The notes under the pieces were generated by a model. It saw only the letters and a list, made by a program, of their open reading frames with translations. It was not told the DNA's origin and made no database searches. DNA of 33,025 nt from Burkholderiaceae bacterium (GTDB lineage Bacteria; Pseudomonadota; Gammaproteobacteria; Burkholderiales; Burkholderiaceae_E), in NCBI GenBank assembly GCA_024643785.1, contig JAHEMI010000019.1, positions 1 through 33,025 on the forward strand. Reading direction: 5' to 3'. Within the stretch, counting starts at the first letter, position 1, and each line of letters begins with the position of its first letter. Below are positions 1 to 33,025 of this stretch, in pieces. Position numbers and translations under genes: made by a program.

Positions 1-117
<117 letters not shown>

Positions 118-128
118 GACCAGCCCGT

Positions 129-1133
129 TCAGGCGCTACGCCGGTCGGCGAGCGGATACTGGGGATCGGAGTAGCCGGGCGTCGACGGGTGCCCGGGCGC
201 GACCAGCGAATCGATCAGCGCCTCGTCGCCATCGTCCCACTGCACCTCGAGCGCGGCGAAGTAGTCCTGCCATTGCGCCAGCGTGCGCGGGCCGGCGATC
301 ACCGCACTTACGGTCCTGCTGGCAAGCAGCCAGGCACAGGCGAAGTGCAGCAGTGACACGCCCTTGGCGCTGGCGTGGGCCGCCAGCTTCTCGGCGATGA
401 GCAACGATTCCGGCCGCCATTCGGATTCGAGGATCCGCCGGTCGCCGCGGGCCGCGCGCGTACCCTCGGCGGGCGGCGCGTCGGGCCGGTACTTGCCGGT
501 GAGCACGCCGCGCGCGATCGGGCTGTAGGCGGCGACGCCCAGGCCATAGTTGCGGCAGGCCGGCAGGATCTCTACTTCCGGGCCGCGGTTGAGCAGGTTG
601 TAGTAGGGCTGGCAGACAACCGGGGCGGGCATGCCGATGCGCTCGCACAGCCGCACCACCTCGGCGATCCGCCAGCCGCGGAAGTTCGACAATCCGAAGC
701 AGCGGATCTTGCCGGCGCGGATCAGGTCGTCGATTGCCCGCAGGCTCTCCTCCAGGCAATCGCCCTCGTAGTCGCGATGCAGGTAGTAGATGTCGAGGTA
801 GTCGGTGGCGAGCCGCCGCAGGCTGGCTTCGAGCTCGCTGACGATCCACTTGCGCGAGTAACGCGACTCGTTGGGCAGGTCCGACATCCGGTTGCCGAGC
901 TTGCTGGCCAGCACCCAGCGGTGCCGATCGGCGCTCAGGCAGCGCCCAACTATGGTCTCGGAAGCGCCCTTGGTGTAGACGTCGGCGGTGTCGATGAAGT
1001 TGACGCCCTGCTCGCGGGCGAGATCGACGATCCGCGCCGACTCGCTCTCGTCAGTCTGGTCACCGAACATCATGGTACCGAGACAAAGTTCGGAAACCAG
1101 CAGGTTGCTGCGGCCCAGCTTGCGGTATTTCAT
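129..1133 (-). CDS. Aldo/keto reductase family oxidoreductase
   Basis: A 334-residue protein with the (beta/alpha)8 aldo/keto reductase pattern. The N-terminus is MKYRKLGRSNLLVSELCLGT. The catalytic tetrad is visible as Asp48 and Tyr53 (FIDTADVY), Lys78 (LASKLGN) and His119 (YYLHRD). The family reduces carbonyls with NADPH in the cytoplasm; the substrate cannot be told from sequence. I chose the ATG at 1133 because GGAGAA lies just upstream and the family N-terminus begins there. The frame stays open far upstream, but that extension does not look like protein. It is divergent from the aminotransferase across a 174-base gap. The length is normal for the NADP-dependent AKR group that includes L-glyceraldehyde 3-phosphate reductase-like enzymes. 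Confidence 0.9.
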   Translation of the reverse strand: MKYRKLGRSNLLVSELCLGTMMFGDQTDESESARIVDLAREQGVNFIDTADVYTKGASETIVGRCLSADRHRWVLASKLGNRMSDLPNESRYSRKWIVSELEASLRRLATDYLDIYYLHRDYEGDCLEESLRAIDDLIRAGKIRCFGLSNFRGWRIAEVVRLCERIGMPAPVVCQPYYNLLNRGPEVEILPACRNYGLGVAAYSPIARGVLTGKYRPDAPPAEGTRAARGDRRILESEWRPESLLIAEKLAAHASAKGVSLLHFACAWLLASRTVSAVIAGPRTLAQWQDYFAALEVQWDDGDEALIDSLVAPGHPSTPGYSDPQYPLADRRSA

Positions 1134-1307
1134 CGCGATTCTCCGGCAGGGATTGGCTGATGCCGAAACGGTAACCGATTTCGCCCGGGCCTGCCTGCCG
1201 GCCGCCGCGCTGCCCCGCGCTGGCGCCGCCAATTGGGTCCCGAGCGCGGCAAACGCGGCGCCCAAACTGCTAGACTCCGGCACATATTGGCCATCGAGAG
1301 CACCGCC

Positions 1308-2516
1308 GTGACCCTGCCCATCTCCCGCCGTGCCGCAGCGCTCGGCACCGAAAACGCGTTCGTGGTCCTGGCCGAGGTCAACCGGCTGGTGGCCAGTGGT
1401 CGCGACGTGGTCTCGTTCTGCATCGGCCAGCCCGATTTCCCGGCTCCCGAGCACGTCCAGCAGGCCGGCATCGAGGCCATCACCGGCGGACGCCACGGCT
1501 ACACGCCGAGCGCCGGCATCGCCGAACTGCGCGCGGCTGCAGCGCGCTACCTCGGCGAGATGCGCGGCATCACGATCGAACCCGACGACGTGGTGGTCGG
1601 AGCCGGCGCCAAGCCGTTCATCGCCTACGCCATCCTCTCGACCACTGACTACGGCGCCGGCGACGAGGTGATCTACCCGGTGCCGGGCTTCCCGATCTAC
1701 GAGTCGCAAATCCTGGCCCACGGCGCAGTGCCGGTGCCGCTCTACCTGCGCGAATCGCGCGGCTTCGCCTTCGACCCCAATGAACTCGAGGACCGGATCA
1801 CACCGCGCACCCGCATGCTGATCCTGAACTCGCCGCAGAACCCCACCGGCGGGATCCTGAGCAGCGACGACCTCGCGGCGATTGCCGCGATCCTGCGCCG
1901 GCACCCGCAAGTCTGGGTCTACGCCGACGAGATCTACTCGCGACTGGTGTTCGACGGGTCGTTCGCGTCGATAGCGGCGCTGCCGGACATGCAGGAGCGC
2001 ACGATCATTTCGGACGGCTGCTCCAAGACCTGGGCGATGACCGGCTGGCGCATCGGGCTGACCGCCAACCGTGACCTGGCACCGGTATTCACCCGCTGGG
2101 TGACCAATACCGACTCCTGCGCATCGCACATCTCGCAATGGGCCGCGGTGGCGGCACTCACCGGTCCCCAGGACGCGGCCCGCGCGATGCGCGACCGTTT
2201 CCTCGAGCGGCGCGACCTGATCGTCCGACTGCTCAACCAGATTCCCGGGATCTCGTGCCAGAACCCCGGCGGCGCCTTCTATGCCTGGCCCAACGTGACC
2301 GAGGCCTGCCGCATGACCGGTTGCGCCGATTCCGAGGAATTCCGCAAGCGGCTCCTCCACGAGGCCGGGGTCGCGGTGCTCGCCGACATCCATTTCGGCA
2401 GCCGCGTGCCCGGCGAGGGACAGCACATCCGCTTCAGCTATGCGACCTCGAATGCCAATATCGAACGCGGCCTGCGCCAGATCGCGGCATTCGTCGACAA
2501 GGCCAGTAGGAGCTGA
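1308..2516 (+). CDS. Class I/II pyridoxal-phosphate aminotransferase
   Basis: A 402-residue fold-type I aminotransferase when started at the GTG at 1308. Family landmarks are in order: GQPDFPAPEHV near residue 40, GRHGYTPSAG near 61, NSPQNPTGG at 174-182, YADEIYSRLVF near 205 (Asp207 and Tyr210 bind the cofactor), and the PLP lysine Lys240 in SDGCSKTWAMTGWRIG. These enzymes move amino groups between amino acids and 2-oxo acids in the cytoplasm; aspartate, alanine or aromatic substrates are all possible. The start is not certain. The frame continues upstream to a TTG at 1233, but homology-like sequence starts around MTLPISRRA. It precedes argG by 48 bases on the same strand, without proof of a shared transcript. 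Confidence 0.9.
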   Translation: MTLPISRRAAALGTENAFVVLAEVNRLVASGRDVVSFCIGQPDFPAPEHVQQAGIEAITGGRHGYTPSAGIAELRAAAARYLGEMRGITIEPDDVVVGAGAKPFIAYAILSTTDYGAGDEVIYPVPGFPIYESQILAHGAVPVPLYLRESRGFAFDPNELEDRITPRTRMLILNSPQNPTGGILSSDDLAAIAAILRRHPQVWVYADEIYSRLVFDGSFASIAALPDMQERTIISDGCSKTWAMTGWRIGLTANRDLAPVFTRWVTNTDSCASHISQWAAVAALTGPQDAARAMRDRFLERRDLIVRLLNQIPGISCQNPGGAFYAWPNVTEACRMTGCADSEEFRKRLLHEAGVAVLADIHFGSRVPGEGQHIRFSYATSNANIERGLRQIAAFVDKASRS

Positions 2517-2526
2517 CGCGGCGGTT

Positions 2527-2532
2527 TATAAT
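2527..2532 (+). promoter_or_regulatory. Candidate -10 element upstream of argG
   Basis: TATAAT matches the sigma70 -10 consensus exactly, 33 bases before the argG ATG, in an otherwise GC-rich region. No convincing -35 hexamer sits at 16-18 bases spacing. A TCGACA at 2494-2499 is too far away. The motif lies in a short AT-rich patch in which GCGGTT occurs twice (2521-2526 and 2535-2540). Confidence 0.35.
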
Positions 2533-2564
2533 TGGCGGTTATTTACTCTAGCCGGACAACCTCC

Positions 2565-3800
<1,236 letters not shown>

Positions 3801-3811
3801 GCCGGATAGCC

Positions 3812-4294
3812 ATGTTGCGCGTCGTCGCGATCGACCTCGCGCTGGCCGAACACCGGGAAGCGCTGCTGGCACTGCTCGACCAGTACGCCAGCGGCGCCGA
3901 AGGTGGCTCGCAGCCGCTCGCCCAGGCGGTCCGCGCTCGCCTGCCGGCGCTGCTCGCTGCCACTGCCGGATATCGCGGCTGGCTCGCCTACCTCGACGGC
4001 AAGCCGGTCGGCTTGCTGAACTCCTTCGCCGGGGTTTCGACCTTCCAGGCGCGTCCGCTGGTCAACGTCCACGACATCACCGTCGATCCGGACTACCATC
4101 GGCGCGGAGTCGGCACGGCACTGCTGGCGGCGCTCGAAGAGTTTGCCCGCGAACAGGGTTGCTGCAAGATCACGCTCGAGGTGCTCGACGGCAACAAGCC
4201 GGCAGTGGCGGCCTACCGCAAGGCCGGCTTTGCCCCCTACGGCCTCGACCCGGCCTTCGGCGCGGCACTGTTTTTCGAGAAGAAGATCGACTAA
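3812..4294 (+). CDS. GNAT family N-acetyltransferase
   Basis: A 160-residue single-domain GNAT protein. The acetyl-CoA binding motif A is clear in DPDYHRRGVGTALLAAL, around residues 92-108. The C-terminal motif B follows as LEVLDGNKPAVAAYRKAGF, giving the usual end of the fold. These enzymes transfer an acetyl group from acetyl-CoA to an amine; the acceptor here is unknown. The ATG at 3812 lies 11 bases after the argG stop, so co-transcription with argG is likely. It could in principle be an arginine-pathway acetyltransferase, but it lacks the amino-acid kinase domain of ArgA, and I make no such claim. Confidence 0.85.
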   Translation: MLRVVAIDLALAEHREALLALLDQYASGAEGGSQPLAQAVRARLPALLAATAGYRGWLAYLDGKPVGLLNSFAGVSTFQARPLVNVHDITVDPDYHRRGVGTALLAALEEFAREQGCCKITLEVLDGNKPAVAAYRKAGFAPYGLDPAFGAALFFEKKID

Positions 4295-4311
4295 TTTCAG
4301 GAGACTAGCCC

Positions 4312-4797
4312 ATGCCAACATTCGACGTCACCCTTGAAGCCGACCTGGTCGAGGTGCGCAACGCGCTGGACCAGGCCAACCGCGAAATCAGCACCCGTTT
4401 CGATTTCAAGGGTTCGGACGCTCGCATCGAGCACAAGGAGCGCGAACTGACGGTCTTTGCCGATGACGACTTCAAACTCGGCCAGGTGCGCGACGTGATG
4501 CTGGCGAAATTCGCCAAGCGCGGCGTCGATGTGCGCTTCCTGGACTACGGCGAACCGCAGAAGATGGGCGGCGACAAGCTGAAGCAGGTAGTGACGATTC
4601 GCCACGGCCTCTCGGGCGAGACCGCCAAGCGCGTCGTCAAGCTGATCAAGGAGAGCAAGCTCAAGGTGCAGTCGAGCATCCAGGGCGACGCGGTGCGCGT
4701 CACCGGCGCCAAGCGCGACGACCTGCAGGCGGCGATCGCGCTGGTCAAGGAAAAGGTCACCGACCTGCCGCTCACCTTCGGCAATTTCCGCGACTGA
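4312..4797 (+). CDS. yajQ: YajQ family nucleotide/cyclic-di-GMP-binding protein
   Basis: A 161-residue protein with the full YajQ signature: N-terminal [20 protein letters not shown], the STRFDFKG motif near residue 27, and the C-terminal [10 protein letters not shown]. The length equals that of the E. coli and Xanthomonas proteins. Family members have two RNP-like ferredoxin folds and bind nucleotides. A Xanthomonas homologue is reported to bind cyclic-di-GMP and to alter gene expression. The start is supported by CAGGAG ten bases upstream. It sits 17 bases after the GNAT gene and 16 before the TfoX-domain gene, so the four genes from argG on may be one transcript. Confidence 0.95.
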
Positions 4798-4813
4798 AGC
4801 AACGGGCCGCCGG

Positions 4814-5143
4814 ATGGGCTATGACACCGGTCTCGCCCAGCGCCTGCGCGAGGCTTTCGCCGGTCGCCCGGAGATCGAAGAGCGGCGGATGTTCGGTTCG
4901 ATCGCCTTCATGCTGCGGGGGAACATGCTGTGCGGAATCATCGGCGAACGCCTGATGGTTCGGGTCGGAGCGCAGCAGTATGCCGCGGTCCTCGCGCGGC
5001 CGCACGCCGCCGAGATGGACTTCACCGGCCGGCCGATGAAGGGTTTCGTCTCTGTCGCGCCGCCGGGCTTTGAATCGGACGGGGATTTGGCGGCCTGGCT
5101 GAGGCTGGGCGAGCAGTTCGTCGCAACGCTCGCGCCCAAGTAG
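4814..5143 (+). CDS. TfoX N-terminal domain protein
   Basis: A small 109-residue protein matching the TfoX/Sxy N-terminal domain. The core reads RMFGSIAFMLRGNMLCGI, with a later MDFTGRPMKGFVSV block. The domain is named for competence regulators, but stand-alone copies such as this are common and mostly uncharacterised. No C-terminal TfoX helix-hairpin domain is present. It ends 24 bases before the convergent folE2 stop. Confidence 0.8.
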   Translation: MGYDTGLAQRLREAFAGRPEIEERRMFGSIAFMLRGNMLCGIIGERLMVRVGAQQYAAVLARPHAAEMDFTGRPMKGFVSVAPPGFESDGDLAAWLRLGEQFVATLAPK

Positions 5144-5167
5144 CGGGCGCTAGGCCCTGCTCAGCGC

Positions 5168-5995
5168 TCAGCCGTCGATGCGGGCGTAGGCCGAGTGGTT
5201 GTGGATCGATTCAAAGTTCTCGGCTTCGACGCTGAAGCCCAGCACCCGCGGATCGGACTTGACCCGTGCCGCTACGTCGCGCACCAGGTCCTCGACGAAT
5301 TTCGGATTGTCGTAGGCGCGCTCGGTGATGTACTTCTCGTCGGCGCGCTTGAGCAGCCCATAGATCTCGCTCGACGCCTCTTCCTCGGCGATCCTGATCA
5401 GCTCCTCGACCGGGATCGGCTCGCTGGTCCGGACCACGATCGTCACGTGCGAGCGCTGATTGTGCGCGCCGTACTCGGCGACGCTCTTGCTGCACGGGCA
5501 CAGGCTCTTGACCGGCACGACTACGGTCAGCGCCAGGGACGGGGCATTCCCCGGACCATCGATTGCCACCGCCACCTGGTAGTCGAGCAGGCTTTCGACC
5601 CGCGACACCGGGGCCGCCTTCTTGAGGAACAGAGTGAAGCCGATTTCGATCCGGCCACTGTCGGCGCCAAGGCGCCCCAGCATGTCGCCATGCAGCCGCG
5701 GGAACCCGGCGAGCTCGAGCGCCGGTTTGCCGGGCGCCAGCACGTCTTCGAGCAGCTCGATGAAGCGTGACATGTGCGTGCCCTTCTGGGTCGCCGCCAG
5801 GGCCACGTAGAGGCTGAAGTTGGCCACCCCGGTCTGTTCGCTGCCGTCGGCAAGCCGCCAGCGCAGCGGATAGCGCAGGTCCTTGACGCCAACCCGGTCG
5901 ATGCGCAACTCACGCCGGTCGTGACTGCGCTGCACATCAGGCATTCCGGCATTCCACATTTCGACGCTCGCTGCGTTGTGATCACGGCTGTTCAT
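5168..5995 (-). CDS. folE2: GTP cyclohydrolase FolE2 (type IB)
   Basis: A 275-residue protein of the COG1469 family, which converts GTP to dihydroneopterin triphosphate at the start of folate (and queuosine-type) synthesis. The active-site region is clear: SLCPCSKSVAEYGAHNQRSH holds the metal/nucleophile cysteines and the histidine. RIDRVGVKDLRYP near the N-terminus and VRDVAARVKSDPRVLGFSVEAEN near the C-terminus also match. FolE2 enzymes accept metals other than zinc and often serve under zinc limitation. I chose the ATG at 5995 because GAGAGAG precedes it. It lies 10 bases after the dxs stop, so it is the last gene of the xseB-ispA-dxs-folE2 run. Confidence 0.93.
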   Translation of the reverse strand: MNSRDHNAASVEMWNAGMPDVQRSHDRRELRIDRVGVKDLRYPLRWRLADGSEQTGVANFSLYVALAATQKGTHMSRFIELLEDVLAPGKPALELAGFPRLHGDMLGRLGADSGRIEIGFTLFLKKAAPVSRVESLLDYQVAVAIDGPGNAPSLALTVVVPVKSLCPCSKSVAEYGAHNQRSHVTIVVRTSEPIPVEELIRIAEEEASSEIYGLLKRADEKYITERAYDNPKFVEDLVRDVAARVKSDPRVLGFSVEAENFESIHNHSAYARIDG

Positions 5996-6005
5996 CTGGT
6001 CTCTC

Positions 6006-7910
6006 TCATTTGGCTGCTTCCCGCTCCTTCGCCACCGCGGCCGGGAAGCGCGCGCGGATCGAAGCTTCGATCCCCGGCGCATCGAGCCCGGCGAGCGCGA
6101 GCAGTTTCTTCTGGTCGCCGTGATCGATGAAGTGGTCCGGCAATCCGAGCTGCAGGGCGGGAATCTGCATGCCCCGCGCGCTCAGCGCCTCGAGCACCGC
6201 GCTGCCGGCGCCGCCCATGACGACGTTCTCCTCGATCGTGACGATCGCGTCGTGGGTCCGCGCGATCTCGGCGACCATGTCGGCGTCGAGCGGCTTGACG
6301 AAGCGCATGTTGACCACGGTGGCGTCGAGCGCCTCGCCGGCTGCCAGCGCCGGCGCGAGCAAGGTGCCGAAAACCAGGATCGCCACGCCGCGGCCCTCGC
6401 GGCGCAGCTGCGCCTTGCCCAGCGGTATCGCGCGCATCTCGGCAGTTTCCGGCACACCGCTGCCGCTGCCGCGCGGATAGCGCACCGCTGACGGGCCGTC
6501 GTGACAGAACGCCGTGAACAGCATCTGCCGGCACTCGTCCTCGTCGCTCGGCGTGAGCACCACCAGATTGGGGATGCAGCGCAGGTAACTGAGATCATAG
6601 GAGCCAGCGTGAGTCGCGCCGTCCGCGCCGACCAGTCCGGCGCGGTCGATCGCGAACATCACCGGCAGGTTCTGCAGCGCCACATCGTGGACCAGCTGGT
6701 CGTAGGCGCGCTGCAGGAAGGTGCTGTAGATCGCGACCACCGGCTTGATTCCCTCGCATGCCAGGCCGGCGGCAAAGGTCACAGCGTGCTGTTCGGCGAT
6801 ACCGACGTCGAAATAGCGCCGGGGGAACTGCTTTTCGAATTCGACCAGCCCCGAGCCCTCGCGCATCGCCGGCGTGATCGCCACCAGCCGCTCGTCGCGC
6901 ACACCCATGTCGCAGACCCAGCTGGCGAACACCTGCGTGAAGGTGCGCGCCCCGGCCGGTTTGGCGGTGTCGATGCCCTTCTCGGGGTCGAAGCTGCCCG
7001 GGCCGTGATACAGGATGGGATCGGCCTCGGCGTGCCGGTAACCGCGACCCTTGCGCGTCACCACGTGCAGGAACTGGGGTCCGCGCAGGTGGCGCATGTT
7101 GACGAGCGTCGGGATCAGCGCATCGAAATCGTGGCCGTCGATCGGACCGACGTAATTCAGCCCGAACTCCTCGAACATCGTTCCCGGCGCGATCATCCCC
7201 TTGGCGTGCTCCTCGAGCCGCTTGGCGAGCTCGAACATCGGCGGCACTGCGGAGAGCACCGCGCGGCCCATGTCGCGGGCCTTCGAGTAGAGGCTTCCCG
7301 AGAGCAGGCGCGCGAGGTAACGATTGAGCGCGCCGACCGCCGGCGAGATCGACATGTCGTTGTCGTTGAGGATCACGAGCAGGTCGATGTCGGTGGTGAC
7401 GCCGGCGTTGTTGAGTGCCTCGAAAGCCATGCCGGCGCTCATCGCGCCGTCGCCGATCACCGCGACATGGCGGCGCCGCTCGGGGCCCTGGTTCTCGCCC
7501 TTGTTGCGCGAGGCCACCGCCATGCCCAGGGCCGCGGTGATCGAGGTCGACGAATGGGCCGTGCCAAAGGAGTCGTACTCGGACTCGCTGCGGCGGGGGA
7601 ATCCCGAGATGCCGCCGTACTTGCGCAGCGTCGCCATCTGCTCGCGCCGGCCGGTGAGGATCTTGTGGGCGTAGCTCTGGTGCCCGACGTCCCAGACGAT
7701 CCGGTCACGCGGCGTATCGAAGACGTAGTGCAGCGCGATCGCCAGCTCGACAGTGCCGAGATTGGACGACAGGTGACCGCCGGTCCGCGCCACCGACTGG
7801 AGCAGGAAATCGCGCAGCTCGCCAGCCAGCTGCGGCAAACGGGCGCGCTCGAGCGCCCGCAGCTCGTGCGGATCGTCGATGCTTTCCAGGAGTTCCCCGG
7901 CGCTGCTCAT
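6006..7910 (-). CDS. dxs: 1-deoxy-D-xylulose-5-phosphate synthase
   Basis: A 634-residue thiamine-diphosphate enzyme that condenses pyruvate and glyceraldehyde 3-phosphate, the first step of the MEP isoprenoid pathway. His46 ([11 protein letters not shown]), [11 protein letters not shown] near 73 and the TPP motif from GDG (153-155) to NDN (182-184) are all present. The pyrimidine-binding region [16 protein letters not shown] and the C-terminal transketolase domain [11 protein letters not shown] follow. Length is normal. The ATG at 7910 is 12 bases from the end of ispA, fitting the common xseB-ispA-dxs operon. It supplies the precursors that IspA extends. Confidence 0.97.
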
Positions 7911-7922
7911 GGTGCCCGTCCC

Positions 7923-8903
7923 TCAGTGTCGGCGCAGCACGATCAGGTCGGCGACCTGTCGCAGGCGCAGCGCCGCCGCGCCGAATGGTTCCAGGGCCTC
8001 GAGAGCCTCGCCGTGCAGCCGCATCGCGAACTGCCGCGCCGCCTCGATTCCCAGCACCGAGACATAGGTCGGTTTGCTGTTCGCCTCGTCCTTGCCGACC
8101 GTCTTGCCCAGGAGGGCGCTGTCGCCCTCGACGTCGAGAATGTCGTCGACCACCTGGAATGCCAGTCCGATCGCGGCGCCAAAACGCTCGAGCGCAGCCT
8201 GGTCATCCTGGGGCGAGACGTGGACGCTGTTTCCGGCCAGCCAGCCGAGCCGGATCGAAACCGCCAGCATCGCCCCGGTCTTGCGGCGGTGCATTTCCTC
8301 GATGGCGTCGCGATCGAGCTCGGCGCCGACCGCCGCCAGGTCGATCGCCTGGCCGCCAGCCATGCCGAATGAACCGGCGGCACGCGCCAGTTCCGCAATC
8401 ATCGTCGCCGCCGGCGGAGCGGCAGCAGCCGGCACCCCGGGGCGGGGCTGACCGAGCCCGGCGAGAACCTCGAACGCCAGCGCGTGCAGCGCATCGCCGA
8501 CCAGCAGCGCGGTCGCTTCGTCGTAGGCCACGTGGACCGTCGGCCGGCCGCGCCGCAGCACGTCGTCGTCCATGCACGGAAGATCGTCGTGGACCAGGGA
8601 ATAGGCATGGATCAGTTCGACCGCAGCCGCCACGGCATCCAGGGCCGTGCCGTCGGCCACCGCCAGTTCGCCGGCCGCGTAGGCCAGCAGCGGCCTGACC
8701 CGCTTGCCGCCGCCCAGCACGGCATAGCGCATCCCTTCGTGCAGGCGCGCCAGCGAGCCCTCGCTGGTGGGCAGCACGCGCTCGAGTTCGCGCTCGACCC
8801 GCGAGCAGCAACGTACGCTCCAGTCGGCAAACGACTCCTGGCCGGCGTCACCAGCGGCAAATTGAGCATTGGGGGCCATCATCGCCCCGTCAGTGACCGT
8901 CAT
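7923..8903 (-). CDS. ispA: Farnesyl diphosphate synthase (polyprenyl synthetase)
   Basis: A 326-residue all-alpha prenyltransferase joining isopentenyl diphosphate to dimethylallyl/geranyl diphosphate. The substrate-binding GGGKRVRP is near residues 64-71. The first aspartate-rich motif is DDLPCMDDD (106-114) followed by LRRGRPT, and the second is FQVVDDILDVEGD with GKD after it. The first motif has the two-residue insertion of bacterial type II FPP synthases. The N-terminus before about residue 25 is low-similarity, and a start at the later ATGs (codons 8 or 9) is possible. It lies between xseB and dxs with gaps of 8 and 12 bases. Confidence 0.93.
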   Translation of the reverse strand: MTVTDGAMMAPNAQFAAGDAGQESFADWSVRCCSRVERELERVLPTSEGSLARLHEGMRYAVLGGGKRVRPLLAYAAGELAVADGTALDAVAAAVELIHAYSLVHDDLPCMDDDVLRRGRPTVHVAYDEATALLVGDALHALAFEVLAGLGQPRPGVPAAAAPPAATMIAELARAAGSFGMAGGQAIDLAAVGAELDRDAIEEMHRRKTGAMLAVSIRLGWLAGNSVHVSPQDDQAALERFGAAIGLAFQVVDDILDVEGDSALLGKTVGKDEANSKPTYVSVLGIEAARQFAMRLHGEALEALEPFGAAALRLRQVADLIVLRRH

Positions 8904-8911
8904 CGCACCCC

Positions 8912-9169
8912 CTAGCGATCTTCCGCCGCGGCGGATTCGAACGGCTTGAGCACCTGGTCCTCGAGAATGCGGACCTGCTGCTGGGCGTCGGCCAGCAATT
9001 GGCGCGAGTGCGCTACCAACTCGGCCCCCTTGCGATAGGCCGCGAGCGAGTCTTCCAGCGAAAGCTCGCCGCCTTCCATCTTGCGCACGATCTCTTCGAG
9101 CTCGGCCAGGGCGCGCTCGAAAGTCGGCGCACTGGCAGGCGTGTCAGGGTTAGAAACGCGTTTAACCAT
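8912..9169 (-). CDS. xseB: Exodeoxyribonuclease VII small subunit
   Basis: An 85-residue protein with the XseB signature FERALAELEEIVRKMEGGELSLEDSLAAY, followed by KGAELVAHSRQLL and an acidic tail. XseB binds XseA to form the single-strand-specific exonuclease VII. The large subunit is not in this window, which is usual. I prefer the ATG at 9169; a TTG at 9181 in the same frame would add four residues. Neither start has a strong Shine-Dalgarno sequence. It is the first gene of the isoprenoid operon and divergent from the sulfurtransferase gene. Confidence 0.93.
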   Translation of the reverse strand: MVKRVSNPDTPASAPTFERALAELEEIVRKMEGGELSLEDSLAAYRKGAELVAHSRQLLADAQQQVRILEDQVLKPFESAAAEDR

Positions 9170-9376
9170 ATCCGGGGTCAACGACTATCCCGGGCAGGAC
9201 CGCAAGGCCGCCCGAGGAATTCGTGCAAAGGGTTGATTCTACTTCTCTTTGTCGCGGTGCGCAGGGTTGTGGTCATTGCCGCGAGGATGCTTCCGGCAAC
9301 TCCAATGAGGTATTCTCAACAGTTCCTGACGGTTTCCTGATTCGGGGCAGCCAACGCCCCGCAGACAACAAATCCC
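9170..9376. promoter_or_regulatory. Divergent promoter region between xseB and the sulfurtransferase gene
   Basis: A 207-base non-coding gap between two divergent genes must hold promoters for both. On the minus strand a TAGAAT (9241 to 9236) is a possible -10 for xseB. On the plus strand TATTCT (9311-9316) is a possible -10 for the sulfurtransferase. Neither has a good -35 at normal spacing, so the exact elements are guesses. Confidence 0.35.
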
Positions 9377-10228
9377 ATGACATTCACCACCATAATTTCT
9401 GCTGCCGATCTCGCCCGCGAAATCGGACGCTGCGTCGTCGTGGACTGCCGCCACGATCTCTTCGACCCTGAAGCCGGGCCGGCCGGCTACCGCGCGGGCC
9501 ACATTCCCGGGGCCTTCTACCTGCACCAGGACACCGATCTCGCCGGAGCCAAGACCGGTCGCAACGGCCGCCATCCGTTGCCCGGGCGCGAGGCGATCCG
9601 CAAGCTGCTCGAGCGCCTGGGACTGTCCGACGGCGACCAGCTGGTCGCCTACGACACTTCCGGCGGCCAGATGGCGGTACGCCTGTGGTGGCTGGCGCGC
9701 TGGATCGGGCACCATGAAGTAGCGGTGCTCGACGGCGGCCTTGCCGCCTGGCAGAGGGCGGGCCAGGAGCTGAGCGTCGCGGTGCCGCCGCAGCCGCAAC
9801 CCGGTGAGCTCGCGCTGCGTGCGTCGCTCGCGCCCAGCATCGATGTCACCGGCGTGCAGGCCGCGCTTGCCAGCGGCACCCCGACCATCGTCGACGCCCG
9901 CACCGCCGAGCGCTATCGCGGCGATGCCGAGCCGATCGACCCGGTCGCCGGTCACATCCCCGGGGCGATCAATCGCCCGATGCCCGATAACCTGCAGCCC
10001 GACGGCCGCTTCAAGGAGGCGGCGGTCCTGCGCGCCGAGTTCGCGGCGCTGCTCGGTGATGTCGCCCCGGCCAACGTCGCCCATCACTGCGGCTCGGGCA
10101 TCGCCGGCTGTCACAACGTGCTGGCAATGGAACTCGCCGGACTGGGCGGCTCGCTGCTGTACCCGGGATCATGGAGCGAGTGGTGCGCTGACCCGAACCG
10201 GCCGATCGCCACGGGGGCCGCGCCCTGA
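9377..10228 (+). CDS. Rhodanese-type sulfurtransferase (two-domain)
   Basis: A 283-residue protein with two rhodanese domains. The first (1-135) has VVDCRHDL and YRAGHIPGAFYLH but carries Asp93 in AYDTSGG where a catalytic cysteine would be, as usual for the inactive domain. The second (155-283) has IVDARTAERYRG, AGHIPGAINRP and the active loop HHCGSGIAGC, with Cys238 as the sulfur-carrying residue. The CGSG loop resembles 3-mercaptopyruvate sulfurtransferases more than thiosulfate rhodaneses, but substrate choice cannot be settled here. No signal peptide is seen, so it is cytoplasmic. The Shine-Dalgarno sequence is weak. Its stop overlaps the start of the next gene (TGATG). Confidence 0.9.
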   Translation: MTFTTIISAADLAREIGRCVVVDCRHDLFDPEAGPAGYRAGHIPGAFYLHQDTDLAGAKTGRNGRHPLPGREAIRKLLERLGLSDGDQLVAYDTSGGQMAVRLWWLARWIGHHEVAVLDGGLAAWQRAGQELSVAVPPQPQPGELALRASLAPSIDVTGVQAALASGTPTIVDARTAERYRGDAEPIDPVAGHIPGAINRPMPDNLQPDGRFKEAAVLRAEFAALLGDVAPANVAHHCGSGIAGCHNVLAMELAGLGGSLLYPGSWSEWCADPNRPIATGAAP

Positions 10229-10836
10229 TGGCGCGCCTGATCTTCTTCTGCGGCCATGCCGGCGCCGGCAAGACCACGCTGGCCAAGCTCGCCGTGCCGC
10301 TGCTGCACGAGCGCACCGGCGAGAGCTTCTGCCTGATCGACAAGGACACCCTCTATGGCGAGTTCAGCTCACGGGTGATGGGGCTGCTCACCGGCGATCC
10401 CGACGATCGCGACAGCCCCACCTATCTCGACAACCTGCGCGACCGGGAATACTCGGGGATGATCGACGTTGCCCGTGAAAACCTCGAGCTCGACGTGAAC
10501 ACGGTGCTGGTGGGGCCGTTTTCGCGCGAAGTGAAGTCACGCCTGGTATTCAATCCGCTCGCCATGCGCATTCCGGTGACCACCGCGATCAGCCTGGTCT
10601 GGGTGGGGCTCGACGAGGACACTGCCAAGGAGCGGATCATCGCCCGCGGCGACCATCGTGACCGCTACAAGCTCGAACACTGGGACGAGTACCGGACCCG
10701 GCGTTTCCATCCCGACCAGGCGCAGTACCCGGAAGTCATTCATTACGACAACACCAACTTCGACCAGCAGGAGTTCGCCGCCCTGGTGGAATGCCTGTCA
10801 GATCCCTCGCGGGGCTGCCGGCCCGAGCACCGCTGA
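10228..10836 (+). CDS. P-loop ATPase/kinase-like protein
   Basis: A 202-residue protein starting MARLIFFCGHAGAGKTT, a Walker A loop at residues 9-16. CLIDKDTLYGEFSSR follows where small-molecule and polynucleotide kinases place an acceptor-binding aspartate. A basic lid-like stretch RIIARGDHRDRYK lies near 133-145. The overall layout resembles APS kinase, zeta-type or nucleoside kinases, and database names are usually AAA-family ATPase. The true substrate is unknown. The gene overlaps the sulfurtransferase stop, so the two are translationally coupled and may act together. It ends one base short of the convergent ferritin-like gene. Confidence 0.8.
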   Translation: MARLIFFCGHAGAGKTTLAKLAVPLLHERTGESFCLIDKDTLYGEFSSRVMGLLTGDPDDRDSPTYLDNLRDREYSGMIDVARENLELDVNTVLVGPFSREVKSRLVFNPLAMRIPVTTAISLVWVGLDEDTAKERIIARGDHRDRYKLEHWDEYRTRRFHPDQAQYPEVIHYDNTNFDQQEFAALVECLSDPSRGCRPEHR

Positions 10837-10837
10837 G

Positions 10838-11413
10838 TCAGTCGCCAAGCATTGGGGGATCGTCGTCGCGGGCCCAGCCCGGTTCGGGCTTGGGGGTACG
10901 CGCCAGCCATTGCTGGATCAGGCTGACGTGCTCCTCTTCCTCCTCGGCCATTTCGGCCGCTCCTGAACGGACCTTCTCGTCGCTGGCCTCGCGCGCCACC
11001 GCGGCGTAGAACATTTGCGCGCCCTGCTCGTTACGCAGGGCAATTTGCAGCGCATGGTAGGGCTGCATCAGGTAATGCAGATCGGAGTGGTCGCCCGACT
11101 CGGGCCCTTCCAGCCCCAGCCAGCGGAACCCGCCCGGCGGCGGCGGGGGCGGCGCGTTCCAGCGCATCGCTTCGACAATCTGCTGGGCGTGGAGGTGTTC
11201 GATGCGCGAGAGCTTGCGAAACAGTTCGGCAACCTCGACGTTATTGTGGGTCTCCATGGCATCGGCGAACTCGGCATAGCGCTCGGCCGCTTCGGCCTCC
11301 ATCGCGTAAGCGTAGACCATCAACTCCTCGACGTCGCCGATTCCGGCGGCGACCTCGGCCGCCGCTCCCGAGCGGCCACCCGCTGTTCCCAGGCCAAGCT
11401 TGTCGTCACTCAT
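10838..11413 (-). CDS. Ferritin-like (rubrerythrin-type) diiron protein coupled to korB
   Basis: A 191-residue helical protein with the diiron ligand pattern of the ferritin/rubrerythrin superfamily. Glu41 lies in EAEAAERYAEFAD, Glu72 and His75 in the first ExxH (RIEHLHAQQ), Glu129 in LRNEQGAQMFY, and Glu159 and His162 in the second ExxH (EEEEEHVSL). Between the helix pairs is a loop with six prolines (88-93). There is no C-terminal rubredoxin domain. Its ATG overlaps the korB stop as ATGA, so it is made together with the 2-oxoacid oxidoreductase. Roles could be peroxide or oxygen removal for the oxygen-sensitive enzymes, or a small subunit of the Kor complex. I cannot decide between them. 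Confidence 0.82.
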   Translation of the reverse strand: MSDDKLGLGTAGGRSGAAAEVAAGIGDVEELMVYAYAMEAEAAERYAEFADAMETHNNVEVAELFRKLSRIEHLHAQQIVEAMRWNAPPPPPPGGFRWLGLEGPESGDHSDLHYLMQPYHALQIALRNEQGAQMFYAAVAREASDEKVRSGAAEMAEEEEEHVSLIQQWLARTPKPEPGWARDDDPPMLGD

Positions 11414-12246
11414 AGCTCGAACTCCAGTTCCAGGTCGTTGACGCTGCGCACCGCCCCGACGCCCGGAGCGCGGTAGGGGATGCGGTCGCCGCTGAAGAGC
11501 ACACCGATGTTGAAACCGTCGTCGCTCATCAGTCGCCTGGCGGCCTGCGCCGGATCCCTGGTAGTCGCTACCGGCGAGGGCCGGACGACGTTCTTCCATT
11601 CACGCTGTTCGGGCCGGAAGGTCACGCACGGCGAGATCACCTCGACGAACGAGAATCCCGGCGTATTGATTGCCTGGGCGATGATCGCCGCGGTACCGTT
11701 GGGGTCGCCCGCGAAGGCGCGCGCCACGAAGTTGGCGCCCGCCGCCAGGCCGATGGCCAGCGGATGGAACAGCGGCGCGCCGGTTCCCCACGGCGATATC
11801 TTCGATTTCCAGTCAGGCTCGGTGGTCGGCGACGGCTGGCCCTTGGTCATCCCGTAGACGTGGTTGTCCATGACCACATAGGTCATGTCGACGTTGCGGC
11901 GGCAGGCGTGCAGGAAATGGTTGCCGCCGATCGAGTAGCCGTCGCCATCCCCACCGGCGACCACTACCGTGAGCTCGGGCCGCGCGACCTTGACCCCGGT
12001 CGCTGCCGCCAGTGCCCGGCCATGGACGCCGTGGAAGCCGTAGCAGCTGGTGTAGGCCGGGATTCGCGACGAGCAGCCGATGCCCGAGACCACGACCACT
12101 TCGTCGGGCACCAGTTCGAGCTGGGCCAGCGCCTTGGTGACCGACGAGAGCACCGAATAGTCCCCGCAACCGGGGCACCAGATCGGCTTGTAGTCGGACT
12201 TGAATGCGGCCGGAGTGATCCGTTCGATCACGCTAGTGGTAGTCAT
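11410..12246 (-). CDS. korB: 2-oxoacid (2-oxoglutarate):ferredoxin oxidoreductase, beta subunit
   Basis: A 278-residue TPP-binding beta subunit. The motif GDGDGYSIGGNH (99-110) followed by NHVYGMTKGQ binds thiamine diphosphate and Mg. Cysteines 24 and 27 (WCPGCGDY), 58 (GIGCSS) and 207 (SPCVTF) are placed as ligands of the single [4Fe-4S] cluster of this subunit type. With KorA it oxidises a 2-oxo acid with CoA, giving acyl-CoA, CO2 and reduced ferredoxin. In the anaerobic benzoyl-CoA pathway, 2-oxoglutarate oxidation of this kind re-reduces the ferredoxin used by the ring reductase. It starts 37 bases after korA with GGGGAG as ribosome site, and overlaps the ferritin-like gene. Confidence 0.92.
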   Translation of the reverse strand: MTTTSVIERITPAAFKSDYKPIWCPGCGDYSVLSSVTKALAQLELVPDEVVVVSGIGCSSRIPAYTSCYGFHGVHGRALAAATGVKVARPELTVVVAGGDGDGYSIGGNHFLHACRRNVDMTYVVMDNHVYGMTKGQPSPTTEPDWKSKISPWGTGAPLFHPLAIGLAAGANFVARAFAGDPNGTAAIIAQAINTPGFSFVEVISPCVTFRPEQREWKNVVRPSPVATTRDPAQAARRLMSDDGFNIGVLFSGDRIPYRAPGVGAVRSVNDLELEFEL

Positions 12247-12283
12247 CGTGACGCACTCCCCGATCCAGAATGAGGGTCAATCA

Positions 12284-14023
12284 TCAGCTGCTCCAGGATT
12301 CGAATACCGCCAGCAACTCGGCGGGCCGGAACGGCAACGGCCCGGGCAAGGCGTGGCTGCGCACCTCGGCCGGCAGGTCGTAGTGCGCCCGCAGGTAGCG
12401 GTAGAGTTGCCCGCCGTGGTTCTGCTCGACCACTATCAACCGTTGGACGCCCGCCAGCGCCGCGGCAAACTGCTCGGGCAGGATCGGCGCCAGGACCCGC
12501 AGCGAGATCAGGCGCGCGCTGCCGCCCTGGTCGCGCAGCCGGGCCAGCGCCTCGCGCACCGGGCCGGTGGCGGAACCGAAGGTGATCACGGCACAACTGC
12601 CCTCGCCCTCGAGATCCGCCCAGTTGGCGCTGTAGTCGCCCTGGGCGATCTTGCGCGCGCGCTTCTCGAGCTGGCGATGATGGTCGGCCGCGCCGCTCGA
12701 CGGAATGCCGCGCTCGTTATGTTCGAGGCTCTCGGCGATATAGGCCACGCCGCGCGTGCCCGGCAGCGCCATTGGCGAGACCCCCGATGGGGTATCGGCA
12801 TAGCGCCGGTAGCCCGCTTCATTGGCGCCGGGAATGAGCCGTTCGGTCTGGTAGTCGAGCTCGGGCGGGCGGTCGATCACCGCCTGGGTCTGGCCGAAGA
12901 ACTGGTCGGAGAGCACGATCACCGGGGTCTGCAAGGTCTCGGCGAGGTGGACCGCCCACTGGGTCGTCGCCAGGCAGTCGGCAATCGAGTTCGGTGCCAA
13001 CACCACCCGCGGCGCGTCGCCGGGCAGACCCCAGAGCGCGAGGTTGAGGTCGCTCTGTTCGCTCTTGGCCGGAATGCCGGTCGACGGTCCGCCGCGCATC
13101 ACGTCGACGACCACGATCGGAATCTCGGCGATCACCGCCAGACCGAGCGCCTCGGTCATCAATGCCAGTCCCGGGCCCGCGGTCGCAGTCAGTGACGGCG
13201 CGCCGCCGAACGACGCCCCGATGATCATGTTTATCGAGGCCAGTTCGTCTTCGGCCTGCACCAGGGCGCCGCCGACATCGGGCAGCGCCGAGGCGAGCCA
13301 TTCGAGCACCTCCGTCGCCGGCGTGATCGGGTAGGCGGCCACAAAGCGCACGCCGCCGCGCACGGCACCGAAACCGGTCGCCTCGTTGCCGGAGAGCATC
13401 CAGCGGCGCGGCGGCGATTCAGCCGGGACCACCTGCCGGATTCCTGCCGCCGCCGCGGCGCTGGCCCCGGCAGCGTGTCCTTCGCGCGCCGCCGCGACGC
13501 TCGCCGCGAGCCGGTCGCGGCCGCGCTTGAGCGAGCGATCGATCACCAGTTCCACGGCCGCGAGCGGAATGCCGATTGCCCCGGCCGCAACACCCAGGGC
13601 GATCATGTTCGGCCAGCTGCCGGGAATCGCCTTGGTAATCGCCTTGAAGCCGACGTCGAAAACGCTCGCGCCGGTCCGGGCAAAGGCCTCGGGGACCTCG
13701 CCCGCGGCCGCATCGCTGATCACGCAACTCGAAGCATCGAGCGGAATTTCATCGCTGAAACGGTGCACGTTCTGCCAATCGAGCGCGATCAGCAGGTCAC
13801 AGCGGTCGTCGAGCCCGCTGACCTCGGTCGCCGCGACGCGCAACAGCGCGGCGGCCTCGCCGCCGCGAATTTGCGGGCCGCTGGTGCGCACCATCAAGCC
13901 GTAGAGCCCGGCACGCGCTGCCGCCTCCAGCAGCAACGTCCCAGCCGTCATGACCCCCGCCCCGCCGCTGCCGGTAAGCGCTACCGACACGCCGCGTCCG
14001 GCGCCCATTTCCCCGTTGCCCAT
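12284..14023 (-). CDS. korA: 2-oxoacid (2-oxoglutarate):ferredoxin oxidoreductase, fused gamma-alpha subunit
   Basis: A 579-residue fusion. Residues about 10-190 form the gamma domain (LTGSGGAGVMTAG, RTSGPQIRGGEAAALLR). Residues about 215-579 form the alpha domain with the pyrimidine-binding FVAAYPITPATEVLEWLA, the EDELASINMIIGASFGGA block, TATAGPGLALM and GGPSTGIPAKSEQSDL. This gamma-alpha order is the usual KorA form. Substrate 2-oxoglutarate is inferred mainly from linkage to the bcr operon; related enzymes use pyruvate or branched 2-oxo acids. I chose the ATG at 14023 because GGGAG lies upstream. The open frame extends further to a TTG, which is unlikely. It is the first gene of a leftward korA-korB-ferritin operon divergent from had. 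Confidence 0.92.
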   Translation of the reverse strand: MGNGEMGAGRGVSVALTGSGGAGVMTAGTLLLEAAARAGLYGLMVRTSGPQIRGGEAAALLRVAATEVSGLDDRCDLLIALDWQNVHRFSDEIPLDASSCVISDAAAGEVPEAFARTGASVFDVGFKAITKAIPGSWPNMIALGVAAGAIGIPLAAVELVIDRSLKRGRDRLAASVAAAREGHAAGASAAAAAGIRQVVPAESPPRRWMLSGNEATGFGAVRGGVRFVAAYPITPATEVLEWLASALPDVGGALVQAEDELASINMIIGASFGGAPSLTATAGPGLALMTEALGLAVIAEIPIVVVDVMRGGPSTGIPAKSEQSDLNLALWGLPGDAPRVVLAPNSIADCLATTQWAVHLAETLQTPVIVLSDQFFGQTQAVIDRPPELDYQTERLIPGANEAGYRRYADTPSGVSPMALPGTRGVAYIAESLEHNERGIPSSGAADHHRQLEKRARKIAQGDYSANWADLEGEGSCAVITFGSATGPVREALARLRDQGGSARLISLRVLAPILPEQFAAALAGVQRLIVVEQNHGGQLYRYLRAHYDLPAEVRSHALPGPLPFRPAELLAVFESWSS

Positions 14024-14265
14024 TGCGTCTGTCTCCCGCACTTTTCCCGGTCTGTTCCGGGCCCCGAAACCAGCCTTGACAGCTATTTTGATAATTCGGT
14101 ACCATAATACTACTTTAGCGTCCAATGAGCGTCAACCGGGACTACACCGGGGCGATTTGGAGCCAGCGCGCGGGTACCAGAACCAGCCGCCGCGATGGCG
14201 AGACGCCGCTTCGCGAGCGCGCCCTCGGCGCCTCCCGGAACGGGCCGAACACGGAGGAGGTCGGG
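14024..14265. promoter_or_regulatory. korA/had divergent control region with AT-rich island
   Basis: This 242-base gap separates the two operons of the benzoyl-CoA locus. A sharply AT-rich island spans about 14083-14116 in GC-rich surroundings. On the plus strand it starts with a perfect TTGACA (14076-14081). CATAAT (14103-14108) is a possible -10, but the 21-base spacing is too long without an activator. TTGAT at 14088-14092 could be half of an FNR/Crp-type site, but the other half is absent. The had leader downstream is about 150 bases and holds a stem-loop. Confidence 0.5.
14191..14215 (+). other. Stem-loop in the 5' leader of the had-bcr operon
   Basis: CGCGA (14191-14195) pairs with TCGCG (14211-14215), and inside it GGCG (14197-14200) pairs with CGCC (14204-14207) around a three-base loop. 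It lies about 37 bases before the strong had Shine-Dalgarno sequence. There is no following T-run, so it is not a standard terminator. It may stabilise the leader or be chance in GC-rich DNA. Confidence 0.3.
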
Positions 14266-15333
14266 ATGACAGCAACCGGGTACCGCTGGCTGATGACAGC
14301 GCCCAATACGCCGATGGTGCGCGAGGAATTCGAGCTCGCGCCGCCCGGCAGCGGCGAGGTCACGGTCGAAATCGCCGGCTGTGGCGTGTGCCACACCGAC
14401 CTCGGTTTCTTCTACGATGGCGTGCTGACCAAGAAGGAACTGCCCCTGGCGCTGGGCCACGAGATCAGCGGCCGGGTGGTTGCTGCCGGAGCCGGCGCCG
14501 AGCAGTGGGCCGGCAAGGCGGTGATCATTGCCGCGGTTATCCCTTGCGGGCAGTGCGACGCCTGCCGGCGGGGACGCCCCAACATCTGTCCGCAGCAGCA
14601 GATGCCAGGCAACGACATCCACGGCGGCTTTGCTTCGCACATCACCGTCCCGGCGCGCGGCCTGTGCGCCGTCGACGAGCAGCGCCTGGCGGCAAGGGGC
14701 CTGCCGCTTGCCAACGTCGCAGTGGTCGCCGATGCGGTCACCACCCCGTTCCAGGCAGTGCAGCGCTCGGGCGTGGGGGCCGGCGACCTGGCGATCGTGA
14801 TCGGTGCCGGCGGGGTCGGCGGCTACTGCGTACAGATCGCGGCAGCAGCCGGGGCGACCGTAGTCGCCATTGACGTCGACGACGAAAAGCTGGCTGCCAT
14901 TGCGCCTCACGGCGCGGCGCTGACGCTCAACGCGCGCACGCTCGAGCCCAAGGCGCTCAAGAAGGAGATCAAGCAGTTCGCCAAGGACCACGGCGCCCGC
15001 CAGACCGAGTGGGCGATCTTCGAATGTTCGGGCACCGGCGCCGGCCAGCAGAGCGCCTACTCGCTGCTGGTGCACGGCGCGACCCTGTGCGTGGTCGGCT
15101 TCACCATGGACCGCATTGAACTCCGGCTCTCCAACCTGATGGCCTTCGACGCGCGCGCGCTCGGCAACTGGGGTTGTCCGCCCGAACTCTACCCGGCAGC
15201 GCTGGACCTGGTCCTGGACGGCCGGATCGCGCTGTTGCCATTCGTCGAGCAGTTGCCGCTCGAGACCATCAACGACGTATTCGACTCAGTCCACCAGCGC
15301 CGGATCAAGCGGCGGGTGGTACTGGTCCCCTAG
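14266..15333 (+). CDS. had: 6-hydroxycyclohex-1-ene-1-carboxyl-CoA dehydrogenase
   Basis: A 355-residue zinc-dependent medium-chain alcohol dehydrogenase. Catalytic zinc ligands include Cys42 ([10 protein letters not shown]) and His65/Glu66 (GHE). The structural zinc cysteines are 94, 97, 100 and 108 (CGQCDAC...C). The NAD-binding loop is GAGGVGG (180-186), and DVDDEKL gives the acidic residue that prefers NAD. In the benzoyl-CoA pathway Had oxidises the hydroxy-CoA ester to 6-oxocyclohex-1-ene-1-carboxyl-CoA. The assignment rests on the sequence type plus direct linkage to oah, dch and bcr. The ATG at 14266 follows an excellent CGGAGGAGG; an upstream in-frame ATG at 14145 is less likely. First gene of the rightward operon. 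Confidence 0.93.
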
Positions 15334-15378
15334 CGCCCGAGAAGCGCCAATCAGGAACTACCGAACGGAGAGTCACCG

Positions 15379-16482
15379 ATGAGTTCGACCACCAAGCAGC
15401 TGAACAACCACGACCTATGTGACGGCGCGGTCTACCCCGGCGTGCGCTACGAGAAACGCCCGGCGCGCACCCCCGACGGCAAGGTGGTCGATGGCCTCTA
15501 CAACGCCTGGATCTGGCTCGACAATCCGACCCAGTTCAACTCCTACACCACCGACATGGTCAAGGGCGTGATCCTGGCGTTCCGGGCCGCCTCGAACGCG
15601 CGCGACGTCAACGCGGTGGTCTTCACCGGGGTCGGCGACAAGGCCTTCTGCACCGGGGGCAACACCAAGGAATATGCCGAGTACTACGCCGGCCACCCGC
15701 AGGAATACCGCCAGTACATGCGCCTGTTCAACGACATGGTGTCGTCGATCCTGGCCTGCGACAAGCCGGTGATCTGCCGCGTCAACGGCATGCGCATCGG
15801 CGGCGGCCAGGAAATCGGCATGGCCTGCGACTTCTCGGTAACCCAGGACCTGGCGCGCTTTGGCCAGGCCGGACCGAAACATGGGTCGGCGCCGATCGGC
15901 GGCTCGACCGACTTCCTGCCGGTGATCATCGGCGCCGAGCGGGCGATGGCCGCCTGCGTGCTGTGCGAGCCGTTCTCGGCCCACGAGGCCTACTACATGG
16001 GGATGCTGACCGCGATCGTCCCGGCGCTCAAGGTCGACGGCAAGTACGTCGCCAATCCGCTGGTCGAGACCACGCTGGCCGCCGATGAATTCGGGCGGAT
16101 CAGCTTCGGCCGGCCCAAGACCGGTGAGGCGCTGGCGCAGGGCAAGGCGCTGATGGCCAAGGGCACGGTCGACCTCGCGGCGCTCGACGAGAAGATCGAG
16201 GAACTGTGTGCCAAGCTGCTGATGACCTTCCCCGACTGCACCACCAAGTCGCTCGAGGAACTGCGCAAACCCAAGCTCGACGCCTGGAACCGCAACAAGG
16301 AGAATTCGCGCGCCTGGCTGGCGCTCAACATGATGACCGAGGCCCGGTCCGGCTTCATCGCCTTCAACGAGGGCCCGAAGAACGACCGCGAAATCGATTT
16401 CATCGCCCTGCGCAAGGCCATCGCCGCCGGCACCGGCTGGAGCGAGGAACTGCACCTCAGCATCCAGCCGAAGAAGGCATGA
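15379..16482 (+). CDS. oah: 6-oxocyclohex-1-ene-1-carbonyl-CoA hydrolase (ring opening)
   Basis: A 367-residue crotonase-superfamily member, longer than ordinary enoyl-CoA hydratases, as expected for Oah/BamA. Typical blocks are YNAWIWLDNPTQFNSYT near residue 42, the first oxyanion-hole region KAFCTGGNTKEYAEYYAGHP and the second VNGMRIGGGQEIGMACDFSV. The segment FGQAGPKHGSAPIGGSTDFLP is a well-conserved hallmark of ring-cleaving hydrolases. The enzyme adds water to the oxo-cyclohexenyl-CoA and cleaves the ring to 3-hydroxypimelyl-CoA, the step often used as a marker of anaerobic aromatic degradation. It lies 45 bases after had with CGGAGAG as ribosome site. Its stop overlaps the dch start (ATGA). 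Confidence 0.96.
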   Translation: MSSTTKQLNNHDLCDGAVYPGVRYEKRPARTPDGKVVDGLYNAWIWLDNPTQFNSYTTDMVKGVILAFRAASNARDVNAVVFTGVGDKAFCTGGNTKEYAEYYAGHPQEYRQYMRLFNDMVSSILACDKPVICRVNGMRIGGGQEIGMACDFSVTQDLARFGQAGPKHGSAPIGGSTDFLPVIIGAERAMAACVLCEPFSAHEAYYMGMLTAIVPALKVDGKYVANPLVETTLAADEFGRISFGRPKTGEALAQGKALMAKGTVDLAALDEKIEELCAKLLMTFPDCTTKSLEELRKPKLDAWNRNKENSRAWLALNMMTEARSGFIAFNEGPKNDREIDFIALRKAIAAGTGWSEELHLSIQPKKA

Positions 16483-17282
16483 GTCCGGCTGATCAAACCG
16501 TCGGCGGCGGCGCTGCGGAAACGCCGCTGCGCTCCTGGCTCGAGGCCGACGGCGCGCTGCTGCGGCTGCGACTGGCGCGGCCCAAGGCCAACCTGGTCGA
16601 TGCTGCCATGATCGCGGCGCTCGACGCCGCGCTCGTCGCGCATCGTGACCGTGCGGGACTTCTCGGGGTGCTGCTCGACGCCGATGGTCCGCACTTCAGT
16701 TTTGGCGCAAGCGTCGAGGAACACCTGGCCGAGCAATGCGCCGCGATGCTCGCCGCGCTGCACGGCCTGGTCCTGCGCATGATCGATTTTCCGGCGCCGA
16801 TCCTGGTCGCAATCCGCGGCCAGTGCCTCGGTGGCGGGCTGGAAGTGGCGATGGCCGGGGGGTTGCTGTTCGCCGCCGCCGACGCGAAATTCGGGCAGCC
16901 CGAGATCCGGCTTGGGGTGTTCGCCCCGGCGGCGAGCGTGCTGCTGCCGGAACGGGTCGGCCAGATCGCTGCCGAAGACCTGTTGCTCTCGGGACGCACC
17001 ATCGACGCCCGGGAGGCCCAGGCCCTTGGGCTGGTCGCCGCAGTCGCCGACGATCCGGCCGGCGCGGCGCTCGCGTGGTTCAACGCCAACCTCGCGGGCA
17101 AGAGCGCAGCGACGGTTCGCTACGCGCTGCGTGCGGTGCGCGGCGACTACGCGCCGCGGGTACGCGCCGGCATCGCCCGGGTCGAGCGTCTCTACCTCGA
17201 CGAACTGATGACCGGCCATGACGCCAACGAGGGGCTGGACGCATTTCTGGCCAAACGGCCCGCGGTCTGGAAGCACGCCTAA
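16479..17282 (+). CDS. dch: Cyclohexa-1,5-diene-1-carbonyl-CoA hydratase
   Basis: A 267-residue crotonase-fold hydratase. The acyl-CoA oxyanion-hole segments are SFGASVEEHLAEQC near residue 74 and IRGQCLGGGLEVAMAGG near 113. FGQPEIRLGVFAPAASVLLP follows, where Dch differs from fatty-acid enoyl hydratases, which carry catalytic glutamates in this area. Dch adds water 1,4 across the conjugated diene made by benzoyl-CoA reductase, giving 6-hydroxycyclohex-1-ene-1-carboxyl-CoA for Had. Length and position between oah and bcrC fit. The ATG at 16479 overlaps the oah stop, implying translational coupling. The first 15 residues are poorly conserved. Confidence 0.93.
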   Translation: MSPADQTVGGGAAETPLRSWLEADGALLRLRLARPKANLVDAAMIAALDAALVAHRDRAGLLGVLLDADGPHFSFGASVEEHLAEQCAAMLAALHGLVLRMIDFPAPILVAIRGQCLGGGLEVAMAGGLLFAAADAKFGQPEIRLGVFAPAASVLLPERVGQIAAEDLLLSGRTIDAREAQALGLVAAVADDPAGAALAWFNANLAGKSAATVRYALRAVRGDYAPRVRAGIARVERLYLDELMTGHDANEGLDAFLAKRPAVWKHA

Positions 17283-17295
17283 GGAGCACCATGAG

Positions 17296-18465
17296 ATGAA
17301 TGAAGTTGGCCAAATCATCGAGCGCTGTCTGGCTCTGCACGAAGACCTCGACTTCACCGCGGTCAAGCAATGGAAGGAGGCTCACCCGGGCGCCAAGGTG
17401 ATTGGCTACATGCCGGTATACGTGCCGCGCGAACTCATCCATGCCGCCGGCATGCTGCCGGTCGGGGTGCTGGGCGGCGGCGACGGGCTCGAGGTCATCC
17501 AGGGCGACGCCTACTACCAGAGCTACATCTGCCGGATTCCGCGCTCGACCATCGAACTCGGCCTGACCGGACGGCTCGACTGCATCGACGGGATGCTGTT
17601 TCCCTCGATTTGCGACGTGATCCGCAATCTCTCGGGAATGTGGAAGATCCTGTTCAAGGACAAGTACGTGCGCTACTTCGACGTCCCGCAGAACTACCAG
17701 GACGAAGTCGGCGGCCAGTACTACGAGCACGAACTCGAGATCCTGCGCCACGACCTCGGCGAGCTCGCCGGCAAGCCGATCAGCGACGAGGCCCTGTGCG
17801 CCTCGATCGCGGTCTACAACGAGAACCGCCGAGCGATCAACGAGCTCTACGCGTACCGCGCCGCCAAGCCCTGGCAGGCGCCGACCTCCGAGGTCTACCT
17901 GCTGATCAAGGCCGGCATGATCCTGCCGGTCGAAGAGCACACCGCGATGGTGCGCGACTATCTCGCCGCCACCGCGGCAGTCGAGCGGCCGATGCGCGAC
18001 AACGCCCGGGTGGTCATCAACGGCACCTTCTGCGAACAGCCGCCGCTCACGCTGATCAAGGCCATCGAGATGTCGGGCTGCTACGTCGTCGACGACGACT
18101 TCATGCTGGTCACCCGCTGGCTGCTCGAGGACGTCGACACCTCCGGCGAGCCGCTTGCGAACCTGTCGCATGCCTTCCTCCATCACTCGGCGTCGACCTC
18201 GGCCAAGTACGAGACCACGCGCGAGGAGAAGGGCCAGTTCCTGCTGCGCCAGATCAAGGATCGCGGCGCCGAGGGGGTGGTGTTCGCCGCCCCGTCGTTC
18301 TGCGACCCGGCGCTCCTGGAGCGCCCGATGCTCCAGGACGTGCTGACCCGTCACAAGGTCCCGCACACCGCCTTCAAGTATTCCGAGAACACCGGCCAGA
18401 TGGCTCCGATCCGCGAGCAGGCCGGTACCTTTGCCGATTCGATCAAGTTGTGGAGCGCCGCATGA
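17296..18465 (+). CDS. bcrC: Benzoyl-CoA reductase subunit C
   Basis: A 389-residue subunit of the class I, ATP-driven benzoyl-CoA reductase, belonging to the HgdB/2-hydroxyacyl-CoA dehydratase family. The N-terminal region has GYMPVYVPRELIHAAGMLPVG. Candidate [4Fe-4S] ligands are Cys79 (YICR), Cys96 (LDCID) and Cys106 (PSICD), the usual three-cysteine spacing of the family. BcrB and BcrC together form the module that binds benzoyl-CoA and receives electrons from the ATPase module BcrAD. The length is close to the Thauera protein. The ATG at 17296 is preceded by AAGGAG. A competing ATG at 17291 opens only a two-codon frame. The stop overlaps bcrB (ATGA). Confidence 0.95.
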   Translation: MNEVGQIIERCLALHEDLDFTAVKQWKEAHPGAKVIGYMPVYVPRELIHAAGMLPVGVLGGGDGLEVIQGDAYYQSYICRIPRSTIELGLTGRLDCIDGMLFPSICDVIRNLSGMWKILFKDKYVRYFDVPQNYQDEVGGQYYEHELEILRHDLGELAGKPISDEALCASIAVYNENRRAINELYAYRAAKPWQAPTSEVYLLIKAGMILPVEEHTAMVRDYLAATAAVERPMRDNARVVINGTFCEQPPLTLIKAIEMSGCYVVDDDFMLVTRWLLEDVDTSGEPLANLSHAFLHHSASTSAKYETTREEKGQFLLRQIKDRGAEGVVFAAPSFCDPALLERPMLQDVLTRHKVPHTAFKYSENTGQMAPIREQAGTFADSIKLWSAA

Positions 18466-19784
18466 GCACAGTCCAGATTTCGATGCCGGAAAACCGCAAG
18501 AAGCCGGTCGTCCAGAAAGAGGACGCAATGCTCCTGCAGAAGGAGATGATCAACCAGAACTACACCGACCTCTCGACCGCCCACGAGCGCGGCAAGAAGG
18601 TCGCCGCCACCTTCGTTCCGGGCAACCTCAACGAACTGGTGATGTGCTTCGACTTCGAACGCAGCCTGCCCGAGACCAACGCGCTGCAGAACGCGCTGCG
18701 CAAGAGCTCGGGCAAGATGATCATGAATGCCGAGCGTGACGGCCAGTCGGAGGACGTCTGCACCTACGTCAAGGCCGACATCGGGATGATGCTCGGCGGC
18801 GAGATCGGCCCGACCGGCCAGAAGCTGCCCCGCCCGGACCTGCTGCTGCTTTCGTACACCGGCTGCTTCACCTTCATGAAGTGGTTCGAGCTGCTGCGCC
18901 AGAAATTCGGCGGCGAGGCGGTGATGCTGCAGGTGCCCTACCAGGGCGACGGCAACATCAACAAGAACATGCGCGACTACGTCGTCAAGCAACTGAAGGA
19001 AACCGTGATCCCGGCGATGGAGCGGATCTCGGGAGTCAAGTTCGACATCGACCGCCTGCGCCAGTACATGCGCGAGTCGGCCAAGGCCGAAGACGACCTG
19101 GTCAAGGTGCTGGAAGCGGCCAAGAACCGGCCCTCGCCGATCGACGCCTACTTTGGCGCGGTCTACTACATTGGCCCGATCTTCACGGCCTTCCGCGGCA
19201 CTCCTGAAGCCACCCGCTACTACGAGGTGCTGCGCGCCGAGGTCGAGGAACGGGTGCGCCTGGGCAAGGGTCCGGTAACGCCCGAGGGCGAGCTCAACGA
19301 GGAGAAGTATCGCCTGGTGATCGAGGGTCCGCCCAATTGGACCCACTTCCGCGATTTCTGGAAGATGTTCTACGACGAGGGCGCGGTGGTGGTCTCGAGC
19401 ACCTACGCCAAGGTCGGCGGGGTCTATGACAACGGCTTCCGCCACGACCCCGACCATCCGCTCGAGTCGCTCGCCGAGTACTGCCTGGGCTGCTACACCA
19501 ACCTCAACCTGCCCTCGCGCATCGACATGATCTGCAAGTACATCGAGGAATACGACGCCGACGGCCTGCTGATCAACTCGATCAAGAGCTGCAACAGCTT
19601 CTCGGCGGGACAGCTGCTGATCCTGCGCGAGGTCGAGCGGCGCACCGGCAAGCCGGCGGCGTTCATCGAAACCGACCTGGTCGACCCGCGCTACTTCTCG
19701 GCGGCCAACGTCAAGAACCGGCTGGAGAGCTATTTCCAGATGATCCAGCACAAGCGCGCCGCCAACGCCGCGGCGCTGCGCTAA
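18462..19784 (+). CDS. bcrB: Benzoyl-CoA reductase subunit B
   Basis: A 440-residue partner of BcrC in the same HgdB-like family, forming the substrate-reducing half of the enzyme. Recognisable parts are [22 protein letters not shown] near residue 105, [16 protein letters not shown] with Cys134, [17 protein letters not shown], and [16 protein letters not shown] near the C-terminus. Together these supply the cysteines for its iron-sulfur cluster. The first 20 residues are basic and variable, with no signal peptide. The start overlaps the bcrC stop. There is an 11-base gap with a purine-rich AAAGGGGG before bcrA, so the reductase half and the ATPase half are initiated separately. Confidence 0.95.
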
Positions 19785-19795
19785 AGGGGGCCGCC

Positions 19796-21136
19796 ATGCG
19801 CTGCTTCATCGGCATCGATCTCGGCTCGACGACTACCAAGGCGGTGGTGATCGACGAGGACCGTAACGTACTTGGTCGCGGCATCACCAATTCGCGCTCG
19901 AACTACGACACCGCCGCGGCCATCGCCAAGCAGGAGGCGCTGGTGAACAGCCGCTTCTTCCTGCTGCGCCAGGCGCTGGCGCCGGCGAGCGGACTCAACG
20001 GCAACCTCGACACCTTCCTTGGCCAGCTCGAACGCGACTTCCGGCTCGAGCAGTTCATCGAGCAGCTGAGCGACCTGGAAGCGACCAGCGCGCGCAACCT
20101 CGAGACGGCGCGCTTCGGCGATCTGACCGCACCGGTGCGCGCGGCGCTCGAGGAAGTATTTCGCCAACTGCACGCCTTGGCGCCGTCGCTGTTCGCGCCC
20201 GGGGCCGAACGCAAGAGCGACTTCTTCCGTGACATCGCGGGCAGCAGCTACCTCTCGATCAGCGAGCAAGTGGCCAAGGAAGCCGAGCTGCGCTACGACT
20301 ACCTGCTCAACATCTTCGACCGCTCGATCATCGAGGTCGAGAACCGGGTCTACGGCGACTCGATGAGCGGCCACCTGCTCGCAGCCCTTGACCGCACTTT
20401 CGTGGCGATGCCCGAGCTCGCGAACCTGGCCGACAAGCTGCGGGCGCCGTTTCGCAGCGTGATCGAGCTGCCCCTCGAGGAGGCCTACGTGGTCGGCACC
20501 GGCTACGGCCGGGCCCGGCTGCCGTTTTCCAAGGAACACATCCGCTCGGAGATCCTCTGCCACGGGCTGGGCGCGCACATGATGCATCCCGGCACCGCGA
20601 CCGTGCTCGACATCGGCGGCCAGGACACCAAGGCGATCCAGGTCGATCCGCACGGCATCGTCGAGAGCTTCCAGATGAACGATCGCTGCGCTGCGGGTTG
20701 CGGGCGCTACCTCGGCTACATCGCCGACGAGATGAACATGGGCCTGCACGAACTCGGCCCGATGGCCATGAAGGCGACCAAGTCGATCCGGATCAACTCG
20801 ACCTGCACCGTGTTTGCCGGCGCCGAATTGCGTGACCGCCTGTCGCTCGGCGAGAAGCGCGAGGACATCATGGCGGGGCTGCACCGGGCGATCATCCTGC
20901 GCGCGATGTCGATCCTGGCCCGCTCGGGCGGCATCCGCAACGAATTCACGTTCACCGGCGGCGTGGCCAAGAACGAAGCCGCGGTGAAGTCTCTGCGCGA
21001 CCTGGTCCGCGAGAACTACGGCGAGGTCACGCTGAACATCAATCCTGATTCGATCTACACCGGGGCGCTCGGCGGCGCGACCTACGCGTGGCGGGCAGTC
21101 GTCGAGGAAGGCAAGGCAGCGGAGGCACGGGCATGA
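19796..21136 (+). CDS. bcrA: Benzoyl-CoA reductase subunit A (ATPase/electron activator)
   Basis: A 446-residue BadF/BadG/BcrA/BcrD-type ATPase of the ASKHA fold. The first phosphate loop is [16 protein letters not shown] (5-20) and the second is [14 protein letters not shown] (271-284). Cys298 (NDRCAAGC) and Cys337 ([11 protein letters not shown]) are the expected ligands of the [4Fe-4S] cluster bridging BcrA and BcrD. Compared with BcrD it has an extra segment of roughly 150 residues between the two loops. That long form is typical of Thauera-type BcrA; the Azoarcus BzdP/BzdQ pair is shorter. ATP hydrolysis here drives the low-potential electrons to BcrBC. Its stop overlaps the bcrD ATG. 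Confidence 0.95.
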
Positions 21137-21978
21137 CCTACACCATCGGACTAGACATCGGGGCCGGCGCGATCAAGGCGGTCCTGTTCGACAATGCCGG
21201 CGCTGAGCACACCTGGGTGGCCCGGCGCTGCGAGCGGATCCGGCGGCGCGACACGCTCGAGCTGGCGCGCGAATGCTACGAATCAGTGCTCCAGGACGCC
21301 GGGATCGGCGCCGACGAAGTGGCCTACGTCGCAACCACCGGCGAGGGCGAGAGCGTCAAGTTCGCCACCGGCCATTTCTATACCATGACCACCCACGCGC
21401 GCGGCGCCATCTTCCTCGACCCCACGGCCAATGCCGTGATCGACATCGGCGCCCTCAACGGCCGGGCGATCTACGTCGATGAGCGGGGCAAGGTGCTGGG
21501 CTACAAGATGACCAGCCAGTGCGCGTCGGGCTCCGGGCAGTTCCTCGAGAACATTGCCCGCTACCTCGGCGTCGCCATCGAGGAGATCGGCCGCCTGTCG
21601 ACGAAGTCCGAGAACCCCGAGAAAGTCAGCTCGATCTGCGCGGTGCTCGCCGAGACCGACGTCATCAACATGGTGTCGCGCGGCATCGCCACCAACGACA
21701 TCCTCAAGGGCATCCACATGTCAATGGCCTCACGGCTGGCCAAGCTTCTCAAGGTCACCGGAATCACCAAGGGCAAGGTGCTGCTTACCGGCGGGCTGGC
21801 GCTGGACATCGGCTTGCTGGCCGCGCTGCAGGAAGAGATGGCCAATGAGAAGATGGAAGATCTGATTGCGAGCAACCATCCGGATTCGATCTATGCCGGC
21901 GCCATCGGCGCGGCGATCTGGGGCGCCTTCAGGCATGAAAAACTGACCGCGATGGGCGGGGCACGGATAGCGGCCTAG
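21133..21978 (+). CDS. bcrD: Benzoyl-CoA reductase subunit D (ATPase/electron activator)
   Basis: A 281-residue ATPase partner of BcrA. The first phosphate loop is [16 protein letters not shown]. The second is [16 protein letters not shown], which lacks the GGQDxK form seen in BcrA. Cluster-ligand cysteines are Cys130 ([12 protein letters not shown]) and Cys169 ([11 protein letters not shown]), one pair per subunit, as expected for a shared [4Fe-4S] cluster. [19 protein letters not shown] closes the fold. It starts at an ATG overlapping the bcrA stop, so A and D are coupled one to one. It is followed after 28 bases by fdx. Confidence 0.95.
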
Positions 21979-22006
21979 GCCATCAACGACGAGAGGAAGG
22001 AAACCA

Positions 22007-22252
22007 ATGGCACTGCTTATCGACGACAACTGCACCAGCTGCGACGCCTGCCCGTCAGTCTGTCCCAATGATGCGATCGCAACCGGCGATCCGATCTACG
22101 TCATCGACCCGTTCAAGTGCACCGAATGCGTCGGTGCCGAAGACGAGCCCCAGTGCAAGCTGGTCTGCCCCGCCGACTGCATCGTCCCGAACCCCGACTA
22201 CCAGGAGAACCCGGACGAGTTGATGGCGAAGTACGAGTCGCTACACGGCTGA
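22007..22252 (+). CDS. fdx: 2[4Fe-4S] ferredoxin, electron donor to benzoyl-CoA reductase
   Basis: An 81-residue ferredoxin. The first cluster motif is C9-x2-C12-x2-C15-x3-C19 followed by proline. The second is C38-x2-C41-x8-C50-x3-C54, with the long loop and C-terminal extension (ending YESLHG) of the Chromatium-type group known for very low potentials. An extra cysteine is present at 58. It carries electrons from the Kor enzyme to BcrAD. A good ribosome site, GAGGAAGG, lies 5-12 bases upstream of the ATG. It is the last gene of the rightward operon, and its last 12 bases overlap the end of the convergent tandem GNAT gene. Confidence 0.95.
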   Translation: MALLIDDNCTSCDACPSVCPNDAIATGDPIYVIDPFKCTECVGAEDEPQCKLVCPADCIVPNPDYQENPDELMAKYESLHG

Positions 22253-23275
22253 GCGCACGAAGGCCAGCCGCTCGGCGGGCGCAAACCCCGCCGCGTAGAG
22301 GAAGCGCAGCAGTGCGAAATCACCGCGCGCCACGACCGTTTCGAGCCGTTCGACCCGCAGCGCCTGGAGGTTGAGAAAGAGCTGCGAGAGCAGCGCTCGT
22401 CCGACCCCGGCGTGCCCGAAGTCGGGGTCGACGCCGATGGTGTCGAGCACCGCGACCGGCTCGGTGCGGCCGAAATCGCCAAAGTCGGTCCGGGCCATCA
22501 CGAAGCCAACCGTCATCGAGTCCTTGCGCGCGACCAGTGAAGCGCGCACGCCCGAGTTGCCCAGCGCCTCGGCGAAGACCTGGCGCAGATAGGCACTGCG
22601 ATCGACGCCGGTGATCTTGCGGTCAATCCGCGCCACCTCATCGAAATCCCCGGCCGCCAGCGACCGGGCCTCGATGCGGTCGCGACCGAGCGCCTCGAAA
22701 TCGTTATCCGCCGCAGCGCTGTAGTCGGTCTCCGGAGTCTTCCAGGAGTTCTCCGAGTCAGGCGCAGCGCTCTCCTCCTGGTCGACCTCGTCGAAATGCC
22801 CCGCGCGCACCGCGCAGTCGATGACGTGGTCGGTGGCGAGCGAGAACCCGGCGTGATCGAGGAAATGCAGCATCTTGCCGTCGCGCCACGAAGCCTGGGT
22901 GCGCATTTCGGCGGCGCCGCCATCGGCTGCGCTGTGCTGCAGGCGCGCCAGCAGCCGGGTGGCAATGCCGGCACCCTGCTCGCCGCGGTCGACCCCGATC
23001 ACTTCGAGCCGCACGGCCGGCTGTACCGCCCCGAATTCACCGACCAGGCGACGCGCCAGTGCAAACCCGACCAGCGCACCGGAGCGCTCGGCGGCGAATT
23101 GCACATGCAGTTCCGGGCTCGCGAGGGCAGCTCCCAGGCGCCGCTCGAAATAGGCGCGTCGCGGCGCCAGCCGGCCCAGCGCGGCATCGATCGCGACCAC
23201 CGCAGCGAGGTCATCCTTGGCCAACGCGCGAATCTTGATTTCGTCGCCGGCGGCCGGTTGCGCTCCCTTGCTCAT
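22241..23275 (-). CDS. Tandem GNAT-domain acetyltransferase
   Basis: A 344-residue protein made of two GNAT domains. The first, about residues 12-160, has the acetyl-CoA loop VDRGEQGAGIATRLLARL. The second, about 200-344, has VDPDFGHAGVGRALLSQL and the end motif LLRFLYAAGF. They are joined by an acidic, Ser/Thr-rich linker (about 161-198). Both loops keep the Q/H-x-G-x-G pattern, so both could bind acyl-CoA. Substrates are unknown; protein lysine acylation or CoA-ester handling are guesses from context. The ATG at 23275 has AAGGAG upstream. It is the last gene of the leftward pad set and converges on fdx with a 12-base overlap. Confidence 0.85.
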   Translation of the reverse strand: MSKGAQPAAGDEIKIRALAKDDLAAVVAIDAALGRLAPRRAYFERRLGAALASPELHVQFAAERSGALVGFALARRLVGEFGAVQPAVRLEVIGVDRGEQGAGIATRLLARLQHSAADGGAAEMRTQASWRDGKMLHFLDHAGFSLATDHVIDCAVRAGHFDEVDQEESAAPDSENSWKTPETDYSAAADNDFEALGRDRIEARSLAAGDFDEVARIDRKITGVDRSAYLRQVFAEALGNSGVRASLVARKDSMTVGFVMARTDFGDFGRTEPVAVLDTIGVDPDFGHAGVGRALLSQLFLNLQALRVERLETVVARGDFALLRFLYAAGFAPAERLAFVRSAV

Positions 23276-23297
23276 GTCATCTCCTTTCAGGCGCTGG

Positions 23298-23792
23298 TCA
23301 ACCGGCGTAGTCGAGCACCAACTCTGCGTCGTCATCATCGCCGAGGATGTTCTCGAGAGCCGGCAGCAGCGCCATTTCCTCTTTCTGGATGTGTGAAATC
23401 ATACGCTCGACGTATTCAAACCCGAGCATCTTAAGTGTTCGCCACTCGGCCCCTTCAAATTGTTCGGACAGTGAAATTTGGAGCAACCCGCCAAGTTCCG
23501 ACGCAACCTGGCGGATGATGCTGTGTTCGTCGCTGAGGATCTGGACGATGGTTCCGTCGCCGCTGGCTTCGAGGCGGGGGAAAAGCGACTGTTCCTCGAA
23601 ATCGAAGTGATGTTCGATTTCTCCTCTTATCCCGGCGCCAAGGTCGCGTGCGATGCTGCGCCATTGATCGTCGCCGACGAGGGGCGGATCACGATAGCCA
23701 ACCATTGCCTGCTCAAAACGGCCGAGCAGATCGACGACCGCGACATGCTCTTCATGCAGCCTCCTGGTCGTCTGGCGTTCGAAATTCATCAT
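23298..23792 (-). CDS. Hemerythrin HHE-domain protein
   Basis: A 164-residue four-helix hemerythrin-like protein. Candidate diiron ligands are His13 and His16 (LHEEH), His61/His62 with Glu66/Glu67 (EIEHHFDFEEQ), His90 (SDEHSII), and His134 and Glu138 (ISHIQKEE). The spacing fits the HHE cation-binding family, whose members bind oxygen or nitric oxide, or sense iron and redox state. There is no fused signalling domain and no signal peptide. Two adjacent ATGs follow a strong GAGGAGG. It sits between the PaaK-type ligase and the tandem GNAT gene, with gaps of 76 and 22 bases, and is probably co-transcribed with them. Confidence 0.88.
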   Translation of the reverse strand: MMNFERQTTRRLHEEHVAVVDLLGRFEQAMVGYRDPPLVGDDQWRSIARDLGAGIRGEIEHHFDFEEQSLFPRLEASGDGTIVQILSDEHSIIRQVASELGGLLQISLSEQFEGAEWRTLKMLGFEYVERMISHIQKEEMALLPALENILGDDDDAELVLDYAG

Positions 23793-23868
23793 CCCGGCTC
23801 CTCCTCATCGGTTGGCGACAGCACAGAAGTGGAACGACCGCACTCCAGGTTCGCCCCACCCGCGACTC

Positions 23869-25191
23869 CTAGCCCTTGGGCCGCTGGTCGCGCACCCGGA
23901 CCGCCTTGCCCATCGAGCGCGGCACCGACCCGGCAGTCATCATCTTCACCTTCGCGGTGACGCCGACCATCGACTTGACGTGGTGGCGCACCCGCTCGCC
24001 GATGGCCGCAAAGGTCTCGGGCGTGAACGACACCGAGGAACGGGCCTCGACCTCGATGGTCAGTTCATCGAGGTGATTGACGCGATCGACGACCAGCTGG
24101 TAGTGCGGCTCGAGTTCCGCGATACCCAGCAACGCAGCCTCGACCTGCGACGGATAGAGGTTGACGCCGCGGATGATCAGCATGTCGTCGGTGCGGCCGG
24201 TGATGCGCTGCAGCCGCGCATGGGTGCGCCCACAGACGCACTTCTCGGTCGCCAGGCGAGTGATGTCGCGGGTGCGATAGCGCAACATCGGCAAGGCTTC
24301 CTTGGTCAGCGTAGTGATCACCAGCTCGCCGGCCTCGCCATCGGCCACCGGCCGCTCGGTATCGGGGTCGATGACTTCAAAAAGGAAGTGGTCTTCCCAG
24401 CCGTGCGGGCCGGCCTGTCCCTGCTCGCACTCGCAGGCCACGCCCGGACCCATGATTTCGGAAAGGCCGTAGATGTCGGTGGCCCGCAGGCCCAGCCGCT
24501 CCTCGATCTCGCGGCGCATCGCCTCGGTCCAGGGCTCGGCGCCGAACACGCCGATCGCCAGCGGCCCATTGCGCAGGTCGATGCCCTCCTTGTCGGCGAG
24601 TTCCGCGATCGCCAGCGCGTAGGAGGGCGTGCAGCAGATAACCCGCGCCGCGAAGTCGCGCAGCAGCACGATCTGTTTCTCGGTGTTGCCGCCGGACATC
24701 GGCACCACCGTGGCGCCAAGGCGGGTGGCGCCGTCGTGCGCCCCCAGGCCGCCGGTGAACAGCCCGTAGCCGTAGGCGTTGTGGACGATGTCACCGGGGC
24801 GCGCCCCGGCACAGGCCAGTGAGCGCGCCATCAGGTCGGCCCAGCGGTCGAGATCGCCGGCGGTATAGCCGACCACGGTCGGCTTCCCGGTCGTACCTGA
24901 CGAGGCATGCAGCCGCAGCAGCCCTTGCCTGGGCCGCGCGAACATCCCGAATGGATAGTTGTCGCGCAGGTCGTTCTTGACCGTGAACGGCAGGTCGGCG
25001 AGATCGGCAAGCTGCTTGAGGTCGCCGGGCTTGAATCCCGCCCCTTCGAGCCGTTCGCGGTGCAGCGCGACGTTCTCGTAGGCGTTGGCATAGGACTCGC
25101 GCAGACGCTGCAGTTGCAGCTCGAGCAGTTGTTCCCGGGGCATCGTCTCGACGGCCCGGTTGAACATGTACGTGGTGCCCTCATTTCCCAT
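23869..25191 (-). CDS. paaK: Phenylacetate-CoA ligase (PaaK family)
   Basis: A 440-residue adenylate-forming enzyme that activates phenylacetate with ATP and CoA. The phosphate loop is SSGTTGKPT (97-105). IYGLSEIMGPGVACECEQ, the hinge region MLRYRTRDITRL and RTDDMLIIRGVNLYPSQVE are typical of PaaK, and length is as expected. In anaerobes the same type is called PadJ or PaaK2. Related ligases act on other aryl-acetates or 2-aminobenzoate, so the exact acid is inferred from the adjacent phenylacetyl-CoA oxidoreductase genes. I chose the ATG at 25191, preceded by GGGAGG; a GTG at 25197 is possible. Its start overlaps the end of the membrane-anchor gene by 11 bases. Confidence 0.92.
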   Translation of the reverse strand: MGNEGTTYMFNRAVETMPREQLLELQLQRLRESYANAYENVALHRERLEGAGFKPGDLKQLADLADLPFTVKNDLRDNYPFGMFARPRQGLLRLHASSGTTGKPTVVGYTAGDLDRWADLMARSLACAGARPGDIVHNAYGYGLFTGGLGAHDGATRLGATVVPMSGGNTEKQIVLLRDFAARVICCTPSYALAIAELADKEGIDLRNGPLAIGVFGAEPWTEAMRREIEERLGLRATDIYGLSEIMGPGVACECEQGQAGPHGWEDHFLFEVIDPDTERPVADGEAGELVITTLTKEALPMLRYRTRDITRLATEKCVCGRTHARLQRITGRTDDMLIIRGVNLYPSQVEAALLGIAELEPHYQLVVDRVNHLDELTIEVEARSSVSFTPETFAAIGERVRHHVKSMVGVTAKVKMMTAGSVPRSMGKAVRVRDQRPKG

Positions 25192-26053
25192 TGCCACCTC
25201 CCTGCACTGTTGTCCTCACGCCCCGCACCGGCAGATGCGGCAGCCCGAACCCCTGGTTGTAGTCGGCCCGCGTCAGCACGACCCACTTGAGCCGCGCGCC
25301 GGCGTACAGCGCCAGCAGCGCTGCCATGGTTAGCGGGATCGTCTGGTAGGCCGGCCAGGCGGCCGACCCGGCGAGCACGATCGGCACCACCGTGCCGTAG
25401 ATCCAGGCCAGCGGATGCGCGGCCGCGAGGGCGCGCCGCGCGGCCGGAACCAGCGCGGCATCGACCCGCACCCGGTAGCGCCTCCAGGCGAGATGACGGG
25501 CCGCGGTCGCGAGCGCCAGCGCCAGCCCCCAGGAGGGCGCAACCGGTGCGCCGCCAGTCAGCACCAGGCGCAGGATCAGGCCCAGCGCCAGGCCTTCGAC
25601 CAGCGAAGTGGCGAGAATGAATCGCAGCAGTGCCGGCTCGCGCCAGGCCGGAATGCCGACCGAGCGGCGCAGCATCCGCGCCTGGCAATAGACGAACACC
25701 GCCGCGGTGACGCCAGCGGCCACGTACAGCGCCGCGGTCCCGGTCCACCAGGCCAGCGCCCCGAACGCGAAGGTCGCCCCCGCAACGTAGGCCTCGCGGG
25801 TCATCCACGACTGGCGCAGGTTGATGTAGACGTTCATCGCCCGCAGCGGACGACCGATCTCGAACCACACGGTGGTCAGGCCGATCGCCATCACCACCAG
25901 GCCAACGATCAACGCCGCTGCCGACGGGTCACCACCGAGCGCGAACAGGGCGTTGACGACCACCAGTCCGCCGCCGATGCCGCCGGCGGTGAAGTTGGTC
26001 GCGGCGCGCTCGTCCCAGTGCTGCTGCTTCCAGGGTTTGGGTCCGAAGCTCAT
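25181..26053 (-). CDS. padD: Phenylacetyl-CoA:acceptor oxidoreductase, membrane anchor subunit
   Basis: A 290-residue very hydrophobic protein with about eight predicted membrane helices, for example around FTAGGIGGGLVVVNALFAL and AALIVGLVVMAIGLTTVW. It fits the NrfD/DmsC-type quinone-reactive anchor group. After the second helix comes FEIGRPLRAMNVYINLRQSWMTRE, a conserved loop in such anchors. It would pass electrons from the iron-sulfur subunit to the quinone pool. Its start overlaps the stop of the preceding iron-sulfur subunit gene (ATGA), so stoichiometric synthesis is likely. The name PadD rests on this operon context. Alone it would only be called a DMSO-reductase-type anchor. Confidence 0.78.
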   Translation of the reverse strand: MSFGPKPWKQQHWDERAATNFTAGGIGGGLVVVNALFALGGDPSAAALIVGLVVMAIGLTTVWFEIGRPLRAMNVYINLRQSWMTREAYVAGATFAFGALAWWTGTAALYVAAGVTAAVFVYCQARMLRRSVGIPAWREPALLRFILATSLVEGLALGLILRLVLTGGAPVAPSWGLALALATAARHLAWRRYRVRVDAALVPAARRALAAAHPLAWIYGTVVPIVLAGSAAWPAYQTIPLTMAALLALYAGARLKWVVLTRADYNQGFGLPHLPVRGVRTTVQGGGNGK

Positions 26054-26736
26054 GGCTGTTCTCCCGGCGCCGCCGGCTCGCCGTCGCCGTCGTCACGCTT
26101 GTCCCAGAGGTAGTAGAACCCCGGCCCGGTGCCGAGTTCCTCGTGCATCCGGAAATACTGGTTCTCGGCGAGCAACTGCGAGACATTGCTGGCCGGGTCG
26201 TCGAGGTCGCCAAAGTGCAGGGTCTGCGAGATGCAGGAGTTGACGCACGCCGGCGTCGCCGCCGGGTCGACGCCCGGGGTCAACCCGGCCGCGAGCCCGG
26301 CATCGATCCGGTCGACGCAGTAGGTGCACTTGGTGGCCACCGCCAGCCGGCGCTCGTCAAAGCGCAATCTCTCGCTCGCCGTCGGCTCGCCATACGAGAA
26401 GCTCGCCCGGTCGGTCTTGTAGCGGGCCTGGTAGGGACACGCCACCGCGCAATAGGCGCAACCGATGCACAGGTCGTAGTCGATCGTGACGATCCCGTCG
26501 GGGCGCTTGCGAGTCGCCGTCGACGGACAGACGTCCATGCACGGCGGGTCGTCGCAGTGCTGGCAGCCGACCGGAATGAAGGCCCGGTTGACGTTGGGAT
26601 ATTCACCGACCTCGACGTCGATCACCCGGCGCCACTGCACCCCGGGCGGCGTGGCGTTGGCGTGCTTGCACGCAGCGGTGCAGGTCTGGCAGCCGACACA
26701 GCGGCGCAGGTCGGCAATCATCGCCCAGCGGGTCAT
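26050..26736 (-). CDS. padC: Phenylacetyl-CoA:acceptor oxidoreductase, iron-sulfur subunit
   Basis: A 228-residue electron-transfer subunit of the DmsB/NrfC type, with cysteines for four [4Fe-4S] clusters. The groups are 13-16-19-23 (RRCVGCQTCTAAC), 58-61-66-70 (GCQHCDDPPCMDVC), 90-93-96-100 (LCIGCAYCAVAC) and the pairs 137/140 (KCTYC) and 164/168. The start at the ATG at 26736 overlaps the catalytic-subunit stop, and its own stop overlaps the anchor start. The protein begins MTRWAMIADLRRC with no export signal, consistent with a cytoplasm-facing complex. Its partners define its role; similar subunits occur in polysulfide and DMSO reductases. Confidence 0.85.
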   Translation of the reverse strand: MTRWAMIADLRRCVGCQTCTAACKHANATPPGVQWRRVIDVEVGEYPNVNRAFIPVGCQHCDDPPCMDVCPSTATRKRPDGIVTIDYDLCIGCAYCAVACPYQARYKTDRASFSYGEPTASERLRFDERRLAVATKCTYCVDRIDAGLAAGLTPGVDPAATPACVNSCISQTLHFGDLDDPASNVSQLLAENQYFRMHEELGTGPGFYYLWDKRDDGDGEPAAPGEQP

Positions 26737-29492
26737 GATTTCCTCCCTGCCGGCTGGATCCGGACTCGCACGATATCGGCGCCCGATCCAGTGGCGTCGG
26801 TAAGGGCCAGCGACATCGTCGCCAGCTTGTTGAGACTGGGCATGGCGAACTCGCGCGCCACCGGTGTCGCCCAATGGTCGAATTGCCCGAGCAGCAGCAG
26901 CGTATCGGGGCGGATTCCCTGGCGCAGCACGGCCTTGCCGTGGGTCTCGCGTTGCGGGGTCGAGATCACCACCTCGTCGCCGTCCTCGATGCCGAGCTCG
27001 GCGGCGCGCCCGGTGTTGATGATTACGCCGCGGTGACCGGCGATGTTGTCGGCCACCTCGCGGATCATCTTGACGCCGACGTTGGCGCCCCACGAGTACT
27101 GCATGCTGCGTGCCGTGAGCAGCCAGAAGGGGTAGTCCTTCTCCTCGCCGCCGGCGACCACCACCGCCTGCGCCCATTCATGCGGGAAGTCCTTCCAGTC
27201 GGGCAGCGGCCGGTATTCCTCGAGCTGCTTGTCCCACCAGTGCATGTCGTTTTCGTGCAGGCGGTTGCCCAGCTCGCGGCCGATGCGAAAGATCCGCTCC
27301 TGATAGGGCAGCTCGAAGCGCAGTCCCGCGGCCTTGAGAGTCGGGAACAGGTACCAGTCGGTCTGCGGGAACGGCGCGGTCATCATGCCGTGTTCCTGCC
27401 ACCACTCGAGACCGTGCTCCTCGCGACCTTCGCTGACTTCGCTTGAGGCCGCGCGGCAGACCGCGTCCCAGATCTCGTCACGCGAGTGCTCGCGCCCGAG
27501 TTCGAGCGCGTAATCGTAGCTGTCGGTCTTGAGCGGCACCCCGCCCGCGCCCTTGTTGATCGAGGCGTTGTATTTCTCGATCAGCCCCAGGCGCCGGACC
27601 AGTTCGGTCGCCACTTCGGTCATGTCGCGAGCCTCGCCCTGCGGGGCCACGATCGGCTGGCGCAACGCAAAACCCTTGGTCTTCCAGAACTGCTCCTGGT
27701 ACTTGGAACCGCCGATGCGGATCAGCTGCAGGCTCTCCAGGTCGGTGGCATCAGGCAGCAGGATGTCGGCGTTGTGGTTGGTCTCATCGCGGGTATAGGC
27801 GAAAGCCACGATGAACGGGAACCTGGCCATCTTCTCGCCCAACGCCCCGGTATCCCAGAACGAGATGGCCGGATTGGTGCGGTAGACGATCCACACGTCG
27901 GGCGGGTTGACCCGCGGCAAGCCCTTGGGAGTCTCGTCGAGGAACATCCACGAAAAATGGGTCGGGCCCAGGGCCTGGCTCCAGGGACCGTCCGAAGCCA
28001 GCGGCACCATCGTGCGGTAGGCATTGCGGATATTGGGCTTCGGGCTCCAGTGCTCGCGGTCGGTGGGATTGAACGGGAAGTGCATGAACCCGTCCTGGCC
28101 CGGCTGGACGCTTTGCAGCCGTTCCGACATCGGGCGGTTCAGACGGATAGTCGTGCCGATGGTCCCGCCCGGCACCTCGAGCGCACCGACCAGCACCGCC
28201 AGCATCGTCCTGCCCCAGCAACATTCGTAGCCGCCCCAACCGTTGTTGACGGTCTTCCCCAGGCTCACCGCGACCGGTCTGAAGGGCATCGTCTGGCCTT
28301 CGACCTCGATGGTCGCGCCCACCTGCGCGGCGTCGATGTACTCGCGTGCGATGCGGCGGATGGTCGTCGCCGGCACATCGCAGATCTGCTGCGCCCAGTC
28401 GACGTCGAACTGCTTCATGTGCTCGGCCAGCATCGAGAATCCGGTGGTGCCGACCAGTTCGCCACTGGCGATCACCTCGTCATCGGCGCCGATCTCGACC
28501 GCCATCGCCCGGTATTCGCCTTCCAGCGCCGGGACCACGCCCGGCGTGTCGAACGCCGCCGCCGCCTTGGCTGCGCTATCCCAGAGCAGCGGCTTGCGCG
28601 ACACCGGGTCGCGCAGGTAGAAGCCGTTGGCGCCCACCAGGTAGGGGGACGCGGTATGGTCGCGCAGGTACTCGAGGTCGAGCCGTTCGCGGGGCGTGTT
28701 GTGGAGCAACTCGTGGATCAGCGCGAACAGGAATGCGGCATCGGTCTTGGGCTTGATCGGCACCCACTCCGCCGAACAGGCGCCGGTCACCGAGAGATGG
28801 GGCTCGACCTGGACGCGCTTCATGCCGCGGATGCGTGCGTTGGCGTGCCGCCAGACTCCGACCACGCCGTTGGCGGCTTCGGCGTTGGAACCGCAGGAGA
28901 TCAGGTAATTGCAGTACGGGGTGTCGGGCGAGACGATGAAAGCCCGGTGCCACAGCTCGCCGTAGAGGTGCTCGGAGTGGTAGCACTTGACGCCCTGCCC
29001 CGAGCCGAAGCCCATGTCGACCGCGCCCCAGGCCGAGAGAAACGCCGGGAAGGTGCCCATGTAGGACTGGGGCGTGCCGCCGCCGCCAAAGCTCGCGGCC
29101 AGCCGGGGGTAGCCCGACTCGTCACGCAGCCCGGCCGCCCGGATCGCTTCGAGCTTGGCGGTGATCGCATCGAACGCCTCGTCCCAGCTGATCGGGACGA
29201 ATCCCGGGTCCTCGTTGCGCCCCTTCTTGGGATTGGTGCGCTTCATCGGCACCGTGACCCGATGGGGGTTGTAGGTCTTCTCCACCAGCCCGTAGGCGCG
29301 CACGCAGACCTTGCCGCCGCCAGGATGAATCTCGGCCGCGCAGAAATTTGGCTCGACCTCGGTGGCTACGCCGTCGACAACTTTGACCGTCAGCAGATCG
29401 GGGCCGGCAACGCACTGATAGCAATAGGTCGGTACGGTCCGGGACTTGCCCGCTGCAGCAGTGCCACCACCAGTTTGTGAACGGTCAGTCAT
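26733..29492 (-). CDS. padB: Phenylacetyl-CoA:acceptor oxidoreductase, molybdopterin catalytic subunit
   Basis: A 919-residue molybdopterin oxidoreductase of the DMSO-reductase superfamily. In Thauera the membrane-bound Mo/Fe/S enzyme of this kind oxidises phenylacetyl-CoA at the alpha carbon, yielding phenylglyoxylate, with quinone as acceptor. Near the N-terminus are Cys24, Cys27, Cys51 and Cys63, an unusual spacing. Cys170 (GSGQGVKCYHSE) is a candidate Mo ligand. The C-terminal guanylate-binding domain is clear (FWLLTARSMQYSWGANVG, HATPVAREF-like end). No twin-arginine signal is present. I chose the ATG at 29492, which has AAGGAGG at proper spacing; the ATG at 29498 is too close to it. The adjoining PaaK ligase and bcr locus support the assignment. 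Other substrates remain possible. Confidence 0.8.
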   Translation of the reverse strand: MTDRSQTGGGTAAAGKSRTVPTYCYQCVAGPDLLTVKVVDGVATEVEPNFCAAEIHPGGGKVCVRAYGLVEKTYNPHRVTVPMKRTNPKKGRNEDPGFVPISWDEAFDAITAKLEAIRAAGLRDESGYPRLAASFGGGGTPQSYMGTFPAFLSAWGAVDMGFGSGQGVKCYHSEHLYGELWHRAFIVSPDTPYCNYLISCGSNAEAANGVVGVWRHANARIRGMKRVQVEPHLSVTGACSAEWVPIKPKTDAAFLFALIHELLHNTPRERLDLEYLRDHTASPYLVGANGFYLRDPVSRKPLLWDSAAKAAAAFDTPGVVPALEGEYRAMAVEIGADDEVIASGELVGTTGFSMLAEHMKQFDVDWAQQICDVPATTIRRIAREYIDAAQVGATIEVEGQTMPFRPVAVSLGKTVNNGWGGYECCWGRTMLAVLVGALEVPGGTIGTTIRLNRPMSERLQSVQPGQDGFMHFPFNPTDREHWSPKPNIRNAYRTMVPLASDGPWSQALGPTHFSWMFLDETPKGLPRVNPPDVWIVYRTNPAISFWDTGALGEKMARFPFIVAFAYTRDETNHNADILLPDATDLESLQLIRIGGSKYQEQFWKTKGFALRQPIVAPQGEARDMTEVATELVRRLGLIEKYNASINKGAGGVPLKTDSYDYALELGREHSRDEIWDAVCRAASSEVSEGREEHGLEWWQEHGMMTAPFPQTDWYLFPTLKAAGLRFELPYQERIFRIGRELGNRLHENDMHWWDKQLEEYRPLPDWKDFPHEWAQAVVVAGGEEKDYPFWLLTARSMQYSWGANVGVKMIREVADNIAGHRGVIINTGRAAELGIEDGDEVVISTPQRETHGKAVLRQGIRPDTLLLLGQFDHWATPVAREFAMPSLNKLATMSLALTDATGSGADIVRVRIQPAGRKS

Positions 29493-29505
29493 TTCCATTC
29501 CTCCT

Positions 29506-29521
29506 TCGGCCCGCAGGCCGA
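29506..29521 (-). other. Small stem-loop abutting the padB ribosome site
   Basis: On the minus strand TCGGCC pairs with GGCCGA around a TGCG loop, six base pairs in all. The last stem base is the first A of the AAGGAGG ribosome site of padB. It sits in the 54-base gap between livF and padB. There is no T-run, so it is not a classic terminator. Confidence 0.35.
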
Positions 29522-29546
29522 TACGACCCCCAAGCCCCACCTCCGA

Positions 29547-30248
29547 TCACACCCCGAGGTAGGCTTCGCGCACCGCTTCATTGGCGGCCAGTTCCTGGCC
29601 GGTGCCCTCGAGAGTGATCATCCCGGTCTCGAGCACGTAGGCCCGGTCGGCGATCGCCAGCGCGGCACGCGCGTTCTGGTCGACCAGCAACACGGTGGTC
29701 CCGGCGCGCCGCAGGGTCTCGATGTGGGCGTAGATCTCGCGGAAAAGTTTCGGCGCCAGGCCCATGCTCGGTTCATCGAGCAGCAGCAGCCTGGGACGCG
29801 CCATCAGCGCCCGGCCGATGGCGAGCATCTGCTGCTGGCCGCCCGAGAGCGCGCCAGCCGCCAGTCGCCGCCGCTCGGCGAGCGCCGGGAACATCACGTA
29901 GACGCGCTCCAGATCCTGCTCGACCTCGGCTCCGCTGCGCACGAAAGCTCCCAGCCGCAGGTTGTCCTCGATCGACAGCGGGGCGAATACCTGGCGCCCT
30001 TCGGGGACCTGAACGATCCCGGCCTGGACCCGGCGCCGCGGCGACGCTGCACTGATATCGACGTCGTTGAAGACCACGCTGCCGCTCGTGATCTTCTGCA
30101 CCCCTGAGAGCGCACGCAGCAGCGTGGTCTTGCCGGCGCCATTGGCCCCGACAATCGCCACCAGTTCGCGCTCGCCCACGGTGATCGAGACGCCCTTGAG
30201 CGCGGCGATCTTGCCGTAGGAGCTGTGGAGGTCCGCGACGCTAAGCAT
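29547..30248 (-). CDS. livF: Branched-chain-type ABC transporter, ATP-binding protein LivF
   Basis: A 233-residue ATPase beginning MLSVADLHSSYGKIAALKGV, the usual LivF opening. Walker A is GANGAGKTT (34-42), the signature is LSGGQQQMLAIGRAL, Walker B is LLLLDEPSMGLAP, and the H-loop position reads LVDQNARAAL, as in LivF proteins. It pairs with LivG to power import. I chose the ATG at 30248; a GTG at 30266 would add six residues. Its start overlaps the livG stop by 8 bases. It is followed by padB after 54 bases on the same strand, which links the transporter to the phenylacetate genes. Confidence 0.92.
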   Translation of the reverse strand: MLSVADLHSSYGKIAALKGVSITVGERELVAIVGANGAGKTTLLRALSGVQKITSGSVVFNDVDISAASPRRRVQAGIVQVPEGRQVFAPLSIEDNLRLGAFVRSGAEVEQDLERVYVMFPALAERRRLAAGALSGGQQQMLAIGRALMARPRLLLLDEPSMGLAPKLFREIYAHIETLRRAGTTVLLVDQNARAALAIADRAYVLETGMITLEGTGQELAANEAVREAYLGV

Positions 30249-31017
30249 CTTCCTCGTCCTCGGCACCGAGATAGGCCTTGATCACCAGCGGGTCGTCGCG
30301 CACCTGCGCGGGCGTGCCCGCCGCCAGACGACGGCCCTGGTCGAGCACGAAGATGCTCTCCGAGATACTCATCACCAGCCGCATGTTGTGCTCGACCAGC
30401 ACCACCGTGATCCCGCCCGCGGCGATGTCGCGAATCAGTTCGGCGAGTTCCATCGACTCGCTGGGATTCAAGCCCGCGGCCGGCTCGTCGAGCAGCAGCA
30501 GCCGCGGGCGCGAGGCGAGCGCCCGCGCCACCTCGAGGCGCTTGAGCGCGCCGTAGGGCAAGGTGCTGCTGTCGGCCCCGAGGTAGGCGCCCAGGCCAAC
30601 CGAGCGCATGTGGCCGACCGCGCTGTCGAGCGAACTGCGTTCTGCCACGGCCATTCGCGGCAGCCGCAGCATCGCCGGCAGCAGCGCGTGGCTTTCGTGG
30701 CGGTGCAGGCCGACCATGACGTTCTCGAGCGCCGACATGTTGAAGAAGATCTGCGGCGTCTGGAAGGTGCGGCCAATGCCGTGGCGGGCGAACATGTGGC
30801 TGGGCAGCCCGGTGAGATCGGTATCGCCGAAGCTGATCCGGCCCTCGCTCGGCGTGTAGACGCCGGTGAGCACGTTGAGCATGGTCGTCTTGCCGGCGCC
30901 ATTGGGCCCGATGATCGCGTGGACGCCGCCGTCGGGAACCTCGAGGGTCACGTCCTCGAGTGCCGCCAGGCCGCCAAAACGCCGGGTGACACCCTGGACG
31001 CTCATCAGCGGCTTCAT
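30241..31017 (-). CDS. livG: Branched-chain-type ABC transporter, ATP-binding protein LivG
   Basis: A 258-residue ATPase. Walker A is GPNGAGKTT (37-45), the LivG-specific block GIGRTFQTPQIFFNMSALENVMVG follows, the signature is a variant LPYGALKRLEVARAL, and Walker B is LLLLDEPAAGLNPSE with LVEHNMRLVM after it. The ATG at 31017 overlaps the livM stop (ATGA). A start at the internal ATG (31005) is less likely. The cargo is unknown; Liv-type importers near aromatic genes often carry aromatic acids, and that is my inference here. Confidence 0.92.
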   Translation of the reverse strand: MKPLMSVQGVTRRFGGLAALEDVTLEVPDGGVHAIIGPNGAGKTTMLNVLTGVYTPSEGRISFGDTDLTGLPSHMFARHGIGRTFQTPQIFFNMSALENVMVGLHRHESHALLPAMLRLPRMAVAERSSLDSAVGHMRSVGLGAYLGADSSTLPYGALKRLEVARALASRPRLLLLDEPAAGLNPSESMELAELIRDIAAGGITVVLVEHNMRLVMSISESIFVLDQGRRLAAGTPAQVRDDPLVIKAYLGAEDEEDA

Positions 31018-32078
31018 GTCTGCTTCCCGGACTTGTCGAAGCGCCGCAGGGCCTTGCGGCCGAGCAAGCCGAGTGTCGGCACGAGTCCGCGCGGCATCAC
31101 GATCATCGTGCCGACCATTACGGCGCCCAGCGCGACCATCTCGTAGTCCTTGAGCACGGTCAGCACTTGCGGCAGCAGCGTCAGCACGGCGGCGCCGACC
31201 ACGGCACCCCAGGTCGAGGCCAGGCCACCGAAAACCACCATCGTGACCAGTTCGACCGAATGCAGGAAATCGGCCTTGCCGGGAGTGATGAAGCCGGAGT
31301 AGTGGGCCGCCAGCGCACCGGCGAAGGCCCCGAACACCGCCGAGATCACGAAGATTTTCAGCTTGGCGCTGGCGGTGTCGATCCCGGTCACCTGGGCTGC
31401 GATTTCGCCGCCGTTGAGCGCGCGCAGCGCCCGCCCGGTGGGCGAATCGATGAGGTTGCGGGCCAGCCACACGGCGGCCAGCAACACGATTGCGACCAGC
31501 ACGTACCAGGCCTTTTCGCTGCTCACCTCGTAGCCCAGGAGTCGCAGCGGCACGACCGCCATGCCATCTGGTCCGCCGGTAATCCGGTCCTCGGTGCGGA
31601 TCACGGTGAGCACGATGATGCCCATGCCCAGCGTGGCCATCGCCAGGTAGTGGCCCTTGAGGCGCAGGATCGGGCGGCCGACGAGGAAGGCCAGCACCGC
31701 GACCCCCAGCACCGCTGCCGCGATCGCGGCCACCGATGGCCAGTGGTAGGTCGTCGCCAGGATCCCGGTTCCGTAGGCGCCGAGGCCGAAGAAGCCGGCG
31801 TGCCCGAGACTGATCTGCCCGGCGTAGCCGATCAGCAGGTTGAGGCCGACGCACACGATGGCGTTGAGACCGACCAGGATCGCGACGTCGAAGAAATACT
31901 TGTTGGGCAGCAGGAACGGCAGCACCAGCAGCGCGAGGGCGAACAGCGGCAGCGCCCCCAGCCCCCGCCAGCCCGACTTGCGCGGGCTCCAGAGCTCAAA
32001 CTCGGAAGTGCTGGCCTGGGAAGAACTGTCGACTGCGGGATCCGTCGTGCTCGCGGCTGCCAATGCTTCGTCTGCCAT
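31014..32078 (-). CDS. livM: Branched-chain-type ABC transporter, permease LivM
   Basis: A 354-residue inner-membrane permease with roughly 8-10 hydrophobic segments. The family hallmarks are LNLLIGYAGQISLGHAGFFGLGAY and the coupling-loop motif GRALRALNGGEIAAQVTGID, which contacts the ATPases. ITGGPDGMAVVP is also typical of LivM. The first 40 residues are a Ser/Thr/Ala-rich hydrophilic leader before the first membrane segment. That is a common but variable feature, and it leaves some doubt over the start. It lies 21 bases after livH. Confidence 0.9.
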   Translation of the reverse strand: MADEALAAASTTDPAVDSSSQASTSEFELWSPRKSGWRGLGALPLFALALLVLPFLLPNKYFFDVAILVGLNAIVCVGLNLLIGYAGQISLGHAGFFGLGAYGTGILATTYHWPSVAAIAAAVLGVAVLAFLVGRPILRLKGHYLAMATLGMGIIVLTVIRTEDRITGGPDGMAVVPLRLLGYEVSSEKAWYVLVAIVLLAAVWLARNLIDSPTGRALRALNGGEIAAQVTGIDTASAKLKIFVISAVFGAFAGALAAHYSGFITPGKADFLHSVELVTMVVFGGLASTWGAVVGAAVLTLLPQVLTVLKDYEMVALGAVMVGTMIVMPRGLVPTLGLLGRKALRRFDKSGKQT

Positions 32079-32099
32079 GTTTCCCCTGGCCCTCGCGGA

Positions 32100-32975
32100 T
32101 CAGACCCGCTCGGCGCTCGCGCGCCCGAACAGGCCTCCCGGAAGGAAGAAAAGGACCAGCAGCAAGACCACGAAAGCCGTGACGTCCTTGTAGGCCGAAG
32201 AGATGTAGCCGGAACTGAGCGCCTCGATCAGCCCGATGCTCAGGCCGCCGACCACCGCGCCCACTCCGCTGCCCAATCCACCCAGGACGGCCGCCGCAAA
32301 GCCCTTGAGGCCGAGCAGCACGCCAACGTCGTAGGAAGTGAGCGTGATCGGTGCGGTCAGGATGCCGGCGGTGGCGCCGAGCCCTGCCGACAGACCGAAT
32401 GCCAGGGTCAGCACGCGGCGGGTGTCGATCCCGACCAGGCTGGCCGCTAACGGGTTGTACGAAGTCGCCAGCATCGCCTTGCCGGTGATGGTGCGATTGA
32501 AGAACCACGCCATGGCCATGACCAGCAGGGTGCCGGCGCCGATCACCCACAGGCTCTGCGAGGTAAGGCTGGCGCCGAGGAAAGCGATCGGCTGGTCACC
32601 CGAGAAGGACGGCAGCGCATGGAGATTCTTGTCCCAGACCAGCGACGCCAGTCCGCGCAGCAGGATCGACGCGCCAATGGTTATGATGATCAGCGTGATC
32701 ACCGATGCGCCCCGCGCCGAGTCGACCGCGACCTTCTCGAGGATTACTCCGACCAGCACGCCGGCCAGGATCGCCAGCAGGATAGCCACTGGCAGCGGCA
32801 CCCCCAGCGCCACCAGAGAAACGGCGCTCATGCCCCCGATCATCACGAACTCGCCCTGTGCAAAATTGATCACATGGCTGGCGTTGAAGATGATCGTGAA
32901 CCCAAGCGCCACCAGCGCGTAGATCGAGCCGACCGTAAGACCGCTGAGCAGGTACTGAACCAATGCGGCGCTCAT
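32100..32975 (-). CDS. livH: Branched-chain-type ABC transporter, permease LivH
   Basis: A 291-residue permease starting QYLLSGLTVGSIYALVALG, with the family motif INFAQGEFVMIGG near residue 36 and the coupling loop KAMLATSYNPLAASLVGID. About eight membrane segments are apparent. FFLPGGLFG near the end is typical. AAGGAAG precedes the ATG at good distance. It is the first transporter gene seen. The substrate-binding protein that normally accompanies these permeases is not in the 50 bases left before the window edge and may lie just beyond it or at another site. Those last 50 bases show no further gene. Confidence 0.92.
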   Translation of the reverse strand: MSAALVQYLLSGLTVGSIYALVALGFTIIFNASHVINFAQGEFVMIGGMSAVSLVALGVPLPVAILLAILAGVLVGVILEKVAVDSARGASVITLIIITIGASILLRGLASLVWDKNLHALPSFSGDQPIAFLGASLTSQSLWVIGAGTLLVMAMAWFFNRTITGKAMLATSYNPLAASLVGIDTRRVLTLAFGLSAGLGATAGILTAPITLTSYDVGVLLGLKGFAAAVLGGLGSGVGAVVGGLSIGLIEALSSGYISSAYKDVTAFVVLLLVLFFLPGGLFGRASAERV

Positions 32976-33025
32976 CGCATCTTCCTTTCGGCTCGATCAG
33001 CGAAACACTGTACTGCTGCTACTTC

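Follow-up and report, generated by a model that had tools for sequence, protein, structure and literature searches.

The window analysed here, a stretch of 33,025 nucleotides from a Burkholderiaceae bacterium, carries a class I benzoyl-CoA reductase locus of the bcr type, its Oah, Dch and BcrCBAD proteins (6/6) all scoring over their NCBIfam equivalog cut-offs. Between korA and oah the plus strand also holds an alcohol dehydrogenase-like gene, judged by eye. On the minus strand the gene order is korA, korB and then a short gene that we call flp, for ferritin-like protein (FLP). KorA scores 548.4 bits against TIGR03710 (cut-off 482.75) and matches the solved chain 6n2n_A at E 7.4e-101, while KorB is over the cut-off for PF02775, falls just under that for TIGR02177 (261.3 bits, cut-off 261.9) and matches 6n2n_B at E 7.5e-65. 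A hemerythrin HHE-domain protein (PF01814), possibly a second O2-binding diiron protein, is encoded beside the bcr genes on the minus strand at 23298-23792.

The first-pass annotation had described an ATGA shared by the korB stop and the start of the next gene, with no mention of the strand; we confirm this overlap and place it on the minus strand (Table 1). On the plus strand the reading of the same interval is interrupted by an in-frame stop. From the overlap we infer translational coupling of korB and flp, earlier worded as the two being locked. A single overlap of 4 nt is ordinary, and ATGA is also found at 26050-26053 of the window where another pair of ORFs meets; the conservation of the overlap, set out below, is beyond chance.

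Table 1. Features of the korA-korB-flp region and of FLP, in window coordinates
Feature	Position	Strand	Remarks
flp	11413..10838	minus	Third gene of korA-korB-flp; ORF of 191 aa plus stop
korB, 2-oxoacid:ferredoxin oxidoreductase beta subunit	12246..11410	minus	TIGR02177, PF02775, 6n2n_B
korA, fused gamma-alpha subunit	12284..14023	minus	Start codon uncertain; ORF extends to 14125
ATGA overlap	11410..11413	minus	korB stop TGA 11412..11410, flp start ATG 11413..11411
SD-like GGAG	11422..11425	minus	Inside korB 3' end, 8 nt upstream of flp start
oah, dch, bcrC, bcrB, bcrA, bcrD (benzoyl-CoA pathway)	15379..21978	plus	Divergent from korA
E39, predicted metal ligand	11297..11299	minus	Aligned ligand pattern; putative role
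E72-xx-H75, predicted metal ligands	11189..11200	minus	Aligned ligand pattern; putative role
E129, predicted metal ligand	11027..11029	minus	Aligned ligand pattern; putative role
E159-xx-H162, predicted metal ligands	10928..10939	minus	Aligned ligand pattern; putative role
H56-N58, loop after first bundle helix	11240..11248	minus	Conserved in linked rows
Six-proline run P88-P93, between second and third bundle helices	11135..11152	minus	Local, not a family feature
E105, crossover-loop glutamate	11099-11101	minus	Conserved in intact FLPs
H113-P118 (HYLMQP), loop before third bundle helix	11060..11077	minus	Y114 conserved
C-terminal tail W180-D191 (WARDDDPPMLGD) with DxDPP	10841..10876	minus	Proposed docking peptide; docking putative

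The ORF, a Pfam match and a solved structure all bear out the earlier description of a 191-residue ferritin-like protein. FLP scores 51.4 bits against PF02915, the broad Rubrerythrin family of Pfam (gathering cut-off 22.8), and stays below the cut-off for ferritin, PF00210 (22.3 bits, cut-off 24.5). Pfam likewise upholds the stated lack of a rubredoxin domain and, with zero cysteines in its 191 residues, FLP lies outside the classical two-domain rubrerythrins. It also scores under the NCBIfam cut-offs for the rubrerythrin equivalog NF045767 (24.7 bits, cut-off 200) and for the encapsulated ferritin-like cargo of the EncB family, NF058679 (28.4 bits, cut-off 90). The closest solved structure is 2oh3 (E 5.7e-36, FLP residues 28 to 188 matched), a COG1633 ferritin-like protein of Magnetospirillum magnetotacticum that is uncharacterised by its title. 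An AlphaFold2 model, built on 37 sequences and with a mean pLDDT of 85, has bundle helices at residues 28-55, 59-83, 118-142 and 146-172, a poorly predicted N-terminus (pLDDT 35, residues 1-10) and a C-terminus in coil, where the block mean pLDDT is 91 for residues 171-180 and 77 for 181-190, with residue 191 at 50.

Against solved chains, VIA-align places the model nearest to 2oh3 (Z 18.4, rmsd 2.3 over 145 residues, 35% identity; next best Z 14.2). The HYLM loop is kept in 2oh3, whereas its position 72 is S, giving a site of E-S-H-E-E-H, and its tail reads DADPA in place of DxDPP. Rubrerythrin shares the four-helix fold (1ryt, Z 14.2) and the doubled E and ExxH, but neither it nor its one-domain relatives (ferriperoxin, sulerythrin) have the korB linkage or the DxDPP tail; bacterioferritin and ferritin resemble the FLP model in fold at Z about 13. 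The ligand pattern E, ExxH, E, ExxH is bacterioferritin-like, and rubrerythrins have an extra third-helix glutamate where FLP has A132. A four-helix bundle with E and ExxH repeated, the mark of the ferritin-like superfamily, is found in the FLP model and residues, and the fold and broad family of FLP are already known. Both ExxH motifs reported earlier are in place (E72-H75 and E159-H162); E39 and E129 complete the expected ligand set. The six-proline loop between the helix pairs is real as well (P88-P93), but it is not conserved, the full run being common to only L003 and L004 in the scan loci described next, and we rejected it as a family feature.

The pairing of korB with a ferritin gene, which might have proved to be confined to this strain, is widely conserved. 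Scanning genome contigs with FLP yielded 58 FLP loci; in 57 of them the gene immediately upstream, in the same orientation, is korB, the exception being L058, and 56 have korA in view as well. The korB/FLP overlap is exactly 4 nt at 52 of these 58 loci, a gap of 5-16 nt is seen at four, and at L060 the start is unclear; in a further set of loci read, 14 of the 16 with an FLP reading have the 4-nt overlap. Two additional samples, both including the window's own genome, are free of selection for FLP because the search started from KorA. In the class sample (369 genomes, 22 with KorA at E <= 1e-130) FLP lies just downstream by coordinates in 15 genomes and, after reading the DNA of the remaining seven, beside korB in 19 of the 22. 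The four added in this way are G271, where korB is split over two contigs and FLP stands behind the korB end, G223 and G300, with diverged FLPs at -4 nt from korB, and G357, with a very weak FLP at -4 nt. The phylum sample (398 genomes, five with KorA at E <= 1e-120) has FLP beside korB in four, and not in G640. Within the order of G409, korB at E <= 1e-70 occurs in 42 of 119 genomes at 45 places, and among the best 30 of those 45 an FLP reading stands at -4 nt in 27 and none in three. The pairing with korB persists down to KorA identities of 46%. The locus is also carried by the benzoate-degrading denitrifier Azoarcus taiwanensis NSC3 (L052). Plasmid records gave no FLP match by tblastn.

FLP is tied to a subset of KorA genes and is not obligatory for KorAB. 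Among 61 relatives, 37 places are above the KorA cut-off and FLP follows about 1 kb downstream at 9; at the other 28 no FLP match at E <= 1e-3 was found within 20 kb, a search in which decayed FLPs could be missed, and a tenth FLP adjoins a KorA cut by the contig end (G003). A further KorA above the cut-off in the genome of the window, on contig C1, has no FLP. Judged by their scores, the FLP-linked KorAs appear to be one group. No FLP follows korB in G325 (L063) and G640 (L081), both with bcr genes, nor in G309 and G363. When nine selected genomes were searched in full, no FLP was found in G309, G640 and G860, and in G325 and G363 the only FLPs lie away from korB; such a search misses decayed FLPs, since G357 gave no match despite the weak FLP beside its korB. 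As to the three korB without FLP in the order of G409, G877 has FLP by a second korB, G878 has it on a different contig and G860 has none. Because FLP is missing in some KorAB genomes, KorAB probably works without it, at least there. On a KorA+KorB tree of 47 rows, absence of FLP beside korB amounts to six changes. The slot after korB is filled at L063 by an aldehyde:ferredoxin oxidoreductase-like gene (8062-10416, plus strand), and at L107 and L131 korAB without FLP is convergent to 2[4Fe-4S] ferredoxin-like and coaD-like genes, all judged by eye.

The first-pass annotation had looked to bcr/bzd loci for the pair, and a special tie to these is not supported. The fetched DNA shows KorAB-FLP without any bcr, oah or dch match at L031, L041, L049, L082, L083, L085-L089 and L093, among others, the flanks in this check being a few kb, with more distant bcr genes possible. 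A fixed special role of FLP in aromatic degradation was rejected on these loci. At L087 a succinate dehydrogenase/fumarate reductase membrane gene is divergent to korA.

Comparison of the predicted metal site with the C-terminal tail was made on an alignment of 99 korB-linked FLP rows with 17 FLP paralogues not linked to korAB. Left out were, on the linked side, L058 (no korB), L060 (start unclear) and L059 (C-terminus off the contig) and, on the other, L002 (the same gene as L080) and L074, L076, L077 and L098 (multi-piece matches with ligand columns unaligned). The 99 linked rows stand for fewer independent cases, since L088 and L125 denote one place and identical rows occur among them. We call a row intact if it has the five ligand letters E39, H75, E129, E159 and H162, and conservation of these in the intact rows is therefore by definition. 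The five-ligand set is intact in 92 of the 99 linked rows, which argues that the metal matters in most lineages; position 72 in these 92 is E in 61, S in 28 and G in three. It is broken in seven (L066, L067, L068, L082, L087, L113 and L119). By profile, six of the seven are clear family members (40 to 135 bits), and L068 is a weak one, with 6.8 bits against the A1 profile and 28.8 against one built from nearer relatives.

The tail behaves differently from the ligands. Written as D, 0-2 residues, D or E, PP, 1-5 residues and the end, a DxDPP-type tail is present in 98 of the 99 linked rows, including six of the seven with broken ligands, and only L068 lacks it. All 17 unlinked paralogues keep the five ligands and none (0/17) has a DxDPP-type tail; nor was such a motif found in the paralogue pieces searched after residue 100. 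The split is not perfectly sharp, as the tails of 2oh3 and of the unlinked L058 (DPDEA) are both related but incomplete; L058, from Paramagnetospirillum caucaseum, encodes a similar FLP with no korAB in its 16.6 kb locus. Six of the seven ligand-lost rows also retain the -4 nt overlap (L066, L067, L068, L087, L113 and L119), and L082 has no clear start. Within the seven, H75 and E105 are kept in none, E159 in one, H162 in two, E129 in three and E39 in five, while A35, H56, N58, W98, Y114, D183 and P186 are kept in all and D185 and P187 in six. H56 and N58 are kept in 98% of the 92 intact linked rows and Y114 in 99%, the latter in four of the 17 paralogues. E105, which is conserved in intact FLPs and in 15 of the 17 paralogues, behaves like part of the metal site because it is lost in all seven ligand-lost rows although it is outside the definition of intact, and it may belong to that site.

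On the 47-row KorA+KorB tree, ligand loss requires four changes, with a minimum of three imposed by the starred branches; an earlier 44-row tree without L113 and L119 gave two changes for ligand loss and four for absence of FLP. Both are quick searches with SH-aLRT support only and some long branches, and in the 47-row tree L122 fills a third of the columns. Searches for more ligand-free FLPs in the orders of G300, G350 and G223 found korB in 1/20, 1/3 and 1/5 genomes, in each case the centre genome itself.

Several further features of the family came to light. Many members of the wider family (L058, 2oh3 and many paralogues) have S, G or A in place of the E of the first ExxH, and judging from these residues the metal site is variable there. 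Lys/Arg-rich, histone-H1-like N-terminal tails of 25-103 residues occur in 25 of the 99 linked rows (L005 to L047; 26 if L082 is included, which we excluded as an artefact of start choice), and the window's FLP has none. Unlinked paralogues stand as neighbouring copy pairs in L094, L095 and L096, and the window's genome has one of its own (G000, contig C49, 25561-26028; L002 and L080) with ligands intact and no DxDPP tail. At L089 a peroxiredoxin gene (PF08534; 5449-5925, minus) comes directly after FLP on the same strand.

Our preferred reading is that FLP would be a dedicated partner of one KorAB subfamily, either as its third subunit or as an assembly or shielding factor specific to KorB, and we give this a probability of just over one half (about 0.52). 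FLP would be translated off the korB end through the ATGA overlap and would thereby arise beside the nascent beta subunit, which in two-subunit Kor enzymes carries TPP and a [4Fe-4S] cluster. It could then dock on KorAB by one end of its bundle together with the DxDPP tail. H56, N58, Y114 and the tail probably form one face, since the topology of a ferritin-type bundle would put them at the same end; the tail, whose coil is predicted at fair confidence (pLDDT 77), may also pack on FLP itself. The bundle would in most lineages hold a diiron-type site able to remove O2 or peroxide beside the electron exit, and this site would be optional, having apparently decayed on several occasions without loss of the place in the operon, of some fold residues or of the tail. 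Once bound, FLP might shield the KorB cluster or the electron exit, aid assembly or, with metal, remove O2 or peroxide, and such removal would be an optional second function. A metal enzyme with decaying ligands is normally lost. Binding via the tail end, selected by linkage to KorAB, is the simplest account, because the decayed FLPs keep slot, overlap and tail and the free relatives keep the metal site without the full tail. Gene order and motif retention suggest, and do not prove, that FLP binds KorAB. A sharper version, which we regard as less likely than not, has the ferritin fold recruited as a third KorAB subunit whose DxDPP peptide would sit at the ferredoxin-docking face and gate or shield the electron exit, with the diiron site as a removable add-on, so that in lineages such as L066, L067, L082 and L087 the slot after korB would encode a "pseudo-ferritin" subunit free of metal.

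The first-pass annotation had offered two roles, a scavenger of O2 or peroxide and a small third subunit, and the patterns in these sequences support the second as the better. Scavenging retains the intact ligands of most linked rows in its favour, and is weakened as the whole function because broken-ligand FLPs stay beside korB with the tail kept in nearly all. In full, the proposal is that FLP is a KorAB-associated O2 or peroxide reductase whose diiron site is fed by reduced ferredoxin or KorB, the tail serving only as a tether, which we consider somewhat unlikely. There are precedents for electron delivery to such sites: ferriperoxin, which is rubrerythrin-like but has no rubredoxin, acts as a peroxidase with electrons from NADPH and FNR and is required for growth in air (PMC3317640), and a hydrogenase-rubrerythrin chimera couples H2 oxidation to H2O2 reduction (PMC11926857). 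The five-residue core and the peroxiredoxin neighbour at L089 also fit such a reductase, but the seven ligand-broken rows do not, and the site varies among the 92 intact rows, 31 of which have S or G at position 72.

Quite unlikely, in our estimation, is an iron-donating or folding chaperone for the [4Fe-4S] cluster of KorB that stays outside the mature enzyme. The start of FLP translation at the korB end would agree with this, a ferritin-type site could deliver iron, and a Kor enzyme purified with two subunits, as reported, would fit; however, ligand-broken FLPs could hardly deliver iron, though help in folding remains conceivable, and KorAB without FLP exists. Least probable is a passive operon companion, in which case FLP would be a stress ferritin of general function, on one transcript with KorAB and making no contact with it: related operons can keep a conserved gene order simply through descent, and both unlinked paralogues and KorAB genomes without FLP are known, but the pairing persists across KorA divergence and the full DxDPP tail has been found only in linked members.

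The two-subunit KorAB enzymes (Thauera KorAB; 6n2n) are the closest to KorA and KorB of this locus, which differs from them in the third, ferritin-fold gene that overlaps korB. As purified, KorAB of Thauera aromatica is reportedly made of two subunits only. The third subunit of the Azoarcus evansii 2-oxoglutarate:NADP oxidoreductase, named earlier in this connection, is reportedly a flavoprotein of about 60 kDa, which would be too large to be FLP. Extra small subunits on a 2-oxoacid oxidoreductase have a parallel in the five-subunit OGOR/PFOR of Aquificaceae, but those are described as a CODH/ACS-like delta and a ferredoxin-like epsilon and not as ferritin-like (PMC10052474), and on that published description we rejected them as FLP homologues. 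In Thauera, KorAB is stated to supply reducing power to benzoyl-CoA reductase (PMC9973337). The words ferritin and rubrerythrin have 0 occurrences in PMC9973337, PMC10052474, PMC3578206, PMC9765128 and PMC4268860. Among the matches listed, the open-licence literature names no ferritin-like protein of KorAB, and no paper found there has "2OH3" and "Magnetospirillum" together; nor, among the same matches, did we find the tie to KorAB, the full tail of linked members only or the ligand-free forms.

In Thauera, the ferredoxin that KorAB reduces powers dearomatisation by benzoyl-CoA reductase, and enzymes related to KorAB work in central metabolism. KorAB-type enzymes are generally oxygen-sensitive, and how they work in facultative bacteria is not well explained. 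If FLP is such a partner, heterologous expression of KorAB may have missed a component. Decayed forms of FLP escape annotation, and five of the seven ligand-lost FLPs have no Pfam match over cut-off. A conserved, unnamed partner would provide a handle here, in that deletion of the tail, ligand mutants and the natural ligand-free FLPs would separate binding from diiron function.
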